A DNA stretch of 56,203 bases. Source: Candidatus Omnitrophota bacterium. Lineage in GTDB: Bacteria > Omnitrophota > Gorgyraeia > Gygaellales > Profunditerraquicolaceae. The position numbers were made by a program, and so were the translations under genes. The stretch covers positions 1 to 56,203 of the forward strand of contig JAUYDL010000054.1 in the NCBI GenBank assembly GCA_030691865.1, given 5' to 3'. How positions within the stretch are numbered: position 1 is the first letter of the stretch; each line of letters begins with the position of its first letter. Positions 1 through 56,203 of the stretch are shown in pieces. A model generated the notes under the pieces. The model saw only the letters and a program-made list of their open reading frames with translations, had not been told where the DNA came from and did not search any database.

Positions 1-450
1 TTCACTTATCTTACCGGTGGGGTAACTGGTAATGCTACTAGAAATGAAGGTTGGGATCCGATGTTCTATAGCCAAAAACTAAATAACATCGTCTATGCCA
101 TTCTGCCTTTCAGCAATATGAAAGTATTAAATCTGAAAGCTAGCATGAAACCAGTAGAAGACGTTACTCTTTCTGCAGTATATGGTTATTATGATGTTGC
201 CCATAGACAAAATGCAGGAACAGTTATAACAAGTCCGAGTACCTATGATTACGGTTCTACCAGTACTTACAATAACTCATATACTGGTGAAAATCATCTT
301 GGAGATGCTTTGGATTTAACTGCTACTTATGACTACACTGAAGACGTGCAGTTTGCTTTAACCGGTGGTATGTTTAAGCCCGGAGATGGTTTGTCAACTA
401 ATTACGCTACTGCAACTCAGGTAATTGGTTCAATGAAAGTTATATTCTAA
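1..450 (+). CDS. Outer-membrane beta-barrel / porin-like protein, C-terminal part (5' end outside the window)
   Basis: Frame is open from base 1 (FTYLTGGVTGNATRNEGWDPMFYSQ...); alternating beta-strand pattern with C-terminal Phe (SMKVIF) typical of OMPs. Confidence 0.7.
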   Translation, partial: FTYLTGGVTGNATRNEGWDPMFYSQKLNNIVYAILPFSNMKVLNLKASMKPVEDVTLSAVYGYYDVAHRQNAGTVITSPSTYDYGSTSTYNNSYTGENHLGDALDLTATYDYTEDVQFALTGGMFKPGDGLSTNYATATQVIGSMKVIF

Positions 451-474
451 TACAGCTTATGTAGAAACACTCTA

Positions 475-511
475 AAACCCTCGGAGGAGAAATCCTCCGA
501 GGGTTTTTTAT
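475..511 (+). terminator. Rho-independent terminator
   Basis: CCCTCGGAGGA-gaaa-TCCTCCGAGGG followed by TTTTTT, directly after the porin-like CDS. Confidence 0.92.
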
Positions 512-527
512 TGCTTAATAATTTGTA

Positions 528-555
528 TTGACATACTACTTGGTGATGTTAAAAT
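528..555 (+). promoter_or_regulatory. Sigma70-like promoter of the LpoB-type operon
   Basis: TTGACA, 16-nt spacer, TAAAAT upstream of the CDS at 592. Confidence 0.6.
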
Positions 556-591
556 AATTCATTAATATTTTGGGAGATCATTATTAAAGTT

Positions 592-2043
592 ATGCCTTTT
601 AAAATAATTAAATTAACCGCTATTGTTTTTGCTATATCTTTAATTACCTTTCCTGTTTTTGCCGCACAAAGCAATAATCCCAATCCCGAAGAACCAAAAT
701 ACAGCCCAAAAAATCTGCAAGATAAAGACGCGATGCAGGCAGAAATGGATTTTTATGCCGGCAATGACCATGAGGCTGAGCTAATCTTTACGGGTCTAAT
801 AGCAAAAAAAGACCATGATATCGCGTTGTGGAACAATCAATTGGGTTCTTTATATTTGACGCAGGGCAAGTTTAAAGAAGCCAAAGACGCATTTATGGAG
901 GCCTATGTTTTAATGAATGATATTGCTGCCTTTAAAAACCTGGAATTAAACTCGGTGGGGCTAATTAGCTCTGAGATGACCAAAGGATATAAAGGCGATC
1001 CTTATGAGAAGGTGTTTAACTCTTTTTATGTCGGAATACTGCTTTATGCGGATAACGACCTGGAAAACGCGTTGGCGGCTTTTAAAAATGGTATTCTGTG
1101 CGATTCTGATGTTACAGGCAAACTTTATAAAAGCGATGTGGCATTAATGTATTTAATGGCCACGCGCCTGGAGTTACTGCAAAAAAATCAATCTATGGCC
1201 GATGATTTTTTTAAACAGGCCACTGAAGCCTTTTATCTTTCCCATCCCGATAATCGACTGTTGGTTTCTCAAAAACAGGGCTTATTAGATGATTTAGATA
1301 AAAAACAAAAAGAGCTGCTGGAGAAAGAAACTAAGGCAAATATTAAGCTAGAGCAAGTAATTAACACCCTCAAGGCTGAGATTGGCAAACTTGAGGCGGA
1401 TATTAAATTAGCCGGGGACAAGATAGAAGAAAATAACCGTAAGATCGCTATTAATAATTTAAAAGATTTCATTAATCCTGATAATAATACCTTAATCTGC
1501 GTTGAGACCGGCAGGGGCCCCCTTAAATATCAAATCGGCACCTATGGGGAAAAAACAATTTTTACTATCAAGCCGTACCCAGCTGTGGGTTTTAGCGTTA
1601 CAATTGATAATTTTACGCAAATTAAAGCGGAGAGCTTTCTTAAACATAATGATGTTTTTTATCAAGCCTCTACCCGCGGCGGAAGAGTTATGGATAGCAT
1701 GTTAAAAGGCAAGGCGGAATTTAAACAAACTACCGCGGATGTTTCAAACGTGCTTTCTACTATGTCACAGGCTTATGATCCTTATGGGGTATTTTCTCTT
1801 CTGAGCTTCGCTACAGGGGCAGTTAGTAATGCCACTAATCCTTATGCTGACGCTCGGCATTGGAGCCTGCTGCCTGCGGAGTTGCAAATAATTTCTTTGC
1901 GTTTGGCCCCCGGAACGCATCAGTTACAGATTAACGCCTATGATTCTACGGGCAAAACAATTGAAAGCTCCAAGATAAATGTCCAAATTACGAATAACTC
2001 TAACAATGTCATTTTTAAACGTTTTCGTGGAGTAGAATCTTAA
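592..2043 (+). CDS. TPR-containing exported protein, COG3014-like
   Basis: Signal peptide, TPR-like helices (AELIFTGLIAKKDHDIALWNNQLGSLYLTQGKFKEAKDAF), coiled coil; adjacent to LpoB- and YcfL-like genes. Confidence 0.65.
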   Translation: MPFKIIKLTAIVFAISLITFPVFAAQSNNPNPEEPKYSPKNLQDKDAMQAEMDFYAGNDHEAELIFTGLIAKKDHDIALWNNQLGSLYLTQGKFKEAKDAFMEAYVLMNDIAAFKNLELNSVGLISSEMTKGYKGDPYEKVFNSFYVGILLYADNDLENALAAFKNGILCDSDVTGKLYKSDVALMYLMATRLELLQKNQSMADDFFKQATEAFYLSHPDNRLLVSQKQGLLDDLDKKQKELLEKETKANIKLEQVINTLKAEIGKLEADIKLAGDKIEENNRKIAINNLKDFINPDNNTLICVETGRGPLKYQIGTYGEKTIFTIKPYPAVGFSVTIDNFTQIKAESFLKHNDVFYQASTRGGRVMDSMLKGKAEFKQTTADVSNVLSTMSQAYDPYGVFSLLSFATGAVSNATNPYADARHWSLLPAELQIISLRLAPGTHQLQINAYDSTGKTIESSKINVQITNNSNNVIFKRFRGVES

Positions 2044-2044
2044 A

Positions 2045-2611
2045 ATGAAAAATTTACTTTTTATAATATTTTTGACATTTTCGCTTTCTGGATGTGTTAG
2101 TGTAAATCCTTATGTTTTAACCAAAGGGCAAACTTCGCTTGATTTAACCAATAATCGCGGGGTGGCCTTGTTTACTTTAAAAGCGGATAATTCGGGAGGC
2201 GGGCGCCTTTTTTTATCAAGTTTTATGGCGCGTGAAGTTAATCAGTATAAACTTTATAATACTTTAGGAGTATTTTCTCTACCGCTCGGCTCAGAAAACT
2301 ATTCTGCGACTGATAATTTATATTTTTGTTCAGTAGTCCTAAGCAGCGGAATCTACCGTCTTGATTCGTTTAATGGAATGGTTAATCCATTTTTTGCTAT
2401 GCCAGCCGCGCTTAAAATTGGTAAGATTTTTGATATTTATCCTAATAAAATAAACTATCTTGGCCGTTTAAATTTTAGTAACTTAGATACTAAGTCAGTT
2501 TTTACATCCTTAAGCAAGATAGAGGATACCTCTGAGCAAGATATATTAAAATTTAAAGAAATCTTTCCGATATTAAAAGATAGGCAAATTAGCAAGGATT
2601 CATTTTATTAG
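2045..2611 (+). CDS. Putative lipoprotein
   Basis: Signal peptide with lipobox LSGC. Confidence 0.6.
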   Translation: MKNLLFIIFLTFSLSGCVSVNPYVLTKGQTSLDLTNNRGVALFTLKADNSGGGRLFLSSFMAREVNQYKLYNTLGVFSLPLGSENYSATDNLYFCSVVLSSGIYRLDSFNGMVNPFFAMPAALKIGKIFDIYPNKINYLGRLNFSNLDTKSVFTSLSKIEDTSEQDILKFKEIFPILKDRQISKDSFY

Positions 2612-2623
2612 AGAGGAGTAGTA

Positions 2624-3214
2624 ATGAAAAATCTCATATTTATTTGTATGTTTTGTTTATGTTTAGCTGGATGCGCTACAGTAGAAACTTCTTATACTAA
2701 GACTGTGCCTTTAGATGAGGATGATGGGCTGGGAGGAACAGGAATAGAAGCCACAGATATCCGTACTGTTTCCAGGAAAATGGCAGAATCAATTTTGAAC
2801 GTCCCGCAAATAATGAATGCCCAGGGGTCGCCAATAATCGCGCTGCTTCCAGTAAAAAATTCAACACGTTTTATAATTAATAAGGATATCTTTACTAAAA
2901 AAATCCGCATTCAGCTTAACCAGAACGCTCAGGGTAAAATGACATTTCTTGCCCGTGACCGCATTGATGATATTTTAAAAGAAAGGCAGTCTAAGCGTGA
3001 TGGATTAGTCGGTTCAAGCAAGAGCGGGGATTTAAAGGGAGTGGATTTTTATTTGACCGGCGAGTTGATGGGGTTAAGTAAGGCCAACCAGGGAGACAGG
3101 TCAGATTATATCTCGATGTCCTTTCAGCTGATTGACGCGGAGACATCAGAAATTATTTGGGAAAATGAATACGAAGTTAAACGCGTGGGTACATCCGGGG
3201 TTGTTTATCAATAA
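2624..3214 (+). CDS. lpoB: Penicillin-binding protein activator LpoB-like lipoprotein
   Basis: Lipobox LAGC; ESILNVPQIMNAQGSPIIALLPVKNSTRFIINKDIF...LTGELMGL...YISMSFQLIDAETSEIIWENEYEVKR resembles LpoB. Confidence 0.8.
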   Translation: MKNLIFICMFCLCLAGCATVETSYTKTVPLDEDDGLGGTGIEATDIRTVSRKMAESILNVPQIMNAQGSPIIALLPVKNSTRFIINKDIFTKKIRIQLNQNAQGKMTFLARDRIDDILKERQSKRDGLVGSSKSGDLKGVDFYLTGELMGLSKANQGDRSDYISMSFQLIDAETSEIIWENEYEVKRVGTSGVVYQ

Positions 3215-3224
3215 TACTTATCAA

Positions 3225-3276
3225 GACACCCGGCGCTGATTGGAATTGCGCCGGTGTTGTCCTAGTGGACAAGGAG
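3225..3276 (+). repeat. Tandem-hairpin intercistronic element, copy a (lpoB-ycfL)
   Basis: GACACCCGGCGC-TGATTGGAATT-GCGCCGGTG then TTGTCC-TAGT-GGACAA then GGAG. Confidence 0.85.
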
Positions 3277-3285
3277 ATAACTAAT

Positions 3286-3693
3286 ATGCGTAAAAAAATA
3301 TTATTTTTGTTTTTAGCGGTTATGCTTGCCGGTTGCGCGGGGGTTCCGGCTAAGGGAATTAAGCCGATAAAAGAGTCTCAACTTTATGAAGAAACGGAGA
3401 CCTTTGTCTATCTGAGCAAGGGAATGAATAAGCGGCTTCTCTTGTCAGATCAGTTAGTATCGGCAACTGAAGATGGGCGGCTGGTGGTAAAGGCTAAATT
3501 ATTTAATAAGTTATCTGAAAATTTGCGAGTGCAGTTTCAAACTATATTTAAAGATAAAGACGGCTATCCTACCGGGGACCAAACGAATTGGGAGCTGGTG
3601 GTTATTCCGCACAATGCCTATTATTATTATGAGGTTAAGGCAATGAATACTCAGGCGGCCAAGTATGTTACGCGTTGCCGCTATGCTGAATAG
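3286..3693 (+). CDS. YcfL-like (DUF1425) lipoprotein
   Basis: MRKKILFLFLAVMLAGCAG lipobox; beta-rich C-terminus; follows LpoB as in known ycfL/lpoB neighbourhoods. Start moved from 3265 to 3286. Confidence 0.7.
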   Translation: MRKKILFLFLAVMLAGCAGVPAKGIKPIKESQLYEETETFVYLSKGMNKRLLLSDQLVSATEDGRLVVKAKLFNKLSENLRVQFQTIFKDKDGYPTGDQTNWELVVIPHNAYYYYEVKAMNTQAAKYVTRCRYAE

Positions 3694-3792
3694 ACACCCC
3701 GCGCTAAGTAGGCACCCGGCGCTTATTAGAATTGCGCCGGTATCCGCCACGTGGCGGAGAATTGCGCGGGTGTTGTCTAGGTAAACAAGGAG
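3692..3792 (+). repeat. Tandem-hairpin intercistronic element, copy b, nested double copy
   Basis: Outer TAGACACCCCGCGC...GCGCGGGTGTTGTCTAGGTAAACAAGGAG containing an inner GGCACCCGGCGCTTATTAGAATTGCGCCGGTATCCGCCACGTGGCGGA. Confidence 0.85.
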
Positions 3793-3800
3793 AGGTGGTT

Positions 3801-5426
3801 ATGATTATAAAAATTTTTATTTTTTTGTTAAGTTTTAGTTTTTTGGCCTTAAATAGTTTTAATGCCTTCGCGCAAGATCAGGCAAAGAAAATCTATACTT
3901 ACGAACAAAGCAGTATTAGTGGCAATGTCATTGAAAAAGACTTAAAAATTAAAGCCGCGGTTTTTGTATCAGAAAATAACTTAAAATTTAAAGATAGCCT
4001 GTTTAATCCTCCAGTTGATGAGCTTTTAGAAACAAAAATAATTTCTGTTGATAAGGCTGATATTAAGATCGATAACAGTCAGAAACCGCCGCAAAAAAAA
4101 GCAGACGCACAGTTAATTACCGGACTCCTGACCAATGCTTTGCGTGAAAGCGGAAAATTCGCTATTATTGAACGGCAGGATATTAATGCTATTTTACGGG
4201 AGGCGGAGTTTAGTAATTCTAAATGGGTTAATTCTGAACAGGCAAATAAAATAGGTAATATTTATGGGGTTAAATATATTGTCATTGCAAATTTACTTAA
4301 GAGCGAGGCAGGAGAAAGAGTTGCTGCCAACAATTACGTTTTAGCTTTGCGCCTGTGCGAAGTGGAAACCGGGAATATATCCGCTACAGGACAGGGTGAT
4401 GGCATAACAATAAAGGATGTTGTTGTCAATGCCGTGAAAAACTTTTCTTCCAAGATTAACAGCCAGCCCTGGATTACGCGTATTATTAAGATGGAAGAAG
4501 GTTTTGTGTATCTTGGCGCAGGTAGCGATGAGGGGTTAAAAAACAAGGATGTATTGGAAGTTTACAAGGTAAAAAACAAGATTATTGATCCGGTAACTGG
4601 CAAAGTTTTAGGCACAGATAAGGCCAAAGTAGGCAGCCTTGAGATTGTTGAAATTTTAAGCTCTGATTTGTCAAAAGCCAAGGTTTTGGAGTCTTCAGAA
4701 CCGATTACCGCGGATTTTATCGTACAAGCAGGCATTACGAGTAAAGCCGGAAACGATCTAATGTCAAGATGGAAGAATATTTATGGTGAGACCTCTTCGG
4801 ATAAGCCTAAAACTGAAGTATCTGAGAGTTCCGTTTCTGCTTCTGATAGTTCTGCGACAAATATGAGTATGTCAATTGAAGGGTTAGTGCAAATTGCCAG
4901 TCCCTCAATAGTTATGATTACTACTGTCAGTAACAGTGGCGGTGCTTTGGGCAGCGGTTTTCTTATCAGTTCCGATGGAACCATTGTTACCAATTACCAT
5001 GTTATTAAGGGTGCGGAAGGCTTGGGCGTAAAATTTGCGCAGGATAAAGAGTTAATTACCAATGTAAGCGTAATAAAGACTGATGCTGTGCGCGATATAG
5101 CTTTGATTAAAGTTAATACACCGGTAAATGCTACTCCTTTGCCTCTGGGTGATTCGGAACAAATAGCTGTAGGCGAGCGCGTGGTTGCTATTGGTAATCC
5201 AAAAGGGCTGGCGAACACAGTATCGGATGGATTAATCAGCGCGGTGCGCGATTCCGGCGGCGTAAAGCAAATTCAGATTAGCGTTCCTATTTCGCACGGC
5301 TCAAGCGGAGGAGCATTAATCAATATGCGCGGTGAAGTCATTGGAATTACTTCATCCGGTTATGATGAGGCGCAAAATTTAAATTTTGCTATACCTATAA
5401 ATTACGTTAAAGAGTATCTGCAATAG
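3801..5426 (+). CDS. CsgG-like domain fused to a trypsin-like serine protease domain, exported
   Basis: Signal peptide MIIKIFIFLLSFSFLALNSFNAFAQ; CsgG-like region (LLTNALRESGKFAIIERQDINAILREAEF...YIVIANLLK); HtrA-like triad motifs TNYHV, RDIALIKV, GSSGGAL. Confidence 0.85.
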   Translation: MIIKIFIFLLSFSFLALNSFNAFAQDQAKKIYTYEQSSISGNVIEKDLKIKAAVFVSENNLKFKDSLFNPPVDELLETKIISVDKADIKIDNSQKPPQKKADAQLITGLLTNALRESGKFAIIERQDINAILREAEFSNSKWVNSEQANKIGNIYGVKYIVIANLLKSEAGERVAANNYVLALRLCEVETGNISATGQGDGITIKDVVVNAVKNFSSKINSQPWITRIIKMEEGFVYLGAGSDEGLKNKDVLEVYKVKNKIIDPVTGKVLGTDKAKVGSLEIVEILSSDLSKAKVLESSEPITADFIVQAGITSKAGNDLMSRWKNIYGETSSDKPKTEVSESSVSASDSSATNMSMSIEGLVQIASPSIVMITTVSNSGGALGSGFLISSDGTIVTNYHVIKGAEGLGVKFAQDKELITNVSVIKTDAVRDIALIKVNTPVNATPLPLGDSEQIAVGERVVAIGNPKGLANTVSDGLISAVRDSGGVKQIQISVPISHGSSGGALINMRGEVIGITSSGYDEAQNLNFAIPINYVKEYLQ

Positions 5427-5442
5427 GATTTGTATTAACATC

Positions 5443-5538
5443 ATCCTGAGGCACATTCGCTTCGCTCAGTGTAAACTCCGCTGAAGGATCTCGTTTTTAG
5501 ATTCTTCGTTTCGCCCTTCGGGCTCCACTCAGAATGAC
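5443..5538. repeat. Imperfect inverted repeat (CATCCTGAG...CTCAGAATGACG)
   Basis: TCATCCTGAGGCACATTCGCTTCGCTCAG...GAAGGATCT...AGATTCTTCG...CTCAGAATGACGC. Confidence 0.7.
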
Positions 5539-5559
5539 GCATTCTAATTACTTTTATTT

Positions 5560-7104
5560 ATGCTAAATCTTGCCATTATCTACCATATGCACCAGCCGTA
5601 TTACAAGAACCTCATCACTGGGGAGAGTGTCCTTCCCTGGGTAAGGCTGCATGGGGTCAAAGATTATCTGGATATGGTGCTCATCCTAGAGAAATTCCCC
5701 AAAATGAAGCTGACTTTCAATGTCGTGCCGTCATTATTCGAACAAATTGAAGATTATAATAACACCGGGCTAAAGGATAAATACCTGCAGCTATCTAGAA
5801 AACCAGCTGAGCAGCTAACCAAAACCGATAAAGAATTTATCCTGCAGAATTTCTTCTCTATCAATAAGGATAAGGTCATTGCTTTTTCTCCGCGCTACTA
5901 CCAGCTGTATTTTAAGAAACAATCCGGCCAGGAATTTAATCTCGCCGATTACCTTGACCTGCAGGTCTGCTTTAATCTTTACTGGATTGATCCGTCTTTT
6001 AGGAAGAATATCCCGGAATTAAAGAAGGTAGTGGACAAAGAAAGATTTTTTACTGAGGAGGATAAACAAATCGTTTTAAGCCAGCAGCTGGAAATTTTAA
6101 AAGGAATAATTCCGGCCTATAAACTAGCGCAAAATAATCAACAGGTTGAAATCAGCGTAACGCCTTACTATCATCCGATCTTACCCTTACTTTATGATAC
6201 CAATATCGCCAAAAAGGCAAATAAAAAAACTGTCCTACCTAAAGAAGGGTTTAATTATCCCCTGGATGCCAAATATCAGATTGATAGCGCAATAGAATTT
6301 TATAAGCAAAGATTTAATAATGCGCCACTGGGCATGTGGCCATCTGAAGAGGGGGTAAGCGAACATATCTTGCCTTATATTATTGAATCCGGAATAAAAT
6401 GGATTGTCACTGATGAAGCAATTTTATTTAAATCTTTAAAACTAAAAAAACGCGACACCAAACTACTTTACCAGCCGCACCTCTTAAAAAGAAAAGAGGG
6501 CCAGCTGAATATTGTTTTTCGCGATCGCAATCTTTCAGACTTGATTAGCTTTGTTTACCATAAGATGAAAGAGGTGGATGCGGTAAATAATTTTATGACG
6601 CACTTAGAAAATATCAACAAAACCTTTAAGGGTAAAGATATTTTAGTCACCATTGCCTTAGATGGAGAGAACGCCTGGGAGTTTTATCGCAATGACGGAC
6701 ATGATTTTCTGGAATTATTCTATCAGCGCATTAGTCAGTCAGATTTTGTAAAAACTACTACGGTAAGTGAGTATTTAAAACTTAACCCGGCCAAATCAGA
6801 AATAAAACGTTTGAGCGCAGGCTCCTGGATTTACGGACAATTCGGAAAATGGATTGGTAACTGCCATAAAGTAAAAGCCTGGGAATGGCTGGCGCAGGCG
6901 CGCAAAGCAATTGGCGAAACTAAAAACCCTCCTGACTTGGCCTGGAAACAAATGTACATTTTAGAGGGCAGTGATTGGTTCTGGTGGGCAGGGGAAGACC
7001 CGGATGGTTCATTTGACCGCTTGTTTAGACTGCATTTAACTAACTTTTATCAGCTAATTAAACAAGAGCCTCCGGCATATCTTGCTAAGCCCTTAACCCC
7101 CTAG
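5560..7104 (+). CDS. Glycoside hydrolase family 57 (alpha-amylase/alpha-mannosidase-like)
   Basis: LNLAIIYHMHQPYYKN; MKLTFNVVPSLFEQIEDY; MWPSEEGVSEHILPYIIESGIKWIVTDEAIL; LDGENAWEFY. Confidence 0.93.
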   Translation: MLNLAIIYHMHQPYYKNLITGESVLPWVRLHGVKDYLDMVLILEKFPKMKLTFNVVPSLFEQIEDYNNTGLKDKYLQLSRKPAEQLTKTDKEFILQNFFSINKDKVIAFSPRYYQLYFKKQSGQEFNLADYLDLQVCFNLYWIDPSFRKNIPELKKVVDKERFFTEEDKQIVLSQQLEILKGIIPAYKLAQNNQQVEISVTPYYHPILPLLYDTNIAKKANKKTVLPKEGFNYPLDAKYQIDSAIEFYKQRFNNAPLGMWPSEEGVSEHILPYIIESGIKWIVTDEAILFKSLKLKKRDTKLLYQPHLLKRKEGQLNIVFRDRNLSDLISFVYHKMKEVDAVNNFMTHLENINKTFKGKDILVTIALDGENAWEFYRNDGHDFLELFYQRISQSDFVKTTTVSEYLKLNPAKSEIKRLSAGSWIYGQFGKWIGNCHKVKAWEWLAQARKAIGETKNPPDLAWKQMYILEGSDWFWWAGEDPDGSFDRLFRLHLTNFYQLIKQEPPAYLAKPLTP

Positions 7105-7207
7105 CATCGTTGCCAAGACACAACCTCTTGTATCTGGTCGCTGTGATGACACAAACTATGGTATTTTGTCATTGCCAGGCCCCAAAAACTTCAGGCCTCT
7201 TAAACCC

Positions 7208-7238
7208 TTGACATCGATAGGGTTTTATGCTATATAAT
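7208..7238 (+). promoter_or_regulatory. Sigma70-like promoter
   Basis: TTGACA ... TATATAAT with 17-19 nt spacing. Confidence 0.75.
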
Positions 7239-7316
7239 ATTCAGTTGAGACCTGTAACTTTTTAATAGGTAAGACAGGTTAATAAATAAGAATTATGCAA
7301 CAGCAGAAGGTACGTA

Positions 7317-7889
7317 GTGAATAAGAAAGAAATTTACGAGCATCTGGCGAATATTTATCTGGATGCCTCTTTTAAATCTTCAAAGAAAAGAAGCAAAATA
7401 AGATCTTATCCTCAAGCGGTGCAAGGCCTGATGCTCGTTGGCGCCATACTGGTTTTAGGATTAGGCAGCTTTGCTACTTATTCCCATCTCCATAACCGTA
7501 ATCAACCCGGACAGATTGCCTTATTTTTATATCAGGATACGGTAAAAATTAATTTTAATTTTGACGCGGCCACAAAAGAAATTTTTTTCTTAAACCTCAA
7601 ACAGTTAAATTTGTCCAACTATAAAACTTTGGCTTTTACGGTAAGGAAAACTAACCCTAAAGATATAATTTCATTGCGCGTAGAGTTTACTAACCGCTTT
7701 AACGAAAGATCCGAAATTTACATCAAAGATATCTCCAATAAATGGATCGACCATAAAATAAATCTGAGCCGTTTCGGCCGGATGGAATACTGGACCCAAA
7801 TGAAAGAATTAGCTTTTAGTATTGAGAAGTGGAATGCCAGGGAGAAATCAGGAATTGTTTATCTGGATAATATAAGAATTTTAAAATAG
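7317..7889 (+). CDS. Membrane-anchored protein with a CBM11/CIA30-like beta-sandwich domain
   Basis: One TM segment (AVQGLMLVGAILVLGLGSFATY); C-terminal YKTLAFTVRK...LRVEFTNRFNERSEIYIKDI...WIDHKINLSRF...MKELAFSIEKW...GIVYLDNIRIL; GTG start. Confidence 0.55.
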   Translation: MNKKEIYEHLANIYLDASFKSSKKRSKIRSYPQAVQGLMLVGAILVLGLGSFATYSHLHNRNQPGQIALFLYQDTVKINFNFDAATKEIFFLNLKQLNLSNYKTLAFTVRKTNPKDIISLRVEFTNRFNERSEIYIKDISNKWIDHKINLSRFGRMEYWTQMKELAFSIEKWNAREKSGIVYLDNIRILK

Positions 7890-7902
7890 GAGGAGAACCT
7901 AA

Positions 7903-8997
7903 ATGCGCATTATAACCATCTCTAATCAAAAGGGCGGCTGCGGTAAAACCACAACAAGCATAAATTTAGCAGCGGCACTGGCAACTAATAACCGCAAGGT
8001 TCTGCTTATTGATCTTGACCCGCAGGCGCATGCCACCAGCGGCTTGGACATAAAAGCGGATTTGAGCATTTATAACGTCCTCTCTAAAATTACCAATAAA
8101 AAATGTAAACTTGAAGAAATTATTCAGAATCTTGGCGAGAATTTTGATATCGCGCCTTCCAGTATTGTTTTAAGCACACTGGAGCAGGAATTAAGCGGAG
8201 AGATTGGCAGGGAGTCCCGGCTCTGTGAAACTCTGGAAAATTTTAAAAACAATTACGACTATATTTTAATTGACTGTCCGCCAAATTTAGGAATCCTTAC
8301 CATTAACGCCATCCGGGCAGCTAATGAGATAATTATTCCGGTAGAGGCCAGCAGATTTTCCTTAGAAGGGGTAAGCCAACTCACCAGCATTATTAATTTG
8401 ATAGCGGAAAGATTAAATCATTGCGTGGAGTTCCGGATTCTGGTGGCTAACTTTGATTCCCGCCTCCAGCATTCATTTATCATGCTGGAAAAGATCAAAA
8501 ACGATTATAGAAATAAAATGTTTTCCAATATTATCCATGTAAATGTTAAATTAAAAGAAGCGCAGAACGCCGGCCTGCACATTCTGGTTTATGATAAATA
8601 CTGCCGCGGAGCAAAAGATTATTTCTCTCTTTCGCGGGAAATTATCACTCAGGAAAATACACCGGAACCCAGCCAGGCAGTAGAAAAAACTTTCCAGAAA
8701 CGCATGAAAGAAATTCTCAAGGAAGAGCTGCCCGGGTTAAATGAAGTTGTGCTTAGCGTTAAGGCCCCGGATGCCAAAGAAGTTTATCTGGCCGGAGAAT
8801 TCAACAACTGGAAACTCGATGAAAACAGCCGCATGGAACAAACTAACGGATGCTGGACTAAGCGCTTGAACTTAAACAATGGTAAATACCGTTACCGTTT
8901 TGTCATTGATGGAAACTGGTCTGAAGATCCGGCTAACCCGTTAACCCAATTAAATACTTACGGCACCTTGGATTCTTTACTGGAAGTTAACAAATAA
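7903..8997 (+). CDS. ParA/Soj-family ATPase fused to C-terminal CBM48/AMPK glycogen-binding domain
   Basis: Deviant Walker A SNQKGGCGKTTTSINLAAAL, LIDLDPQAHATSGL, LIDCPPNLGILTINAI; C-terminal VYLAGEFNNWKLDENSRM...WTKRLNLNNGKYRYRFVIDGNWSEDPAN. Confidence 0.93.
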   Translation: MRIITISNQKGGCGKTTTSINLAAALATNNRKVLLIDLDPQAHATSGLDIKADLSIYNVLSKITNKKCKLEEIIQNLGENFDIAPSSIVLSTLEQELSGEIGRESRLCETLENFKNNYDYILIDCPPNLGILTINAIRAANEIIIPVEASRFSLEGVSQLTSIINLIAERLNHCVEFRILVANFDSRLQHSFIMLEKIKNDYRNKMFSNIIHVNVKLKEAQNAGLHILVYDKYCRGAKDYFSLSREIITQENTPEPSQAVEKTFQKRMKEILKEELPGLNEVVLSVKAPDAKEVYLAGEFNNWKLDENSRMEQTNGCWTKRLNLNNGKYRYRFVIDGNWSEDPANPLTQLNTYGTLDSLLEVNK

Positions 8998-9003
8998 ATA
9001 CCT

Positions 9004-9330
9004 ATGGCTAACCCACAGGAAGAACAGCAGGTCCGCGAAGGCAAATTTTTTGCCATAATTTCGTATGTTTCTTTCCTTTGTATAATTACTTTAATCTTAA
9101 AGAAAGATAACAAGTTTGCCCTTTACCATGCCAAACAAGGACTAGTGCTATTTGTAATGGAAGTAGTGGCATTCATACTTTCAATTATTCCTTTTTTAGG
9201 CTGGTTAATTGGGATTTTTGGATATGCGTTATTCCTGTTGGTTTCTTTATGGGGGATCATGCAAGCTGCTCAGGGTATTAATAGTCGTATACCGATTGTA
9301 ACTGATATATCAGAGAGGGTTATTCTCTAA
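9004..9330 (+). CDS. DUF4870-like membrane protein
   Basis: EGKFFAIISYVSFLCIITLILKKDNKFALYHAKQGLVLF; two or more hydrophobic helices. Confidence 0.7.
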   Translation: MANPQEEQQVREGKFFAIISYVSFLCIITLILKKDNKFALYHAKQGLVLFVMEVVAFILSIIPFLGWLIGIFGYALFLLVSLWGIMQAAQGINSRIPIVTDISERVIL

Positions 9331-9396
9331 GTTAAGAGATCACCTTGCGAGCAGAAGTAAGCAGGGTTCAACCTTTAAATAAAAAAGGAGGGTCGC

Positions 9397-9780
9397 ATGG
9401 CTTTAAAAAAGAAAAGGAAGGTCAAAAAAGCGGCAAAAAAACCAGCAATTAAAAAAAAGGTTAGTAAAAATAAGCCAGCTTTAAAAAAGCAGTCCACAAT
9501 AAAAAAGCCGGCAATCAAAAAAGCTGCTAAAGTCGAAGGCAAACTCATCGGCGTAATCACGCATTATTTCCCTCATGTCCAAGCTGCAGTAATTAAATTA
9601 AAGGGCCCCTTAGCTAAGGGGGATACAGTAAAGATAAAGGGGCATACCACCGATATTACCCAAATTGTAACCTCCATACAGATTGACCGAGTAGATATCC
9701 AAACCGCCAAAAAAGGCGACGAAATCGGCCTGCAAGTCAGCTCCCGGGTAAGGCAACAAGATAAAGTTTACAAAATTTAG
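9397..9780 (+). CDS. Histone H1-like Lys/Ala/Pro-rich tail fused to EF-Tu domain II-like beta-barrel
   Basis: MALKKKRKVKKAAKKPAIKKKVSK... then GKLIGVITHYFPHVQAAVIKLKGPLAKGDTVKIKGHTTDITQIVTSIQID. Confidence 0.75.
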   Translation: MALKKKRKVKKAAKKPAIKKKVSKNKPALKKQSTIKKPAIKKAAKVEGKLIGVITHYFPHVQAAVIKLKGPLAKGDTVKIKGHTTDITQIVTSIQIDRVDIQTAKKGDEIGLQVSSRVRQQDKVYKI

Positions 9781-9858
9781 CTCATTAAATAGGGAAAGCA
9801 GGGTAGCTATTCGCTATAAAGATTAGCAGCGCATATAATTGGAACCGGATTTTGAGCA

Positions 9859-9890
9859 GGGCTGGACGGTTAAATCCAGCCCTTTTTACG
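9859..9890 (+). terminator. Rho-independent terminator
   Basis: GGGCTGGA-cggttaaa-TCCAGCCC-TTTTT. Confidence 0.8.
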
Positions 9891-9949
9891 CTTTTTGTTT
9901 GTTAGATTTTTGCTTCTTTCGCGTCTATTTAAGTAGAGAGGAGACTCGA

Positions 9950-10462
9950 ATGAGCAAAAAAGAGATTACAGTTGATATAGTAGTAGGAAAGATTTTGGTG
10001 ATACGGGGTAAGAAGGTTATATTGGATAAGGATTTGGCGGAGTTGTATGGCGTGCCGGTAAAAAGATTGAATGAGCAGGTTAAAAGAAATCGTTCTAGAT
10101 TCCCCGAAGATTTTATGTATCAGCTTACAAAAGAAGAGTTTGCCAACTTGAAGTCGCAAAATGCGACTTCAAGTTGGGGAGGAGTGCGAAAACGATCCTT
10201 TGTATTTACAGAGCAGGGCGTTGCAATGCTCTCTAGCGTGCTTAATTCTGAGCTGGCGATTCAGGTCAATATTGCTATTATGCGGGCGTTTGTGAAGATA
10301 CGACAGGTACTATTGGCTAACAAGGAGTTAGCAGAGAAACTTGAAGAGCTGGAGCGAAAATATCAGTTGCATGAGACAGATATTCAGGTGATATTTGAGG
10401 CGATTAAGAAATTGATTGAGCCACCAGATGAGCCTCCAAAACCAAGGTTTGGTATGAATTAA
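9950..10462 (+). CDS. ORF6N domain protein
   Basis: KILVIRGKKVILDKDLAELYGVPVKRLNEQVKRNRSRFPEDFMYQLTKEEF...FVFTEQGVAMLSSVL; start moved to MSKKEITVDIV after RBS GAGGAG. Confidence 0.9.
   Translation: MSKKEITVDIVVGKILVIRGKKVILDKDLAELYGVPVKRLNEQVKRNRSRFPEDFMYQLTKEEFANLKSQNATSSWGGVRKRSFVFTEQGVAMLSSVLNSELAIQVNIAIMRAFVKIRQVLLANKELAEKLEELERKYQLHETDIQVIFEAIKKLIEPPDEPPKPRFGMN
10143..10177. repeat. Perfect 16-bp inverted repeat inside the ORF6N gene
   Basis: CCAACTTGAAGTCGCA-AAA-TGCGACTTCAAGTTGG. Confidence 0.95.
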
Positions 10463-10508
10463 AAAAAAAGGAAACTTTCATTCTTTGGGTTTTAGGAAAA
10501 TTTTGTGC

Positions 10509-10551
10509 TTGACAATCCGGGCTTTTAGTGATACTTATGAGTAAGTACTCA
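10509..10551 (+). promoter_or_regulatory. Promoter with overlapping palindromic operator candidate
   Basis: TTGACA, 17-nt spacer, TACTTA, followed by palindrome TGAGTAAGTACTCA. Confidence 0.65.
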
Positions 10552-10589
10552 AAATAACTGGGGCGTTAAAGATAGGTAAAACTAAGTAA

Positions 10590-10904
10590 ATGCGACCTCG
10601 AGGTAGACCAAAAAAGTACAGGATAGTCAAAGTTGACCCAAAAATCAGCCGATTTAGCCCCAGAGGCAGGCCAGGAAGGCCTGATGAGGTAGAGCTAAAG
10701 ATGGATGAATTTGAGGCTTTAAGGCTGGCAGATTACCAGGGTTTAAGCCAAAAAGAGGCAGCTAAATCCATGCGTATATCCCAGCAAACTTTTAGCCGGA
10801 TTTTAAGAAAAGCACATAACCTGATTGCTAAAGGAATAACCATCGGATCCGCCATAAGAATACAAGGCGGTCAATATGTTATCAGTTCCCGGGAGCAGAA
10901 ATGA
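10590..10904 (+). CDS. DUF134-family predicted DNA-binding protein
   Basis: MRPRGRPKKYR...VELKMDEFEALRLADYQGLSQKEAAKSMRISQQTFSRILRKAHNLIA. Confidence 0.92.
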   Translation: MRPRGRPKKYRIVKVDPKISRFSPRGRPGRPDEVELKMDEFEALRLADYQGLSQKEAAKSMRISQQTFSRILRKAHNLIAKGITIGSAIRIQGGQYVISSREQK

Positions 10905-10909
10905 GAAAA

Positions 10910-10926
10910 TTAGTTAACTTAACTAA
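10910..10926. promoter_or_regulatory. Operator-like palindrome
   Basis: TTAGTTAA-C-TTAACTAA immediately upstream of the HTH gene. Confidence 0.5.
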
Positions 10927-10954
10927 GGTATAGGGAAATAGAAAAGAGGTTTTT

Positions 10955-11257
10955 ATGGATATTCAACGAGAATTAGAGTATTTGAGGCAACTAACTCAAA
11001 AATACGGCAGTCACTATATAAAGAGTTATTTTGGTTTTACTATGAGGGATTTTGCCAGGAGAATGGGTATTGCAGATAATACCTTTAGTCAAATATTAAA
11101 AGGCGTGCGCAAAATGCAAGAGAAATATGAGCAAGCATTCTTACGGGCTTTTAAAGATTTACAGGTAGAGGAAAAATCAAAGGGTTTCAAAGAAACCCCA
11201 AGTCAGGTACAAATGAAGGAACTTTATCAAAAAAAGAATAGCTTATTCAGAGTATAG
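10955..11257 (+). CDS. HTH-domain protein (XRE-like)
   Basis: MRDFARRMGIADNTFSQILKGVRKM helix-turn-helix. Confidence 0.6.
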   Translation: MDIQRELEYLRQLTQKYGSHYIKSYFGFTMRDFARRMGIADNTFSQILKGVRKMQEKYEQAFLRAFKDLQVEEKSKGFKETPSQVQMKELYQKKNSLFRV

Positions 11258-11482
11258 GATATCTTTGGGAAGTGGATATAATATATATTATGTTAACTTG
11301 TCTATCTTGGCTAAGTGTTTATAAGGCTATGGAAGACAACGGGTTATTTAGGGCTGTTTTTAAGCTGTGGAAAAGGCATTTATTCTTTACTTAAACTTAC
11401 CGCGTTATTTTATGCTTAACAATCTAGGCAGGATTTATGCGCCATCTTCTCTGGATTTTTTGCTTTTAATGAAGAATTTTAT

Positions 11483-12586
11483 TTAGCGGGTTAAAACGGT
11501 AATTGCGGGATAGATTGACCCCTCTCCAAAGCGATTATTTATGCGGTCTAGGGCCTTTATAAGCCCCTCCCTACGGATTTCTTCGCTAAGCAGAGGGTTA
11601 TAGATGCCTTCAGAAAGGCTGCTACAGGTAACTCCAATTGCCCTGATTTTAGGGTTTTTTAGGCTTGATTTGGCCATTATTTTAAGGGCTCTTTGGTAGA
11701 TCTCATAACCGTCACTAGTTGAGCCTCGGTGCGTTTTTTGGGCCCCAAAATTACCGATTTCCGGGCCGTTTAACCAAAGATGCACAGTTGCGCTGACTAA
11801 ATTTTGTTGACGTAATCTGGCAGCAACCATTTCAGATAATAAGCGAATCCATGCCTGAATAATCTGGGGGTTTATTTGAAATTTGGGTAAGGTATATGAA
11901 TGACTTACTGACTTAGGCCTTTCACTAGACTTACCGGAATTTTCCTCAAACTTACCGGGATTTTCATCAAAAAATCGCGGTAAGTTTAGGTATAAATCCC
12001 AACAACTTTTCATGCCCTGAGCCATAAAAATTTGCCCGGTTTTTCCACCCATACCGCATAATTTATCCAGCGAAGTTTGGCGTAAGACTTGTTCAAAGTT
12101 TGAATCATTAATTAAAGTCAAGCCATTTGGCTTATTTATCTTGGAAGCCATCTTAGCCAAGAGCCAATTTTTGGCAATCCCTACTGAAGCAGTAATGTTA
12201 AAGTTTGCATAGATCTTCTCTTTAACTTCTTTACCCAAACTTACCGGGTCTTGATGGCCGATTAAGTCCATTTGAAATTCATCAATTGAGGCATAATTCA
12301 AGGGTAAATTAAAGCTTTTCAGAAGCTCAAAAATCTGCTCTGAAGTCCATATATACTTAGACTGATCCGCTGCCACAAACTCTAAATTTGAGCAAATAGT
12401 AAAAGCTTCCCGAGAAGACATTCCGGAATGAATCCCCAGAGCTTTGGCAGCGTAACTTGCCGCGCAAACTACCGTGTGCATTTTGTTGCCACGCGAGCCG
12501 ATAATTAAAGGCTTATCTTTAAGTCGGGGATTAATTGCCTGCTCAATTGAGGCAAAAAAAGCATCCATATCAACATGTAGAATCAT
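11483..12586 (-). CDS. dinB: Y-family DNA polymerase (DinB/Pol IV type)
   Basis: MILHVDMDAFFASIEQAINPRLKDKPLIIGS; YASIDEFQMDL; ASVGIAKNWLLAKMASKINKPNGL. Confidence 0.9.
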   Translation of the reverse strand: MILHVDMDAFFASIEQAINPRLKDKPLIIGSRGNKMHTVVCAASYAAKALGIHSGMSSREAFTICSNLEFVAADQSKYIWTSEQIFELLKSFNLPLNYASIDEFQMDLIGHQDPVSLGKEVKEKIYANFNITASVGIAKNWLLAKMASKINKPNGLTLINDSNFEQVLRQTSLDKLCGMGGKTGQIFMAQGMKSCWDLYLNLPRFFDENPGKFEENSGKSSERPKSVSHSYTLPKFQINPQIIQAWIRLLSEMVAARLRQQNLVSATVHLWLNGPEIGNFGAQKTHRGSTSDGYEIYQRALKIMAKSSLKNPKIRAIGVTCSSLSEGIYNPLLSEEIRREGLIKALDRINNRFGEGSIYPAITVLTR

Positions 12587-12891
12587 TGGATTAGTTTATC
12601 GATTTGCCAGCGGAAGGTGGAATTATCAAATGAAATCTGGTACATTTGGCCTGCGCAAAGTACGGAAAAGTAGTTAACCAAAGCCTGACCCAGGCGCTCC
12701 TGCCAGTTGTAGGTAATAGTTTGGATCTGGTATTCTTTATTATTCCAGGTGAAACTTTTGGGAAAAATCTTAGCCTGCTTAAAATACGCCAAAACTTCGA
12801 TGCGTTCATTTAAGGTATCGGGATTAAAGCCGGTTTTATTCGCCTTGAACCTATCCCAGCGGGCTTTAGGGCTAAAACTATTTTGGTTCAT
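12583..12891 (-). CDS. Hypothetical protein co-transcribed with dinB
   Basis: 4-bp overlap with the dinB start. Confidence 0.6.
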   Translation of the reverse strand: MNQNSFSPKARWDRFKANKTGFNPDTLNERIEVLAYFKQAKIFPKSFTWNNKEYQIQTITYNWQERLGQALVNYFSVLCAGQMYQISFDNSTFRWQIDKLIQ

Positions 12892-12926
12892 ATATATTCA
12901 TAAGAAATGGTTCTATTTATAATCTA

Positions 12927-13060
12927 GGGGACGGTTCTCTAACAAGTCTAGGGGACGGTTCTCTAACAAGGGTTTTCTAATAAGAGAACCGTCCCCTTAG
13001 GTAATAAGAGAACCGTCCCCTTAGGTAATAAGAGAACCGTCCCCTTAGGGTCCCCTTAGG
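12927..13060. repeat. GGGGACGGTTCT-type repeat array (2 forward, 3 reverse half-sites)
   Basis: CTAGGGGACGGTTCTCTAACAAG x2 then TAATAAGAGAACCGTCCCCTTAGG x3. Confidence 0.95.
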
Positions 13061-13061
13061 T

Positions 13062-13667
13062 TTAATACTTCCGAATTACCGTAATCAATTTACCAATTAC
13101 CTTAAACTCTTCAAAGATTGGCGGATAATTTACATTCGCAGCTTCCAGATGAAACTTACCGGATTTACTACGCAATCTTTTTAAAGTAACTTCATTATTA
13201 TCTAATAACGCGGCAACGATATCATTATTGTCGGCATTAGGGCGTTTCTTAATAATGGCCACATCACCATCCAGGATCCCGGCATTGATCATACTGTCGC
13301 CTTTAACCCTTAAAGCAAAAACATCATCAAAACCTAAGCGTCCCAGAAACAAATCATCAGCATCCACATAACCCTGAATTTCTTCATAAGCCAAATTCGG
13401 CTTACCAGCCATAATCGTACCAATTATAGGGATCTTATTAAAACTTGCGCGTTCAGTTAACTCAATCGCTCTAGATTTATTATTCATCCGCCTCACCAAA
13501 CCTTTCTGCATTAAAGCCTTTAAATAGTCCCTGACTGTTCCGGTAGATTTAAACCCCATCTCCTCTCCTATTTCCCGGATTGTAGGAGGGAGCCTCTCTC
13601 CTATCCGTTTACGAATAAAATTAAGCACCTTCTCCTGCTTCGGCGTCAAAAATGGCTTATTTTCCAT
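13062..13667 (-). CDS. lexA: LexA repressor
   Basis: LTPKQEKVLNFIRKRIGERLPPTIREIGEEMGFKSTGTVRDYLKAL; IPIIGTIMAGKP; VKGDSMINAGILDGDVAIIKK. Confidence 0.96.
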   Translation of the reverse strand: MENKPFLTPKQEKVLNFIRKRIGERLPPTIREIGEEMGFKSTGTVRDYLKALMQKGLVRRMNNKSRAIELTERASFNKIPIIGTIMAGKPNLAYEEIQGYVDADDLFLGRLGFDDVFALRVKGDSMINAGILDGDVAIIKKRPNADNNDIVAALLDNNEVTLKRLRSKSGKFHLEAANVNYPPIFEEFKVIGKLITVIRKY

Positions 13668-13752
13668 GGTTTAAAATTACTCCTATTTTAATTGTTTGTT
13701 TCTTTATTGTTCTTGGTCAAACCTAACAAAAACTTCTATGTTTCTGCAAGAC

Positions 13753-14592
13753 CTACTTTAACTTTTTTACATCCTTAGCAATCTTTTTTCCTTCAGATTT
13801 TAGCTTGCGCTGCAACTTCTTAATATCTTCCTCCAGAGGCAACGCTTCAGGCCTTATGTCGCTTTTCCCAAGTAATTCACGAACATCTTTATTATTCTTT
13901 ATATGCTCGCCTGTAATAGCCGGTTCACCGCGTAAATCATTCTTTTTTGTATTAAAACTGGTTATCTCCGCGGCAAGATCTTTAGCTTTAATGGTTATGG
14001 TCGGCAAGAAATCAGCCAACGGACGTTTCTCAGATACACCTAGTTTCTTTTTCATATCTAACGTCGTGTATCCACCAAAAAGCGCGTAATCGCCCTTACT
14101 ACGTAGCCGCGCAAAGCCCTCCCCATCAACGCCACGCACATAGACAATCCCTGAGAGTTCTGATTCGGTATCAGCAAGCTTTTCGCGCGCGCGTACCCTT
14201 TCCGCCAACGCGATACGTTCTTCCAATAATTCCTGCCTACGGGTTTGAATAGCAAAGTAACTTTGAGCAAAAGCGATTTGTTCCTTACGAGAATCACCAT
14301 TTTGGGCGATAAGATAACAAGCGTACCGGGTAAGCATTATATCCTGTATATCTTTTTCAGCCCCCTTAGGCATGGGTATCGTTTTGTTGACGTCAACAAA
14401 ATGATCACTTATATTCTGGCCAGAATTCATGCAGGCGATTTTTGCCTTATCAACAACTAATAAAAAATTACGCCATTCAGTATAATCCAAAAGCTTCTGT
14501 ATATCCCGTGCCATCCAGTATTCAACATTGTTTTGGGCATAAGCTGACTCTTCAAACGTTTTGCTCAATTGCACAATTATTTCTTTTTTCAT
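13753..14592 (-). CDS. dinD: DNA damage-inducible protein D-like (DinD)
   Basis: FEESAYAQNNVEYWMARDIQKLLDYTEWRNFLLVVDKAKIACMNSG...HFVDVNKTIPMPKGAEKDIQDIMLTRYACYLIAQNGD; start moved to MKKEIIVQL behind AGGAGGAG. Confidence 0.9.
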   Translation of the reverse strand: MKKEIIVQLSKTFEESAYAQNNVEYWMARDIQKLLDYTEWRNFLLVVDKAKIACMNSGQNISDHFVDVNKTIPMPKGAEKDIQDIMLTRYACYLIAQNGDSRKEQIAFAQSYFAIQTRRQELLEERIALAERVRAREKLADTESELSGIVYVRGVDGEGFARLRSKGDYALFGGYTTLDMKKKLGVSEKRPLADFLPTITIKAKDLAAEITSFNTKKNDLRGEPAITGEHIKNNKDVRELLGKSDIRPEALPLEEDIKKLQRKLKSEGKKIAKDVKKLK

Positions 14593-14633
14593 ATTTTGCT
14601 CCTCCTCACTAAAAATTAATCTCAACTTCTTTC

Positions 14634-14780
14634 CTAACTGCGCTTAACACTGCGATTTCCTTCTTGTTGAACTGACAAGAATTCCTTGTGAGTTACCGAA
14701 TCAGTCAGAGATATGTAATTCTGCTGTTCTCTAGATATTATGGAAATATCTCTACCTTGAACATATAATATTTCTGCCAT
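14634..14780 (-). pseudogene. Truncated KilA-N-type gene remnant
   Basis: MAEILYVQGRDISIISREQQNYISLTDSVTHK matches a KilA-N N-terminus, then an unrelated short tail and stop. Confidence 0.55.
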
Positions 14781-14860
14781 TTTTTTCTGCCTCCTCCACT
14801 CTTTCAGCATGTTCCTTTTTGGAACTAACCGGAATTTCCGGATAATTGCTTCCAGAAACA

Positions 14861-14889
14861 CATTACCACACAAATGTGTGGTTTGTCAA
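14861..14889 (-). promoter_or_regulatory. Promoter with 18-bp palindromic operator in the spacer
   Basis: ACCACACAAATGTGTGGT (14865-14882) next to TTGACA on the minus strand. Confidence 0.6.
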
Positions 14890-15054
14890 GAAAAATAAGG
14901 GACTGAATAGTTAAATCCAGCCCCCCTTAAACCTTTGCAGGTAAACCTATTTCTTTTTCTTCTTAGCTTTTTTCTAAAGATACACTTTTCATCTTAATCT
15001 AGAGACAGTTTCCAGATTAGCTCGGAAAGCGTCTGAGACTTTTTTGAGACTTTT

Positions 15055-15291
15055 TTACTTTAAAAAGAATTTAATATATATACTGGCGAGCAAACAAAGA
15101 GCCAACAAATACAATCCCGTATTTTTTGTACGCTTAAATTCTTTTTGCAGGGATATGGGTTCGATACGCCAATTGATTTTTTCATAAAATTTTACTTGCA
15201 TCCTCATCACCGAAACAGGATAGAAAAACACAAGCAGGCCAACAACTATACCGACTATAATAAATGCTACTGAAACGGGGATATAATTCAT
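15055..15291 (-). CDS. Small membrane protein, paralogue of 16917..17153
   Basis: MNYIPVSVAFIIVGIVVGLLVFFYPVSVMRMQVKFYEKINWRIEPISLQKEFKRTKNTGL. Confidence 0.65.
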   Translation of the reverse strand: MNYIPVSVAFIIVGIVVGLLVFFYPVSVMRMQVKFYEKINWRIEPISLQKEFKRTKNTGLYLLALCLLASIYIKFFLK

Positions 15292-15310
15292 CTCTTTTTC
15301 CTTTCTTTTA

Positions 15311-16911
15311 CTATAGTTTAATAATACGCCGGATATGGTGCTTGACTTCAAATATTTTAATCGCTTCCAGAATTAAGAAAACAGCTAAAAGCAGCAGGAT
15401 ACCGCCAATAATCCCCAGCAGGCTGAATTTATATTGCCGGATTACCATGACCAATGCCCACAATGTCATTACCAACATAAAGAGCATTGGTAATAATACA
15501 AACCAAACGGACTTACCTTTTTTCTTTAACCAAACCGCTACCACCATAAGTACCAAACCCGCCAGCAGCTGATTAGTCGCCCCGAAAATAGGCCAGATGG
15601 TTTTCCAAGCCGGAACAATCGCCCCACTAGCATCTTTAAGATTAACCAAAACAAATATCGCCGGCAGACAAAGAGTTATAGCGGTAGCCAGATACCGGGT
15701 ATGTTTACCTTCCAGATTAAAGAATTCCTGTAGAATATACCGGGCCAGCCGAGTAGCAGTATCAAGAGTAGTTAGAATAAACGTAGACAAAGCAAGGATC
15801 CCAAAAGAATTACCATATTTTGCCGGAATACCGAATATAGAAAAAAACTTAGCCATCCCTGCTCCATAAATAGCCAAAGGTGCTTGTTTAACTAACGGAT
15901 CATGAATATCAATCTCTATCAGCATTGCTCCATAGCCAATGGGCAAAGCATTAGTCTCCTTATTAATTTGTTTGGAAGAAGTCCGCTGGCCACAATCGAA
16001 TGGAATCCGCTGATAGCGCCGCAGGCCACGGTCACAAATAAAAGCGGAAACATCGGGCCGATATCCGGCGAGCTCCATCCGCAAAAAGCAGGAAATTTTA
16101 AGGCCAATCCGCCAAAAAGTATCCCCAGAAATCCCCCTAGAATAGAACTATAGAGCAAGAAGCTAGAAAGATAATCCCTGGGCTGCAGCAGCATCCAAAC
16201 CGGGGTAACCGAAGCAATAAAACAATAAATAATTAAAACCACATCCCAGGTTTTTGCGGTATCACCAAATAAAGCCGGAATATTATTAAACGGTATCTGC
16301 TGGCCTAGCCAAACACTGAAAAAAAGTAAAGACACAAAAATCCCGGTAGCCCAGAGCAGTGGCATTTTTAAACGGTAAAGTGATATGCCAAATCCCACCG
16401 CCAGGATCATGAATAAAATCAAAGAAGTAGCTACTCCTCCATCGGCTTTAAAGGTGGCAGCCGTCAGATCCGTAAATACCGTGAGCACATAGACCAGAGA
16501 TAACCAGATAAAAACCAGCATCAGCCGGTATGCCCGCCTGGACATATAAATATTAGCAATTTCAGCAACGGACTTGCCGCGGTTACGAATAGAAATCACC
16601 AGGCTGGAGAAATCATGCACCCCGCCGATAAAAATAGCGCCAATGATGATCCATAACCAGACTGGCAGCCAACCGAAAGCTAAACCTGCGATGATGGGGC
16701 CTAAAACCGGGCCAGCTCCGGCAATGGATGAAAAATGGTGCCCGAATAATACCGGAGTAGGAGCTGGCACGTAATCTACTCCATCAGACAGGGTATGGGC
16801 GGGAGTTTTGTTGCGGTTATCCAGCTCAAAGAGCCGGATCAGGAATTTACCGTATTTTAAATAAGCCAGCCCAAAAACCAGGCAGGCCGCGATGAAAATA
16901 ATCGTTAACAC
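15311..16911 (-). pseudogene. cstA: Carbon starvation protein CstA, split by a single-base frameshift near 15983
   Basis: N-terminal ORF 15919..16911 reads ...VTVACGAISGFHSIVASG; the next frame continues TSSKQINKETNALPIGYGAMLIE in ORF 15311..16084. Confidence 0.88.
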
Positions 16912-16916
16912 TTATC

Positions 16917-17153
16917 TTAGATTGTAAAGAACTTGAATAGTATAATTGCCAATATGCTAATGGCAACCAAAATTACACCCCTAAATTTTGTATTCTTTAG
17001 TTCTTTTTCCATAGATATCGGTTCCGTACGCCAATTCGATTTTGCAGAGGTTTTTATATGGACCTTTATAACCAAAGCAGGATTGAAAATCATAAACAGA
17101 GCAAATAGTATACCCACTGCGACAAATATTATTAAGAGCGGCAGAAGATTCAT
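16917..17153 (-). CDS. Small membrane protein, paralogue of 15055..15291
   Basis: MNLLPLLIIFVAVGILFALFMIFNPALVIKVHIKTSAKSNWRTEPISMEKELKNTKFRGV. Confidence 0.65.
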   Translation of the reverse strand: MNLLPLLIIFVAVGILFALFMIFNPALVIKVHIKTSAKSNWRTEPISMEKELKNTKFRGVILVAISILAIILFKFFTI

Positions 17154-17279
17154 CTTTTCTCCTTTCTTTTGCTATTGTTAATAATTTGTAACTAAGATTT
17201 CTTATAAATACAGAAAAATAGAAATGTTCCCTTTATTTTTAAGTATTATACCACAGAAAAACAGAAACGTTCCCTTATT

Positions 17280-17957
17280 TTAACTATACCAGAAAACCAT
17301 GGTGATCAAGAAACTAATAACAATTACCAGGATAGCTATAACTATATAGAGAAAACTTTTCCGTTTAGATTCTCGCGCTAGATACTTACATTCTTGCCTC
17401 AAGAGATCTTTTTTATACTCAATATCACCTTCATGCACTTTTGCCCAAGCCTCCAGAGGTTCTTTGCTAAAGCCCGTAGAAATTAAATCCTCAAAAAGTT
17501 TCTTTATTCCTAAACCTAATGATTTATCGGTGTTCCTATAAAAACTGCCGTCAATATTTAAGGTCAGGAGCAGTTGGGTTTCTTTCTCTGGCTGCAGCTC
17601 TAATTTTGGGAAAGGGGCACTGCATACCCAACAGGTTTGCTTGAGAGGATTATTCTTGGCACCGCATTGCGGGCATTTTTTAAGATTGATTTTTACTAAA
17701 GGCTGGTTACAGTCAGGGCAAATTTGAACCTGGGAATCAAAATCCTTGCTACAAAAAGTGCAGTTATAATAAAAAATAGAATTTAATGCCTCAGAGTTTT
17801 TGAGTACCTCAACTTTTTGAACCGTTAATTTAATATTTTTATGGCCGCATTTATAACTATAAATACTTAGATTTTTATCTTTATCTTTATTTTTATTTTT
17901 TTCTTTATTTTTCTTCCTGGCATTAGCAATTTTAAGCAGTTGCTTTCTTCTCTTCAT
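17280..17957 (-). CDS. Zinc-ribbon protein with C-terminal TM helix
   Basis: FYYNCTFCSKDFDSQVQICPDCNQPL...CPQCGAKNNPLKQTCWVCSAPFP; C-terminal hydrophobic helix. Confidence 0.65.
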   Translation of the reverse strand: MKRRKQLLKIANARKKNKEKNKNKDKDKNLSIYSYKCGHKNIKLTVQKVEVLKNSEALNSIFYYNCTFCSKDFDSQVQICPDCNQPLVKINLKKCPQCGAKNNPLKQTCWVCSAPFPKLELQPEKETQLLLTLNIDGSFYRNTDKSLGLGIKKLFEDLISTGFSKEPLEAWAKVHEGDIEYKKDLLRQECKYLARESKRKSFLYIVIAILVIVISFLITMVFWYS

Positions 17958-17958
17958 A

Positions 17959-18909
17959 TTAATCTTCCGCTTCGCCGACTAAACTCTCGTAGTATTCGCG
18001 ATAATTTTCTTTTTTATCAGTTTCCCGTAAAGCAATCGCGGTGCGCGGATGCTCATCCAGGATCCCGGTTATGGCATAAGGAATAAAATACCCCCATTCG
18101 ATTTTTTTCTGCAAAGGAATAAACTCCTTAGAAATTACATCCAGAATCGGCCGGATATCATATTTGGGATTCTTCAAAAATCCCAGAATTAACTCAGTAG
18201 GACAATTCCCGGCTGCCCGGCCTAAACCAAAAATGGACCCGTCCACATAATTAGCGTCATGGATAATCGCCTCAATAGTATTGCCAAAAGCCAGCTGCTG
18301 GTTGTTATGCGCGTGCATCCCAACTTCCTTGCTTTTTAGAATACTTTTTGCCTTCTTAATCAAAAACTCCGTGGTCTCTTGATACAAAGAACCAAAACTA
18401 TCGACAATATAGATAATCTGTGCCTTGCACTCCTTTTCCAGCTGTTGCAAACACTCGGTGAGTTCGTTATCCAGGGCCCGGGAGATGGCCATGATGTTTA
18501 CCGTAGTCTCATAGCCTTTATCCGCAAAATGATTGACCAAATATATCGCCTTGTCCACATCCTTAACATAAGTAGCCACTCTGATCATATCCACCGGGCT
18601 ATCCTTCTTAGGCAAAACATCATCCACATCCACCCGGTCCACATCCACCATCACCGAAATCTTAGTCTGAGATGAAATCCCCTGGATCACCTCACGGATA
18701 TCCTGGTCATCGGAGAATTTCCATTTCCCGTATTCTTTGGGATTAAAAATCCGCTTGGAATTTTTATAGCCGATCTCCATGTAATCAATACCAGCTTCCG
18801 AAAGCGCCTTGTAAACCTGGCGCACAAAACGCAAGTCAAAATCATGATTATTCATCAGGCCACCGTCCCTGATCGTGCAATCTAAAACTTTAATCTTTTC
18901 TCTAAACAT
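17959..18909 (-). CDS. HMGL-like aldolase (4-hydroxy-2-oxovalerate aldolase-like)
   Basis: KVLDCTIRDGGLMNNHDFDLRFVRQVYKALSEAGIDYMEIGYK; GMHAHNNQQLAFGNTIEAI. Confidence 0.85.
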   Translation of the reverse strand: MFREKIKVLDCTIRDGGLMNNHDFDLRFVRQVYKALSEAGIDYMEIGYKNSKRIFNPKEYGKWKFSDDQDIREVIQGISSQTKISVMVDVDRVDVDDVLPKKDSPVDMIRVATYVKDVDKAIYLVNHFADKGYETTVNIMAISRALDNELTECLQQLEKECKAQIIYIVDSFGSLYQETTEFLIKKAKSILKSKEVGMHAHNNQQLAFGNTIEAIIHDANYVDGSIFGLGRAAGNCPTELILGFLKNPKYDIRPILDVISKEFIPLQKKIEWGYFIPYAITGILDEHPRTAIALRETDKKENYREYYESLVGEAED

Positions 18910-19088
18910 TGAACCCTCCCTTAAGTTTCACCCAATAAAATCCTCGTGAGCAAAGCGAACGAGGGTCCTCCGGTTAACTGTCCCATCATCCAATAAATAC
19001 TGATTCCAATATTCATTTGTCTGATTAATATCAATGGGCGAAACCTCGACTTCTTCCCCCCCCTGCCTGCCGGTAGGTAGGCTTCTTT

Positions 19089-20156
19089 TTACAGTTTGAT
19101 CAACTCATAATCAAGACTGCCCAGGCCGATGCCTTGAGCATACCGCAGCTGCTTTGTACCATCTTGTTCAGGATGGGCAGCTTTAAAAATATCTTTACCA
19201 CAGGCCTTATTGACTAAATCAAAACTTGCCTGATCAATACTTACCGGGTCATTGGATGCCAGTATCCCGACATCCGGAGCGATCCGCGGGTTCTGTGTGC
19301 CCCAGCAATCACATTCCTTATTGATTTTGATCGCAAAATTTATAAACCCGCTCTTTTCTTTCTTATCCTTAAGCACCGCCAGGCTATATTCAACCATCTT
19401 ATCCTGCAGTTGGCTACCGGCATTAAAATCTATAAACATCGCCATCGTCGGACAAACCGCCAGGCAACTGGCGCAGCCGATACATTTTGCATTATCCACT
19501 ACGGATTTTTTGTTTACCAGCTTAATTGCTTTTACCGGACAGATTATTTCACATTCACCGCAACCAATACATCTATCAGCATGGACAATCGGGGCCAGAT
19601 CACAATGTTGAGCAAGTTTGCCTTGCCGGGTAGCACAACCCATTCCCACATTCTTTAATGCACCGCCAAAACCGGTTAAAATATGGCCTTTAAAATGACT
19701 GACTGCGATAAACGCGTCGATATCGATAAAAATACGGGCAACTTTAGCGCTCTTAATAAATTTTTGATTAATTTCTACGCAAGCAACGTTTTTTTCTTGG
19801 GTATCATCCGGAATAATCACATCCGCATTGGTTACTTCTTTAGTAAATCCATGCTCATAAGCTAACTTCAAGTGGTCTTTAGAGTTGGAGCGCCTGCCGC
19901 GATAAAGCGTATTGTTATCTGTCAGGAATACATCGCCACCTCGGCCAATAGCCGCATCAGAAACCACGCGCACATGTTGGGGCCTGACAAAACCGGTATT
20001 TCCTTCTTCGCCAAAATGCAGCTTAAGGGCGACTTTATCGTTTTTATGAATAAAATCCAAAACCTTACTTTCATCAATCAGGCGTTTAAGTTTCTGGTTA
20101 ATCACCTGCTGGCTCTGTGAACTGCCTACCGAAATAAAATAAACCCGGCTTTTCAT
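19089..20156 (-). CDS. DUF362 family 4Fe-4S protein
   Basis: CIGCGECEIICPVKAIKLV and CIGCASCLAVCPTMAM; DNNTLYRGRRSNSKDHLKLAYEHG. Confidence 0.88.
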   Translation of the reverse strand: MKSRVYFISVGSSQSQQVINQKLKRLIDESKVLDFIHKNDKVALKLHFGEEGNTGFVRPQHVRVVSDAAIGRGGDVFLTDNNTLYRGRRSNSKDHLKLAYEHGFTKEVTNADVIIPDDTQEKNVACVEINQKFIKSAKVARIFIDIDAFIAVSHFKGHILTGFGGALKNVGMGCATRQGKLAQHCDLAPIVHADRCIGCGECEIICPVKAIKLVNKKSVVDNAKCIGCASCLAVCPTMAMFIDFNAGSQLQDKMVEYSLAVLKDKKEKSGFINFAIKINKECDCWGTQNPRIAPDVGILASNDPVSIDQASFDLVNKACGKDIFKAAHPEQDGTKQLRYAQGIGLGSLDYELIKL

Positions 20157-20315
20157 AACTTGATCCTCTTACTTTAATCTATCCAGGCACTTAGTTGATA
20201 AAAGCAATAAAGGACTATTATTGCTGCATAGTCCTTTATTGTTCAAAAATTAAAGCCCCCTTTAGACTAAAACCCCCCCGGGGGGAGTTTCCCGAGGCGG
20301 GATTTTTTTAACAAA

Positions 20316-20495
20316 TTACTTTCTTAACTCAGATTTTATTTGTTTTTCTGCTTCCAGCCAATCAGTCAGGGCATCTCCCGAAGCACTCCCCCGTTTTTCG
20401 AAAAGCTCCTGGGCGCGTTTACGAATCTTATCCGAAACACTTTCACCAAACAGAAAGGATGATCCGCACTTCTTATCCTTTACTTTAATCGCCAT
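20316..20495 (-). CDS. DUF2934-like protein (59 aa, absent from the ORF track)
   Basis: MAIKVKDKKCGSSFLFGESVSDKIRKRAQELFEKRGSASGDALTDWLEAEKQIKSELRK. Confidence 0.8.
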   Translation of the reverse strand: MAIKVKDKKCGSSFLFGESVSDKIRKRAQELFEKRGSASGDALTDWLEAEKQIKSELRK

Positions 20496-20523
20496 AGTCT
20501 TGCCCTCCTATTATTAAAAACCT

Positions 20524-20579
20524 GGGGACGGTTCTATTTTTCTGAAGAATAAAATGATTTAAAAAATAGAACCGTCCCC
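20524..20579. repeat. GGGGACGGTTCTATTTTT palindromic element
   Basis: GGGGACGGTTCTATTTTT...AAAAAATAGAACCGTCCCC. Confidence 0.95.
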
Positions 20580-20590
20580 CCTTTTTTTAA

Positions 20591-20755
20591 TTAACGGCCT
20601 TCGTTTTTGCGTTTGGAATAACACTCTTTACAGTATATCGGACGATCTTCTCTGGGTTTAAAAGGCACTTCACATTCTTTTTTGCATTCATCGCAGACTG
20701 CCTTATGCATCTCCCGGGGGCCCCCGCCAAATCCACCACCTTGCTGATATGCCAT
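20591..20755 (-). CDS. Small zinc-ribbon protein (54 aa, absent from the ORF track)
   Basis: MAYQQGGGFGGGPREMHKAVCDECKKECEVPFKPREDRPIYCKECYSKRKNEGR. Confidence 0.8.
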   Translation of the reverse strand: MAYQQGGGFGGGPREMHKAVCDECKKECEVPFKPREDRPIYCKECYSKRKNEGR

Positions 20756-20903
20756 GCTTCCTCCTTAATGAGCGCTTAACTTACGAACACGCAGTGTGAG
20801 TAAGTTAATGCGCGAATTAATCCCGCCGAATAATTTGAGGCGGGAGCTTCTCTACAATGAAATTTGTTCCTTTAAATATTTATAGGACTCTATCAAAGAG
20901 AAA

Positions 20904-21479
20904 TCAAGTGTTAATTTTTTTCAGCAGCCAGGCCATGTTCTTACCCAAAACACTCATCGTGTTTAAACCCTCTTGGTCATTGGTTACTTCTCCGATTTCG
21001 CGGCCGATTCCCACATTCCAATATGACGCGCCCACTATGACCATCTCGCCGATGGTAAAGAAATGGTTTATGGAATCAAAGGCATGAATCGCACCACCCC
21101 GCCTGACCGCTACCACCGCCGCTCCTACTTTACGCTTAAACAGGTTATTATTGGCCCGGCTGACCATACCCGTTCTTTCAATCAGGGCTTTGGCGCCAGC
21201 TGTGCAATCAGCAAAATATGTCGGAGAGCCGATAATTATCCCATCTGCCTGAATCATCTTGACAACATACTCATTAACCAGATCATCAGTCACCGCGCAT
21301 TTATTATTCTTAGTAATGGAACATTGGCCGCAAGCAATACACCCACAGATTCTTTGCCCGGCCAGCTGGATAAGCTCGGTCTTAATGTTTGAGCTTTCCA
21401 ACTCCTTAAAAACCTGTTTGATCAGAATCGCAGTATTCCCATCCTTACGGACGCTGGCGTTAAATGCAATCACTTTCAT
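20904..21479 (-). CDS. Flavodoxin / NADPH-dependent FMN reductase family protein
   Basis: MKVIAFNASVRKDGNTAILIKQVFKEL; CGCIACGQCSITKNNKCAVTDD; GIIIGSPTYFADCTAGAKALIER. Confidence 0.88.
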   Translation of the reverse strand: MKVIAFNASVRKDGNTAILIKQVFKELESSNIKTELIQLAGQRICGCIACGQCSITKNNKCAVTDDLVNEYVVKMIQADGIIIGSPTYFADCTAGAKALIERTGMVSRANNNLFKRKVGAAVVAVRRGGAIHAFDSINHFFTIGEMVIVGASYWNVGIGREIGEVTNDQEGLNTMSVLGKNMAWLLKKINT

Positions 21480-21508
21480 CTTTCGCTCTCTCCTCTTGGT
21501 ATAATCAT

Positions 21509-21563
21509 GGGGACGGTTCTATTTTTTAACCCAAATAAGCGACGGAAAAATAGAACCGTCCCC
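21509..21563. repeat. GGGGACGGTTCTATTTTT palindromic element
   Basis: 55-bp unit; differs from the copy at 44318..44372 at about one position. Confidence 0.95.
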
Positions 21564-21571
21564 GTTATTCT

Positions 21572-23209
21572 TTAATGCGTAGTTTTATATAACTGGTGGC
21601 GCTGCTCTTTGATCTGCTCATTGGCTAAATATTCATCAAAGGTGGTGCTGATGCGATCAATATATCCTCTGGGGGTAATTTCAATAATACGGTTGGCTAC
21701 CGTCTGAACTAGCTCATGGTCATAAGAAGAAAAAAGAATCGTCCCTGGAAATTTATCCAGGCCCCGGTTTAAAGCGGTAATTGACTCTAAATCCAAATGA
21801 TTGGTCGGTTCATCTAAAATAAGTACGTTGGGCTGGGTAACCATCATCCGGGCAAACATGCAACGTGCCTTCTCTCCGCCGGATAAAACATTTACCGGCT
21901 TTAATGATTCTTCTCCTGAAAAAAGCATGCGGCCTAAAAAAGCGTGAATAAACTCATTTTCAGTGTTGGCTGAGAATTGCCTGAGCCAATCAGCTATCGC
22001 TACGGAGGAATTGAAAAATGCTGAGTTATCCCTGGGATAATAAGCCCTTCGGGTAGAAACACCCCATTTAAATGTTCCGTGGCTTTGCCTGCTATCCGCT
22101 TGGACATCATTCATCAAAATCTGAAAAAGTATTGTCTTAGCCAGATCATTGGGCCCCACAAAAGCCACCTTATCCCCCTTATGAATGGTAATATTGAGCC
22201 GCTCAAACACTACTTCTGAATCCAGTTTTTTGAATAAATTATTTATACTTAAGAGATCATTACCGGCCTCGCGCTCCGGTTCAAAATTTATATAAGGGTA
22301 TTTACGCGAAGAAGGGCCAATATTATCTAAAGTAAGTTTTTCCAGAATTTTTTTGCGGCTGGTTGCCTGGCGGGCTTTAGAAGCGTTATTGGCAAAACGC
22401 ATGATAAAATCTTTTAAATCTTTACGCTGTTCTTCAATTTTTTTATTGGATTCGCTGCGCTGACGGGCAGCAAGCTGGCTGGCTTCTGACCAAAAAGTAT
22501 AATTACCCGGGTAAAGCCGGATTTTACAGTAATCAATATCCGCAATATGGGTGCAGACTTTATCCAGAAAATGCCGGTCATGCGAGACCACGATGGCCGT
22601 ATTCTGAAATTCACAGAGAAACTCTTCCAGCCACATGCATGACTCCACATCTAAATGATTAGTCGGCTCATCCAGAAGCAGGATATCCGGATTGCCGAAT
22701 AATGCCTGAGCTAATAATACGCGCACTTTTTGCCCGGCTTCCAGCTGAGTCATCTGCGCGCTATGCAGCGACTCCTCAATCCCCAGATCACTTAAGAGTT
22801 TAGCGGCATCAGACTCAGCGTTCCAGCCACCTAGTTCAGTAAACTCCTCCTCAAGTTTTGAGGCGTGAATTCCATCCTCATCGGTAAAAGGAGTTTTGGC
22901 ATAGATCGCCTCCTTTTCCGTCATAATTTCATAAAGCCGCTTGTGCCCCATAATCACTGTAGTTAGAACAGTAAACTGGTCAAAAGCAAACTGATCCTGC
23001 TTTAAAACGGAAAGACGCTTACCTGCGGGGATAGTCACTTCTCCGGTAGAAGATTCGATCTCTCCGGAAAGAATCTTTAAAAAAGTGGATTTACCTGAGC
23101 CATTAGCGCCGATTAAACCATAGCAATTGCCGGAAGAAAAAACAATATTTACTTTAGTGAAAAGTTTGCGCTGCCCGAATTCTAAAGATACATTACTTAC
23201 GGAAATCAT
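21572..23209 (-). CDS. ABC-F family ATPase (YbiT-like)
   Basis: Two ABC domains: GLIGANGSGKSTFLKILSGE, LLLDEPTNHLDVESCMWLEEFL; LSGGEKARCMFARMM, LILDEPTNHLDLESI. Confidence 0.92.
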   Translation of the reverse strand: MISVSNVSLEFGQRKLFTKVNIVFSSGNCYGLIGANGSGKSTFLKILSGEIESSTGEVTIPAGKRLSVLKQDQFAFDQFTVLTTVIMGHKRLYEIMTEKEAIYAKTPFTDEDGIHASKLEEEFTELGGWNAESDAAKLLSDLGIEESLHSAQMTQLEAGQKVRVLLAQALFGNPDILLLDEPTNHLDVESCMWLEEFLCEFQNTAIVVSHDRHFLDKVCTHIADIDYCKIRLYPGNYTFWSEASQLAARQRSESNKKIEEQRKDLKDFIMRFANNASKARQATSRKKILEKLTLDNIGPSSRKYPYINFEPEREAGNDLLSINNLFKKLDSEVVFERLNITIHKGDKVAFVGPNDLAKTILFQILMNDVQADSRQSHGTFKWGVSTRRAYYPRDNSAFFNSSVAIADWLRQFSANTENEFIHAFLGRMLFSGEESLKPVNVLSGGEKARCMFARMMVTQPNVLILDEPTNHLDLESITALNRGLDKFPGTILFSSYDHELVQTVANRIIEITPRGYIDRISTTFDEYLANEQIKEQRHQLYKTTH

Positions 23210-23235
23210 AATTTAGCTCTTGATTTGGAAATAAA

Positions 23236-23298
23236 GGGGACGGTTCTATTTTTTATTATTATAAAAAATGGAAGCGATGAAAAAATAGAACCGTCCCC
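23236..23298. repeat. GGGGACGGTTCTATTTTT palindromic element
   Basis: GGGGACGGTTCTATTTTTTATT...AAAAAATAGAACCGTCCCC. Confidence 0.95.
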
Positions 23299-23317
23299 TT
23301 TATTTTGGGAAGACTAC

Positions 23318-23812
23318 CTATCGATAATTACCAAACCCCAGCGGAATAGGAAAATCCAAAACCCGTAAATGCGCGATCACTGCCTGCAGTTGATCTTTTT
23401 TGGCTGAACTAACTTTAATCTTCTCCCCTTCGATTTGAGTTTGAACTTTGGCTCCTAAACCTTTGATTATACCGGTTAGTTCTTTTGCGCGTTCCTTATC
23501 AATCCCCATACAAATTTGGACCCCCTGACGCAGATAGCCCTCAAAAGCCTTTTCTGGATCATTAAATTTGAAAGACTTGATAGAAACTCCTCTTTTTGCC
23601 AGGCGCAGGGTCAAAATATCCGTAAGCGCGCGCAGCTTAAAATCATCGTCTGCAACTAAGGTGATTTTCTTTTCTTTGCGGTCAAAAGCAATGGAGGCCT
23701 TGCTATTCTTAAAATCATAACGCTGGCTCAATTCTTTAATCGCTTGATTTACCGCGTTATCTACTTCCTGCAGGTCAACTTCAGAAACAATTTCAAATGA
23801 AAAATTTGCCAT
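23318..23812 (-). CDS. YajQ family (DUF520) protein
   Basis: FSFEIVSEVDLQEVDNAVNQAIKELSQRYDFKNSKASI; IKGLGAKVQTQIEGEKIKVSSAKKDQLQAVIAHLR. Confidence 0.95.
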   Translation of the reverse strand: MANFSFEIVSEVDLQEVDNAVNQAIKELSQRYDFKNSKASIAFDRKEKKITLVADDDFKLRALTDILTLRLAKRGVSIKSFKFNDPEKAFEGYLRQGVQICMGIDKERAKELTGIIKGLGAKVQTQIEGEKIKVSSAKKDQLQAVIAHLRVLDFPIPLGFGNYR

Positions 23813-23851
23813 TAACTTTTCCTACTAACCTATTAATTCTATTTTCTTTAC

Positions 23852-24001
23852 TTAAGACAAGCTTTTAATCGCAGCTTCTCTCTTTAGTGCGATAGATCTG
23901 CTTTTTACCTTTTCATTATACACCAATTTAACCGGAGTTCTATACTTAGTAAACTTGCAACCATTGCCACTATTATGTTGTTTTACCCTGCGTTTTAGCC
24001 A
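23852..24001 (-). pseudogene. GIY-YIG (UPF0213-type) nuclease remnant lacking the catalytic N-terminus
   Basis: Minus-strand frame reads WLKRRVKQHNSGNGCKFTKYRTPVKLVYNEKVKSRSIALKREAAIKSLS*. Confidence 0.75.
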
Positions 24002-24013
24002 TGCTTCTTTGCT

Positions 24014-24550
24014 TTATCTCTTTTTGTATAAACCAACTAATTCTGACTGGTCCAATATGTGGCCGAGTATTGCACTTTCAAGCGAAGATTTGCTTATCCC
24101 TTCATCCAAATTAAATACTTTATCCAAAGCATATATTTTAAAGAAATATCTATGGGTACCGGAAGGCGGGCATGGCCCACCGTAGTCATTTCTGCCAAAA
24201 TCGTTACGCCCTTGTTTTCCCGGAATGCTGTTTTCTTCTATACGATTAATAAGCGGAATATCAAAGACAACCCAATGGACCCACATCCCCATAGGTGCAT
24301 CAGGGTCGTCAACGATTAACGCTAAACTTTTCGCTTCTTTAGGTATATCCTCAATAATTAATGCTGGATTTACATCCTCCCCTTGGCAAGTAAACTTTTT
24401 AGGAATAAATCCATTGTTCTGGAACTCTGGGCTTAATATTTTCATACCTACACCCCCTTCTTCAGCATTAATAATTCCTAATGCTACAGACATAAAAACT
24501 AAAAACAGAATTGAAATCATTCTGCCAGTCATAACTCTCTTAACCGCCAT
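24014..24550 (-). CDS. YbhB/YbcL (PEBP) family protein with signal peptide
   Basis: IPKKFTCQGEDVNPALIIEDIPKEAKSLALIVDDPDAPMGMWVHWVVFDIP; YGGPCPPSGTHRYFFKIYALD. Confidence 0.93.
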   Translation of the reverse strand: MAVKRVMTGRMISILFLVFMSVALGIINAEEGGVGMKILSPEFQNNGFIPKKFTCQGEDVNPALIIEDIPKEAKSLALIVDDPDAPMGMWVHWVVFDIPLINRIEENSIPGKQGRNDFGRNDYGGPCPPSGTHRYFFKIYALDKVFNLDEGISKSSLESAILGHILDQSELVGLYKKR

Positions 24551-24556
24551 AGTTAG

Positions 24557-24611
24557 CCTTCTTGTCTACCTAGACAACACCCGCGCAATACAAATCAGCG
24601 CGGGGTGTCTA
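24557..24611 (-). repeat. Tandem-hairpin intercistronic element, copy c (gpmA-ybhB)
   Basis: Minus: TAGACACCCCGCGCTGATTTGTATTGCGCGGGTGTTGTCTAGGTAGACAAGAAG. Confidence 0.85.
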
Positions 24612-25358
24612 CTTTGCCTTACCCTGATTAGCCACCGCCTCCATCGCCTTCTTCACTTGTTCCGTATCACCTAGATAATAACTTCTAATTGGTTTTAAAT
24701 TATCATTTAACTCATAGACTAAAGGCAGGCCGGTAGGAATATTTAAACTTACAATTTTCTCCTCGGAAATATTATCAAGATACATCACTAAAGCGCGCAA
24801 TGAATTTCCATGCGCGGCAATAATGACGCGCTTATCGCTTTTTACCGCCGGAGCAATTGTTTTATGCCAAAAAGGCAGAAATCTAGCCACCGTATCTTTT
24901 AGGCATTCAGTAAGTGGTAATTCTTTGGGCTTAAGATCCTTGTAACGAGCATCAAGCCCCGGATAACGCGGGTCATTTTTTTCCAAAGCCATCGGAGCAA
25001 TATCGTAACTTCTCCTCCAGATCAGAACCTGCTCTTCCCCATATTTTAAGGCAGTCTCGGATTTATTTAAGCCTTGTAAGGCGCCGTAATGCTTTTCATT
25101 AAGCCGCCAGGAATTATAAACCGGTATCCACATTAAATCCATTTCATCGAGTATAATCCAAAGCGTGCGGATTGCTCTCTTTAAAACAGAGGTATAGGCT
25201 ACATCAAAAACAAAACCTTCCCGTTTAAGTACCTGGCCGGCCTGCTTGGCCTCCTGTACTCCTTTTTCCGATAAATCAACATCGATCCAACCGGTAAAAC
25301 GATTCTCTTTATTCCAGCTGCTTTCTCCGTGCCTTAATAAAACTAATTTCTTCATCAA
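24609..25358 (-). CDS. gpmA: 2,3-bisphosphoglycerate-dependent phosphoglycerate mutase
   Basis: [66 protein letters not shown]. Confidence 0.95.
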
Positions 25359-25858
25359 GCCTCCGTTTTCCCGCCTTTGGGGTGAGCTGTTTTATCTCCA
25401 TGGGAATTTCTCCTGATTATTAACAAGGTCAAGGAATAGCTAAGCGCGCCTAAAACTAAACCAATAACTAGATAACCGACAATCACCGGCAAAAGCACTT
25501 CAAAAAAGGAAAGTTTAAAAAATCCAGTCCAGCCGAAGTTTTTAAGCAACCCTTGAGCCTGCTGTTGCACCGTTTGCCAATTCAGTTTAAGTATAACAGA
25601 ACCCACTTTTATTGCCAAGATAAAAGTTACTAATGAGAGCCAGGTATTCGTAAGCAGGCCACCCAATAATGCTGCCGCGCGATTAGCCTTGAAAATAAAA
25701 GCCAAAAATAATGCCGCAGCCGGGCCAGTTCCGGGCAGTAAACCGGCAAATACCCCTAAACCCACGCCCAAGGCAATCTTCTGCGCAGAATCATTGATAT
25801 AAAAAAGTTTGGCAAAAACAAAATTTATAATTTTCTTAAAACGCGGCTCTTTAGGCAT
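25355..25858 (-). CDS. DUF2062-like membrane protein
   Basis: [47 protein letters not shown]. Confidence 0.8.
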
Positions 25859-25860
25859 AT

Positions 25861-26820
25861 TTAACCAGGCTTAATATTTACTCCGGCAAATCTTTCCGCC
25901 CCGTATGACTCCTGAATCCAGCCGTTAAGCAAATGATAACGCTCTAGAATTTCCTTAGCCTCCTGATATTCCTCTTTTTTCAGGCGGCGATTGATTTTAG
26001 GGTAACCGGAGGCCAAATGATACGGCAGATACTGGCTCATTAAACTTATGTAGGTATCCTCGGATAATTCGCCAGCAATAAATTTCATGACCTTTTCTGT
26101 TTGCGAGGAGCGGTTAGGCAGCACCAGGTGCCGGATGATCAGGCCTCTTTTAATCAATCCATCATCGCTAAATTCAGCCAACCCCACCTGCCGATGCATT
26201 TCTTTGAGCGCCTCTTGATTATATTTGACATAATCCGCAGCTTTTGATAATTTTTTAGAAACCAGGCTATCCCCATAACGGCTATCCGCTAGATATATAT
26301 CAACTATACCCGCTAAAAACTTAATCACTCCGGCTAGTTCATAACCGCTAGTATTATAAACCAAAGGTATTTTTAGCCCCCTTAAAATAGCTAGCTCTAA
26401 ACTTTTAAGTATTTGCGGTAAAACATGCGTGGGAGTAACCAGGTTAATATTATGACATCCCTGGCTTTGTAGTTTTAGCATTACTTGCGCTAACTCGCTA
26501 AAGGTGTATTCCCGGCCCTTTCCTAACTGGCTAAACTCATAGTTCTGGCAATAGACACAACCCATATTACAATGGCTAAAAAATATCGTACCGCTGCCGC
26601 CAGTACCTGAGATTGGCGGCTCTTCACCATAATGAGCCATGAAACTAAAAATTTTAGGAAGCGATGCTGTTTTACAAAAACCGATTTTATTATTTAAACG
26701 GTTAACCTTGCAACGGCGCGGGCAAATTTGGCAAGACTCAAGTGATAAAAATAGCGCATCAGCTATTTTTTTTAACTCTCCACTTTTATAGGCATTAAGA
26801 TACCCCGGATAATCTGACAT
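25861..26820 (-). CDS. Radical SAM protein (COG1313-like)
   Basis: CQICPRRCKVNRLNNKIGFCK; FFSHCNMGCVYCQNYEFSQ. Confidence 0.88.
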   Translation of the reverse strand: MSDYPGYLNAYKSGELKKIADALFLSLESCQICPRRCKVNRLNNKIGFCKTASLPKIFSFMAHYGEEPPISGTGGSGTIFFSHCNMGCVYCQNYEFSQLGKGREYTFSELAQVMLKLQSQGCHNINLVTPTHVLPQILKSLELAILRGLKIPLVYNTSGYELAGVIKFLAGIVDIYLADSRYGDSLVSKKLSKAADYVKYNQEALKEMHRQVGLAEFSDDGLIKRGLIIRHLVLPNRSSQTEKVMKFIAGELSEDTYISLMSQYLPYHLASGYPKINRRLKKEEYQEAKEILERYHLLNGWIQESYGAERFAGVNIKPG

Positions 26821-27380
26821 TAGGGTGCATAGAACTTTCTAATTTGATTAAAAATATCGATATATTCTTTACTGCAGTAGTCCGGATAGGTCCACTCATT
26901 GGCAGAGAACGAATTTCCTCTAAAAGAAAGGGTTATTTCGGCAAAGATGCCTTTACGCAAAAATATCCTATGCGCGTAATCCTTAGTTGTGGCCAGTACC
27001 AATTTAGCTAAATCAATATAGCCTGGATCGATATTCACCTGACGGGATTTGGCCGTCAAAAATTTTGTTTCCAGCCGATTGGTATAAAGCTTGACTCGAT
27101 ATAAATCCGCAATAGAGATAAGCTTAGAGAAACTGATAAATTTTCTCTTGAGCCCTTTACCCATCTCTGCTTCATAGTAATCTGTATAATTAAAGTCAAT
27201 GCCTGCTGATTCAAAATCAATTTTGCCAAATTTCTTTCTTAATTTTTCTTTGGCTTTTATAAAAATAGCCTCATCTTTATAGATGAAGCCAATTACTAGC
27301 TTAACTTTCAGATTATATTTGACGATTTTTTTCAATTTGGCTGGAAAACCATGGTTTGGCAACCAAATAGCCAAAGCCAC
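26820..27380 (-). CDS. DUF4416-like protein; N-terminus encoded by a repeat
   Basis: KVKLVIGFIYKDEAIFIKAKEKLRKKFGKIDFES; the first codons (MALAIWLPNHGF) lie within the repeat at 27349..27379; GTG start. Confidence 0.7.
   Translation of the reverse strand: MALAIWLPNHGFPAKLKKIVKYNLKVKLVIGFIYKDEAIFIKAKEKLRKKFGKIDFESAGIDFNYTDYYEAEMGKGLKRKFISFSKLISIADLYRVKLYTNRLETKFLTAKSRQVNIDPGYIDLAKLVLATTKDYAHRIFLRKGIFAEITLSFRGNSFSANEWTYPDYCSKEYIDIFNQIRKFYAP
27349..27379. repeat. Repeat family 3 (ATGGTTTGG...CCAAAGCC), divergent copy
   Basis: CCATGGTTTGGCAACCAAATAGCCAAAGCCA. Confidence 0.7.
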
Positions 27381-27386
27381 AGAATT

Positions 27387-27734
27387 TTAAGGCAAGAACT
27401 GACTGATATACTGGGCGATCTTTTTACACTGATCTTCACGCATTTGATTAAAAAATATAGCCAGGTTAAATCCGCCGCTGGCCTCATCTTCAGTCCTTAC
27501 GACTACCCCCTTACATTCAACAATCGTGTTTTTGCCTGCCTGGCTTCTATTCGGCAGGCTTAATTTTACGGAAATCTTGGTAAAAGGCGGCATATATTTA
27601 TCTAAATGACAATAGGCACCCACACTGCTGATATTGTGTGAGACGGTAGAAAAATCATAGCCGTTTACCGCCAGATTAAGCGGCAACTTATGCGCCAGAC
27701 GTGGATGTACCCTGCGTTCTTTAATGCTCTTCAT
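27387..27734 (-). CDS. PilZ domain protein
   Basis: KERRVHPRLAHKLPLNLAVNGYDFSTVSHNISSVGAYCHL. Confidence 0.8.
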   Translation of the reverse strand: MKSIKERRVHPRLAHKLPLNLAVNGYDFSTVSHNISSVGAYCHLDKYMPPFTKISVKLSLPNRSQAGKNTIVECKGVVVRTEDEASGGFNLAIFFNQMREDQCKKIAQYISQFLP

Positions 27735-27964
27735 TATTTTTTCTCTTCTGCCTTATGGCTTTGGCTATTGGAGGCCAAACCATCGCCTTGCGGCTTAGAT
27801 TTATTGATAAATGTGCGCCAGCATCTTTTGCTGCAATAGAATTTTCCGTCACGATAATAGCGTTTTAGTTTCTTAATCAGCTTGTTACAGGCCAAACAAT
27901 TGGTCTGTTTTTCGGCTTTGGGTTTGGCTTCTGCTTCACTTTCCTTAACTGCTTCTAGCGCCAT
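27734..27964 (-). CDS. Zinc-ribbon protein with repeat-encoded C-terminus
   Basis: CLACNKLIKKLKRYYRDGKFYCSKRCWRTFINKSKPQGDGLASNSQSHK. Confidence 0.65.
   Translation of the reverse strand: MALEAVKESEAEAKPKAEKQTNCLACNKLIKKLKRYYRDGKFYCSKRCWRTFINKSKPQGDGLASNSQSHKAEEKK
27757..27797. repeat. Repeat family 3, coding copy
   Basis: Minus: AAGCCGCAAGGCGATGGTTTGGCCTCCAATAGCCAAAGCC, encoding KPQGDGLASNSQS. Confidence 0.85.
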
Positions 27965-27995
27965 GACAATTTTCCTTTCCTTAGGTTGAAACTAA

Positions 27996-28355
27996 CTATA
28001 CCTGCATATTTATGAAATCTTTGAGGTAGTTCTGCTCTGCACTATTAAACTCTACAAACTCTATACCGGTTTGATTACGGTTAGAATGCGCCAGCGGCAT
28101 TGACCAGGCTACCTTACCAACAGGCCTTAATATCCGATTTAAAATATTAATTTCAAGCATTACCAACGTCGAGGTAGGAATAAACTGTTCGTTAGCGAGT
28201 CTTAAACCACCGCAACTTATATCCTTACTAATACCGCTATCAAAATCCGCTTTGCCCCTGAACTGATAACGAATCTTGGAATGAAAATTTAACCGGGGAA
28301 AACAGCGATTTTCCTTTTGTTTTTGCAATGTCACCATTAAAAAAATATAACACAC
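27996..28355 (-). CDS. PilZ domain protein
   Basis: KENRCFPRLNFHSKIRYQFRGKADFDSGISKDISCGGLRL. Confidence 0.78.
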   Translation of the reverse strand: MCYIFLMVTLQKQKENRCFPRLNFHSKIRYQFRGKADFDSGISKDISCGGLRLANEQFIPTSTLVMLEINILNRILRPVGKVAWSMPLAHSNRNQTGIEFVEFNSAEQNYLKDFINMQV

Positions 28356-28416
28356 ATTTTAAAATATGTCAATACTTTACAAAATTTGCAATTTTGCTAT
28401 AATTGCTTACAGAAGC

Positions 28417-28443
28417 ATGGTCCGGCTTCCAATAGCCAAAGCC
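28417..28443. repeat. Repeat family 3, intergenic copy
   Basis: ATGGTCCGGCTTCCAATAGCCAAAGCC. Confidence 0.75.
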
Positions 28444-28459
28444 AAAACGAGGTGAATAA

Positions 28460-29296
28460 ATGTACTGCAAATACTACGGGCTAAAAGAACGCCCTTTTAA
28501 TGTTACCAGCGACCCGGCTTTCTTTTTTTCCAGCAAAAAACATAAAGAAGCTCTCTCCCATTTACTTTATGGAGTCAGCCAAAGAAAAGGGATTATTGTT
28601 TTAACCGGAGAAATCGGCACTGGTAAAACCACCATCTGCCGTTTTTTCCTGAACCAAGTTGGCAAAAACGTAAAAACCGCCTTTATTCTGAACCCTACCT
28701 TCTCTGAGATCCAATTGTTGAAATCAATCGTTAATGATTTCGGGATTAATTCTAACAATAAAACAAAATTAGACATAGTTTTGGAGTTAAATAATTTTCT
28801 CCTACGCGAATCCACCGCCGGAAATAATCTGGTGCTAATCATTGATGAGGCGCAAAATTTAGAGCCCAATTTACTTGAGCAGATCCGACTGCTTTCCAAC
28901 CTAGAAACAGAAAAGGATAAGCTCTTGCAGGTAATTTTAGTCGGACAACCGGAATTAAATACCCGGCTTAATTTATATGATTTAAGACAACTGCGGCAAA
29001 GAATTATGGTTAGATATCACATTACGCCGCTAGACAACGATGAAATCAAAGACTACATTAACTACCGCTTAAAGATTGCCAGGGCAGAGCATGGGTTAGA
29101 AGGCCAAATTGAATTTAGCGATGAAGCTATCGAAATGATCAGCCGCTTCTCCGGCGGTACGCCCAGATTAATTAATATGATTTGCGATCGGGCGCTTTTA
29201 GCCGGGTTTGTCAGTGAAACTAACCATATAGATTTTGGTATTATCGAAAGATGTATCGAAGAGCTGGACAGTTACTTTGTGAGTAAAAACGCATGA
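28460..29296 (+). CDS. ExeA/GspA-like AAA ATPase
   Basis: MYCKYYGLKERPFNVTSDPAFFFSSKKHKEALSHLLYGV; GEIGTGKTTICRFFL; LVLIIDEAQNL. Confidence 0.9.
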   Translation: MYCKYYGLKERPFNVTSDPAFFFSSKKHKEALSHLLYGVSQRKGIIVLTGEIGTGKTTICRFFLNQVGKNVKTAFILNPTFSEIQLLKSIVNDFGINSNNKTKLDIVLELNNFLLRESTAGNNLVLIIDEAQNLEPNLLEQIRLLSNLETEKDKLLQVILVGQPELNTRLNLYDLRQLRQRIMVRYHITPLDNDEIKDYINYRLKIARAEHGLEGQIEFSDEAIEMISRFSGGTPRLINMICDRALLAGFVSETNHIDFGIIERCIEELDSYFVSKNA

Positions 29297-29760
29297 GCAT
29301 CATTAATGAGGCATTAAAAAAAACCGAAGAGTACCTCCAAAAAAATGCCGCCAAAGATAACCTCCTGGCGCCTAAGCCCGCCGGAGCTAAACCATTCCTC
29401 CTTTATATTTTAATTTTATTGGCCGGGCTTTCGCTGGGCAACTTTATATTTAACCTGCTGAGCCATGAGCTCCAAACTACTCAAACGCAAAAGTTAAATG
29501 CTTTGCCTGTTATCCAAACTACAAATTCTCCCCCTGCAGCTGCCTTGCCGAGCCAACCACCGGAAGAAAAGAAACCCGCAGAACTCAACTTTGTTTTAAA
29601 CGGAATATTCTTCTCCGATAATGACGGCTACGCATTAGTCAATAACCAGATTGTAAGAGAGAATGATTACGTTGATGGAGCTAAGGTGGGTTTGATTACT
29701 ACCAATACTGTAGAACTAGATAACGCCGGCCAGAGGATTACTCTATCCACTCACAGGTAA
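29293..29760 (+). CDS. GspB-like general secretion protein
   Basis: Overlaps the exeA-like gene; MSIINEALKKTEEYL, TM helix, C-terminal LNGIFFSDNDGYALVNNQIVRENDYVDGAKVGLI. Confidence 0.7.
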   Translation: MSIINEALKKTEEYLQKNAAKDNLLAPKPAGAKPFLLYILILLAGLSLGNFIFNLLSHELQTTQTQKLNALPVIQTTNSPPAAALPSQPPEEKKPAELNFVLNGIFFSDNDGYALVNNQIVRENDYVDGAKVGLITTNTVELDNAGQRITLSTHR

Positions 29761-30849
29761 CGCAAAAAAAGCCCCGCAGATTGCTTCTTTAATTAAATCT
29801 AATTTAATATTTCGCACGATCCTGGGCTTGCCAATACCGCCGATAAGCACAAACTTATTTTCCTTACCCGAAAACTTTTTATCGTGATAATGCGCCCGGA
29901 TAATCTTGGCGGCCGATACGCCTTTTATCTTTATAGGCAGGCCATAAAGCTTAATCAAATTCCTAATACGTAGCGCTGACTGTGTATCGATTAATCCTAA
30001 CCTTTTACTTAAGTCAACAGCAACGATCATGCCCAGGCTAACTGCCTGGCCGTGGTTATAACTTTTATACCCGCCGGCAGCCTCAATGGCATGGCCAATC
30101 GTATGCCCAAAATTAAGAATACTCCTTAAGCCTAAAGTTTCTTTTTCATCCCGGTAAACTATGCCTGCTTTAATCCGGCTACAGGCATGAATGATTGTTT
30201 CCAGGGTAGCAGGATTTCGCTGCACTACTTTTTGATATTTATTTTCTAGAAAACTAAAAAGCTTTTGGTCTTTTATTACTGCGTATTTAATTACCTCCGC
30301 CATCCCGCAGCGAACCTGCATTATATCAAGGCTCTTTAAAAAATTTATCTCACTAAAAACCAGCCTGGGCTGATAAAATGCTCCCACTAAGTTCTTGCCT
30401 AAATCCAGGTCAACGGCGGTTTTGCCGCCGATGGCTGAATCCACCTGAGCCAACAAAGTCGTAGGAATCTGGACATAGTTAATACCTCGCTTATAAACCG
30501 AAGCCACAAATCCTGCTAGATCACCAACCACCCCTCCGCCAAAAGCAATAATAAAAACTTTTTTCTTTTGGTCAAACTTAGCTAACTCTTTAATGACCAG
30601 GCTGGCTGTTTCTATAGACTTGGTTTTTTCGCTATCCGCAACCAGCTTAAAATGACAATTAAATCCGTTCCCGGACAAAACTTGCAACAACTTTGCGCCG
30701 TATTTATTTTTCAAAAAGGCATTGGTAATAATGAAGGCATCTGTTCCAATATCTAATTTTTTTAAATATGCGCCAAGTTGATAAAATATACCACCTCCGA
30801 TAACTATCTGATATGAACGCTTACCTAAATTAACCCTTACCTTATGCAT
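29743..30849 (-). CDS. aroB: 3-dehydroquinate synthase
   Basis: FGGGVVGDLAGFVASVYKRGINYVQIPTTLLAQVDSAIGGKTAVDL; LNFGHTIGHAIEA. Confidence 0.96.
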   Translation of the reverse strand: MHKVRVNLGKRSYQIVIGGGIFYQLGAYLKKLDIGTDAFIITNAFLKNKYGAKLLQVLSGNGFNCHFKLVADSEKTKSIETASLVIKELAKFDQKKKVFIIAFGGGVVGDLAGFVASVYKRGINYVQIPTTLLAQVDSAIGGKTAVDLDLGKNLVGAFYQPRLVFSEINFLKSLDIMQVRCGMAEVIKYAVIKDQKLFSFLENKYQKVVQRNPATLETIIHACSRIKAGIVYRDEKETLGLRSILNFGHTIGHAIEAAGGYKSYNHGQAVSLGMIVAVDLSKRLGLIDTQSALRIRNLIKLYGLPIKIKGVSAAKIIRAHYHDKKFSGKENKFVLIGGIGKPRIVRNIKLDLIKEAICGAFFALPVSG

Positions 30850-30850
30850 A

Positions 30851-31474
30851 TTAAAACCCTACCCCCATCATTCTAATTACGGCGCCCACCAGCGGCCAAA
30901 GCAAGCGATCAAACATTCCCAACCAGATAAATACAAAAAGGATAATAAAACCATAACGCTCAAACCCCGCATACTGCTCTGATAAATGCGCTGGCAATAA
31001 ACCCATTAAAATTCTTGAACCATCTAACGGCGGGATAGGTATAAGATTAAATATGGCTAAGACAACATTAATCGTAAGCAGATATTTTGTTGCGCTAATG
31101 CCCTGCGCAGGAATAAATCTTAATATTCCGGCCATAATAAAAGCCAGGATAAAATTAGCCAGCGGGCCGGCCAGGCCAATCCAGATCATATCCCTTTTGG
31201 GATTCTTTAGGCTCCGGTAATTTATGGGAACAGGCTTGGCCGCGCCAAAAACAAAACGTCCGGCGGTAGATAAAAAAAGCACCAAGGGCAAAAGAATAGT
31301 CCAGAAAGGATCAATATGCGCCAGCGGATTTAAGGTTAACCGGCCGCTTAATCTAGCCGTAGAATCTCCCAGCTTATAAGCCACTAAACCATGCGCAAAT
31401 TCGTGCACGGTTATGGCAATCAGTAAAAGCGCAAAAGAAGCGGCAAAGGAAATAATTGAATACAAAAGGTTCAA
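30851..31474 (-). CDS. Site-2 protease family (M50) membrane peptidase
   Basis: ITVHEFAHGLVAYKLGD; NLIPIPPLDGSRIL. Confidence 0.92.
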   Translation of the reverse strand: MNLLYSIISFAASFALLLIAITVHEFAHGLVAYKLGDSTARLSGRLTLNPLAHIDPFWTILLPLVLFLSTAGRFVFGAAKPVPINYRSLKNPKRDMIWIGLAGPLANFILAFIMAGILRFIPAQGISATKYLLTINVVLAIFNLIPIPPLDGSRILMGLLPAHLSEQYAGFERYGFIILFVFIWLGMFDRLLWPLVGAVIRMMGVGF

Positions 31475-32262
31475 TTTAGTGCCTCGATAATATCGATCTG
31501 AATAATAGGATATTTACTTGCAGCCAGACTGATTAATTTTCCCGTAACCTTAACTTTGCGATAATTAAGGCTGTCTAAACTTTTGCGATCGCCTTTAAGA
31601 AAATATATTTTATTTTCAGAGGTGATCAACTTATGCGTAGCCTTGCGCCAGAGGACTATCCCGTAAGGGCTAACCTTGCCCTCAACTACCAATTGATCGT
31701 TTAATTTGACAGTATCTGTGACCTTAACCGGAGCATCCTGTTTCTGGAACAGGACCACCTCTTTATTCACAAATTTTTTATTCACCCAAGCATAACTCTG
31801 ATAAACCGGATGAATCTTATACCAGCCTTCCTCATCTGCAATGACATTAACCACCGTGGCTTTATCAACTTTCCCCAGAATCCATGCCGATTCAGTCGGC
31901 CCCAACCGGATATTTACTCTATCTTTAATTACCTTAGCGCTAAGACACTTGCCTGATTGGGAAGCAAAATCAGTATTAACATTATTGCATTCACAAAGAT
32001 TCTTTTTTATATAAGAAGGCGCCTCGACAGGCAGGCGGATCTTATACCAATCATAGGCTTCCCAGACAACTTCTACTAATTCGCCTTTAGCCAGAGTGCA
32101 AATGACCTCTGCAACTACCGTGGCATCCACTCGAACATTTATGCCGTTGGCATTGATCTGACCTGTAAAAGCACCAAAAGTCTCCGCAAATACAGTGCCC
32201 ACCAGACTAAAACAAACCATAAGAAAAATAAGTGTGTCCTTAATTTTAAGATTTAGCAGCAT
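31471..32262 (-). CDS. Exported SH3-domain protein
   Basis: Signal peptide; two SH3b-like segments (GQINANGINVRVDATVVAEVICTLAKGELVEVV; KDRVNIRLGPTESAWILGKVDKATVVNVIADEEGWYKI). Confidence 0.75.
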   Translation of the reverse strand: MLLNLKIKDTLIFLMVCFSLVGTVFAETFGAFTGQINANGINVRVDATVVAEVICTLAKGELVEVVWEAYDWYKIRLPVEAPSYIKKNLCECNNVNTDFASQSGKCLSAKVIKDRVNIRLGPTESAWILGKVDKATVVNVIADEEGWYKIHPVYQSYAWVNKKFVNKEVVLFQKQDAPVKVTDTVKLNDQLVVEGKVSPYGIVLWRKATHKLITSENKIYFLKGDRKSLDSLNYRKVKVTGKLISLAASKYPIIQIDIIEALN

Positions 32263-32283
32263 TTAATTTAACCTTACTTTTAT

Positions 32284-32586
32284 TTAAGCCTTGGGAGCAG
32301 CCTTAGGAGCAGCAGCCTTAGGAACAGCAGCCTTGGCATCCTTTGCTCCAGCAGCAGCCTTAGGGGCAGCAGCCGGTGCACCCTCTTCTGTAGTCGTGGC
32401 AGCCTTCTCAACCTTCTCTTTTTTAATCTTAATCCTTAAGGTCTTGATCTTGGGTAAACCATAGACCGAATCCCCTTGTTTCCAATTACCTTTTTCCTGC
32501 ATCTGCCTGATGCGCTCAATACGTTTTAATACCGAGCGGGTCTTTTTGTCCTTTTCCGAAATAGTTAATGACGGATGTATTGACAT
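32284..32586 (-). CDS. TIGR04137-like small basic protein with Ala/Lys/Pro-rich extension
   Basis: MSIHPSLTISEKDKKTRSVLKRIERIRQMQEKGNWKQGDSVYGLPKIKTLRIK then APKAAAGAKDAKAAVPKAAAPKAAPKA. Confidence 0.8.
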   Translation of the reverse strand: MSIHPSLTISEKDKKTRSVLKRIERIRQMQEKGNWKQGDSVYGLPKIKTLRIKIKKEKVEKAATTTEEGAPAAAPKAAAGAKDAKAAVPKAAAPKAAPKA

Positions 32587-32588
32587 GT

Positions 32589-33032
32589 TTATAGCCTCCT
32601 TATACGGCAACTCGCGTAGGTTCTCTGCAACTGGATCAGCAAAGGTTGCGCGCTCTCTTGATTAGAAAATTTGCCTACGCACAAAATAATATAATCTCCT
32701 TTAGCAAAAGCCATCGGAGTTAATCCTTCTTTTAGTAACAACTGAACTTCGGATAAAGCAAGTTGCTTGTTTTTAAAAGTTGCCACTTGAATAGTATAGC
32801 CAGCCTGATCTGTGGTATTATTTTTAACCCAGGCAACACGTTTTCCTTTTTCCACCCCCAAAGAAAAAGAAATAATACCAGTTAAAGCCAGGCCCATGAT
32901 TAAAAGCATAACTTTTTCATATCCCCGGATACGTAAAAAAAACGGATTTTTATGGCTGCGCGGCTTATATTGCCCGCTATTCTCACCCGGAGAAAAAAGT
33001 TCAGATTGTGAATAATCCTGCTTTTCTACCAT
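32589..33032 (-). CDS. SPOR-domain membrane protein
   Basis: TM helix; GYTIQVATFKNKQLALSEVQLLLKEGLTPMAFAKGDYIILCVGKFSNQESAQ. Confidence 0.78.
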   Translation of the reverse strand: MVEKQDYSQSELFSPGENSGQYKPRSHKNPFFLRIRGYEKVMLLIMGLALTGIISFSLGVEKGKRVAWVKNNTTDQAGYTIQVATFKNKQLALSEVQLLLKEGLTPMAFAKGDYIILCVGKFSNQESAQPLLIQLQRTYASCRIRRL

Positions 33033-33048
33033 AAACTAATATTATTAC

Positions 33049-34116
33049 TCAAGAGCCATCCTGCTCCAAGTAAACTTTCTTATTGAACTTTTTAATTACC
33101 TTTAAGAAGGCCTCAACTATTTTAGGATCAAATTGCGTGCCGCTCTTTCTCTTTATTTCTTTTATCGCTGAAGCAATATCCATTCTCTGGCGGTACGGCC
33201 GGCCATAAACCATAGCCTCAAAGGCATCGACCACCGACATAATCCGCGCGCCCAAAGGAATCTGGCCGCCTTTGAGTTGCGAAGGGTAACCGGTCCCATT
33301 ATATTTCTCATGATGATACATAATGATCGGAATAGCCGGACGTAAAATTTGTAAAGGCCTTAAAATCTGCGCCCCTTTAACCGGGTGCTTTTTAATAATA
33401 TCATACTCCTCACTAGTTAGCTTAGTGGTCTTAGTTAATATCGACACCGGAATATCCACTTTTCCGGCATCATGCAAGAGGCTGGCGTATTTAAGGCTTT
33501 GCAGCTGTTTCTCATTTAAATGAATTTCAGAACCCAATGCGCAAACCAGCTTACTAAAATGCGGTGAATGTGTGTAGTCCCGGGAAACATGGGTATTCAA
33601 AAACGTGACCAAAGATTTAATACTGCCAAAAACTATGCGTTGTTGTTCCTCGTAAAGTTGCATGTTCTTAATCCCGATCACCGCCTGCTCGCCCATAGTC
33701 ATCAGCATTTCCTGGTCAAACAGGTCAAACGGGTGAGTTGGCTTAGTGCGTTTGATAATCGTAAAACCCATAAGATCTTCAGAAATAAGCGGAATACCTA
33801 AAAGATTGCCTTTTCTGACAGCCGAGGAACCTTTGATGATTTTTTCTTCAACCCTGCCGCTGATTTTAGTCTTTTTATAAACCACCAGTTTCTTATTATC
33901 ATTAATCGTGCATTTGATAATAGAATATTTTTTATTGGGATCCAATAAAACGATTAAGCAATATTGGGCATTAAAAAATTGGCAAAATAGGCGGCCCATG
34001 CGGCTGATTAACTCATTAACCTCATAGGTAGAGTTAAGTAGGCGGTAAATACTATGCACCGCGGAAATTAAAAATCTATACTTTTTCGTAGGGGTTGAAT
34101 AATTTTTTATACTCAT
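33049..34116 (-). CDS. GAF-like plus HD-GYP domain protein
   Basis: LKYASLLHDAGKVDIPVSIL; HHEKYNGTGYPSQLKGGQIPLGARIMSVVDAFEAM. Confidence 0.9.
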   Translation of the reverse strand: MSIKNYSTPTKKYRFLISAVHSIYRLLNSTYEVNELISRMGRLFCQFFNAQYCLIVLLDPNKKYSIIKCTINDNKKLVVYKKTKISGRVEEKIIKGSSAVRKGNLLGIPLISEDLMGFTIIKRTKPTHPFDLFDQEMLMTMGEQAVIGIKNMQLYEEQQRIVFGSIKSLVTFLNTHVSRDYTHSPHFSKLVCALGSEIHLNEKQLQSLKYASLLHDAGKVDIPVSILTKTTKLTSEEYDIIKKHPVKGAQILRPLQILRPAIPIIMYHHEKYNGTGYPSQLKGGQIPLGARIMSVVDAFEAMVYGRPYRQRMDIASAIKEIKRKSGTQFDPKIVEAFLKVIKKFNKKVYLEQDGS

Positions 34117-35227
34117 CTAAAGCGTACCGGTCAGTCATACCGGCGATATAATCACAAACTACCCGCTTTACTCCACCTTGAGGAATCCTACGCTGTATCT
34201 CAGGGGGCATCTGTGCGGGACGTTTGAGGTATTCAATAAATAATTCCCGAATAAAACGCTTGGCCTTAGTGCTCATGCGCACAACCCGGTAATGATGGTA
34301 AAGCTTCTGCATGAGAAACTGCCTAAGCGGCTTTCTTAACTGCTTAATCTTGCTACTAAAATCTACTATCTTACAATCGATCTTTCCAACATCGGTATAT
34401 TTTTTGATCTTGCGCCGGGAAATCTCTGATTGCGTATGCGCAATTAGATCCGTGACCTGTAAATCAATTAAGCCGCGGATAATCAAATACTTCCGACTAC
34501 TTGGGTTAATTTTAGCATATTTCTGATTGATCAAGCGATTTATTTTTTGCCAAATCTCTAGGCCCTCCAGATCACTCTGGCTGATCAGCCCGGAGGTAAG
34601 GCCATCATCCAGATCATGATTATCATAAGCAATCTCATCAGCCACATCCACTACTTGAGTCTCTAGCGTCGGCATTTTCTTAGGGGAAAACTCTTTGATC
34701 GCCACCGCAATATCAAAAACCGAAGAGTGTTTCACGATCCCTTCTCTTACCTCCCAACTTAAATTCAAGCCCGGAAATTCCGGATAACGCTCCTCAAGGA
34801 AATCCACTACCCTTAAGCCCTGGAGATTATGATTAAACCCCCCGGCTTTAGCCATTAATTCGTCCAGCACCTCTTCCCCGGAGTGGCCAAAAGGTGTATG
34901 CCCCAAATCATGAGCCAAGGCAATGGCTTCAGTTAAATCCATATTTAAACTTAAAGCGCATGCGATGGTCCGGGCAATCTGAGAAACCTCAATACTATGC
35001 GTCAGTCGCGTGCGGTAATAATCACCTTCGTGATTTACAAAAACCTGGGTTTTATACTCTAACCTCCTAAAAGCTGCCGAGTGAATAATGCGGTCCCGGT
35101 CACGCTGATAACATGACCGATATGCATGCTCATCTTCTTGATGCGCCCGGCCGCGGGAATCGCAACTTTTCATCGCATAAGGAGCAAGAAACTTATTTTC
35201 AAATTCGTTAATTTTATGCATGGGCAT
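34076..35227 (-). CDS. dgt: dGTP triphosphohydrolase-like HD protein
   Basis: RDRDRIIHSAAFRRLEYKTQVFVNHEGDYYRTRLTHSIEVSQIARTIA; LAHDLGHTPFGHSGEEVL. Confidence 0.94.
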   Translation of the reverse strand: MPMHKINEFENKFLAPYAMKSCDSRGRAHQEDEHAYRSCYQRDRDRIIHSAAFRRLEYKTQVFVNHEGDYYRTRLTHSIEVSQIARTIACALSLNMDLTEAIALAHDLGHTPFGHSGEEVLDELMAKAGGFNHNLQGLRVVDFLEERYPEFPGLNLSWEVREGIVKHSSVFDIAVAIKEFSPKKMPTLETQVVDVADEIAYDNHDLDDGLTSGLISQSDLEGLEIWQKINRLINQKYAKINPSSRKYLIIRGLIDLQVTDLIAHTQSEISRRKIKKYTDVGKIDCKIVDFSSKIKQLRKPLRQFLMQKLYHHYRVVRMSTKAKRFIRELFIEYLKRPAQMPPEIQRRIPQGGVKRVVCDYIAGMTDRYALDEYKKLFNPYEKV

Positions 35228-35684
35228 CCTTTAATCGTTTAGACAACTCCTCCAGTGACTGTGAGATAACCTTAGTGTTGCCGATTACCGGCATAAAATT
35301 AGTGTCCCCCGCCCAGCGTGGCACAATATGCAAATGCAGATGCCCGGTAATTCCTGCACCTGCCTGGCAGCTAAGATTAAAACCTATATTATAGCCTTGC
35401 GGCTTTAAAACTTTTTGCAACAACCTCTTAGCTCGCTTCAAAGATTTAAACATATCCAGGATCTCTTCTTCGTTCATCAGCTCTATATCCGCAATATGCC
35501 GCAGCGGAGAAACTAAAAGATGGCCATTATTATATGGATAGATATTCAACAAACAAATAGATTTTTTTGTTTTAAAGATTACATAATCATGAAGCTTGCT
35601 TTTCTTGGCCCGGCAAAAAATACAGCCTTGCGGCCGATTTCTCCTGATATAATTAATTCTCCAAGGGGCCCAAAGTTTATCCAT
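35214..35684 (-). CDS. HIT family hydrolase
   Basis: CIFCRAKKSKLHDYVIFKTKKSICLLNIYPYNNGHLLVSP; GHLHLHIVPRW. Confidence 0.93.
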   Translation of the reverse strand: MDKLWAPWRINYIRRNRPQGCIFCRAKKSKLHDYVIFKTKKSICLLNIYPYNNGHLLVSPLRHIADIELMNEEEILDMFKSLKRAKRLLQKVLKPQGYNIGFNLSCQAGAGITGHLHLHIVPRWAGDTNFMPVIGNTKVISQSLEELSKRLKDAHA

Positions 35685-35685
35685 T

Positions 35686-36267
35686 TTAAATTTTTATTAT
35701 CTTAGCCTCAATCTCACTCTGGCTATCGCAAGTCAAATCAGGATTGGCTAACCTTTTCTTTAATTCAATTATCCCGTAAGAATTATACGCAGCGCTAAGG
35801 TCAGTGGCGCTTCCGGGGTTAAAAAATAGTATGCCGCCTATTCTTTCATTCATCGGTTTATGCGAGTGGCCAAAAATAATCAGGTCACAATCATCTTCCT
35901 TAAAAGCATCTTTAAGCAGTTCCGGAAGATTCAACGGAGCCCCAGATCCATGCATCAGACCCACTCTGTACCCAAGAATCTCCAAAACCTGCTTTACCGG
36001 ATACTTTTTCTTCACCGCCTGCTGATCCATATTCCCGACTACCACCACAACTTCTGCGCATACGGACTTTAATTCATCAATTACCCCTAAACCTACCATG
36101 TCTCCGGCATGGATAATTAAATCTACATGCTTAAAAGCATCCAAAACTACCTGGGGGATATGCTCACCTCTATCCGGAATATGTGTGTCCGAAATTACGC
36201 CAATTCTTACGCCATTAATATGATCCGGGGAATTACTCATCTCGCTAAAGTTTATAACCTGACTCAT
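35686..36267 (-). CDS. YfcE-like metallophosphoesterase
   Basis: IGVISDTHIPDRGEHIP; IIHAGDMVG; VVGNMD; LMHGSGAP; IFGHSHKPM. Confidence 0.93.
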   Translation of the reverse strand: MSQVINFSEMSNSPDHINGVRIGVISDTHIPDRGEHIPQVVLDAFKHVDLIIHAGDMVGLGVIDELKSVCAEVVVVVGNMDQQAVKKKYPVKQVLEILGYRVGLMHGSGAPLNLPELLKDAFKEDDCDLIIFGHSHKPMNERIGGILFFNPGSATDLSAAYNSYGIIELKKRLANPDLTCDSQSEIEAKIIKI

Positions 36268-37901
36268 GCAATTACCCGTGGCTTAGAAAATAAATCTAAA
36301 ATCTGATTTAAACTGTTTAAGTCCCAGGTCCAGATCTTCTCTTCCAACGCTCTTAGCCTGGCATTTGGGTCAACTTCCTTCAGAGTAATCATAATCTTAC
36401 GCTGCGATTTATGATGATATCTTTTACATTCCTTTGAAAACTCCGTGATATCCTGCTCAGTAAGCGCATCAGATTTAATCGCCATAATCCACAGCGCATT
36501 GCTAGAACGGCCCAATAAACCGTCTTTTAAAAAACGCTGGCCAAATATCAACGGCTTTACCTCGCGAAAGTGGTGCAGCCGGATCTTTTTACGTTCAATC
36601 TGTACAAGATCATCCTCAAATAGCTGCAATAGTTCCCAAACACGGTTAGCCAACGGTTTAGTCGACTGTTTGGCAAACTCCTGGATAAGCTCCTGGATGT
36701 TATCCCGGAACTTTTCTTTTTGATTCTTAGCGTCAAATGATAATGAACGCATCTTCTCCTGATAAACAAAACGCACCCAGTAGGCAAATAATCGGTCGCT
36801 AATTTTAAGAAAATCTCCGCTGCGGGTAATCGCATCCAGCTCTAGAAGATAATTAATCCTGATCCCCAGATCCTTTTTTTGCTTATGTAAGATATGGGCG
36901 ATATCTTTAATGCGATTGCGTCCGGAGGCAATCAAATAAAATATGGAAACATAATCATTGCTGGCGCCTACATCTAGAAAACGCTTAATATAATTAGAGA
37001 ATCTCTGATTAAGAATCCCCGAAGTATTAAATAACAGATCCTCAAGGATATCCGCTAAATTCACCACCACATCCGTTTGGCTTTGGCCATTGGAGGCCAA
37101 ACCATTGTCTTGTGGCTTATTAGATAAGGCATCAGTGATCAACTCCAGGTATAAGGGGTAACCGCCGGTAAAGTTAATAATGAAATCTTTTAACTGCGGA
37201 TTTAACTTTAAGCCGCCAATGTGCTGATCCAGATAGCGGCCACTAGTATGAATATCAAATGGCTCAATAGTAATAATCTCAAAATTGCCAAACAACAAAG
37301 AAAGCTGCTTAGAGAGGATAACCCGAGTTTTAAACATCCTGGAGCTGGCCAGGCAATAAAGTGTATTTTTCTGTACAATGAGCAGCTTACTCCACACCCG
37401 GTATAAATTTTTTACCCCAATATCCTCCAAATTATGAAATTCATCTAAAAACAAAACCGTAAATTTACCGGTTTCCTGATTAATTAACTCCGGGAGATTA
37501 AAAAGCTCGGTAACAATATTTATCTTCTTCCTCCGGGAAAGCTCATTAAGTATAAAATTTATTCTTGCGGTAGTATTGGGTATGTACCGGGAGGATTTGG
37601 CAACCAGATAATCCAGGTCTTCCTTTAAAGGCAGGCCGCTATTTAAGAGAAAATTATACAGTAACGCGCCGATGAATCTTCTAGCAAATCCTTCAAGAGA
37701 CTCAGGCCGTACCTCTAAATATACGGTAATAATTCTAGGATCGTAGAAGTTAGCCAGAAATTTAGAAATAATGCTGGTTTTTCCGACATTTTCATCGCCG
37801 ATAATAGCAATATTCTGCCGATAGCCTTCTTTTAGGCTGCTCACCCGCTTTTCTAATATCTGGATATAATTCTTGCGGTCAAAAAATTTGTCTTTTATCA
37901 T
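36264..37901 (-). CDS. AAA/STAND-like ATPase containing an in-frame repeat insertion
   Basis: NIAIIGDENVGKTSIISKF; FTVLFLDEFHNL; repeat-derived NKPQDNGLASNGQSQTD in the middle. Confidence 0.8.
   Translation of the reverse strand: MIKDKFFDRKNYIQILEKRVSSLKEGYRQNIAIIGDENVGKTSIISKFLANFYDPRIITVYLEVRPESLEGFARRFIGALLYNFLLNSGLPLKEDLDYLVAKSSRYIPNTTARINFILNELSRRKKINIVTELFNLPELINQETGKFTVLFLDEFHNLEDIGVKNLYRVWSKLLIVQKNTLYCLASSRMFKTRVILSKQLSLLFGNFEIITIEPFDIHTSGRYLDQHIGGLKLNPQLKDFIINFTGGYPLYLELITDALSNKPQDNGLASNGQSQTDVVVNLADILEDLLFNTSGILNQRFSNYIKRFLDVGASNDYVSIFYLIASGRNRIKDIAHILHKQKKDLGIRINYLLELDAITRSGDFLKISDRLFAYWVRFVYQEKMRSLSFDAKNQKEKFRDNIQELIQEFAKQSTKPLANRVWELLQLFEDDLVQIERKKIRLHHFREVKPLIFGQRFLKDGLLGRSSNALWIMAIKSDALTEQDITEFSKECKRYHHKSQRKIMITLKEVDPNARLRALEEKIWTWDLNSLNQILDLFSKPRVIA
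37079..37119. repeat. Repeat family 3, coding copy
   Basis: Minus: AAGCCACAAGACAATGGTTTGGCCTCCAATGGCCAAAGCC, with TTTGGCC/GGCCAAA arms. Confidence 0.85.
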
Positions 37902-38566
37902 GATAGGTAAAATAGTGGATTCTGCGGCATGGCGCCTTTACGGATCTCAAAATGCAGATAGCTATTTTTATCTCTAATACTGGCACCCACCCGGCCAACC
38001 AACGCGCCCCTTTGCACGTTTTCTCCCGGTTGCACAAAAATCTCTGAAATTCTGGAATAAACACTACGCAGGCCGTCTCCATGGTCGATAATTATGGTTT
38101 TACCATAATTACCGAAACTATTAGAATAGAAAACTACCCTGCCGCTGCGGGTGGCCAGAATATCCGAGCCAGTTGGAGCCTGAATATTAATACCCTTATT
38201 GATTAAGTTGCGATAAGTGGAACCAAAACCGGCGATTACTCTACCACTTAACGGCCAGATAAAATCGTCTCCGCTAGCTACGCTAGATTTTATCGAAATA
38301 TTCTGCGTCCTTAAACGGCTAGGAATTAAAAGGACCTGGCCTATTTCAATAGCCGCAACTTCAGAAATATGATTGAGACGAATAATATCATCAAGATCTA
38401 CATCATAGAGCTTAGATATTCTCCAGAGTGTTTGGCCTGCTTCTATGCGGTGACGTACTCCTGGGACTCCTTGAGCCGAGACAGGTAAAGTCGGCCCGGT
38501 ATACGGGGGGACAGTCGCGCAACCTGCTATACCTAAAATCGCCAGTATTAAAATAATTTCTCTCAT
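37898..38566 (-). CDS. LysM + M23 peptidase lipoprotein (NlpD/EnvC-like)
   Basis: Lipobox IAGC; HRIEAGQTLWRISKLYDVDLDDIIRLNHI; M23 region RVVFYSNSFGNYGKTIIIDHGDGLRSVYSRISEIFVQPGENVQRGALVGRVG...LHFEI. Confidence 0.92.
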   Translation of the reverse strand: MREIILILAILGIAGCATVPPYTGPTLPVSAQGVPGVRHRIEAGQTLWRISKLYDVDLDDIIRLNHISEVAAIEIGQVLLIPSRLRTQNISIKSSVASGDDFIWPLSGRVIAGFGSTYRNLINKGINIQAPTGSDILATRSGRVVFYSNSFGNYGKTIIIDHGDGLRSVYSRISEIFVQPGENVQRGALVGRVGASIRDKNSYLHFEIRKGAMPQNPLFYLS

Positions 38567-38626
38567 CAGTCCTATCTACTACCTACCAACTACCTACCTG
38601 CCGGCAGGCTAACTACTGGTTTTAAA

Positions 38627-38697
38627 AGCGGATGAGCGGAATCGAACCGCCATATGCAGCTTGGGAAGCTGCCATTCTACCACTGAATTACACCCGC
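38627..38697 (-). tRNA. tRNA-Gly(CCC)
   Basis: Minus: GCGGGTGTAATTCAGTGGTAGAATGGCAGCTTCCCAAGCTGCATATGGCGGTTCGATTCCGCTCATCCGC; cloverleaf folds, anticodon loop TTCCCAA. Confidence 0.93.
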
Positions 38698-38743
38698 GCA
38701 CAAGCGCGGCACCTGCGCAAATCCTTTAAGCGCAGGGTGCCGC
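38694..38743 (-). repeat. Tandem-hairpin element, copy g (thiC to tRNA-Gly leader)
   Basis: Minus: GCGGCACCCTGCGC-TTAAAGGATTT-GCGCAGGTGC then CCGCGC-TTGT-GCGCGG, whose 3' arm overlaps the tRNA 5' end. Confidence 0.75.
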
Positions 38744-38747
38744 AAAC

Positions 38748-40031
38748 TTATCTTTTATTACAATCCTGCATCAATTTAATTGAACAATATTCTCCGCACA
38801 TCGTGCACACACTAGAAAGCTTTGGCTTACTGCTTAATCGATACGCCCTGGCCTTATCAGGATCAATGGATAACTTAATTTGTTTTTTCCAGTCCCGCGC
38901 CTGACGGGCAATCGAAATACTTTTATCCCAAGCAATTGCCAGTTTTCTGCGTTTGACTAAATCTCCGGCATGCGCGGCAATCCGGCAGGCAATTACCCCC
39001 TCCCGCACATCGCTGACTGTCGGATGACGCAAATGTTCAGCAGGGGTTACATAACAAAGAAAATCAGCGCCTACGCTGGCGGCAATTGCCCCTCCAATGG
39101 CCGAAGTAATATGATCATAGCCGGCAGCCACATCGGTAACTAAGGGCCCTAATACATAAAAAGGCGCGCCTGAGCAATATTTTTTCTCTAAAGCAATATT
39201 TTTTTCTATCTGATCCAGAGGAACATGGCCCGGCCCTTCAATCATCACCTGCACGCCTTGCGCCCTGGCGCGTTTAGCTAATGACCCCAGAATTTTTAAT
39301 TCCGCTATCTGCGCTTTATCCGTAGCATCTAAAATCGAACCCGGCCTCAACCCGTCGCCTAAACTCAGAGTTACATCATATTTATTGGCAATATCCAGAA
39401 TTTGATCAAAATGCGAATAAAAAGGATTTTCTTGCTTATGATATTTTATCCAACTGGCGATAATCGCTCCACCACGCGAAACCACCCCCATCAGCCGCTT
39501 ATGCTGCCTTAGTATCTTTAAGCTGCTTTGAGTTACTCCGCTATGTATAGTAAAAAAATCTACACCCTGTTTAGCCTGATCATTTAATACCTCCAGGACG
39601 TCCTGAGCGCTAAATTTAAGAAAATTTTTATTTTTTTCCTTCGCCCTCACTGCCACCTCATAAATCGGAACCGTGCCCACCGGCACAGTTGAGTGTTTTA
39701 AAACCTCTCTTCTTACCTTGGCAAGATTGCCCCCTACACTTAAATCCATCAGCGCATCCGCGCCATGCTTTATCGCTGTTTTAAGCTTTTGAATTTCATC
39801 AGCAATCCGGCATTTATCCGTAGAGGTGCCGATATTAGCATTAACCTTAGTAGACAAACCACTGCCCACAGCAATTGGCTTTTTTATTTTATGATTTATA
39901 TTTAAAGGTATGACTGCTTCTCCTAAGCGGATAAGGCGCATAAGCTCTTTAGGCTTAACTGCTTCCAGATGCGCGACCTTACGCATAAGAGGAGTAATAA
40001 TATTTTTCTTGGCGTATTCCAACTGTGTCAT
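38748..40031 (-). CDS. thiC: Phosphomethylpyrimidine synthase
   Basis: VNANIGTSTDKCRIADEIQKL; SRGGAIIASWIKYHKQENPFYSHFDQIL; MIEGPGHVPLDQIE; CTMCGEYCSIK. Confidence 0.97.
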   Translation of the reverse strand: MTQLEYAKKNIITPLMRKVAHLEAVKPKELMRLIRLGEAVIPLNINHKIKKPIAVGSGLSTKVNANIGTSTDKCRIADEIQKLKTAIKHGADALMDLSVGGNLAKVRREVLKHSTVPVGTVPIYEVAVRAKEKNKNFLKFSAQDVLEVLNDQAKQGVDFFTIHSGVTQSSLKILRQHKRLMGVVSRGGAIIASWIKYHKQENPFYSHFDQILDIANKYDVTLSLGDGLRPGSILDATDKAQIAELKILGSLAKRARAQGVQVMIEGPGHVPLDQIEKNIALEKKYCSGAPFYVLGPLVTDVAAGYDHITSAIGGAIAASVGADFLCYVTPAEHLRHPTVSDVREGVIACRIAAHAGDLVKRRKLAIAWDKSISIARQARDWKKQIKLSIDPDKARAYRLSSKPKLSSVCTMCGEYCSIKLMQDCNKR

Positions 40032-40669
40032 AATTTTCTTAACCTTTTATAAAGCCGCTTAGCTGCTCCTTTAGGATCATCGGCTTCTAAAATCGCCCGG
40101 CAAACCGCAATACGCCTGATGCCGGCAGCAGTAATTCCTTTGATATTGCCTTCGCCAATATTGCCGATAGCAAAATAAGGTATTTTTATCTTAGCTTTTA
40201 ACTCTGTGGCTGCTTTTAAGCCAATGCCCGGACAACCAGGCTTAGTGGCAGTGGCATATATCGGACCGATACCAATATAATCTGCTCCTTCTTTTTGCGC
40301 TTTCAATGCCTGGCGCAGATTATGACAGGAAAGACCGATAATCTTATCTTTGCCTAATATCTTTCTGGCCTGCTTTAAGGATAAATCGTCCTGCCCCAAA
40401 TGCACACCGTCTGCACCACAGGCAACCGCTACATCCACATAATCATTAACGATAAAGAGCGTTTTAGTCAAACCTAAAAGTTTTGCCAGCTTAATCGCAA
40501 ACTTCAATACATCCGCTTTAGCGCTAGACTTATCCCTAAGCTGGATTAAGCCAATTTCTTTACCAGAAACTAAACTAATTATTTTTTTTAAAGAAAACCT
40601 GCTAAAACCGGGCCTATCTAGAATCAGATAAAGCTGAGATTTTTTTAAAAGACTCTTTCTCAATTTCAT
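40028..40669 (-). CDS. thiE: Thiamine-phosphate synthase
   Basis: IGLIQLRDKSSA; FIVNDYVDVAVACGADGVHLGQDDL; GADYIGIGPIYATATKPG. Confidence 0.93.
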   Translation of the reverse strand: MKLRKSLLKKSQLYLILDRPGFSRFSLKKIISLVSGKEIGLIQLRDKSSAKADVLKFAIKLAKLLGLTKTLFIVNDYVDVAVACGADGVHLGQDDLSLKQARKILGKDKIIGLSCHNLRQALKAQKEGADYIGIGPIYATATKPGCPGIGLKAATELKAKIKIPYFAIGNIGEGNIKGITAAGIRRIAVCRAILEADDPKGAAKRLYKRLRKL

Positions 40670-41075
40670 AAACTTTATACCTGAGCTGTTTAAAACCTAA
40701 AGCCACCCCGGCATCTACCAGCTTACTAAATTCTTCCAGCACGCGCAAAGATTCTTTAACTCTCTGAATATTGGCCCAGAAAATATCTTTACAATTACCA
40801 CGCTTCAGTTCCCCGCAGGAATTAAATCTTCCCACATCAGTCTGCGCCCTGCGCTGGCTAAACAGCTTAGCCGGCGGGTAAATCTTACTGCCCAGGCGAT
40901 CTATTTTATGCCTGATTTGCTTAAGGCCTGCTGTAAATTTATGGTTATCCAGAATAAACCGGGTAATCTCTTCGCAAACACGCAACCCCTCCTTAACCCG
41001 GTTCAAGTTAGCATCAATTATACGGCCGATATCATTCTTTTGAGAAATCCCGGACGATTTTTTCAATGAGTGCAC
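40614..41075 (-). CDS. ThiE-associated N-terminal domain protein (ThiP-like)
   Basis: IGRIIDANLNRVKEGLRVCEEITRFILDN...FWANIQRVKESLRVLEEFSKL. Confidence 0.75.
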   Translation of the reverse strand: MHSLKKSSGISQKNDIGRIIDANLNRVKEGLRVCEEITRFILDNHKFTAGLKQIRHKIDRLGSKIYPPAKLFSQRRAQTDVGRFNSCGELKRGNCKDIFWANIQRVKESLRVLEEFSKLVDAGVALGFKQLRYKVYEIEKESFKKISALSDSR

Positions 41076-41544
41076 TAGTTGAGCGGCCCTTAACTAAATT
41101 AACGGTAAGGACCTTTCCGCCATAACTCTCTACAAAATCTGCGCCGATTATTTTTTGCTTGCTCCAATCCGCACCTTTAATCAGGATATCCGGCTTAAGC
41201 GTTTTAATTAAACGCAGCGGATTATCCTCATTAAATAAAACTACAAAATCTACACTGGCCAATGCGGCCACTATTTTTAAACGATCGCTTTGTGCGATCA
41301 CCGGACGATTTTTAGCTTTAATCTTTTTAACGGAGGAATCGCTATTCACTGCCACCACCAGATAATCCCCATAGCTGCGGGCATCCTGGAGGTATTTGAC
41401 ATGGCCATAATGCAAAATATCAAAACAGCCGTTAGTAAAAACTACGCGCTTGCCGTTCTGCTTAAGGCGCTTAACTTTACGTTTAAGGCTGGGAAGTGAA
41501 ATTATTTTTGGTCCTGACAAAGTTCCTGCTCGATCATTTCGCAT
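41032..41544 (-). CDS. HldE C-terminal-type adenylyltransferase (RfaE2)
   Basis: VVFTNGCFDILHYGHVKYLQDARSYGDYLVVAVNSDSSVKKIKAKNRPV; GRSTSALIEKI. Confidence 0.93.
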   Translation of the reverse strand: MRNDRAGTLSGPKIISLPSLKRKVKRLKQNGKRVVFTNGCFDILHYGHVKYLQDARSYGDYLVVAVNSDSSVKKIKAKNRPVIAQSDRLKIVAALASVDFVVLFNEDNPLRLIKTLKPDILIKGADWSKQKIIGADFVESYGGKVLTVNLVKGRSTSALIEKIVRDFSKE

Positions 41545-42080
41545 ATTATGTGGGCAATAGTAATGTGCGCTTCCTGAATCCTGGCGGTTATTTTGGATGG
41601 AACAACCAAAGAAACATCAGCGAGTTTTACAATATCCCCTCCGTCTCCGCCGCTTAAAGCTACAGTTTTAATCCCCATCTTTTTGGCCTGCTTAATCCCT
41701 AAAGCTACATTTTTTGCTTTTCCGCTGGTGGATATCCCCAACACCACATCATTCTTCTTGCCCAGTGCCTCTACCTGCCGCGAAAAAACCACATCATAAC
41801 CGTAATCATTAGCCAAAGAAGTAAGTATCGAGGTATTAGTCGTTAAAGCAATGCCGGCTAATGCCGAACGATCCTTCTTAAAACGACCAACCAGCTCGGC
41901 GGCAATATGCTGGCTATCACTGGCAGAACCGCCATTACCGAAAACAATTACCTTACCGTCTTTTTTCAGGCAATCAATCATCAGCTCGGCAATTTCAGCA
42001 ATTGAATCGACCTGATTACGCAAAATTTCTTCTTTAACCTGTATACTTTCTAGCAGTATATCTTTTATTCTTTCGTGCAT
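41502..42080 (-). CDS. gmhA: D-sedoheptulose 7-phosphate isomerase
   Basis: GKVIVFGNGGSASDSQHIAAELVGRFKKDR; GISTSGKAKNVALGIKQAKKMG. Confidence 0.93.
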   Translation of the reverse strand: MHERIKDILLESIQVKEEILRNQVDSIAEIAELMIDCLKKDGKVIVFGNGGSASDSQHIAAELVGRFKKDRSALAGIALTTNTSILTSLANDYGYDVVFSRQVEALGKKNDVVLGISTSGKAKNVALGIKQAKKMGIKTVALSGGDGGDIVKLADVSLVVPSKITARIQEAHITIAHIICEMIEQELCQDQK

Positions 42081-42084
42081 TTTT

Positions 42085-42182
42085 CCTCCTCCCCACTAGG
42101 GGACACCGGCGCAATTCTCCGCCACGAGGCGGATACCGGCCCAATTCCATTAAGGGCCGGGTAACTTATAAGCGTCGGGTGC
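42085..42182 (-). repeat. Tandem-hairpin intercistronic element, copy f, nested (pfk-gmhA)
   Basis: Minus: GCACCCGACGCTTATAAGTT[ACCCGGCCCTTAATGGAATTGGGCCGGTATCCGCCTCGTGGCGGA]GAATTGCGCCGGTGTCCCCTAGTGGGGAGGAGG. Confidence 0.85.
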
Positions 42183-42194
42183 CTTCCGAATTGT

Positions 42195-43226
42195 TTACCC
42201 AAAAAATACCTTGGCAATATTGTAAAGTTCCATATCCACCGTTTTTAAAGCCTTCACTGCCTCCTCTAAAGGCACATCAATGATCTTGGTACCCGCTAAA
42301 GCTACCATTTTCCCGAATTTTTTATTAATGATAAGCTCTACGGCTTTTACCCCGAAGCGCGTGCCTAATACACGGTCAAAGGCGGTAGGTGAACCGCCTC
42401 TTTGTATATAACCTAAAACACTGACCCGGGTTTCAAAACCGGTTCTTTTTTCAATTTGCGCGGCCAAATCCTCTCCTATGCCTCCGAGTCTCACATGGCC
42501 AAAAGCATCTAACTTTTGTTCCTGAGTAACCATAGCGCTATCTTTAAACTGAGCGCCCTCAGAAACCACAATGATACTAAATGTCTTGCCTCTTTGGTGT
42601 CTTTTTTTAATGACATTGCAGACTTCATCCAGATCAATGGGAATTTCAGGAATCAAAATCATATCCGCCCCTCCGGCGATACCGGCCTCAATGGCAATCC
42701 AGCCTGCGTGCCTGCCCATAACTTCGGCCACGATAATCCGATGATGGCTTTCAGCTGTTGTGTGTAAACGGTCGATACACTCCATAGCCACATTTAAAGC
42801 AGTATCAAAGCCAAAGGTATAATCCGTAGCTGACAGATCATTATCAATGGTCTTGGGGACTCCCACGATATTCGGACATCCGTCTTTAGCCAACTTAGAA
42901 GCAACCCCCAGAGTATCTTCACCACCCACCACCACCAAAGCATCCAAACCTATTTTCTTAAAATTATCCTTAACCTTTTGCAGGTCACCTTCTTTTTTAT
43001 ACGGATTAGTACGGCTCGTCCCCAAGATGGTTCCACCTTTGGGCAAGATACCCGAAACTGTATCGATATTTAAAGGCATGGTATCTTTTTCCACTAGACC
43101 CTTCCAGCCATTTTTAATGCCGACGATTTCATAACCTGCCAGCAAAGCTTTGCGCACCACTGCTCGAATAACCGAATTTAACCCCGGACAATCACCCCCA
43201 CCTGTTAGAATACCGATCTTTAACAT
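42195..43226 (-). CDS. 6-phosphofructokinase, probably PPi-dependent by active-site residues
   Basis: ILTGGGDCPGLNSVIRAVV; GGEDTLGVA and VPKTIDNDL motifs. Confidence 0.93.
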   Translation of the reverse strand: MLKIGILTGGGDCPGLNSVIRAVVRKALLAGYEIVGIKNGWKGLVEKDTMPLNIDTVSGILPKGGTILGTSRTNPYKKEGDLQKVKDNFKKIGLDALVVVGGEDTLGVASKLAKDGCPNIVGVPKTIDNDLSATDYTFGFDTALNVAMECIDRLHTTAESHHRIIVAEVMGRHAGWIAIEAGIAGGADMILIPEIPIDLDEVCNVIKKRHQRGKTFSIIVVSEGAQFKDSAMVTQEQKLDAFGHVRLGGIGEDLAAQIEKRTGFETRVSVLGYIQRGGSPTAFDRVLGTRFGVKAVELIINKKFGKMVALAGTKIIDVPLEEAVKALKTVDMELYNIAKVFFG

Positions 43227-43234
43227 TTACTATT

Positions 43235-43330
43235 CCTCCTTGTGTACGAACACAACACCGGCGCTGCGCTACCTAGCGCACACCGACGCAATACCAATTA
43301 GCGTCGGGTGACTCTTGAACACCGGGTGTC
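43235..43330 (-). repeat. Tandem-hairpin intercistronic element, copy e, nested (amaP-pfk)
   Basis: Minus: GACACCCGGTGTTCAAGAGT[CACCCGACGCTAATTGGTATTGCGTCGGTGTGCGCTAGGTAGCGCA]GCGCCGGTGTTGTGTTCGTACACAAGGAGG. Confidence 0.85.
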
Positions 43331-43331
43331 T

Positions 43332-43940
43332 CTAGACTCTACCATACCCACTAAAGGGTATTGTTGAACGATCTTCTTTCTCAAAATCTTTACTCCTGCG
43401 GCTATCTTTTTCATCATGAGCAATCTTGGCTACATGGATCCTGATAATAATCTGCTCATCAACACCTAAAACCTCCTGAATTTTAGATTTAGTTATATCT
43501 TGAAGGCGGCTGGTCAACTCCGGGATATTTGCCTCAGAGCGCAAAACCACACGCATTTCGACAATAATGCCTTTTTTATTCGCCACAACATTTGGCCTTA
43601 GCTCTTTGACTTCCGGAATTATTCCTGCCAGCCGGCGGATCAGATCCTCTACGGCTGAGAGTGAAATGGTTACCTGCCCGCTGGAGGTAGTAAAAGCAAT
43701 TGTTTTTTCTCTCTGAAATTTTCCCAGGATAATCTGGGCAAAAGAAAAACTGATTAAGATTAAAAGCGCGCCAGAAAGACCAATCACTATCCGGGAATTA
43801 TGGCTACTCTGAGCAAAGATAAGTAAATTATTTATATCCGCAGGTAAGAGCAAGTTTAATGCAAACACAATCAGCGCTAAACCAATTACCATAATCATCA
43901 CAGCGTAAAATACAATCCCTAAGACGGTAAAGAATCTCAT
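43332..43940 (-). CDS. AmaP-like alkaline shock response membrane anchor
   Basis: Two N-terminal TM helices followed by an Asp23-like region (TTSSGQVTISLSAVEDLIRRLAGIIPEVKEL...). Confidence 0.8.
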   Translation of the reverse strand: MRFFTVLGIVFYAVMIMVIGLALIVFALNLLLPADINNLLIFAQSSHNSRIVIGLSGALLILISFSFAQIILGKFQREKTIAFTTSSGQVTISLSAVEDLIRRLAGIIPEVKELRPNVVANKKGIIVEMRVVLRSEANIPELTSRLQDITKSKIQEVLGVDEQIIIRIHVAKIAHDEKDSRRSKDFEKEDRSTIPFSGYGRV

Positions 43941-43944
43941 ATCT

Positions 43945-44298
43945 TTAGCCCCTTTCTATGCCCTGCACATTTACATTAATTTCTTTAATGGAAAGATTGC
44001 TCATCTTCTCTAATGCCAACCGCACATTCTCCTGAACACGATTGGCGATTTCCGGAATGTTATAGCCATACTTAATAATTAAAGGTATCTGGACTTTTAC
44101 CTCTTCATTCTTAGAGATATCTACTTTTATTGCCGAAAAAAATTTTTTACCCAATAATTCCGCCAAGCCGCTTTTTAAATCCCTGCCCACTCTTTTAACC
44201 CCTTCAATCTCTGTGGCCGCAATCGAAGCTATAGATGAGATAACATTTTTATGTATCCTTAAAACTCCTAATTCATTCCGGGATTCATCACGATTCAT
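43945..44298 (-). CDS. Asp23/Gls24 family protein
   Basis: LGVLRIHKNVISSIASIAATEIEGVKRVGRDL...VDISKNEEVKVQIPLIIKYGYNIPEIANRVQENVRLALEKM. Confidence 0.9.
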   Translation of the reverse strand: MNRDESRNELGVLRIHKNVISSIASIAATEIEGVKRVGRDLKSGLAELLGKKFFSAIKVDISKNEEVKVQIPLIIKYGYNIPEIANRVQENVRLALEKMSNLSIKEINVNVQGIERG

Positions 44299-44317
44299 TT
44301 ATTCTCCTTTAAATCAA

Positions 44318-44372
44318 GGGGACGGTTCTATTTTTTAACCCAAATCAGCGACGGAAAAATAGAACCGTCCCC
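44318..44372. repeat. GGGGACGGTTCTATTTTT palindromic element
   Basis: Near-identical to the copy at 21509..21563, loop included. Confidence 0.95.
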
Positions 44373-44373
44373 T

Positions 44374-45732
44374 TTATTCTTTGCCTTCATTCATCAAAAG
44401 ATCCTGCACAAAATGCGTAGAAATATCTCCCTTTTTAAATAACGGATTATCCATTAATTTAAGATGAAAAGGTATGGTAGTCTTAATTGGAGCAATGTAA
44501 AATTCACTTAAGGCCCGGCGCATAGTCTTAATTGCCTCCTGGCGATTATTCCCATGCACAATCAGTTTAGCCACCAGCGAATCGTAATAGGCAGGCACCT
44601 CATATCCGGCGTAAATATGCGTATCCACGCGCACATTCGGGCCTCCGGGAAGAATTAATGATTCGATCTTTCCGGGAGAAGGCATAAAATTATTATCCGG
44701 ATCTTCGGCATTAATCCGGCATTCAATTGCCGCACCCCTAAGCTGCACATTATCCTGGCTAAACTTGAGCTTCTCGCCAGCAGCCACCCGGATCTGCTCC
44801 TTAATCATGTCAATACCGGTGACCATCTCGGTAACCGGTTGCTCCACCTGAATACGCGTATTCATCTCCATAAAATAAAAATTACCGGTTTTTTCATCCA
44901 GCAAAAATTCAATCGTACCCCAGCTAAGATAGTTAATGGATTTTATTCCTTTTAAAACCATTTCTGTTAATTTACGGCGCATCTTACTGTCGACAACCGG
45001 AGAAGGTGATTCTTCCAGCAGCTTCTGATGCCTGCGCTGAATACTACAATCTCTTTCACCTAGTTGGACGACATGTCCAAAGTGATCCGCAATAATCTGC
45101 ACTTCGATATGACGCGGCCTTTCAATATATTTTTCAATGTAAACGCTGGAATTGCCAAAATTTGCTTCGGCTTCAGTTTGGGCGGTTATGAGGCTGGAGA
45201 CCAGGGTTAAATCATTATGACAAATACGCATTCCTTTGCCGCCGCCGCCGGCAGCAGCCTTAATAATCACCGGGTAACCGATTAACTTAGCGGTCGAAAG
45301 TGCCTCTTCCTTATTCTTAATAATTGCCCGGCTTCCGGGAACAATCGGCAGGCCGGCTTTTTGCATCGTGGTTCGCGCCGCCATTTTATCGCCCATCAGG
45401 CGCATATTCTCCGGAGTCGGCCCGATAAAAGTAATTTTACAAGATTCGCATATTTCGGCAAAATGCGCGTTTTCAGCCAGGAATCCATAGCCCGGATGGA
45501 TAGCTTCAACATCGGTGATTTCAGCGGCGCTGATAATTGCGGGGATATTTAAATAACTATGAGCAGAGGATGCCTGCCCGATGCAGATTGCTTCATCAGC
45601 AAAACGCACATGCAGGCTGTTGCGGTCGGCCTGAGAATAGACAGCCACGGTACGAATGCCCATTTCATGACAGGCGCGAATTATTCTTAAGGCGATTTCG
45701 CCTCGATTAGCAATGAGAATTTTAGAGAACAT
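44374..45732 (-). CDS. accC: Acetyl-CoA carboxylase biotin carboxylase subunit
   Basis: [76 protein letters not shown]. Confidence 0.97.
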
Positions 45733-45742
45733 CTTTTATGAT

Positions 45743-46204
45743 TTAAAGCGGATCAATAAGAAAAAGTGATTGGCCAAACTCTACCGGTTCAGCATTATCG
45801 ACTAATATTTCCAGGATTTTTCCTTTAATCTCTGATTTTATTTCATTCATTAATTTCATCGCTTCAATAATACAAATTACCTGGCCGGGTTCAATCACCT
45901 GGCCAACTTCAACATAAGAAGGAACTTCCGGATTAGGTGCACGGTAAAAGGTCCCCACCATCGGAGATTTAATCTCCACCGTCTTAATTACATTTTTTTC
46001 TTCTGCTTCCTGCGCGCCTTGCGCCTTTGCGCCGCCTACAGCTGCAACCCCTCCAACCGGGTAAGCTACCGGCGCCTCAAATCCTTCCACCCCGCTGGCT
46101 GTCTTTTTAAGCCGGATACGCATATCATCCTTCTCCACCTCCAGCTCAGTAAGGCCGTTTTCATTCATTAGGTTGATCATTTCTTTAATTTCTTTAATAT
46201 TCAT
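45743..46204 (-). CDS. accB: Biotin carboxyl carrier protein
   Basis: KSPMVGTFYRAPNPEVPSYVEVGQVIEPGQVICIIEAMKLMNEIKSEIKGKI. Confidence 0.97.
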   Translation of the reverse strand: MNIKEIKEMINLMNENGLTELEVEKDDMRIRLKKTASGVEGFEAPVAYPVGGVAAVGGAKAQGAQEAEEKNVIKTVEIKSPMVGTFYRAPNPEVPSYVEVGQVIEPGQVICIIEAMKLMNEIKSEIKGKILEILVDNAEPVEFGQSLFLIDPL

Positions 46205-46210
46205 TAAGGA

Positions 46211-46262
46211 CTCCTTATCTACCTAGATAACACCCGCGCAATACCAATTAGCGCGGGGTGTC
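46211..46262 (-). repeat. Tandem-hairpin intercistronic element, copy d (efp-accB)
   Basis: Minus: (TAA)GACACCCCGCGCTAATTGGTATTGCGCGGGTGTTATCTAGGTAGATAAGGAG. Confidence 0.88.
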
Positions 46263-46829
46263 TTAGTTGATCCTCTCAACATAGGTGCCGCCGGTACGCG
46301 TATCTACCTTAATCTTATCCCCCACATTAATAAATAAGGGGACTTGAATAATTGCTCCGGTATCCACGGTGGCCGGCTTATTTCCGCTCTTAGATGAATC
46401 ACCTTTAAACCCTGGCTCAGTTTCCACAATGGTAAACTCAATAAAATTAGGCAAATTCACATATAAAGTAGCACCTTTAAAGAAATATCCCATAATCTCC
46501 AGGTTATCTTTTAGAAGCTTGGCCTTATCTGCGATAATATCTTCGGATATAGCAATCTCTTCAAAATTATCAGTATCCATAAAATGAAATATCCCGCCGC
46601 TTGAATACTGATATTGCAATTTGCGCTCCTCAACATAAGCCTCTTCTATCTTTTCTTCACCGCGAAAGGTCTTTTCCTGGATGCTATCATTCTTTAAGTT
46701 ACGCAGCCTGGCCCGCACAAAAGCCGCACCCTTACCGGGTTTTACATGCTGGGCGTCAATGCACATATAAACTTCACCTTCTACTAATATCGTTACCCCC
46801 GACTTGATTTCATTTATGGATAGCGCCAC
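46263..46829 (-). CDS. efp: Translation elongation factor P
   Basis: [60 protein letters not shown]. Confidence 0.97.
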   Translation of the reverse strand: MALSINEIKSGVTILVEGEVYMCIDAQHVKPGKGAAFVRARLRNLKNDSIQEKTFRGEEKIEEAYVEERKLQYQYSSGGIFHFMDTDNFEEIAISEDIIADKAKLLKDNLEIMGYFFKGATLYVNLPNFIEFTIVETEPGFKGDSSKSGNKPATVDTGAIIQVPLFINVGDKIKVDTRTGGTYVERIN

Positions 46830-47871
46830 TAATTACCTCACAGCCTTTAGTTGTTATTAAAACCATATCCTCAATCCTTATGCCAAATTTACCCGCTAAA
46901 TATATCCCCGGCTCAACCGTAAAGGTCATGCCCGGCTTAATTGCGCTGGCTTCCAGGCCGGATATAAGGGGAGCTTCGTGTACCTCCAGGCCAAAACCAT
47001 GGCCCAGGTTATGCGTAAAACACCCGGCATAACCTTGCGCAGCTATGTATTCCCGTGCAACTCTATCAATTTCAGCCATTTCAGCGCCAGGCCGGATTCT
47101 CTTAATCGCTAATTCCTGAGCTTTAAGAACAATATCATAAACCTTACGCACAAGGGTATTTATTTTACCCAAAAACAAAACCCTTGTCAAGTCAGATTTG
47201 TACCCCTGGTAGTCGACTCCCATGTCAATTAGCACAAGCTCATTATCTTTGAGTTTTCTCTCCCCTGAAAGATGGTGCGGCTGGCTGGAGTTAGGCCCCG
47301 AAGCCACGATGATATCAAAAGCAGAGGCCCTGGCCCCCTGGTACCTTATAAAACGCTCAAGTTCTGCTACAACCTCTACTTCTTTGACGCCCGAGACAAG
47401 AAACTGCTTGATATGCTCTAAAGCCAAAACAGTAATCCGGGTGGCTTTTCGCAGCTTTATAATCTCCTGGTCATCTTTAACTTGTCTTTTGTCTTCAATT
47501 ATACTATGGGTTGGAATTAAATTGAATCTTCCTCTGGCACACTCCTTAACTTTGACAAACTCCGCAAACGGCAGATACCTTTCCTCAAAACCTATCCTTT
47601 TTAGCCCCAGGCTAAGAATAGCTTCAGCAATATGCTTAAATACAAAACCGTTACATTCTCTAAGCAAAGCATTATCTTTTAAAAAAACTTTAGCCTCTTC
47701 AGTATAACGAGAATCGGTAAAATAGATGTTTTCTTTTAGAGAAACTAACAGATACGCATCCCGGCTCAGGGATTCCGTCAAATAAGAAATATTCGCGGGT
47801 AAACTAACCAAGAGGCCATCTAAGCCCCTCTGTTTTAACACAGAATGTATACTTTTTAAGCGAGAGTTCAT
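46810..47871 (-). CDS. Xaa-Pro aminopeptidase (M24)
   Basis: [62 protein letters not shown]. Confidence 0.95.
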
Positions 47872-48311
47872 TTTGCTGGGATTAAGTCCAGGAGAGCAGC
47901 CAAACCCAGGGTGTAGCTTTTAGCCCCAAACCCTAAGATTGTCCCGCTGGCCACCGGACTGATCAGCGACTTATGCCTAAACTCCTCGCGGGAATAAATA
48001 TTGGAAAGATGCACTTCGACAACGCTCAATCCGCATCCGGCTACGGCATCACGCACCGCCACGCTGGTATGGGTATAGGCTGCCGGATTAATCAAAATAC
48101 CCTGAAATTTATTCTTTTTAGCCCGGCCGATAAAATCTACAATTTGACCCTCATGATTAGATTGTTTAATCACCAAGCTGGCCTTGCTTTTTTTGGCATC
48201 AGTTTTAAGCATCTGGTTAATCTTGGCCAAAGTTAAGCGGCCATAGATTCCCGGCTCTCGGGTTCCCAAAAGATTTAAATTAGGTCCGTGAATAACTAAT
48301 ATCTTTTTCAT
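47868..48311 (-). CDS. aroQ: 3-dehydroquinate dehydratase type II
   Basis: [73 protein letters not shown]. Confidence 0.97.
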
Positions 48312-48326
48312 AGAAAGATGGTTTAC

Positions 48327-48479
48327 TTATTCTGCTTCGTCAATAAGCATTACCGGGATTCCCTGGCGCAGGGGATATTTCTTCCCACACTTCTTGCAAA
48401 CAATTTTATTATTAATTAACTCCACATCCGCTTTACAGGCAGGACAGGCCAATATATCCAACAGCTCTTTATCAATCAT
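48327..48479 (-). CDS. Trm112-like protein (50 aa, absent from the ORF track)
   Basis: MIDKELLDILACPACKADVELINNKIVCKKCGKKYPLRQGIPVMLIDEAE. Confidence 0.88.
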   Translation of the reverse strand: MIDKELLDILACPACKADVELINNKIVCKKCGKKYPLRQGIPVMLIDEAE

Positions 48480-48823
48480 TTTGACTGTTTCTCCTCTTTA
48501 GACAGATAAGCTACTCTTAATTCATAAAGTAAATTCTCCAAGAGATCCGTCTCTTCCTGGGTAAGATTACCTTTGGTTTTCTCCTGCAACATGCCTAAGG
48601 TATCAATAAGGAACTTTGCCTGAGTAGAATCTTTCTCTGTTTTACCGGTGGCCGGATTAGCCATATGCCCTAAGGCAATCGATGCCTGCAAAGTAAGGGT
48701 GGTGATAAAAAATTTAAAATCCGGCTCCGGGGGGACAAATTCTCCCGGCGTTTTTGGCTCCTCTTTCTCTTTTTCGACACTCTGTTTCCAACTTTCGTCA
48801 ACCTTCTTACTTATCTCATCCAT
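48476..48823 (-). CDS. DUF1844 protein
   Basis: PDFKFFITTLTLQASIALGHMANPATGKTEKDSTQAKFLIDTLGMLQEKTKGNLTQEE. Confidence 0.9.
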   Translation of the reverse strand: MDEISKKVDESWKQSVEKEKEEPKTPGEFVPPEPDFKFFITTLTLQASIALGHMANPATGKTEKDSTQAKFLIDTLGMLQEKTKGNLTQEETDLLENLLYELRVAYLSKEEKQSK

Positions 48824-48826
48824 AAT

Positions 48827-49651
48827 TTAATAGATTGTAATTCCGGCATAGCCCACAACGCTGCTAAAATCCCCGGTGGCATCGCCGCTGGTTTGGTATT
48901 TAATTAACTGTCCTTTTTTTGCCCCAAGAAGCTTGGCGGCCTTTATTAAGACTGAGACGGGAGCAAAGCCGCACATAGAAATATTTGATTCCTTAACTGC
49001 GATTTCTAATTTATTTTCATCTAAAGCAGTTATTGCCTGGATTGCCAATAAATCTTTTTTCTCAGCGCTTTTTTGCGATTCATAATGGGTCATATCAGAA
49101 CTGGCAACAAACATAACTGAACTGCTAAGATTGTGCTCAATAATTACAGAAGCCAACTCTTCTGCAACTTTTTTAAGTATGGACAGGTCATCGGTCATAA
49201 GAGCAATCGGGACAATTTTAAAATCGTCCCTGAAATACTGTAATATAGGCAATTCTACTTCTAATGAATGTTCATTTAAATGGGCTAAGTTATCAACTTC
49301 CAAATATCTGGATTTCTTTAGAAATAAATTTGCCAGCCCGGTATCAATTTCTAAATTCCCGAAAGGGGTTTGCCAAATGCCTTGAGGCATTATGCTAAAA
49401 GCAGCTCCCAGGCCGGTGTGATTGGGCCCCAAAAGAACCACTGTATCTTTAATCTTTACTCCGGAGATGGTGCAAACAGCAACTTTTCCGGAATAGATAT
49501 ATCCTGCGTGCGGCAGAATGCACCCTAGAACATCAATCTTTTGCGCTGATTTATCCGCAAAAGAAGAAATCATCGCCTTAAGATCTTTGGAGCCTGATGG
49601 ATAAAATTGCCCGGCTACAACAGGCTTACGTAAATTAATTGGCCTCATCAA
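48827..49651 (-). CDS. MEMO1-like protein (AmmeMemoRadiSam system protein B)
   Basis: RKPVVAGQFYPSGSKDLKAMI; GCILPHAGYIYSGKVA; LLGPNHTGLG; SSDMTHYE. Confidence 0.93.
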   Translation of the reverse strand: MMRPINLRKPVVAGQFYPSGSKDLKAMISSFADKSAQKIDVLGCILPHAGYIYSGKVAVCTISGVKIKDTVVLLGPNHTGLGAAFSIMPQGIWQTPFGNLEIDTGLANLFLKKSRYLEVDNLAHLNEHSLEVELPILQYFRDDFKIVPIALMTDDLSILKKVAEELASVIIEHNLSSSVMFVASSDMTHYESQKSAEKKDLLAIQAITALDENKLEIAVKESNISMCGFAPVSVLIKAAKLLGAKKGQLIKYQTSGDATGDFSSVVGYAGITIY

Positions 49652-50574
49652 TCGTAAATCTTAGATATGAAATCCCGGCTTTTTATTAAATCTTCCGCGG
49701 TTGCCGGATAGTGAGCTTCAATAACCTTTAAGGTATCCTTCGCCAGATACGGCTTAAGCAACGCAAAATCCATTTTCCCCGCCAAAGGCGCCAGATGATC
49801 CTGGCAGCCCAGGATATCATGTAAATGCACCCCGATTAAACTGTTTCCATAAAGATCCAGAAAATCCTTATGCTTGGCAAGGCCTAAGTTTTCCATCAGC
49901 TGGGCATGCCCGGTATCATGCCAATAGTAAATTTGAGAATTATAAAATTTCTTAAGGATAACACCGATCTCAAAAATATCCGGAATCTCACAATGATAAA
50001 AACGCGTCTCGACACCTAAAAACACACCTTTTATTTTTGCGTAGGTATTTAATTCATCCAGGCTATTTAAGGCCTGCTCAAAGAAAGCCGGTGCATGGCT
50101 ATTTCTTTGACGGATCATTTCTTCTTTTAACTTGATAAAATCTGCTTGATCCTTAAACCCCTGGTTATAAAGATTAATCAACTGCCGGGTTAAATCAGGA
50201 ATCTGGACTCTACCGCAATGCAAAACCACCGCCTTAGCTCCCAATCTACTGGCAGTATCAATGCTGGATTTTGTATATTTAACCGCTAAAAAACGCTCTT
50301 GTTTGTCCAGAGAAGCTAAGGAGTAACAATCCGGCAAAGCCTGGTTAGGAGTAAGCCCGTCAGGAATAGGGCAGTAATTATGCAGACTCTGGATACTGAT
50401 TCCCAGCCTACGGGATTCCTTGGCAATGCTATCCACCAAACTAGAGCTAAGGTTAAAACTTAATTCAATGGCTTTAAAACCAAGTTGATTTATTTCAAAG
50501 AGCAGTTTCGCCCCATCATTAAATCGATGAGCGTTCCAAGAAGTAGAAATCGCAAGATTTCCGCGTAAAGTCAT
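49648..50574 (-). CDS. Sugar phosphate isomerase/epimerase-like TIM barrel
   Basis: LAISTSWNAHRFNDGAKLLFEINQLGFKAIELSFN; LGVETRFYHCEIPD; YWHDTGHAQ; GVHLHDILGCQDHLAP. Confidence 0.88.
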   Translation of the reverse strand: MTLRGNLAISTSWNAHRFNDGAKLLFEINQLGFKAIELSFNLSSSLVDSIAKESRRLGISIQSLHNYCPIPDGLTPNQALPDCYSLASLDKQERFLAVKYTKSSIDTASRLGAKAVVLHCGRVQIPDLTRQLINLYNQGFKDQADFIKLKEEMIRQRNSHAPAFFEQALNSLDELNTYAKIKGVFLGVETRFYHCEIPDIFEIGVILKKFYNSQIYYWHDTGHAQLMENLGLAKHKDFLDLYGNSLIGVHLHDILGCQDHLAPLAGKMDFALLKPYLAKDTLKVIEAHYPATAEDLIKSRDFISKIYD

Positions 50575-50576
50575 GC

Positions 50577-50750
50577 TTATTTTCTGGTAGACTTAGCTTT
50601 CTTCCTCTTGCGTTCGCTGGGTTTCTCATAATGCTTGCGATCACGCACTTCCCGTAAAATTCCTTCCTGCTCAATTTTTTTCTTAAAACGGCGCAAAGCA
50701 GATTCAAAAGATTCGTCTTTTTTAACTTCAACTTGTGTCAATATAATCAT
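50577..50750 (-). CDS. rpsU: Ribosomal protein bS21 (57 aa, absent from the ORF track)
   Basis: [64 protein letters not shown]. Confidence 0.93.
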
Positions 50751-50827
50751 CTCCTTTCGTGTATAATTTTAGATATTTAATATACCATTCTTTTAAAAAA
50801 GTGTCAATAATTACGGTCTTAAAACCA

Positions 50828-50871
50828 GGGGACGGTTCTATTTTTTAAATTTAAAAAATAGAACCGTCCCC
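50828..50871. repeat. Perfect 44-bp palindrome of the GGGGACGGTTCT family
   Basis: GGGGACGGTTCTATTTTTTAAA|TTTAAAAAATAGAACCGTCCCC. Confidence 0.97.
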
Positions 50872-50883
50872 ATGATTTTTAGT

Positions 50884-51588
50884 CTATTCTATTTCAAAAG
50901 AAATTATGATATTAAAAGATAGCTGGGGGTAATCAAGTTCTTTGGGAAAATTGGGGAAAGGCGAGGCGTCTTTAACGCTCCTTAACGCGATATCCCTCAG
51001 GTAATCATTGACAGCTGACCTCTCTTCAACTAAGCGCACATCCTTAATGTAACCGTCATTAGAAATAACAAAAGAGACATAGACCTCCCCGATTTCATTG
51101 TGCGTATAATTTTGGTAAGCACTGCGGCGGATCTTCTCCCTGACGATCTGATAATAGCTAATATAGCTGGGATTATCAATCTTAGCCATCTCTATCGTCG
51201 GTAAGGTGATCTTCTTTTTTATCGCCAACACCTGCGAATTTATGAAGGTTGGCTTGGCAAAATCCGGAGGCTTATTTAACATAACCTTTGACCCTTTGAA
51301 GACATTCTCCCGCTCGACATAAGGCGGCGGAACCCTGCTGCCTGAGCCAATTTTGGCATCAAGATTTAAAAAAGGATCAGACTTAAAAACCCGACTTCCC
51401 GAATCAGGCTTAGCCAGCGACTTAAGCAATGGCTTGGTTTGCGGATTCTCTTTAATATAACGCACTTCTATCGTCTGTTTTTTCGGCGGCGGAGAAAATG
51501 GGTTTAGATTGGGGCTTTGCAAAAGTATAGCCCCATGGGTAAGTAACGAAATAGCAAAAGTAACTCGCAAGATTCGATCGGAAACCAT
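50884..51588 (-). CDS. TonB-like energy transducer
   Basis: Short N-terminal hydrophobic segment; Pro/Lys-rich linker; C-terminal GEVYVSFVISNDGYIKDVRLVEERSAVNDYLRDIALRSVKDASPFPNFP. Confidence 0.8.
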   Translation of the reverse strand: MVSDRILRVTFAISLLTHGAILLQSPNLNPFSPPPKKQTIEVRYIKENPQTKPLLKSLAKPDSGSRVFKSDPFLNLDAKIGSGSRVPPPYVERENVFKGSKVMLNKPPDFAKPTFINSQVLAIKKKITLPTIEMAKIDNPSYISYYQIVREKIRRSAYQNYTHNEIGEVYVSFVISNDGYIKDVRLVEERSAVNDYLRDIALRSVKDASPFPNFPKELDYPQLSFNIIISFEIE

Positions 51589-51602
51589 AATTTATTTTAT
51601 CA

Positions 51603-51662
51603 TAAAACCTCATCATCATAAATCGGCTGCTTACAATGCGAACAGGTATATTCTGGCATAAT
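51603..51662 (-). pseudogene. Truncated zinc-ribbon gene fragment (N-terminal part)
   Basis: Minus: MPEYTCSHCKQPIYDDEVL*; resembles the 3' fragment at about 55066..55230. Confidence 0.5.
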
Positions 51663-51736
51663 CTAACACTCGTTTCTTTCTCTATTTTTCTAAATTAATC
51701 TAGAGAAAAATAGAAACGGCCTCTTTTATTACCTTC

Positions 51737-53575
51737 TCATTTCAAATTATCTTCTGTATACATCGATAATTCCAACAAGTGTTCTAAGAGCTGTTCAGGA
51801 GGTTCACCAACAAAATTATGCAGCACAAGCTCTTTCGCAAAAAGGCGGGAAATATAACGCAGCTTCCTCATGCGTTCTTTCCCAGCGTAAATAAAGTCGC
51901 GATGGCCGCTATTTATTATTATAATGTTGCGTTTTTCATCGTAACGCGAGCGCCACATCTGGCCGACGGCACTTTCCAATGTATAACTTGGCAAACCTTT
52001 TTTTGAAAATTCATTGTTTTCAACAGGCGCTTTCAGTAAAGAGTCTACAATCGTAATTATGCTTTCCGCCTCACATACTGTCTCAAGCTGCCGGATGGTA
52101 ACCTTCAACTTACATAAGGCGGGTTCATCAGAAGCGCTAAAGATAACGAATTCTCCGTCTTTTTTATCAAGTTGTCCTTTCCCTTCAATGATTGCCCATT
52201 CATATGAAAGATTCTGTTCTATCTGCCGTCTGCTACGGTCTAGTCCAATGGCATGAAAAGTTTTTGTCGTATTTACAGGCAAAATCGCTGAACCGGGCTG
52301 AATTCTGGCAGAAAACAACGGACCTGCAACTTCAAAAAATTCCTTTTGCGCCGCCTGTTTTCTTTCGCTATGATGCTCTCCTTCAAGAATCAAAGAATAA
52401 TTTTTAGCCCCTTCTACGGATGATGTCCGCGAAGTACTTTTTTCAGGCATATCAAACCAATCATATTCTTCTCGGGGCAAACTTAGCATTGCATTTAAAA
52501 ATGCCTTTTGTACAGAACGAAGTATATTCTTGCTCATACGTTCTTCTTCGGCCTTACTTTGTTCTAATACTATTACATTAAGGCGTCCTTTTAGATTAAT
52601 CAACGAATCACAGAATACTGCAAAATGCTCATCCTGGATAATCCCATCTCGGGTACCGGGAGTAAGATGTAAAAACGGAACATCAATGACTCCTTGAAAA
52701 TAACCGGAAGCCCACGGTTCGCATTGGAAGAGATCTAAAACAGTAATGTTTGGCAATACGCGCGTTCCCGAACGAAATAGGCTGATGCAGTTTTCCGGAT
52801 TTCTTTCGGTAAGATATAGTTCCACATATACATCACCAAAAGGTGTATTTATCCGGGGTAAATCATGAATAAGCCGGCCTTCATACTGGCGAGGTTCAAC
52901 ATTGAATTCAAGGCGGCTGGTACGATCAATTATTCTTATCAAAACGGCCGAATGCCTGATTCTATCCCTAAGCTCCGAGGCTAGATAGTGCTGAATTTTT
53001 TCGCCATTAAGATTACGAATTCCTGCAAGCAAACGAGAAATTATCAACTGCGTGCCCTTGACAGGTAAGAGGCGGGGCCGAGGAATAACTACATAACCGG
53101 GCATACCTTTTTTCATTTCCATCTGATACGCTTTTCCATCCCTGCCTGACGATATGATCATTAACTCATGGCCAACTGTCCAAAAACTCAAAAGTCCTAT
53201 GCCAAATTCCCCTTGGATATTCTGAGCACCCTCCTGTTTTAGCCGGTGTTTCAGAGAATCGCAAATATGGGTTGCAACATACTTGAAATCAGGCATGCCA
53301 TCTTCAGCGCATGGAATCCCTTGCCCATCATCAATAACCTTTAAATATTGCTGGTCATGTTCTTTACCGCGGATAATGGTAACGTGGCGGGCTTGGGCAT
53401 CAATACTGTTTTCGACAAATTCAGCTATTGCCTTTAACGGATTATTCTGAGAAAGCGCGATAATTGTAATAGCATTCCAATCATCGCCAATGCGTAGACG
53501 CCCCTGACTCTTCTTTTGTATCTTTTTCATACTAGCCTTCTTTAATACTCTTAAAGAATCCTGGATATGCCCCAT
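51737..53575 (-). CDS. GHKL ATPase (Hsp90/MORC-like) with C-terminal Ig-like region
   Basis: AEFVENSIDAQA, VIDDGQGIP, GEFGIGLLSFWTVG motifs; C-terminal LPVNTTKTFHAIGLDRSRRQIEQNLSYEWAIIEGKGQLDKKDGEFVIFSASDEPALCKLKVTI. Confidence 0.85.
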   Translation of the reverse strand: MGHIQDSLRVLKKASMKKIQKKSQGRLRIGDDWNAITIIALSQNNPLKAIAEFVENSIDAQARHVTIIRGKEHDQQYLKVIDDGQGIPCAEDGMPDFKYVATHICDSLKHRLKQEGAQNIQGEFGIGLLSFWTVGHELMIISSGRDGKAYQMEMKKGMPGYVVIPRPRLLPVKGTQLIISRLLAGIRNLNGEKIQHYLASELRDRIRHSAVLIRIIDRTSRLEFNVEPRQYEGRLIHDLPRINTPFGDVYVELYLTERNPENCISLFRSGTRVLPNITVLDLFQCEPWASGYFQGVIDVPFLHLTPGTRDGIIQDEHFAVFCDSLINLKGRLNVIVLEQSKAEEERMSKNILRSVQKAFLNAMLSLPREEYDWFDMPEKSTSRTSSVEGAKNYSLILEGEHHSERKQAAQKEFFEVAGPLFSARIQPGSAILPVNTTKTFHAIGLDRSRRQIEQNLSYEWAIIEGKGQLDKKDGEFVIFSASDEPALCKLKVTIRQLETVCEAESIITIVDSLLKAPVENNEFSKKGLPSYTLESAVGQMWRSRYDEKRNIIIINSGHRDFIYAGKERMRKLRYISRLFAKELVLHNFVGEPPEQLLEHLLELSMYTEDNLK

Positions 53576-53600
53576 ATCTTTAAGAACACATCTAAACCCT

Positions 53601-54932
53601 TTATAAGCCGATCGCGCTTTCTTCAGCCAATAGCCATTTCCTTAGAGGCACCATCTTTACCGTATAACCGTTCAGTTTTTCTTCGCCTTCTGTTGCGTCC
53701 GTGATAATAGCCGCATCTGTAATATTCAAATCTTTCATGCCTTTATGAAGGCTACGCAATTCTCGAGCCTTTGTTTTCTCATCCCGTATATTCCAGCAAA
53801 CTTGTATCATACTCGTTACTTTCAATCCGTGTTTAATAACGAAATCAACCTCGCGATGCTGGGTATCTTTCCAGTAAAAAAGCTCTACTTGGGGATCAAG
53901 GATTTGCTTTCGCTTTAAAGCTAGAAAAACAATATTCTCCGCAAGCCTTCCGATATTCTCAGAAAATCTAAAACCCAGTGAATTACATAATCCTGTGTCG
54001 ATCGCGTATATTTTGCGCGGGCTTTTTTCCTGCTCTTTTACCTTATAAGAAAACCGTTTAAGCAAAAAAATGAGATACACATCCTCAAAATACCCTGAAA
54101 ACCGTTCAATCGTATTGGTATGGACCTGAAGGGATTTTCCAGCTGATGTAAATGTTACAAGATTCGAGGCATTACTGAGATAATACTTGATCAACGCTTT
54201 CATTGCCGGAGTTTTCCTGACACGAAATCTTTTAAGAAGATCTTTCGTTAGAAGGTCATCAAAATAATTTAACAAAACTTCTGTCTTCTTCACCGATAAT
54301 GCCACTTCCGGAAACGAACCCGCCTCTATATATTTATAAAGAAGCCCATCTATCTCTGCCTCTTTACCAACGATATCAAAGGCGCTTTTTACTTCCACTT
54401 TGTTAAACAGTAAATACTCCGCGAAAGATAGCGGAAAAACCGTAAGATCAAGATGCCGTCCTGTAAGAAGTGTCCCTAATTCCCGGCTTAACAAATGAGC
54501 ATTTGAACCGGAAACAATAATTTTCGCTTTCTTTAGCTCGTGCATCGTGCGAACCCATTTTTCCCATCCAGCTACTTCCTGAATTTCATCAAGAAAAATG
54601 TATGGCGTATCTGTTGGAGATAAAAATCCTTTATAAACATCATAAACTTGAGCAAGTAGTTTTGTGTCAAGAGGCGTGAATCGCGGGTCTTCAAAATTAA
54701 CAAAAAGAATATTCTCTCTCCTTACTCCTTTATCAGAAAGCCTTCTTGCCATCTGACGCATTAGATATGATTTGCCCGCGCGTCTTGGCCCGGTTATAGT
54801 TATTATCTGATTAGACCCCGTAATAAAAGCTTCTAATCTGTTAAGGTAGACGCTTCTGATAGTGCCAATATCTTGTTGGCCTTCCCAATCATTCCAATCT
54901 TTCAATATGGCTAATATCTCATTTTTGTCCAT
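53601..54932 (-). CDS. AAA ATPase of the DUF4143/COG1373 type
   Basis: ITITGPRRAGKSYLMRQMARRL; YIFLDEIQEVAGWEKWVRTMHEL; IVSGSNAHLLSRELGTLLTGRHLDLTVFPLSFAEYL; YWKDTQHREVDFVIKHG. Confidence 0.92.
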   Translation of the reverse strand: MDKNEILAILKDWNDWEGQQDIGTIRSVYLNRLEAFITGSNQIITITGPRRAGKSYLMRQMARRLSDKGVRRENILFVNFEDPRFTPLDTKLLAQVYDVYKGFLSPTDTPYIFLDEIQEVAGWEKWVRTMHELKKAKIIVSGSNAHLLSRELGTLLTGRHLDLTVFPLSFAEYLLFNKVEVKSAFDIVGKEAEIDGLLYKYIEAGSFPEVALSVKKTEVLLNYFDDLLTKDLLKRFRVRKTPAMKALIKYYLSNASNLVTFTSAGKSLQVHTNTIERFSGYFEDVYLIFLLKRFSYKVKEQEKSPRKIYAIDTGLCNSLGFRFSENIGRLAENIVFLALKRKQILDPQVELFYWKDTQHREVDFVIKHGLKVTSMIQVCWNIRDEKTKARELRSLHKGMKDLNITDAAIITDATEGEEKLNGYTVKMVPLRKWLLAEESAIGL

Positions 54933-55054
54933 TAACTACACTCCTATTGTCCAAAATTCATCAATCTTGTGCATTACAGAACAAAATATACGTCAAAATA
55001 GCCATTTTGTCAACTGTTTTTTGCCAGTTTTGAAATTGAAACTAATTTACCCTA

Positions 55055-55230
55055 TCTAATCATAAGGATCATAAAACTAACCAACACCGTAGCTACGATA
55101 ATTACAATAACTATTTTATGCGCAGGATATTTTAACTTACCCATAAAACCTATTCCCCGGTTAAGGCTTTGGCCACAGTAAAAACAGAGCAAGGCCTCAT
55201 CATCAATCGACTGTTTACAATGCGTAAAAG
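55055..55230 (-). pseudogene. Zinc-ribbon/TM gene with 5' end replaced by a repeat array
   Basis: Minus-strand frame: HCKQSIDDEALLCFYCGQSLNRGIGFMGKLKYPAHKIVIVIIVATVLVSFMILMIR*; the expected N-terminal MPxYTC segment is missing at the repeat boundary. Confidence 0.55.
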
Positions 55231-55235
55231 TAAAA

Positions 55236-55410
55236 GGGGACGGTTCTATTAAGCGTAAAAGGGGACGGTTCTATTAAGTAAAAGGGGACGGTTCTATTAA
55301 GCGATTTTATGAAAGATAGAACCGTCCCCTTTATTATTAGTCCCCTTTATTACAGTACAGGGTGTCCCCTTTCAGGACGTCCCCTTCTATCCAGGACGTC
55401 CCCTTCTATC
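55236..55410. repeat. GGGGACGGTTCT array (3 forward, 1 reverse) plus CAGGACGTCCCCTTCTATC x2
   Basis: Direct reading; the array runs into the stop codon of the TonB-dependent receptor. Confidence 0.95.
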
Positions 55411-56203
55411 AAAATTTAGCTTCAGCTCCCAAAGTAAATGTTCTTCCCGGGGCGGGATTAAAATATTTAGTTTTAGGAGTGCCGCTTACAGAACCATATA
55501 AATTATATTCTTTATCCAGTAGATTATCAACGGCTAGGAAAATTTTCATCATTTTATATTGATAGCTAATTTTCGTATCCGCTGTTACGTAACTCGAAAG
55601 CTTATTATCGTTTGTCGAATCAATATACGAACTACCAATATACGCGACAATTAAATCCCAGCTAAGGCCAAACTCAGTGGTAAAATGTAGCCCTGAACTT
55701 GCTTTGTGTATAGGAATATTAGTCAAATATTTGCCAGCGTTGCTACCATTTTCATTCTTCGCTCTGGAATAAGTGTAATTCGCAAAGATTGACCATGATT
55801 TATTTATTTTAAAATCTAAACCCGTCTCTATTCCTTTATGGGAAGTTTTTCCGTAGTTCTGATATTTACTGGTACCATCCTCATACCGCTCTAACCAAAT
55901 CTCATTATCAAGCTCCATCCAGTACAAACTTATGTTTGCTTTTAAAAATTCGTTAAAAAAATGGTGTAATCCCATTTCATAATTTACTGCTTCTTCAGGT
56001 ACAAGACTGGTATTAGCTGAAGCACCATAAGTAAACATCTGGCCTATTGTAGGAGTCCTAAAAGCCTGAGCATAGTTAGCATAAAAACTGGAATCTCTCT
56101 GATACATATATACTAAACTACATCTCGGGGTTATTTTAGACATTTTTTCCGTTTTTGAATTATTTACGGTATTACGGTCGTCAAAATCAAAATCTACCCA
56201 ATC
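55409..56203 (-). CDS. TonB-dependent receptor, C-terminal part (5' end outside the window)
   Basis: FYANYAQAFRTPTIGQMFTYG...FFNEFLKANISLYWMELDNEI...FANYTYSRAKNE...IFLAVDNLLDKEYNLYGSVSGTPKTKYFNPAPGRTFTLGAEAKF; frame open to the window end. Confidence 0.92.
   Translation of the reverse strand, partial: DWVDFDFDDRNTVNNSKTEKMSKITPRCSLVYMYQRDSSFYANYAQAFRTPTIGQMFTYGASANTSLVPEEAVNYEMGLHHFFNEFLKANISLYWMELDNEIWLERYEDGTSKYQNYGKTSHKGIETGLDFKINKSWSIFANYTYSRAKNENGSNAGKYLTNIPIHKASSGLHFTTEFGLSWDLIVAYIGSSYIDSTNDNKLSSYVTADTKISYQYKMMKIFLAVDNLLDKEYNLYGSVSGTPKTKYFNPAPGRTFTLGAEAKF

Follow-up and report, generated by a model that had tools for sequence, protein, structure and literature searches.

ParA/MinD ATPases place chromosomes, plasmids, carboxysomes, chemoreceptor clusters and flagella, and as far as the open-access literature searched shows, we know of no positioning system described for a storage polysaccharide. 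The locus analyzed here raises the question of whether such a system exists. In a Candidatus Omnitrophota MAG (1.22 Mb in 78 contigs, 91.7% complete), a ParA-type ATPase is joined to a glycogen-binding-type module (CBM48/AMPK1_CBM), and its gene follows that of a single-pass membrane protein (Table 1). The window refers to the whole stretch of DNA that was analyzed (56,203 nucleotides), and the fusion to the ParA-CBM protein. A first-pass annotation had stated that no characterized system of this kind was known, and the open-access literature searched likewise yielded no relevant description of a ParA with a CBM48 or glycogen-binding domain.

Organization of the locus

The membrane-protein gene and the fusion gene are separated by 13 nt, and AGGAGG precedes the start of the latter. 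The GH57 gene reported upstream is indeed present, and its nearest solved GH57 structure is 9jlq (1.3e-82). The promoter that had been called good is a more qualified case: both hexamers are perfect, but the spacer is 19 nt long, and because the promoter scan admits only spacers of 16–18 nt, the site is absent from its list. Gene neighborhoods were compared in 41 wide loci, one per genome, from the Omnitrophota class to which the window belongs (hereafter, own class). Upstream of GH57, relatives can carry an alginate-export porin; the window instead encodes a TPR protein, LpoB/CsgG-like lipoproteins and a trypsin-like protease at 592–5426. At 28460–29760, an ExeA-like AAA ATPase is followed by a small single-TM protein starting MSIINEALKK, another case of an ATPase paired with a protein that combines a TM helix with a short motif at its N-terminus.

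Table 1 Features of the ParA-CBM locus (window coordinates; loci counts refer to the 41 own-class loci).
Feature	Position	Strand	Details
GH57 alpha-glucan-type glycoside hydrolase	5560..7104	+	PF03065 1.1e-59
Promoter-like site	7208..7238	+	TTGACA-19 nt-TATAAT
Single-pass membrane partner protein	7317..7889	+	190 aa; AF2 pLDDT 86.7
Cytoplasmic N-terminal motif EIYEHLANIYLD, residues 5-16 of partner, then K/R-rich stretch	7329..7364	+	predicted ATPase-docking peptide
Partner transmembrane helix, residues 33-60	7413..7496	+	AF2 helix, hydrophobic, K/R-rich segment before it
Predicted periplasmic CBM11-like beta-sandwich, residues 68-189	7518..7883	+	Foldseek 1v0a 4.5e-8
ParA-CBM fusion CDS	7903..8997	+	364 aa; open reading frame verified
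ParA/Soj-type ATPase domain, residues 1-250 of fusion	7903..8652	+	AAA_31 1.2e-57, AF2/structure matches, invariant motifs
Linker, about residues 251-285, predicted helix 258-275	8653..8757	+	pLDDT 56-58 in residues 251-280
C-terminal CBM48/AMPK-type module, residues 286-363 of fusion	8758..8991	+	PF16561 53.5 bits
Small DUF4870-like membrane protein	9004..9330	+	PF09685 0.00022, under its cut-off; downstream of fusion in 22/41 loci
Lys-rich protein, C-terminal domain weakly like EF-Tu domain 2	9397..9780	+	neighbor in 28/41 loci

An intact ParA ATPase joined to a glycogen-binding-type module

The complete ParA/MinD motifs credited to the fusion are borne out: the deviant Walker A motif NQKGGCGKTT with its signature Lys10, together with Asp39 and Asp124, is invariant in an alignment of 44 relatives. 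In the Pfam profile search, the AAA_31 match spans residues 1–175. The AF2 model of the fusion (pLDDT 90.4) superimposes on the Soj/ParA structures 9a6n, 8ray and 2bek with a TM of 0.92–0.93 of the target, and the nearest solved structures to the front half are ParA/Soj proteins, with 8ray at 1.5e-52. For DNA binding, H. pylori ParA uses Lys199, 227, 230 and 247 (PMC11229316). At the candidate basic-patch positions of the fusion, R187 is kept in 43 of the 44 relatives and K216 is Lys or Arg in 36, being lost in some members from a second Omnitrophota class (hereafter, second class). The linker differs in length among relatives, and the whole protein varies from about 340 to 505 aa.

The C-terminal domain had been called CBM48-type, and profile searches agree, with both families well above their curated cut-offs: AMPK1_CBM (PF16561) matches residues 290–363 at 2.9e-14 and 53.5 bits against a cut-off of 26.8 bits, and the CBM_48 profile scores 28.5 bits against 22.4. 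Every protein in the 44-member cross-phylum alignment has matches to AAA_31 as well as to AMPK1_CBM (E <= 0.001 for the latter). In AMPK beta1, mutation of W100, K126 or W133 greatly lowers glycogen binding (PMC2642990). When the module is aligned to its nearest solved structure, rat AMPK beta1 (1z0n, 3.4e-12), these residues correspond to W303, R332 and W339, respectively. Both tryptophans are Trp in 44/44 sequences. The K126-equivalent position shows basic/polar conservation only (Arg in 25, Lys in 13 and Gln in 6 of the 44); it is Lys in all 19 second-class proteins, and Arg or Gln in most of the own class. Thus, of the sugar-binding Trp and Lys residues whose loss would have told against the module, the tryptophans are retained throughout and the lysine position stays basic or polar. 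The position of AMPK T148 is without conservation. Together with glucan-related neighbor genes, the sequence of the module favors an alpha-glucan as ligand, although this falls short of proof of binding.

Distribution and separation from chromosomal ParA

A full-length fusion is found in more than 100 of 384 Omnitrophota genomes, spread over many own-class families and present in the second class too, and in at least 55 of the 78 genomes of a phylum group around one Krumholzibacteriota genome. A scan of genome contigs recovered the same architecture in records labeled Krumholzibacteriota, Eisenbacteria (Eiseniibacteriota), Latescibacterota, Gemmatimonadales and Phycisphaerae (Planctomycetota), as well as in a partial record labeled Kuenenia; some of these loci belong to genomes also in the phylum set, so loci and genomes are not additive. 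Almost all fusion hits come from MAGs. The nearest relatives are Candidatus Omnitrophota MAGs; identity to the best of them is 87% in the C-terminal 189 residues and 92% for the alignment as a whole. An assembly artefact or chance fusion is refuted by this repetition of the architecture in over 100 independent genomes of several phyla; nothing was found in its favor, and its probability is negligible.

Could the fusion be an ordinary partition ParA, chromosomal or plasmid, with an incidental tail? Its sequence and fold are close to Soj. However, a tree of 75 ParA domains separates the 54 fusions from 17 Soj proteins and 4 ParAs of a third kind by a 100/100 branch, which is compatible with, but does not prove, a fusion that arose once and long ago. 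Furthermore, beside yidC and dnaA the window's genome has a gene for a canonical ParA (KGGVGKT), and the ParB gene (MERRALGKGLSALIPEK) comes immediately after it. The presence of this separate parAB in the same genome rules out the fusion as the chromosome segregator. No parB adjoins the fusion, and no plasmid or phage record covered 80% of the C-terminal query, which argues against a mobile-element origin. An ordinary partition ParA is therefore very improbable.

The ParAs of the third kind (KGGCGKT, without a CBM) occur in the second class, at L222:1912-2742, L228:1695-2597, L229:1718-2773 and L230:1813-2697. They come after a small HTH protein in L222 and L229, and in L222 and L230 precede a protein of ~580 aa starting with a GLSKKIPAIF motif. 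This clade is possibly another positioning system with a docking peptide of its own.

The membrane partner of the own class

In the AF2 model, the membrane protein consists of a helix (residues 3–24), the TM helix and a beta-sandwich. It had been described as a single-TM protein with a galactose-binding-like domain; there is indeed one TM helix, and the fold assignment was close, with CBM11-like being more exact. The nearest Foldseek matches of the sandwich are CBM11 (1v0a, TM about 0.5 of the target), CBM30, CBM28 and CBM8. The window protein matched no Pfam or NCBIfam family, and its relatives give weak, scattered Pfam matches to CBM_11 and CBM_17_28. Within the sandwich, N126, E130, W143, F167, W172 and N173 are at least 90% conserved. 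Because a K/R-rich stretch precedes the TM helix, the positive-inside rule suggests that the N-terminus is cytoplasmic and the sandwich periplasmic. The best-conserved region outside the sandwich is this N-terminus, [DE]IY[DE]HLAxxYL[DG] followed by Lys/Arg.

In 36 of the 41 own-class loci, the gene immediately before the fusion encodes the membrane protein. Among the five exceptions, the start of the membrane protein is interrupted by an N run in L065, a longer membrane protein bears the same N-terminal motif in L068 and L070, and a related motif is found on a downstream protein in L069; L071 stops at the contig edge and was left out of the evaluable loci. A motif-bearing neighbor thus accompanies the fusion in 40/40 evaluable own-class loci. 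The pairing, whose lack of conservation would have counted against a functional link, is conserved. None of the three outcomes that the first-pass annotation named as refuting its reading was observed.

A shared N-terminal motif on dissimilar partners

Partners of ParA/MinD ATPases bind the ATPase through a positively charged N-terminus, while the remainder serves the cargo (PMC10241942, PMC12204374); ParB likewise binds ParA through its N-terminus (PMC11229316, PMC12462528). In the second class, the gene next to the fusion encodes a soluble protein of 215–370 aa, mostly starting with a form of KLxRGLKDVSxLF, and a motif-bearing neighbor or variant was found in 17/20 loci. For the Krumholzibacteriota group, a protein starting ...LxDVSHLFLS or a close variant is encoded downstream of the fusion at about 15 of 20 loci. 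Two members of the soluble partner show weak CbiA/MinD matches; since these begin past the Walker A motif, the soluble partner probably belongs to degenerate MinD-like proteins. Aligned across phyla, the partners have almost nothing in common but the N-terminal peptide.

The core of this peptide, [ILV][AS]x[LIVTAM][YF][LFIM], is present in an adjacent co-directional gene at 74 of 97 fusion loci, compared with 18 of 905 other ORFs (2% background); the expression was picked after the sequences had been inspected, and the 97 loci include duplicate genomes and a few chance matches in TM helices (L118, L171, L174). In L069/L157 and L162 the motif reads KKLGKGLEDISYLF, close to the start of ParB (RALGKGLSALIPEK) of the same phylum. 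These observations support well that the neighbor is a genuine companion and partner of the fusion ATPase, and the N-terminal peptide is predicted from sequence to be a docking or ATPase-stimulating element. The partner role originally proposed for the membrane protein is strengthened for the own class, because the motif recurs on unrelated partners of the same ATPase family. As a universal partner, however, the membrane protein is ruled out: the second class and other phyla have a soluble downstream protein instead.

Gene neighborhoods and glycogen metabolism

GH57 adjoins the fusion upstream in 23/41 own-class loci, so the association noted in the window holds for part of the own class. The alginate-export-type porin is near the fusion in 33/41 of these loci and is missing from the window itself. 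With their conservation restricted to part of the own class, both GH57 and the porin are ruled out as obligatory components. Other alpha-glucan genes near the fusion include GH77 plus GH57/DUF3536 (L164), alpha-glucan phosphorylase (L051 and L245) and GlgA (L059). In the second class (L104–L123), the gene order is obg-proB-proA-nadD-CorC pair and then mraZ-rsmH-ftsL-ftsI of the division and wall (dcw) cluster, with the fusion gene placed between obg-proBA-nadD and the dcw genes.

Some of this context fits a different reading, which takes the C-terminal domain for an E-set protein-protein module that has lost sugar binding. The system would then position another cargo, for instance a machine of the envelope or of polysaccharide secretion, in the manner of BcsQ. 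The porin and the adjoining dcw cluster are consistent with it, as are BcsQ-type fold matches and a PF06564 match of the fusion that exceeds its cut-off. Yet the two sugar-stacking tryptophans are invariant, no polysaccharide synthase is conserved beside the gene pair, and the window has no porin, and we consider this reading improbable.

Glycogen synthesis itself is widespread: Omnitrophota MAGs have been reported to encode it (PMC8542988), and GlgA was found in 22/23 genomes tested and also in most genomes without the fusion. Because almost every genome of the phylum has GlgA, the correlation is uninformative, and the occurrence of the fusion does not follow that of glycogen synthesis. The window's own 91.7%-complete assembly has a glycogen synthase; glycogen phosphorylase was not found in it and is patchy in other genomes. 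Stand-alone AMPK1_CBM proteins (~100 aa) directly adjoin glycogen synthase in three second-class genomes (G005:C52 = L126:6957-7283, G020:C34 and G030:C36). The stand-alone AMPK1_CBM of the window's lineage (G000:C2:3784-4038) lies beside an LpxI-like gene and a lipid A gene cluster. Omnitrophota also have giant genes: in G094:C3, G216:C4, G079:C2 and G077:C5, open frames reach about 30,000 to 43,000 aa and include stretches that resemble glycosyltransferase-5 or phosphorylase.

A proposed system for placing glycogen

The occurrence of the ParA-CBM fusion with a conserved partner in several phyla suggests that storage glycogen is placed or sensed in the cell by a system not yet described. We tentatively favor placement, at somewhat less than an even chance: the gene pair would encode a spatial positioning system of the ParA/MinD type, dedicated to alpha-glucan, which distributes or partitions glycogen. 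By analogy with ParA/ParB and McdA/McdB, the ATP-bound dimer would sit on the nucleoid via its putative, mostly conserved basic patch (R187, K216), and the CBM48 module would hold glycogen or another alpha-glucan particle. The N-terminal peptide of the partner would then insert into the ATPase dimer and trigger ATP hydrolysis and release from DNA. In the own lineage, this switch-off may take place at the inner membrane, by a partner with a periplasmic CBM-like domain, and in other lineages it may fall to the soluble, probably degenerate MinD-like protein. Such a cycle could spread, partition or exclude glycogen relative to the nucleoid and envelope.

In known ParA-type systems the cargo carries the partner and not the ATPase, so the roles would here be partly reversed. 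We infer glycogen as the cargo and granule positioning as the outcome; a layout in which glycogen is the matrix and the membrane protein the cargo fits equally. The wider proposition, to be put more cautiously still, is a possible, hitherto undescribed cross-phylum class of ParA positioning system with intracellular glycogen as cargo or matrix, a glucan-binding ATPase, and interchangeable membrane or soluble activators that have a short N-terminal docking motif and little else in common.

The main rival is sensing, which suits the same sequence data. The CBM would sense alpha-glucan and tune the ATPase, whose ATP state the motif-bearing partner would relay to glucan enzymes or the envelope, with nothing being moved. 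In AMPK, the module acts as a regulatory sensor of glycogen (PMC2642990); the own-class partner crosses the membrane and has a CBM11-like domain at its end, and alpha-glucan enzyme genes are frequent neighbors in the own class. However, the ATPase is nearest to Soj/ParA rather than to signaling kinases and largely keeps the putative DNA-patch residues, and the soluble partners of other lineages are without an obvious output domain. Sensing is unlikely, though less so than the other alternatives weighed above.

If glycogen placement is correct, the division of glycogen between bacterial daughter cells becomes directly testable, in a family that most genomes of one phylum group possess and that is common in Omnitrophota. 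Likewise, the short motif which otherwise dissimilar partners have in common is a testable docking peptide and a handle for finding further partners.

Comparison with known systems

The closest counterparts of the ATPase are chromosomal ParA/Soj proteins (T. thermophilus Soj 2bej; H. pylori ParA 6iub and 8jmj; 8ray), with which it shares the fold, deviant Walker A motif, catalytic Asp and most of the putative basic-patch residues, as well as a neighbor with a ParB-style N-terminal peptide. It differs in its C-terminal CBM48, in having KGGC rather than KGGV, and in forming a distinct clade. Unlike chromosomal ParABS, it comes with no ParB or parS, and it coexists with the canonical parAB at yidC/dnaA. 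MinD ends in an amphipathic membrane-targeting helix, whereas the fusion ends in a CBM, and no minE adjoins it.

McdA/McdB, which positions carboxysomes and so serves a non-DNA cargo, similarly pairs a dedicated ParA-type ATPase with a partner that has a short basic N-terminal motif. However, the fusion has 22% identity to McdA and is not specifically related to it, its ATPase itself bears the putative cargo-binding module, and its partner is membrane-bound in the own lineage; no carboxysome genes were noticed in the fusion loci inspected. The cellulose-secretion ATPase BcsQ/BcsR is also ParA/MinD-like and linked to polysaccharide, but bcs genes are absent here and the fusion, which has its own carbohydrate module, is Soj-like rather than BcsQ-like.

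Among carbohydrate-binding proteins, CBM11/CBM30 modules (1v0a, 2c24) share the fold of the partner's predicted periplasmic domain at 14–16% identity, although the latter is membrane-anchored and has no attached enzyme. The AMPK beta subunit (PF16561/CBM48) has a homologous module with both glycogen-binding tryptophans; in the fusion, K126 is often replaced by Arg or Gln, and the module is joined to a ParA ATPase instead of a kinase scaffold.
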